Of a stretch of 8,844 bases of DNA, positions 1-8,844 are shown piece by piece. The notes beneath the pieces are model-generated. The model did no database searches and was not told where the DNA came from. It saw nothing but the letters and a program-made list of their open reading frames with translations. Positions within the stretch are counted from its first letter, which is position 1; each line of letters opens with the position of its first letter. The stretch comes from a bacterium (GTDB lineage Bacteria; Spirochaetota; Spirochaetia; JABEVK01): contig JAJXVP010000107.1 in assembly GCA_021782055.1 (NCBI GenBank), positions 1 through 8,844 on the forward strand. The letters run 5' to 3'. The position numbers and the translations under genes were made by a program.

Positions 1-1
1 C

Positions 2-349
2 TATCGTCATGGGAATCAGTGGTTGGACGAGTTGTTAGAACATTTAAAGGGGAACTTTGACTTTTTGCGGGAACGTCTGGCCACTTGGAACCCTCCACTA
101 ACGGTCTGTCCCTGGGAAGGAACCTACTTGGCTTGGGTGGACGCTCGGCCCCTGTTGGCTGTGAGGACCTATCGGGATGTTGCCCATTTGACCGAAACCT
201 GGGAGGTTTCGGGGCGGGTTAAAATTACCGCCGGGTCAATCTACCGCACAGGAGGCGAGGGTTGGTTAAGATTCAACCTGGCTTGCCCCCGCCCGCTTTT
301 AGAACAAGCCCTTGACCGGATTGAACGGTGGGAAAAGCTCACCACCTAA
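2..349 (+). CDS. MalY/PatB-family PLP-dependent aminotransferase / C-S lyase, C-terminal part (5' end outside window)
   Basis: The frame is open from the window's first full codon (Tyr-Arg-His-Gly-Asn-Gln-Trp) and reads straight into the rest, so this is the end of a longer gene, not a small one starting at the TTG at 23. About 115 residues are visible against roughly 390 in the family. They match the C-terminal small domain of fold-type I PLP enzymes of the MalY/PatB (cystathionine beta-lyase, cystalysin) group: a WLDELLEHLKGN-like helix, a PWEGTYLAWVD strand pair, and the closing G-GWLRFNLACPRPLLEQALDRI segment. In that last segment the Arg before F-N-L-A is the family's substrate-carboxylate-binding arginine. 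The catalytic lysine lies upstream and is not visible, so activity cannot be judged. Family members release pyruvate, ammonia and a thiol from cysteine-type substrates, and some double as regulators. The gene converges on the exported-protein gene with a 22-bp gap and no terminator-like hairpin. Confidence 0.85.
   Translation, partial: YRHGNQWLDELLEHLKGNFDFLRERLATWNPPLTVCPWEGTYLAWVDARPLLAVRTYRDVAHLTETWEVSGRVKITAGSIYRTGGEGWLRFNLACPRPLLEQALDRIERWEKLTT
191..213 (+). repeat. Perfect 9-bp inverted repeat with 3-nt loop inside the PLP-enzyme gene
   Basis: CCGAAACCT at 192-200 is followed by GGG and then AGGTTTCGG at 204-212, a perfect 9-bp stem with a three-base loop. It lies in frame over codons for Glu-Thr-Trp-Glu-Val-Ser. 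No T-run follows, so it does not look like an intrinsic terminator. It could form a stable mRNA hairpin near the 3' end of the gene. Function is unknown and coincidence is possible. Confidence 0.45.
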
Positions 350-371
350 AGGCGCTTCAAGTACGGGAGCT

Positions 372-1760
372 TCATGGCAATTTTAACAAAGGAAAGCCCT
401 CGGGCGGTAAATCGACCGCAACCAAGAGGATGTGGTCAGCTCGACGACCCGCTGGCTGACCGATAGGACCAAGCCAGGTTTCCCAGGGAACAGCTTTTGT
501 TCCTGAAATGACCTTTAAGCGCAAGTTTCCATCTTTTCCTACCCAAGGAAACAGGATAGCTGGGTCGAGAAACCGAACAGCACCAGCCACCCCCTGGTTT
601 AAAACCTGTTGGTTGAGTCCGGCAAAATAAATTCGGCCAGGGTGGAGGGCAGTTAATAGCTCTAGTACCGGCCCGAGGTCGTCCACGTTGAACCCCGTTT
701 GCGGTTCAGCGTCTAAGAACGGGACCTTTAAGACATCGGCTCCATCCGAAGCCAACTTTCGGTCGGGGGCCAAGCCCTGGGCCAAGGTCAACCCTAAGTT
801 ACGAATCCAATCTAACGACAAAGACGGGTCGTGGTCGGGCTGCTCGCCTGGGGCGGCAGGAGAGTACCCGGGAAGCTGACTTTGTGGTCGCAATAGGTCT
901 TCAACCCGAGGAACAGGAATCTTCCACGCCCGGCACAGCGAGTCAGTCAGCCAAGCCGTCGACCCCCAAGGCCCCAAGCCCCTTTCTGGCAGTCGATAAT
1001 TTTCAAGACTAGTCCACAAGCCCCACGGTTTCCCTGTTGCGTCCGTTCCTTGGGCGTCACTGTGCGGGTCAGGAACCCATAGGCCCCAACGAGTTTCGGG
1101 GACAGTGGAAAGCGCGTGTTCCACCAACCTCGCAAGTTGTTCCACCTGGTCATCAGCGGGAGTGTGCTGAGGAATAAGCACGGACCAAGGAACTTCTTGT
1201 GCTGTTGAATCCCACAGCGATTGTTCCGGGCTTTTTAAAATTTCGGATAAAGAGGTCGGTACTTGCCAACCACCCCACACAAGGCGTCCGGCAACAAACA
1301 GATCCATTCTGCTGGTGGGTCCGCCATCCTTGGGAGTCAACCTGATCCAAGTTCCCGTATTGGCCAACAAATCGCCCTTTGGTTCGACAGGACCTGTTAA
1401 AATCAGCCTGACTTCGCGAATCCGGTCTAGCCCATCACGAAAAACTATCCAACAACCCGCCGAATAGGGCCTTCCCACATCCAGACGCATTTCCCATAAG
1501 GTTTGATCTTCGGGACCGGACCGAACTTTGCGAACGACAAAGGTTACCTCATGTCCGTCAACAGGCGAGAGCCTAAGGCGTACCGGGCGCAACTGAGCGG
1601 CGGGCGTCAAAAATAAAAGGTTTTGAACCTTGGGGTCCAAGCGATCGGCCAGAGTCGAAGGAATCAGATGGGAGCGAGTCTCGCCCCAGGGGTCGGCGGC
1701 TAAAGGGAAAGCCACTGCCAGAAAATACGCAAACAGAGCCAGAGCCCACGGAGTTCTCAT
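372..1760 (-). CDS. Sec-exported protein of unknown function
   Basis: I do not recognise the family of this 462-residue protein. Residues 1-22 look like a Sec signal peptide: Met-Arg, a hydrophobic run from about 5 to 20, and Ala-Ala before Asp23. There is no lipobox cysteine, so it is probably a soluble periplasmic or secreted protein. Residues 55-170 are beta-rich (RLRLSPVDG, GCWIVFRDG, TGTWIRLTPKDGG, MDLFVAGRLVWGGW). The rest is Trp/Pro-rich with two conserved-looking blocks: G-PWGSTAWLTDSL near 263-275 and VDDLGPVLELLTALHPGRIYFAGLNQQ near 359-385. I faintly see an NlpC/P60-like layout in those blocks, but the nucleophile Cys and the catalytic His would be missing (speculative). The ATG at 1760 is supported by AAGGA four bases upstream and by the signal peptide right behind it. 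The gene is last in the ptsI-der unit, 38 bp after der, and that gap is filled by the 14-bp repeat relay. Confidence 0.8.
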   Translation of the reverse strand: MRTPWALALFAYFLAVAFPLAADPWGETRSHLIPSTLADRLDPKVQNLLFLTPAAQLRPVRLRLSPVDGHEVTFVVRKVRSGPEDQTLWEMRLDVGRPYSAGCWIVFRDGLDRIREVRLILTGPVEPKGDLLANTGTWIRLTPKDGGPTSRMDLFVAGRLVWGGWQVPTSLSEILKSPEQSLWDSTAQEVPWSVLIPQHTPADDQVEQLARLVEHALSTVPETRWGLWVPDPHSDAQGTDATGKPWGLWTSLENYRLPERGLGPWGSTAWLTDSLCRAWKIPVPRVEDLLRPQSQLPGYSPAAPGEQPDHDPSLSLDWIRNLGLTLAQGLAPDRKLASDGADVLKVPFLDAEPQTGFNVDDLGPVLELLTALHPGRIYFAGLNQQVLNQGVAGAVRFLDPAILFPWVGKDGNLRLKVISGTKAVPWETWLGPIGQPAGRRADHILLVAVDLPPEGFPLLKLP

Positions 1761-1774
1761 AAATTCCTTCTCAT
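1757..1774 (-). CDS. Candidate five-codon minicistron 3 (Met-Arg-Arg-Asn-Leu)
   Basis: Reads ATG AGA AGG AAT TTA TGA. Its TGA (1759-1757) overlaps the ATG of the exported gene (1760-1758), and the AAGGA inside it doubles as the Shine-Dalgarno sequence of that gene. It is the last link of the presumed re-initiation relay. Translation is unproven. Confidence 0.35.
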   Translation of the reverse strand: MRRNL

Positions 1775-1788
1775 GGCCACCATCTCAT
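1771..1788 (-). CDS. Candidate five-codon minicistron 2 (Met-Arg-Trp-Trp-Pro)
   Basis: Reads ATG AGA TGG TGG CCA TGA, joined to minicistrons 1 and 3 by ATGA overlaps. The AAGG in unit 1 lies five bases before its ATG. Two adjacent Trp codons followed by Pro before the stop would be a plausible slow or stalling context, but no attenuator hairpins are visible around it. Translation is unproven. Confidence 0.35.
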   Translation of the reverse strand: MRWWP

Positions 1789-1802
1789 CGCCACCTTCTC
1801 AT
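1785..1802 (-). CDS. Candidate five-codon minicistron 1 (Met-Arg-Arg-Trp-Arg)
   Basis: Reads ATG AGA AGG TGG CGA TGA. The ATG overlaps the der stop as ATGA, and its own TGA overlaps the next ATG in the same way. Ribosomes finishing der could re-initiate here. Translation is inferred only from the arrangement; the peptide itself is probably not the functional product. Confidence 0.35.
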   Translation of the reverse strand: MRRWR

Positions 1803-3133
1803 GATCCGCCCCGAACTTCTAACTGCAACGGAATGTTGGCAAAACCTAAGTCACGGCGAATCCTATTGATAAGATATTCTACCAACGACGGTGGCGTGTC
1901 TTTTCCGTGATTGCCAAAAGCAACAAACTTGACGGGTAAAACACTCACTTGTGTCAGGTAACGAATTTTATAGGTAACGCCTTTAATCTGGGGGGTAGGT
2001 AAATCGTCCATCCAGATTTTTAACATTTCATTGAGTCTGGCTGTTTCAACTCGTTGAAGGAGTTCGCGGTGCACTTGTCCTGCCGTCTTGAGAAGCTCCC
2101 GGACGCCCTCTCCGGTTTTTGCCGAAACCGGCACGATAGGGGCAAAATCTAAAATGGGAAACAAAAACCGCACGCGGTCCTGTACGGCTTCCAGTTGGTT
2201 TTTCATCGGGGGCAAAAGATCCCATTTGTTCATGGCCAGAATCACGCCTCGGCCTTCTTTGACAATTTGGTACGCGATCTTTTTGTCTTGTTCGGTTAAA
2301 CCTTCGGCGGCATCCATCAAAAGGATCACGACATCCGATTCTGAAATCGTCTTGAGAGCGCGGTTGACCGAGTAGTACTCCACGTCCTCAACAACTTTAC
2401 CCTTACGCCGTATTCCCGCTGTGTCCATTACACGAAACCGCCGCCCTTGAAAGGTAAAGCGGCCCTCCACGGGGTCACGCGTCGTTCCAGGGATGTCCGA
2501 CACCAAAGACAAATCCGTGCCCGTGAGGCGGTTAACGAGCGTTGACTTTCCCGCATTCGGTTTGCCTAAAAGGGCCAACCGCAAATCAGGAATCTCTTCT
2601 TCGGGGATGGGGGTATCAGGCAACCGTGCAAAAACCGTTTGTGCCAGCTCATCAATGCCACGGCCATGGGCGGCACTAAGGCAAACATACTCGTCAAAGC
2701 CTAGGGAGTAAAAGTCAGAAGCCAGCAGGTCTTTTTCAAGTGAGTCGGCTTTGTTCAAGGCGGCAATAATTTTACGTCCCAGGGGGCGCAGAAGTTCAAT
2801 GAAGCCTAAATCTTCTGGCGACAGGTGACGAATATCCAAGACCAGAACGATAACGTCGGCACCACGGGCACGCTCAATGCTTTTTTGTGCTACAGCGCGA
2901 TCTAGCTCGCCGCCTTCCGAGAGGTAACCACCTGTATCTATGAGGGTAGCCGCGCGGTCGTTCCAGCGCCACGTTGCTTCGACCGGGTCTCGAGTAACTC
3001 CCGGAGTGGGGTCAGTAATTGCCTGACGTCGGCCCACTAAGCGGTTAAAAAGCGTGGATTTACCCACGTTGGGTCGTCCAACCAACGCGACACGAGAAAG
3101 CTGAGGTACGGGAGAATCACTCAATTTCGGCAA
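1799..3133 (-). CDS. der: Ribosome-associated double GTPase Der (EngA)
   Basis: Der is a two-G-domain GTPase that acts in maturation of the 50S ribosomal subunit. Both domains are intact (numbering from the TTG at 3133, 444 residues). G-domain 1 has GRPNVGKST at 19-27, DTGG at 66-69 and NKAD at 127-130. G-domain 2 has GKPNAGKST at 190-198, DTAG at 237-240, NKWD at 302-305 and SAK at 337-339. The C-terminal KH-like domain, about 360-444, ends normally for the family. No ATG fits the family's N-terminus. The TTG at 3133 has AAGGAAGG just upstream; the TTG at 3124, three codons later (441 residues), is an equally reasonable start. The frame is open to another TTG at 3208, but that would add a non-family extension lying on top of ptsI. 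The gene overlaps the end of ptsI by 17 nt (8 nt with the later start), which suggests translational coupling. Confidence 0.95.
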   Translation of the reverse strand: MPKLSDSPVPQLSRVALVGRPNVGKSTLFNRLVGRRQAITDPTPGVTRDPVEATWRWNDRAATLIDTGGYLSEGGELDRAVAQKSIERARGADVIVLVLDIRHLSPEDLGFIELLRPLGRKIIAALNKADSLEKDLLASDFYSLGFDEYVCLSAAHGRGIDELAQTVFARLPDTPIPEEEIPDLRLALLGKPNAGKSTLVNRLTGTDLSLVSDIPGTTRDPVEGRFTFQGRRFRVMDTAGIRRKGKVVEDVEYYSVNRALKTISESDVVILLMDAAEGLTEQDKKIAYQIVKEGRGVILAMNKWDLLPPMKNQLEAVQDRVRFLFPILDFAPIVPVSAKTGEGVRELLKTAGQVHRELLQRVETARLNEMLKIWMDDLPTPQIKGVTYKIRYLTQVSVLPVKFVAFGNHGKDTPPSLVEYLINRIRRDLGFANIPLQLEVRGGS

Positions 3134-4844
3134 ACCTTCCTTGACTATAGGCCGAGAGGTAAGCTTCGACCTCTTCGACACGGGGCAATTTGAGAACTTT
3201 TTCGGCAACGGCCTGTGCTTCAGAGAGGGTCAGTGACCGTAAAACTTCTTTGACACGGGTAAGGCTTACTGTATTCATGCTGAACTCGTCCAGTCCCAAA
3301 CCGGCCAAAACCAGGGCAGCTTTGGGATCGCTGGCCATTTCACCGCACATGGCTACCGGTATTCCGGCAGCGTGGGCGTTTTCGATCACCAGTTTGATTA
3401 GCCGCAGCACGCCGGGGTGCAACGGCTCGTAAAGCCCAGCAATCCGCTCGTTTCCCCTATCGACGGCCAAGGTATATTGAGTCAGATCGTTGGTTCCAAT
3501 CGAAAAGAATTCTACCATACGGGCTAAATGGTCCGAAACCAAGGCCGCCGAAGGGACCTCGATCATCGTCCCAATCGGAATGTGAGGAATGGGAATCCCC
3601 TCTGACAAGAGTTCTTCGCGAACATCCTGAAACACGGCTAAAACCTGTTCTAATTCTCCAACGCCCGAAATCATAGGGAACATAATTTTCAAGTTTCCAT
3701 GACACGCGGCTCGCAATAAGGCCCGTAGTTGCGTACGAAAAATTTGCTGATCCGCCAGGCAGTAGCGAACGGCTCGCCAACCCAAAAGGGGATTCGATTC
3801 TTTGAACGGATAGGCATCGGGGGCTAACTTATCCCCGCCCAAGTCTAGGGTGCGGATTGTAACCGGCTTGGTTCCCATCCCTTCTAAGACTTGTTTATAA
3901 GCGAGGAACTGCGTTTCTTCATTGACCAAAGCGCCATGCTGAATAAAAAGAAACTCGGAACGGTAAAGCCCAATACCTTCGACCCCGTGTTCGATAACAG
4001 AAGGAACCTCTTCAGGAATTTCAATATTGGCCTTGAGTGTGAATGGTTTGCCATCTCGAGTAGTACAAGGCAAAGACTCTAAGGCCGCTAAGTGATGGCG
4101 GCGGCGAAGAAACTCTTTTTGCTTGGTGCGATAGTCTGCGAGTAATTCTTCGGTGGGGTTGATGAGCACCCTGCCCTGTTCACCATCCACAATCAGCCAG
4201 TCACCTGTTTTTACTTCTTTCGAGATGCGTCCCAATCCCAAGACTGCGGGAATTTCAAAGGATCGGGCTAAAATGGCGGTATGAGTGGTTTTCCCGCCCA
4301 CATCCATGGCCAAACCCTGAACAAATTTCTTATTCATGGCAACGGCGTCGCTGGGCATGAGGTTGGGTGCTACTAAAATTACTTCAGATTTTAACTCAGC
4401 AAGTTGAGTACGCGGGGTCTTACCCAAGAGATGTTGCATAACTCTTCGTGAGACATCGCGGATGTCCAGGGTTCGCTCTTTCAAATAGACATCTTCTACG
4501 GTACCTAACTTGATGATGAGTTCGTTTACCACGTCCTGGAGGACCCATTCGGCGTTTTTTCGGGTTCTGGTAATCCGTACATCCACTTTGGCTTGAACTT
4601 CGGGGTCACGGAGCATCAAAATGTGGGTCGATAAAAAACCATCGGGGTCGGAGCCTCCCCGATTAAGAACCTCTTCTAAATCTTTCGTTGCTAGATCAAC
4701 GGCCTGCCGATAGCGATTCATTTCATCGACAACATCCCGCTCAAGAATGTTATATTCCGGAATATCTAAGTCGTCATCGCGGTAGAGGTACACACGACCG
4801 ATAGCAAATCCGGGGGAGGCCGGCACGCCTCGCAACTCATTCAT
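3117..4844 (-). CDS. ptsI: PTS enzyme I (phosphoenolpyruvate-protein phosphotransferase)
   Basis: Cytoplasmic enzyme that takes phosphate from PEP and passes it to HPr, the first step of PTS sugar uptake and PTS signalling. The 575 residues match the usual family length. The N-terminal domain carries the phosphorylated His188 in GGKTTHTAILARS. The C-terminal PEP-binding barrel has Arg295 (GLYRSEF), Arg331 (IRTLDLGGDK), Glu429 (MIEVPSAA), Asn452/Asp453 (GTNDLTQY), Arg463 (DRGNE) and the acid/base Cys500 (AMCGEMA). All match the known catalytic set of the E. coli enzyme, so it should be active. The ATG at 4844 gives the canonical start MNELRGVPASPGFAIG, and in-frame TAA and TAG lie immediately upstream, so no earlier start exists. 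There is no spacer for a ribosome-binding site because the promoter -10 box ends five bases before the ATG. HPr and EIIA genes are not in the window. First gene of the ptsI-der-exported protein unit. Confidence 0.97.
   Translation of the reverse strand: MNELRGVPASPGFAIGRVYLYRDDDLDIPEYNILERDVVDEMNRYRQAVDLATKDLEEVLNRGGSDPDGFLSTHILMLRDPEVQAKVDVRITRTRKNAEWVLQDVVNELIIKLGTVEDVYLKERTLDIRDVSRRVMQHLLGKTPRTQLAELKSEVILVAPNLMPSDAVAMNKKFVQGLAMDVGGKTTHTAILARSFEIPAVLGLGRISKEVKTGDWLIVDGEQGRVLINPTEELLADYRTKQKEFLRRRHHLAALESLPCTTRDGKPFTLKANIEIPEEVPSVIEHGVEGIGLYRSEFLFIQHGALVNEETQFLAYKQVLEGMGTKPVTIRTLDLGGDKLAPDAYPFKESNPLLGWRAVRYCLADQQIFRTQLRALLRAACHGNLKIMFPMISGVGELEQVLAVFQDVREELLSEGIPIPHIPIGTMIEVPSAALVSDHLARMVEFFSIGTNDLTQYTLAVDRGNERIAGLYEPLHPGVLRLIKLVIENAHAAGIPVAMCGEMASDPKAALVLAGLGLDEFSMNTVSLTRVKEVLRSLTLSEAQAVAEKVLKLPRVEEVEAYLSAYSQGRFAEIE
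3135..3142 (-). promoter_or_regulatory. Shine-Dalgarno sequence for der, inside the end of ptsI
   Basis: AAGGAAGG on the minus strand lies one base before the TTG at 3133 and ten bases before the TTG at 3124. It is the only good ribosome-binding sequence near the expected N-terminus. It supports a TTG start in this region but does not decide between the two TTGs. Confidence 0.6.
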
Positions 4845-4849
4845 AGCCT

Positions 4850-4879
4850 ATTATACTCAGAAGGTAAAATTCCTGTCAA
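4850..4879 (-). promoter_or_regulatory. Perfect-consensus sigma70-type promoter for ptsI, placed for a leaderless transcript
   Basis: On the minus strand, TTGACA (4879-4874), an 18-bp spacer and TATAAT (4855-4850) match the housekeeping consensus at 12 of 12 positions. Only five bases (AGGCT) separate the -10 box from the ptsI ATG. A start site at the usual distance therefore falls on the A or T of the ATG, and initiation at the A (4844) would give an mRNA beginning with AUG. Confidence 0.85.
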
Positions 4880-4916
4880 ACAAAGGTTTCGGTTATGCTG
4901 ATTAAGTCCTTTTGCC

Positions 4917-4945
4917 TTGCCTTAGCCCTAACAGCCCGTTAAGAT
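4917..4945 (+). promoter_or_regulatory. Possible weak promoter for the GerMN gene, also leaderless in geometry
   Basis: TTGCCT (4917-4922), a 17-bp spacer and TAAGAT (4940-4945) each match the sigma70 consensus at four of six positions. Six bases separate the -10 box from the ATG at 4952, so +1 would be the A of the ATG. No Shine-Dalgarno sequence precedes that ATG. A competing -10, TATGCT at 4894-4899, has no convincing -35. Confidence 0.35.
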
Positions 4946-4951
4946 ACCGTT

Positions 4952-5824
4952 ATGGCAAAACAGCGATTTCCCACTTGGGCTTTGGCTTGGCTAACCGGCT
5001 TAGTCCTCGCGGCGGCAATTTTTCTTGCCAACAAGGATGCCGTCGATCGTCTGATGGACGCCACAGGACTTACTCGGGTTCTTTACCCAGGAACAGCCAA
5101 TTTGGCCGCCGAAGTGGTGCGGCAAGACAAGCATTTGGACCAACCAGCGCGCATCGTTCTCGATCAGGCCCCTGCACAACAGGTTTTACCCTTGTCCGAA
5201 CAGTCGCCGGCCGACCCGTCTATCGACCAAACCCCCATCGGTCCTCCAGGAACGCCGCTGGATCAACTGACAACCAGTGCGATCATTCTACCGAGCAACG
5301 GCGTTTTACCCACACCCCCAACTACCCCGCTAGAAACACCAGTAGCTTCATCTACGCCACTCCTGCCGACACCCTCGTCAGCTCCTGCACCATCGCCTAC
5401 CCCGCAAGGTGAAAGCCTCTACTTTTTAAAGATGGGACCCGATGGCCGGCTAGAGCCCACTCCCTACCAACGGGAACTCATTGCAGGTTCTACCCCTTTA
5501 ACAGCAGTAATACGCGGCCTACTCATGGGGCCGACCATTTTTGAAAAGAACGCGGGAGCCATCACGCTGATTCCCAATGGGACTCAGCTCCTTTCGGCTC
5601 GCGTCGACAAGGGCACCGCCTTTCTCAGTTTCAGCGATGAGTTCACCCATAACAAAATGGACTTAGAGGGGTTTGCCGGTCAGTTGAAAGAGTTAGTCTG
5701 GACCGCCACGCAGTTCCCCTCCGTTCAACGGGTTCAGTTCCTGGTCAATGGCCAATACCGTGACAGCCTGGGAATGGATGGCTTATCCATCGCTATTCCC
5801 CTCAGCCGTGCCAGCTTTCATTGA
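4952..5824 (+). CDS. Membrane-anchored GerMN-domain protein
   Basis: The 290 residues begin with a short basic end and one hydrophobic helix (about 8-26, without a clear signal-peptidase site), so the protein is probably anchored in the inner membrane with the rest outside. Residues 70-152 form a Pro/Thr/Ser-rich low-complexity linker. Residues 153-283 look like a GerMN domain: LYFLKMGPDGRLEPTPYQREL, then PLTAVIRGLLMGPT, NGTQLLSARVDKGTAFLSFSDEF, QLKELVWTATQFPSVQRVQFLVNG. The domain is named after Bacillus GerM (sporulation/germination) but is also found in non-spore-formers, where its role is mostly unknown; binding or organising cell-envelope material is a guess. The ATG at 4952 has no Shine-Dalgarno. 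The gene diverges from ptsI and overlaps tlyA tail to tail by 42 bp. A fully open second frame at 4912-5412 is a by-product of the low-complexity linker. Confidence 0.85.
   Translation: MAKQRFPTWALAWLTGLVLAAAIFLANKDAVDRLMDATGLTRVLYPGTANLAAEVVRQDKHLDQPARIVLDQAPAQQVLPLSEQSPADPSIDQTPIGPPGTPLDQLTTSAIILPSNGVLPTPPTTPLETPVASSTPLLPTPSSAPAPSPTPQGESLYFLKMGPDGRLEPTPYQRELIAGSTPLTAVIRGLLMGPTIFEKNAGAITLIPNGTQLLSARVDKGTAFLSFSDEFTHNKMDLEGFAGQLKELVWTATQFPSVQRVQFLVNGQYRDSLGMDGLSIAIPLSRASFH
5783..5824. other. 42-bp tail-to-tail coding overlap of the GerMN gene and tlyA
   Basis: The last 14 codons of the GerMN gene, including its stop, are antisense to the last 14 codons of tlyA. Both stretches encode tails beyond the conserved domains. 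I see no bidirectional hairpin terminator nearby, so the two transcripts would have overlapping 3' ends. Confidence 0.8.
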
Positions 5825-6541
5825 TTTTCGTTCCAGCCACGCTAACAGCTCTTGATTCCCCTTTCGTCCCCGAACGGGGCTAGGAATGACGTGGCGAACA
5901 GAAATTCCCTCCGCCGAGAGGCGGGTTACCAAATCGGCAACAATCCGCTCAACCGCTTCGGGGGGAACGATGCCTGCAAACTCCGGAGGCGGGTTTTCCC
6001 ACTCGAATTGTGGTTTGATCAGGGCCACTAAGAGATTCCCTTCGGTAAGGGACAAAATGTGGGCCGCCGCACCTTTGAGTGAACGGAACGACAAATCGGC
6101 AGTAGCACCCCACGGTCGGGGCTCCAAAACCTGAACATCCATAATGTTGGTACTTTCTAACACGTGAACTTGAGGCTTTTGTCGCAGACTCCAATCAAGT
6201 TGATTGGTCCCCACATCCACGGCATGGACGAACTTGGCCCCCGCCTGTAACAACGCGTCGGTAAAGCCTCCCGTTGAGGCGCCCGCATCGACCCAGACTT
6301 TTTCCTTGACGGTAATCTTCCACGCATCAAGTGCCGCTTGCAGTTTGTAGCCACCGCGGCTAACAAAACGCTTGGAGTCTAACAGTACTTCAGCTTCGGT
6401 TGCAACGAGAGTTTTAGGGTCGCGCAAACGTTCGCCCTCGACCAGAGCGTCACCGCATAAAATTCGGGCAAAAAGTCGTTCGCGAGAGATTTCAGGGTAG
6501 AGCTGGGCCAGATGATCAAGCAAGCGCCGTTGCTTAGCCAT
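5783..6541 (-). CDS. tlyA: TlyA-family rRNA (cytidine-2'-O)-methyltransferase / haemolysin A family
   Basis: TlyA enzymes use S-adenosylmethionine to methylate cytidine 2'-OH groups in 16S and/or 23S rRNA; haemolytic activity has also been reported for the family. The 252 residues have an N-terminal S4 RNA-binding domain (about 1-60) and an FtsJ-like methyltransferase domain (61-240). The SAM loop is WVDAGASTGGFTDALL (83-98). Lys66 (RGGYKLQAAL), Asp149 (ADLSF), Lys176 (LIKPQFE) and Glu231 (GNQELL) line up with the family's catalytic Lys-Asp-Lys-Glu set. One oddity is SFRSL where the family usually has SFISL. After the expected end, a charged tail of about 13 residues (from Lys239) is encoded mainly in DNA overlapping the GerMN gene. 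The start ATG (6541) overlaps the ymdB stop as TGATG. No strong Shine-Dalgarno is visible, so re-initiation after ymdB is likely. Last gene of the rny-ymdB-tlyA unit. Confidence 0.93.
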   Translation of the reverse strand: MAKQRRLLDHLAQLYPEISRERLFARILCGDALVEGERLRDPKTLVATEAEVLLDSKRFVSRGGYKLQAALDAWKITVKEKVWVDAGASTGGFTDALLQAGAKFVHAVDVGTNQLDWSLRQKPQVHVLESTNIMDVQVLEPRPWGATADLSFRSLKGAAAHILSLTEGNLLVALIKPQFEWENPPPEFAGIVPPEAVERIVADLVTRLSAEGISVRHVIPSPVRGRKGNQELLAWLERKSMKAGTAEGNSDG

Positions 6542-7371
6542 CAGAAGGTAACCTCGCTCCCTGACACGGGCCAGCAGAGGCGTTCGACGGCAAGAGCCTT
6601 ACCTGATTCAACCGAAACCTCAACCCTTAAACCTCTGACTTCGCTAGGTCCATCGGCAACCTCCCCTTTAAGAGGAAGCTGGGTCAAGGCACGCCTAAGA
6701 CTAAGGGCACGGTTGTTCCCTATGATAGACTCGCGAGGCCCACACATTCCTAAATCCGTTTGAAAGGCTGTTCCCTGAGGCAAAATGCGTTCATCCCGTG
6801 TCGCAACATGCGTGTGCGATCCAACCACAGCCGTGACCCTACCATCTAAGGCCCAACCCATTGCTTCTTTTTCTGACGTATCCTCCGCATGAAAATCGAC
6901 AAGAATAAACGGTGTTTGTCCTTTAAGGCTTTCAAGGTAAGTGTTGGCCACCTGAAACGGATCATCAATGGGGGCCAGCCGGTAACGGCCCTGTAAATTG
7001 AGAACAGCGATCGGGTGCAAAAGTTCTGGAGGTGAAATCAGCGCCAGGCCATGCCCCGGCAACCCTTGGGGATAATTAGCCGGGCGCAAAAGTCGAGGCT
7101 CGCTGGCTAAAAGCTCGGACAGACTTTCTTGTTCCCAGACATGGTTACCCGTCGTGATAACGTCAGCCCCTGCTTGCCAAAGCTCAAGAACGTTTTCAGG
7201 GGTTAGACCAGCCCCCGAGTCCTCGGCATTTTCGCCATTAACGACAACAAGAAGAGGTTCGTATTTTGCTTTTAAAAGGGGAAGGTATTGAGAAACAGCC
7301 TTACGACCGGGAGCACCAACAACGTCTCCCAGAAGTAAGGCTGTCCATGTTGCTGACTTCTCAGCGGGCAT
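6541..7371 (-). CDS. ymdB: YmdB-family metallophosphoesterase (TIGR00282 type)
   Basis: Binuclear metal phosphoesterase; Bacillus YmdB has 2',3'-cyclic nucleotide phosphodiesterase activity and has been reported to influence RNase Y activity and cell-fate behaviour. The 276 residues have all the metal ligands: Asp16 (GDVVG), Glu47-Asn48 (NGENA), Asn76-His77 (TTGNHVWE), His161 ([10 protein letters not shown]) and His186/His188 (GSHTHVAT), followed by TDLGMCGP. The N-terminus is about eight residues longer than the Bacillus form, but no closer ATG, GTG or TTG start is evident. The gene overlaps the end of rny by 11 nt, has only a weak GAG upstream, and its stop overlaps the tlyA start, so translation is probably coupled on both sides. 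The rny-ymdB neighbourhood is the same as in Firmicutes, which supports a shared role in RNA turnover. Confidence 0.93.
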
Positions 7372-8842
7372 ACTCGACCACGCGGGTTTCCCGAATGATC
7401 GTAACTTTGATTCGGCCTGGATAATTCAGGTCCGTTTCGATTTTCTTGGCAATATCTTTAGCAAGCTCACGCGCACCCTGATCGTTGATCGTCTCATTAT
7501 TCACCAAAATACGTACTTCGCGGCCGGCTTGAATAGCATAGCATTTTTCTACCCCGGTGAAACTATTGGCAATCTGCTCTAAGCTTTCAAGCCGTTTAAT
7601 ATAGTTATCCAGAGTTTCACGACGAGCTCCTGGCCGACTTGCCGAAATCGCATCGGCAATCTGCACGAGAACGGATTCAGGGCAAATGGGCTCAACATCG
7701 TTATGGTGTGCGGCAATGCCATTAACAATTCTGGCTTCTTCGCCTAGCTTTTTGGCAAGGTCCGCACCCAACTCGGCGTGATTTTCATCACCCTCCGATT
7801 CCATCCCTTTGCCAATGTCATGCAACAAAGCGGATCTACGGGCAATGTCACGGTCAAGGCCAATTTCAGCGGCCATCATCCCTGCGAGAATAGCGACTTC
7901 TTTTGAATGCGAAAGAACGTTTTGACCATAAGAAGTTCGGAAATGCAACCGACCTAAGGCCTTTACCAAATCGGGGTTCATGTTGTGGATACCCAGATCA
8001 AAGCAAACCCGTTCACCTTCTTCAAAGATCATCTGCGTGATTTCTTTGGCCACCTTGTTGACAACTTCTTCAATACGAGCCGGGTGGATACGTCCGTCTT
8101 GAATCAAACGTTCTAACGAGGTTTTGGCAATGACTTTTCTAATGGGGTCAAAGCACGAAATAACAACGGCCTCGGGGGTATCATCAATAATGACATCAAC
8201 CCCAGTCAAAGTCTCGAGAGTTCGAATATTGCGACCTTCCCTACCGATGATCCGCCCCTTCATTTCTTCATTGGGCAAACTTACGGAGGTAACGGTAACT
8301 TCTGAGGTAACCTCGGTAGCAACGCGTTGGAGGGTGGTCACAAGAATATCGCGAGCCTTTTTTTCCGCCGTATGCATAGCCTCTTGCTCAATTTTATTGA
8401 TCACAACTTGAGCATCGTGCTTGGCATCATTCTCCATCTTTTGAATGATGATCCGCTTTGCATCCTCGGCTGTCAGCCCCGAGATTCTCTCGACTTCCTT
8501 TTTTAAAAGCTCGTCCTGCTGAGCTAAATATGCCTGCCTCTCGGAAATATCCTTTTCCGTCTGAGCAAACTGGGCAATCTGTTGTTCTACCCCTGTCAGT
8601 TTCTTTTCCAGGTTATCTTCTTTTTGAAGCAGCCGCTTTTCGAGCTTTTGGATCTCTGCGCGCCGTTCCCGCAAATCGCGTTCTTGAGCGTTTCGATCCC
8701 GGATGAGTTGGTCTTTAGCCTCCAACAGCATCTCTTTTTTTATTGTTTCAGCCTCTTTTGCGGCGTCCTGCTTTACTCGCTCGGCTTTCTGCTCCGAAGA
8801 AGAAAGTTGGTATTTGGCATACAGCCATCGTACAATCCAACC
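7361..8842 (-). CDS. rny: Ribonuclease Y (5' end outside window)
   Basis: RNase Y is a membrane-anchored endoribonuclease that starts mRNA decay. The first 493 visible residues begin [21 protein letters not shown], so the frame runs upstream of the ATG at 8731 and off the window; only the N-terminal membrane helix and the start are missing. In order come a long coiled coil (about 15-180; [18 protein letters not shown]), a KH domain with [15 protein letters not shown] (196-210), and an HD domain with His312 (HSKEVA), His341-Asp342 (LLHDIGK), His379-His380 (AHHND) and Asp397 (IADAISA). The protein ends with the family's [20 protein letters not shown]. All catalytic residues are present, so it should be active. 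The KH, HD and C-terminal parts are very close to the Bacillus protein as I remember it. It is the first visible gene of the rny-ymdB-tlyA unit; its promoter is outside the window. Confidence 0.96.
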
Positions 8843-8844
8843 TA

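Follow-up and report, generated by a model that had tools for sequence, protein, structure and literature searches.

A relay of three five-codon minicistrons joined by AUGA overlaps between der and an exported-protein gene of a spirochaete, a possible translational bridge

In an 8,844-nt stretch of spirochaete DNA (contig JAJXVP010000107.1, hereafter the window), the 38-nt gap that separates the stop codon of der from the start of an exported-protein gene at position 1760 is filled end to end by three five-codon minicistrons, and stop and start share an ATGA (-4 spacing) at all four junctions of the array. The best single explanation that we can offer, tentatively and at somewhat less than an even chance, is that the array acts as a translational bridge, which keeps termination-reinitiation coupling between the two genes and loads ribosomes; neutral duplication comes close behind.

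Direct reading of the minus strand places ATGAGA at 1802, 1788, 1774 and 1760, with a constant spacing of 14 bp, in the order GGCGGATC ATGAGAAGGTGGCG ATGAGATGGTGGCC ATGAGAAGGAATTT ATGAGAACTCCG, where ATGAGAAGGTGGCG onward follows from the end of der. This confirms what an earlier, sequence-only reading had described, namely four such motifs, three five-codon minicistrons and four AUGA junctions. Minicistron 1 (1785..1802, minus strand; ATG AGA AGG TGG CGA TGA, MRRWR*) overlaps with its ATG the der stop (TGA, 1801-1799); minicistron 2 (1771..1788, minus strand; ATG AGA TGG TGG CCA TGA, MRWWP*) follows, and minicistron 3 (1757..1774, minus strand; ATG AGA AGG AAT TTA TGA, MRRNL*) overlaps with its TGA the ATG of the exported-protein gene. 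An additional ATG (1781..1783, minus strand) lies in frame with minicistron 3 and would give MVAMRRNL*. The array consists of three 14-bp tandem units (1761..1802, minus strand), each made of an ATGA and a Shine-Dalgarno (SD)-like purine run for the next ATG, and Tandem Repeats Finder reports it independently (1769-1803, period 14). As in a leader minicistron or a bicistronic design, a short ORF is combined with an SD and stops at the next start. Pairwise, the three units match at 12/14, 9/14 and 8/14 positions with every ATGA intact; such differences between copies argue against a repeat that is both perfect and very recent, and against a simple artefact of assembly. Because 14 is 2 mod 3, successive TGAs fall in different frames, so that a ribosome in any of the three frames meets a stop within the array, and always one that overlaps an ATG. 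The window holds one such array, and the three-unit pattern is absent from the relative G001.

For the bridge, we infer a history, a hand-off and funnelling of ribosomes, selection and any effect of unit number, as follows. In the ancestor, der and the exported-protein gene would likely have overlapped directly by AUGA, and 14-bp units, each carrying an SD-like run and an AUGA, would have been inserted there in the lineage of the window. A ribosome ending der would restart on the overlapping AUG, read five codons and stop on the next AUGA, and these steps would be repeated until it restarts on the exported-protein gene; free ribosomes could also load at each SD and be funnelled likewise. With a unit length of 2 mod 3, restarted ribosomes would reach the next start instead of running through out of frame, and slippage could add or remove units while leaving the chain unbroken. 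Coupling through AUGA overlaps is well studied (PMC6728339, PMC10666635, PMC12548453). Each junction of the array is such an overlap, and three relatives have a single one between der and the exported-protein gene, whereas the window chains four of them through three five-codon ORFs. Reporter assays on six gene pairs are described as showing that coupling is nearly lost once the genes lie about 20 nt apart (PMC10666635), so that der and the exported-protein gene should be largely uncoupled if 38 nt of plain sequence lay between them. A bridge may be unnecessary, because a review cites several E. coli studies in which coupling, although reduced, was still real at distances of up to about +40 nt, with a weaker distance dependence (PMC12548453). 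Ribosomes should moreover be lost at each hand-off. Five-codon ORFs containing AGA or AGG may drop peptidyl-tRNA in E. coli; these codons account for 6% (AGA) and 8% (AGG) of the arginine codons of G001.

We compared the junction among relatives, using one scan of genome contigs with the exported-protein alignment, which yielded three loci, all from spirochaetes; the exported-protein profile matches six of the seven genomes of the order in our collection. The closest genome relative (L001, JABEVK010000076.1), whose der and exported protein are 97% and 95% identical to those of the window, has a junction that reads der...TC ATGAAAGGACAGTC ATGAGGACG..., that is, a single 14-bp unit that has an ATGA at each end and keeps the register. 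G006, G003 and G002 (der 74%, 67% and 66% identical) lack any unit, and their two genes overlap directly by ATGA; in G004 and G005 (52-54%), the end of der is not an ATGA. Unit counts across the window and the four readable relatives are thus 0, 0, 0, 1 and 3, a variation seen between species, and none of the four shows another unit length or register; what the sequence-only reading predicted for relatives, with repeats of other lengths and no ATGA phase as its refuting case, holds in these four genomes. That the register is kept in relatives while the unit count differs speaks for the bridge. The simplest history is one in which the ancestor would have had no unit and counts of one and three would have arisen in the lineage of the window.

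The same history could have been neutral, and we regard this as a serious alternative, if a less probable one. Slippage would then have duplicated a stretch with an ATGA overlap, the register would be an inherited one-in-three accident, and the array would only move the start 42 nt away. Conservation of the phase alone is weak evidence of selection, since the register of a single unit is set by the der stop, the next start and a length with a one-in-three chance of fitting. Aligned globally, the window and L001 (87% DNA identity over 6,621 columns) differ at the junction by one 28-bp gap, equal to exactly two units, which speaks for the bridge; three other non-coding gaps, of 29, 10 and 21 bp, separate the two sequences, so that indels are not rare in this comparison, as a neutral origin would have it. 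Against such an origin, the copies have diverged at many positions, yet each ATGA is intact, and L001 shares the unit length although its unit agrees in sequence with any one window unit at no more than 7-8 of the 14 positions.

A survey of similar arrays bears on both readings. Of 394 Spirochaetia genomes, 14 contain four ATGAs spaced by 14 bp and 8 contain a reversed control pattern; many of the matches are plain minisatellites. We read eight places, one per genome, from eight of the 14 genomes: two are gene-to-gene chains (L425 and L426), while the other six are not clear gene-to-gene relays, counts that favour neutral duplication. At L426 (genome G363), a chorismate synthase gene (Pfam, 221 bits) ends in ATGA and is followed by four ATG frames spaced by 14 bp and by two TTG-started frames, and a peptidase S11 gene (61 bits) starts 10 nt after the last small frame. 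At L425 (genome G053), the upstream gene has a weak spore-photoproduct-lyase match, which falls below the Pfam cut-off. This gene, too, ends in ATGA, and after it come frames of 19, 5, 5, 8 and 8 codons; the final frame shares 8 nt with the start of a FecR-domain gene. In neither chain is the downstream link as exact as that of the window; as for the upstream link, every reading frame of a 14-bp ATGA array contains a TGA, and a gene entering such an array will automatically end on ATGA, which makes this link weaker evidence than it seems. The array is missing from a sister of G363, to which it is 92% identical in the AroC part, and from three further members of the genus that we read, implying that 14-bp arrays come and go, which again suits a neutral origin. 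Two other 14-bp ATGA arrays (L427 and L428) chain five-codon frames beside open frames and were not judged to be gene junctions.

We also asked how gene junctions are spaced in general, in 2.19 Mb of sequence stretches from three order-mates. The ORF caller was crude: it took frames of at least 80 aa and dropped neighbours overlapping by more than 60 nt, and so it misses the focal junction in the window, where the overlong frame of der overlaps ptsI by more than 60 nt, and finds it in L101. Unbroken single-step ATG relays are present at nine of 1,135 co-directional junctions (units of 5, 14, 20, 11, 11, 56, 38, 14 and 17 nt), and ATG-only relays with two or more steps at none of these 1,135, a point against the bridge. 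When GTG and TTG links were allowed, 22 single-step relays were found, along with six that take two or three steps and whose units are mixed and mostly longer. The two- and three-step chains with such links lie at L046, L053, L077, L126, L165 and L145, with units of 5-74 nt and putative gene starts. At L137 (G002), two gene starts with a lipoprotein-like signal each follow an 11-nt relay, perhaps a gene duplicated together with its junction.

A relay requires a distance of 2 mod 3; otherwise the small frame of a restarted ribosome misses the next start and the ribosome is lost. The register was counted after deduplication, in which junctions sharing a 14-mer were dropped (1,112 of 1,137 kept, in a set that includes one G006 contig) and one of two similar 11-nt relays in G002 was also removed. 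For genes that end in ATGA, lack a direct overlap and have the next ATGA start within 60 nt, ten junctions are in the relay register and one is in the other, the in-frame register being absorbed by direct overlaps, as against 39:68 for control genes with other endings (Fisher p = 0.0006), a comparison that has only 11 informative junctions and was framed after the first relays had been seen. With the focal junction left out, the count is 9:1 (p = 0.0014); with any ATG start, again leaving out the focal junction, it is 14:4 versus 101:142 (p = 0.005). In two of the ten relay-register junctions a stop comes earlier, and these two are no genuine relays. The enrichment of the relay register at unrelated junctions argues against an inherited accident of slippage. 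A wider rule can be formulated, although we consider it unlikely: bacteria that use AUGA coupling would preferentially keep inserts of 2 mod 3, tandem units would be slippage-adjustable relays whose change in length alters the ratio of the two proteins, and the window would be a three-step example among single-step relays scattered in related genomes.

Two phage sets contain no ATG relay in 680 deduplicated junctions (217 lambda-like and 463 cyanophage). The lambda-like set is highly redundant, 217 of its 1,181 junctions being kept, against 463 of 1,333 for the cyanophage set; before deduplication, the 2,514 junctions (1,181 + 1,333) include one ATG relay, of 5 nt (L339), a near absence that speaks against the bridge. 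Relays with GTG or TTG links number 45 in the 1,181 lambda-like junctions, probably copies of a few junctions, and 2 in the 1,333 cyanophage junctions. As independent evidence on the register rule, the phage sets were rejected because they hold too few informative junctions, and 25 other spirochaete loci provided no informative junction.

The strength of the start sites was estimated from the predicted pairing with an assumed sequence of the 16S tail. The predicted SD energies are -7.2 kcal/mol at 1802, -7.8 at 1788, -9.1 at 1783, -7.2 at 1774 and -6.6 at 1760, the ATG at 1783 having the strongest match of the five. Direct-overlap ATGA starts in G001 have a median of -6.8 (n = 73), and random coding positions a median of -2.9 and a 10th percentile of -6.4 (n = 1856). 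All five ATGs of the array hence have an SD like that of direct-overlap starts, and stronger than the 10th percentile of the random coding positions, in favour of the bridge. Against it, initiation at 1760 could probably proceed independently from the last SD (AGAAGG), which seems strong enough. Another explanation, which we find improbable, is that the unit brings a better SD to the exported-protein gene, with incidental minicistrons and with loading mainly at the last SD or by diffusion from upstream SDs. Purine runs such as AGAAGG in the units fit this explanation, as does the -9.3 kcal/mol predicted for the single unit of L001, but an SD of similar predicted strength (-7.2) already stands inside der before the ATG at 1802, and an SD cassette needs neither a length of 14 bp nor an ATGA at both ends. 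An annotation or assembly artefact, with the true start elsewhere or the repeat misassembled, is very improbable, as the start at 1760 agrees with the predicted start of the homologue P0001 and with the aligned start in L001, the units differ from each other, and L001, a separate record, has one unit of equal length. RNA structure was rejected as the function, the junction folding no better than its shuffles (z = +1.14), and no sigma-70-like promoter was found in the gap when region 1500-2200 was searched.

The sequence-only reading knew of no described example of such a coupler; to say that there is none would be too strong, as precedents exist in mycobacterial interspersed repetitive units (MIRUs; PMC12548453), integron short ORFs (PMC8876359) and the rnc-fpg1 repeat (PMC2734929). 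As a whole, its interpretation is supported in part, by the register in relatives, the register bias at other junctions and the two further chains. MIRUs are given as units of 40-100 bp (PMC2734929) that carry an ORF coupled at -4 spacing (PMC12548453); those of senX3-regX3 are reported to differ between strains, with three 77-bp units or two of 77 bp and one of 53 bp (PMC4213456), and by our own arithmetic 77 and 53 are also 2 mod 3. Like the units of the window, MIRUs are repeats at gene starts, containing an ORF with the -4 spacing; unlike them, they measure 40-100 bp against 14 bp, appear mobile and are described at 41 places in one genome. At rnc-fpg1 of Mycobacterium tuberculosis, a longer variable tandem repeat is reported to go with higher fpg1 mRNA, a link that its authors called the first of its kind for a bacterial gene (PMC2734929), and which is therefore a precedent for tuning by repeat length, at the mRNA level. 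That repeat, too, lies between two co-directional genes and is absent from most other species, but its units measure 16-18 bp, among other lengths, it begins 40 bp downstream of the rnc stop and its effect was measured on mRNA, and the part of the source available describes no minicistron relay (PMC2734929).

Integron short ORFs (ORF-11, ORF-17 and ORF-18 in attI1, and short ORFs in attC) are reported to hand ribosomes to the next gene, and for the attC short ORF the ribosome is proposed to come from the stop of the preceding gene (PMC8876359). A short ORF thus passes ribosomes onward as in the relay proposed for the window, whereas ORF-11, -17 and -18 are single, have 11-18 codons and form no tandem array in the accessible text of that source (PMC8876359). 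A two-codon minigene in axe-txe is described as raising txe translation (PMC8708949); in it, as in synthetic bicistronic designs (PMC5995908, PMC10367133), the upstream ORF is tiny and the stop-to-start distance matters, but there is one short ORF and, as far as these sources describe, no chain. A search by title and abstract, thin on subscription journals, found no relay of several ORFs this short. To our knowledge, the array of the window is the most exactly chained tandem case. The principle is thus known from single AUGA coupling, integron short ORFs and mycobacterial MIRUs, and what is new is that the unit measures 14 bp, that three minicistrons are chained exactly and that the register is biased. 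If the bridge is real, it would give a simple rule by which operon genes drift apart without losing coupling, a natural ladder (0, 1 and 3 units) on which to measure the loss per reinitiation step, and a compact repeat able to shift protein ratios through slippage; annotation should then not ignore five-codon ORFs between genes.

By Pfam, the neighbours of the array are housekeeping genes: der, a PEP-utilising enzyme (ptsI-like), a GerMN-domain gene, an FtsJ-type (tlyA-like) gene, ymdB and rny. The GTPase gene der (engA; 1799..3208 as the longest listed ORF, minus strand) matches MMR_HSR1 in two stretches and KH_dom-like; the ORF from 3208 is probably too long, and der likely starts, judging from its sequence, at a TTG near 3124, inside ptsI. 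With a start at TTG 3124, preceded by GGAAGG, ptsI and der would overlap by 8 nt (3117-3124). Overlaps are also seen at the neighbouring junctions rny-ymdB (11 nt) and ymdB-tlyA (1 nt), and these junctions count in favour of the bridge. The exported-protein gene (372..1760, minus strand) encodes 462 aa with an N-terminal hydrophobic segment read from the sequence; the protein matches no Pfam family and, below E 0.1, no PDB fold, and its predicted model is fairly confident (mean pLDDT 83.6). Among 7,997 candidates scored, 16 are homologues; relatives with a named organism are spirochaetes only, and one homologue is named as a Spirochaetales bacterium. The homologue P0001 has no match in viral contigs, and no DNA similar to the window was found in plasmids (distant mode) or phages (near mode). 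The family has many invariant Trp, Gly and Arg residues, and its gene adjoins der in G001, G002, G003 and G006. Elsewhere in the window, a 29-bp stretch between ptsI and the GerMN-domain gene (about 4884-4912) is missing from L001, and the GerMN-domain gene (plus strand, ending at 5824) and the FtsJ/tlyA-like gene (minus strand, ending at 5783) overlap tail to tail by 42 bp (5783-5824).
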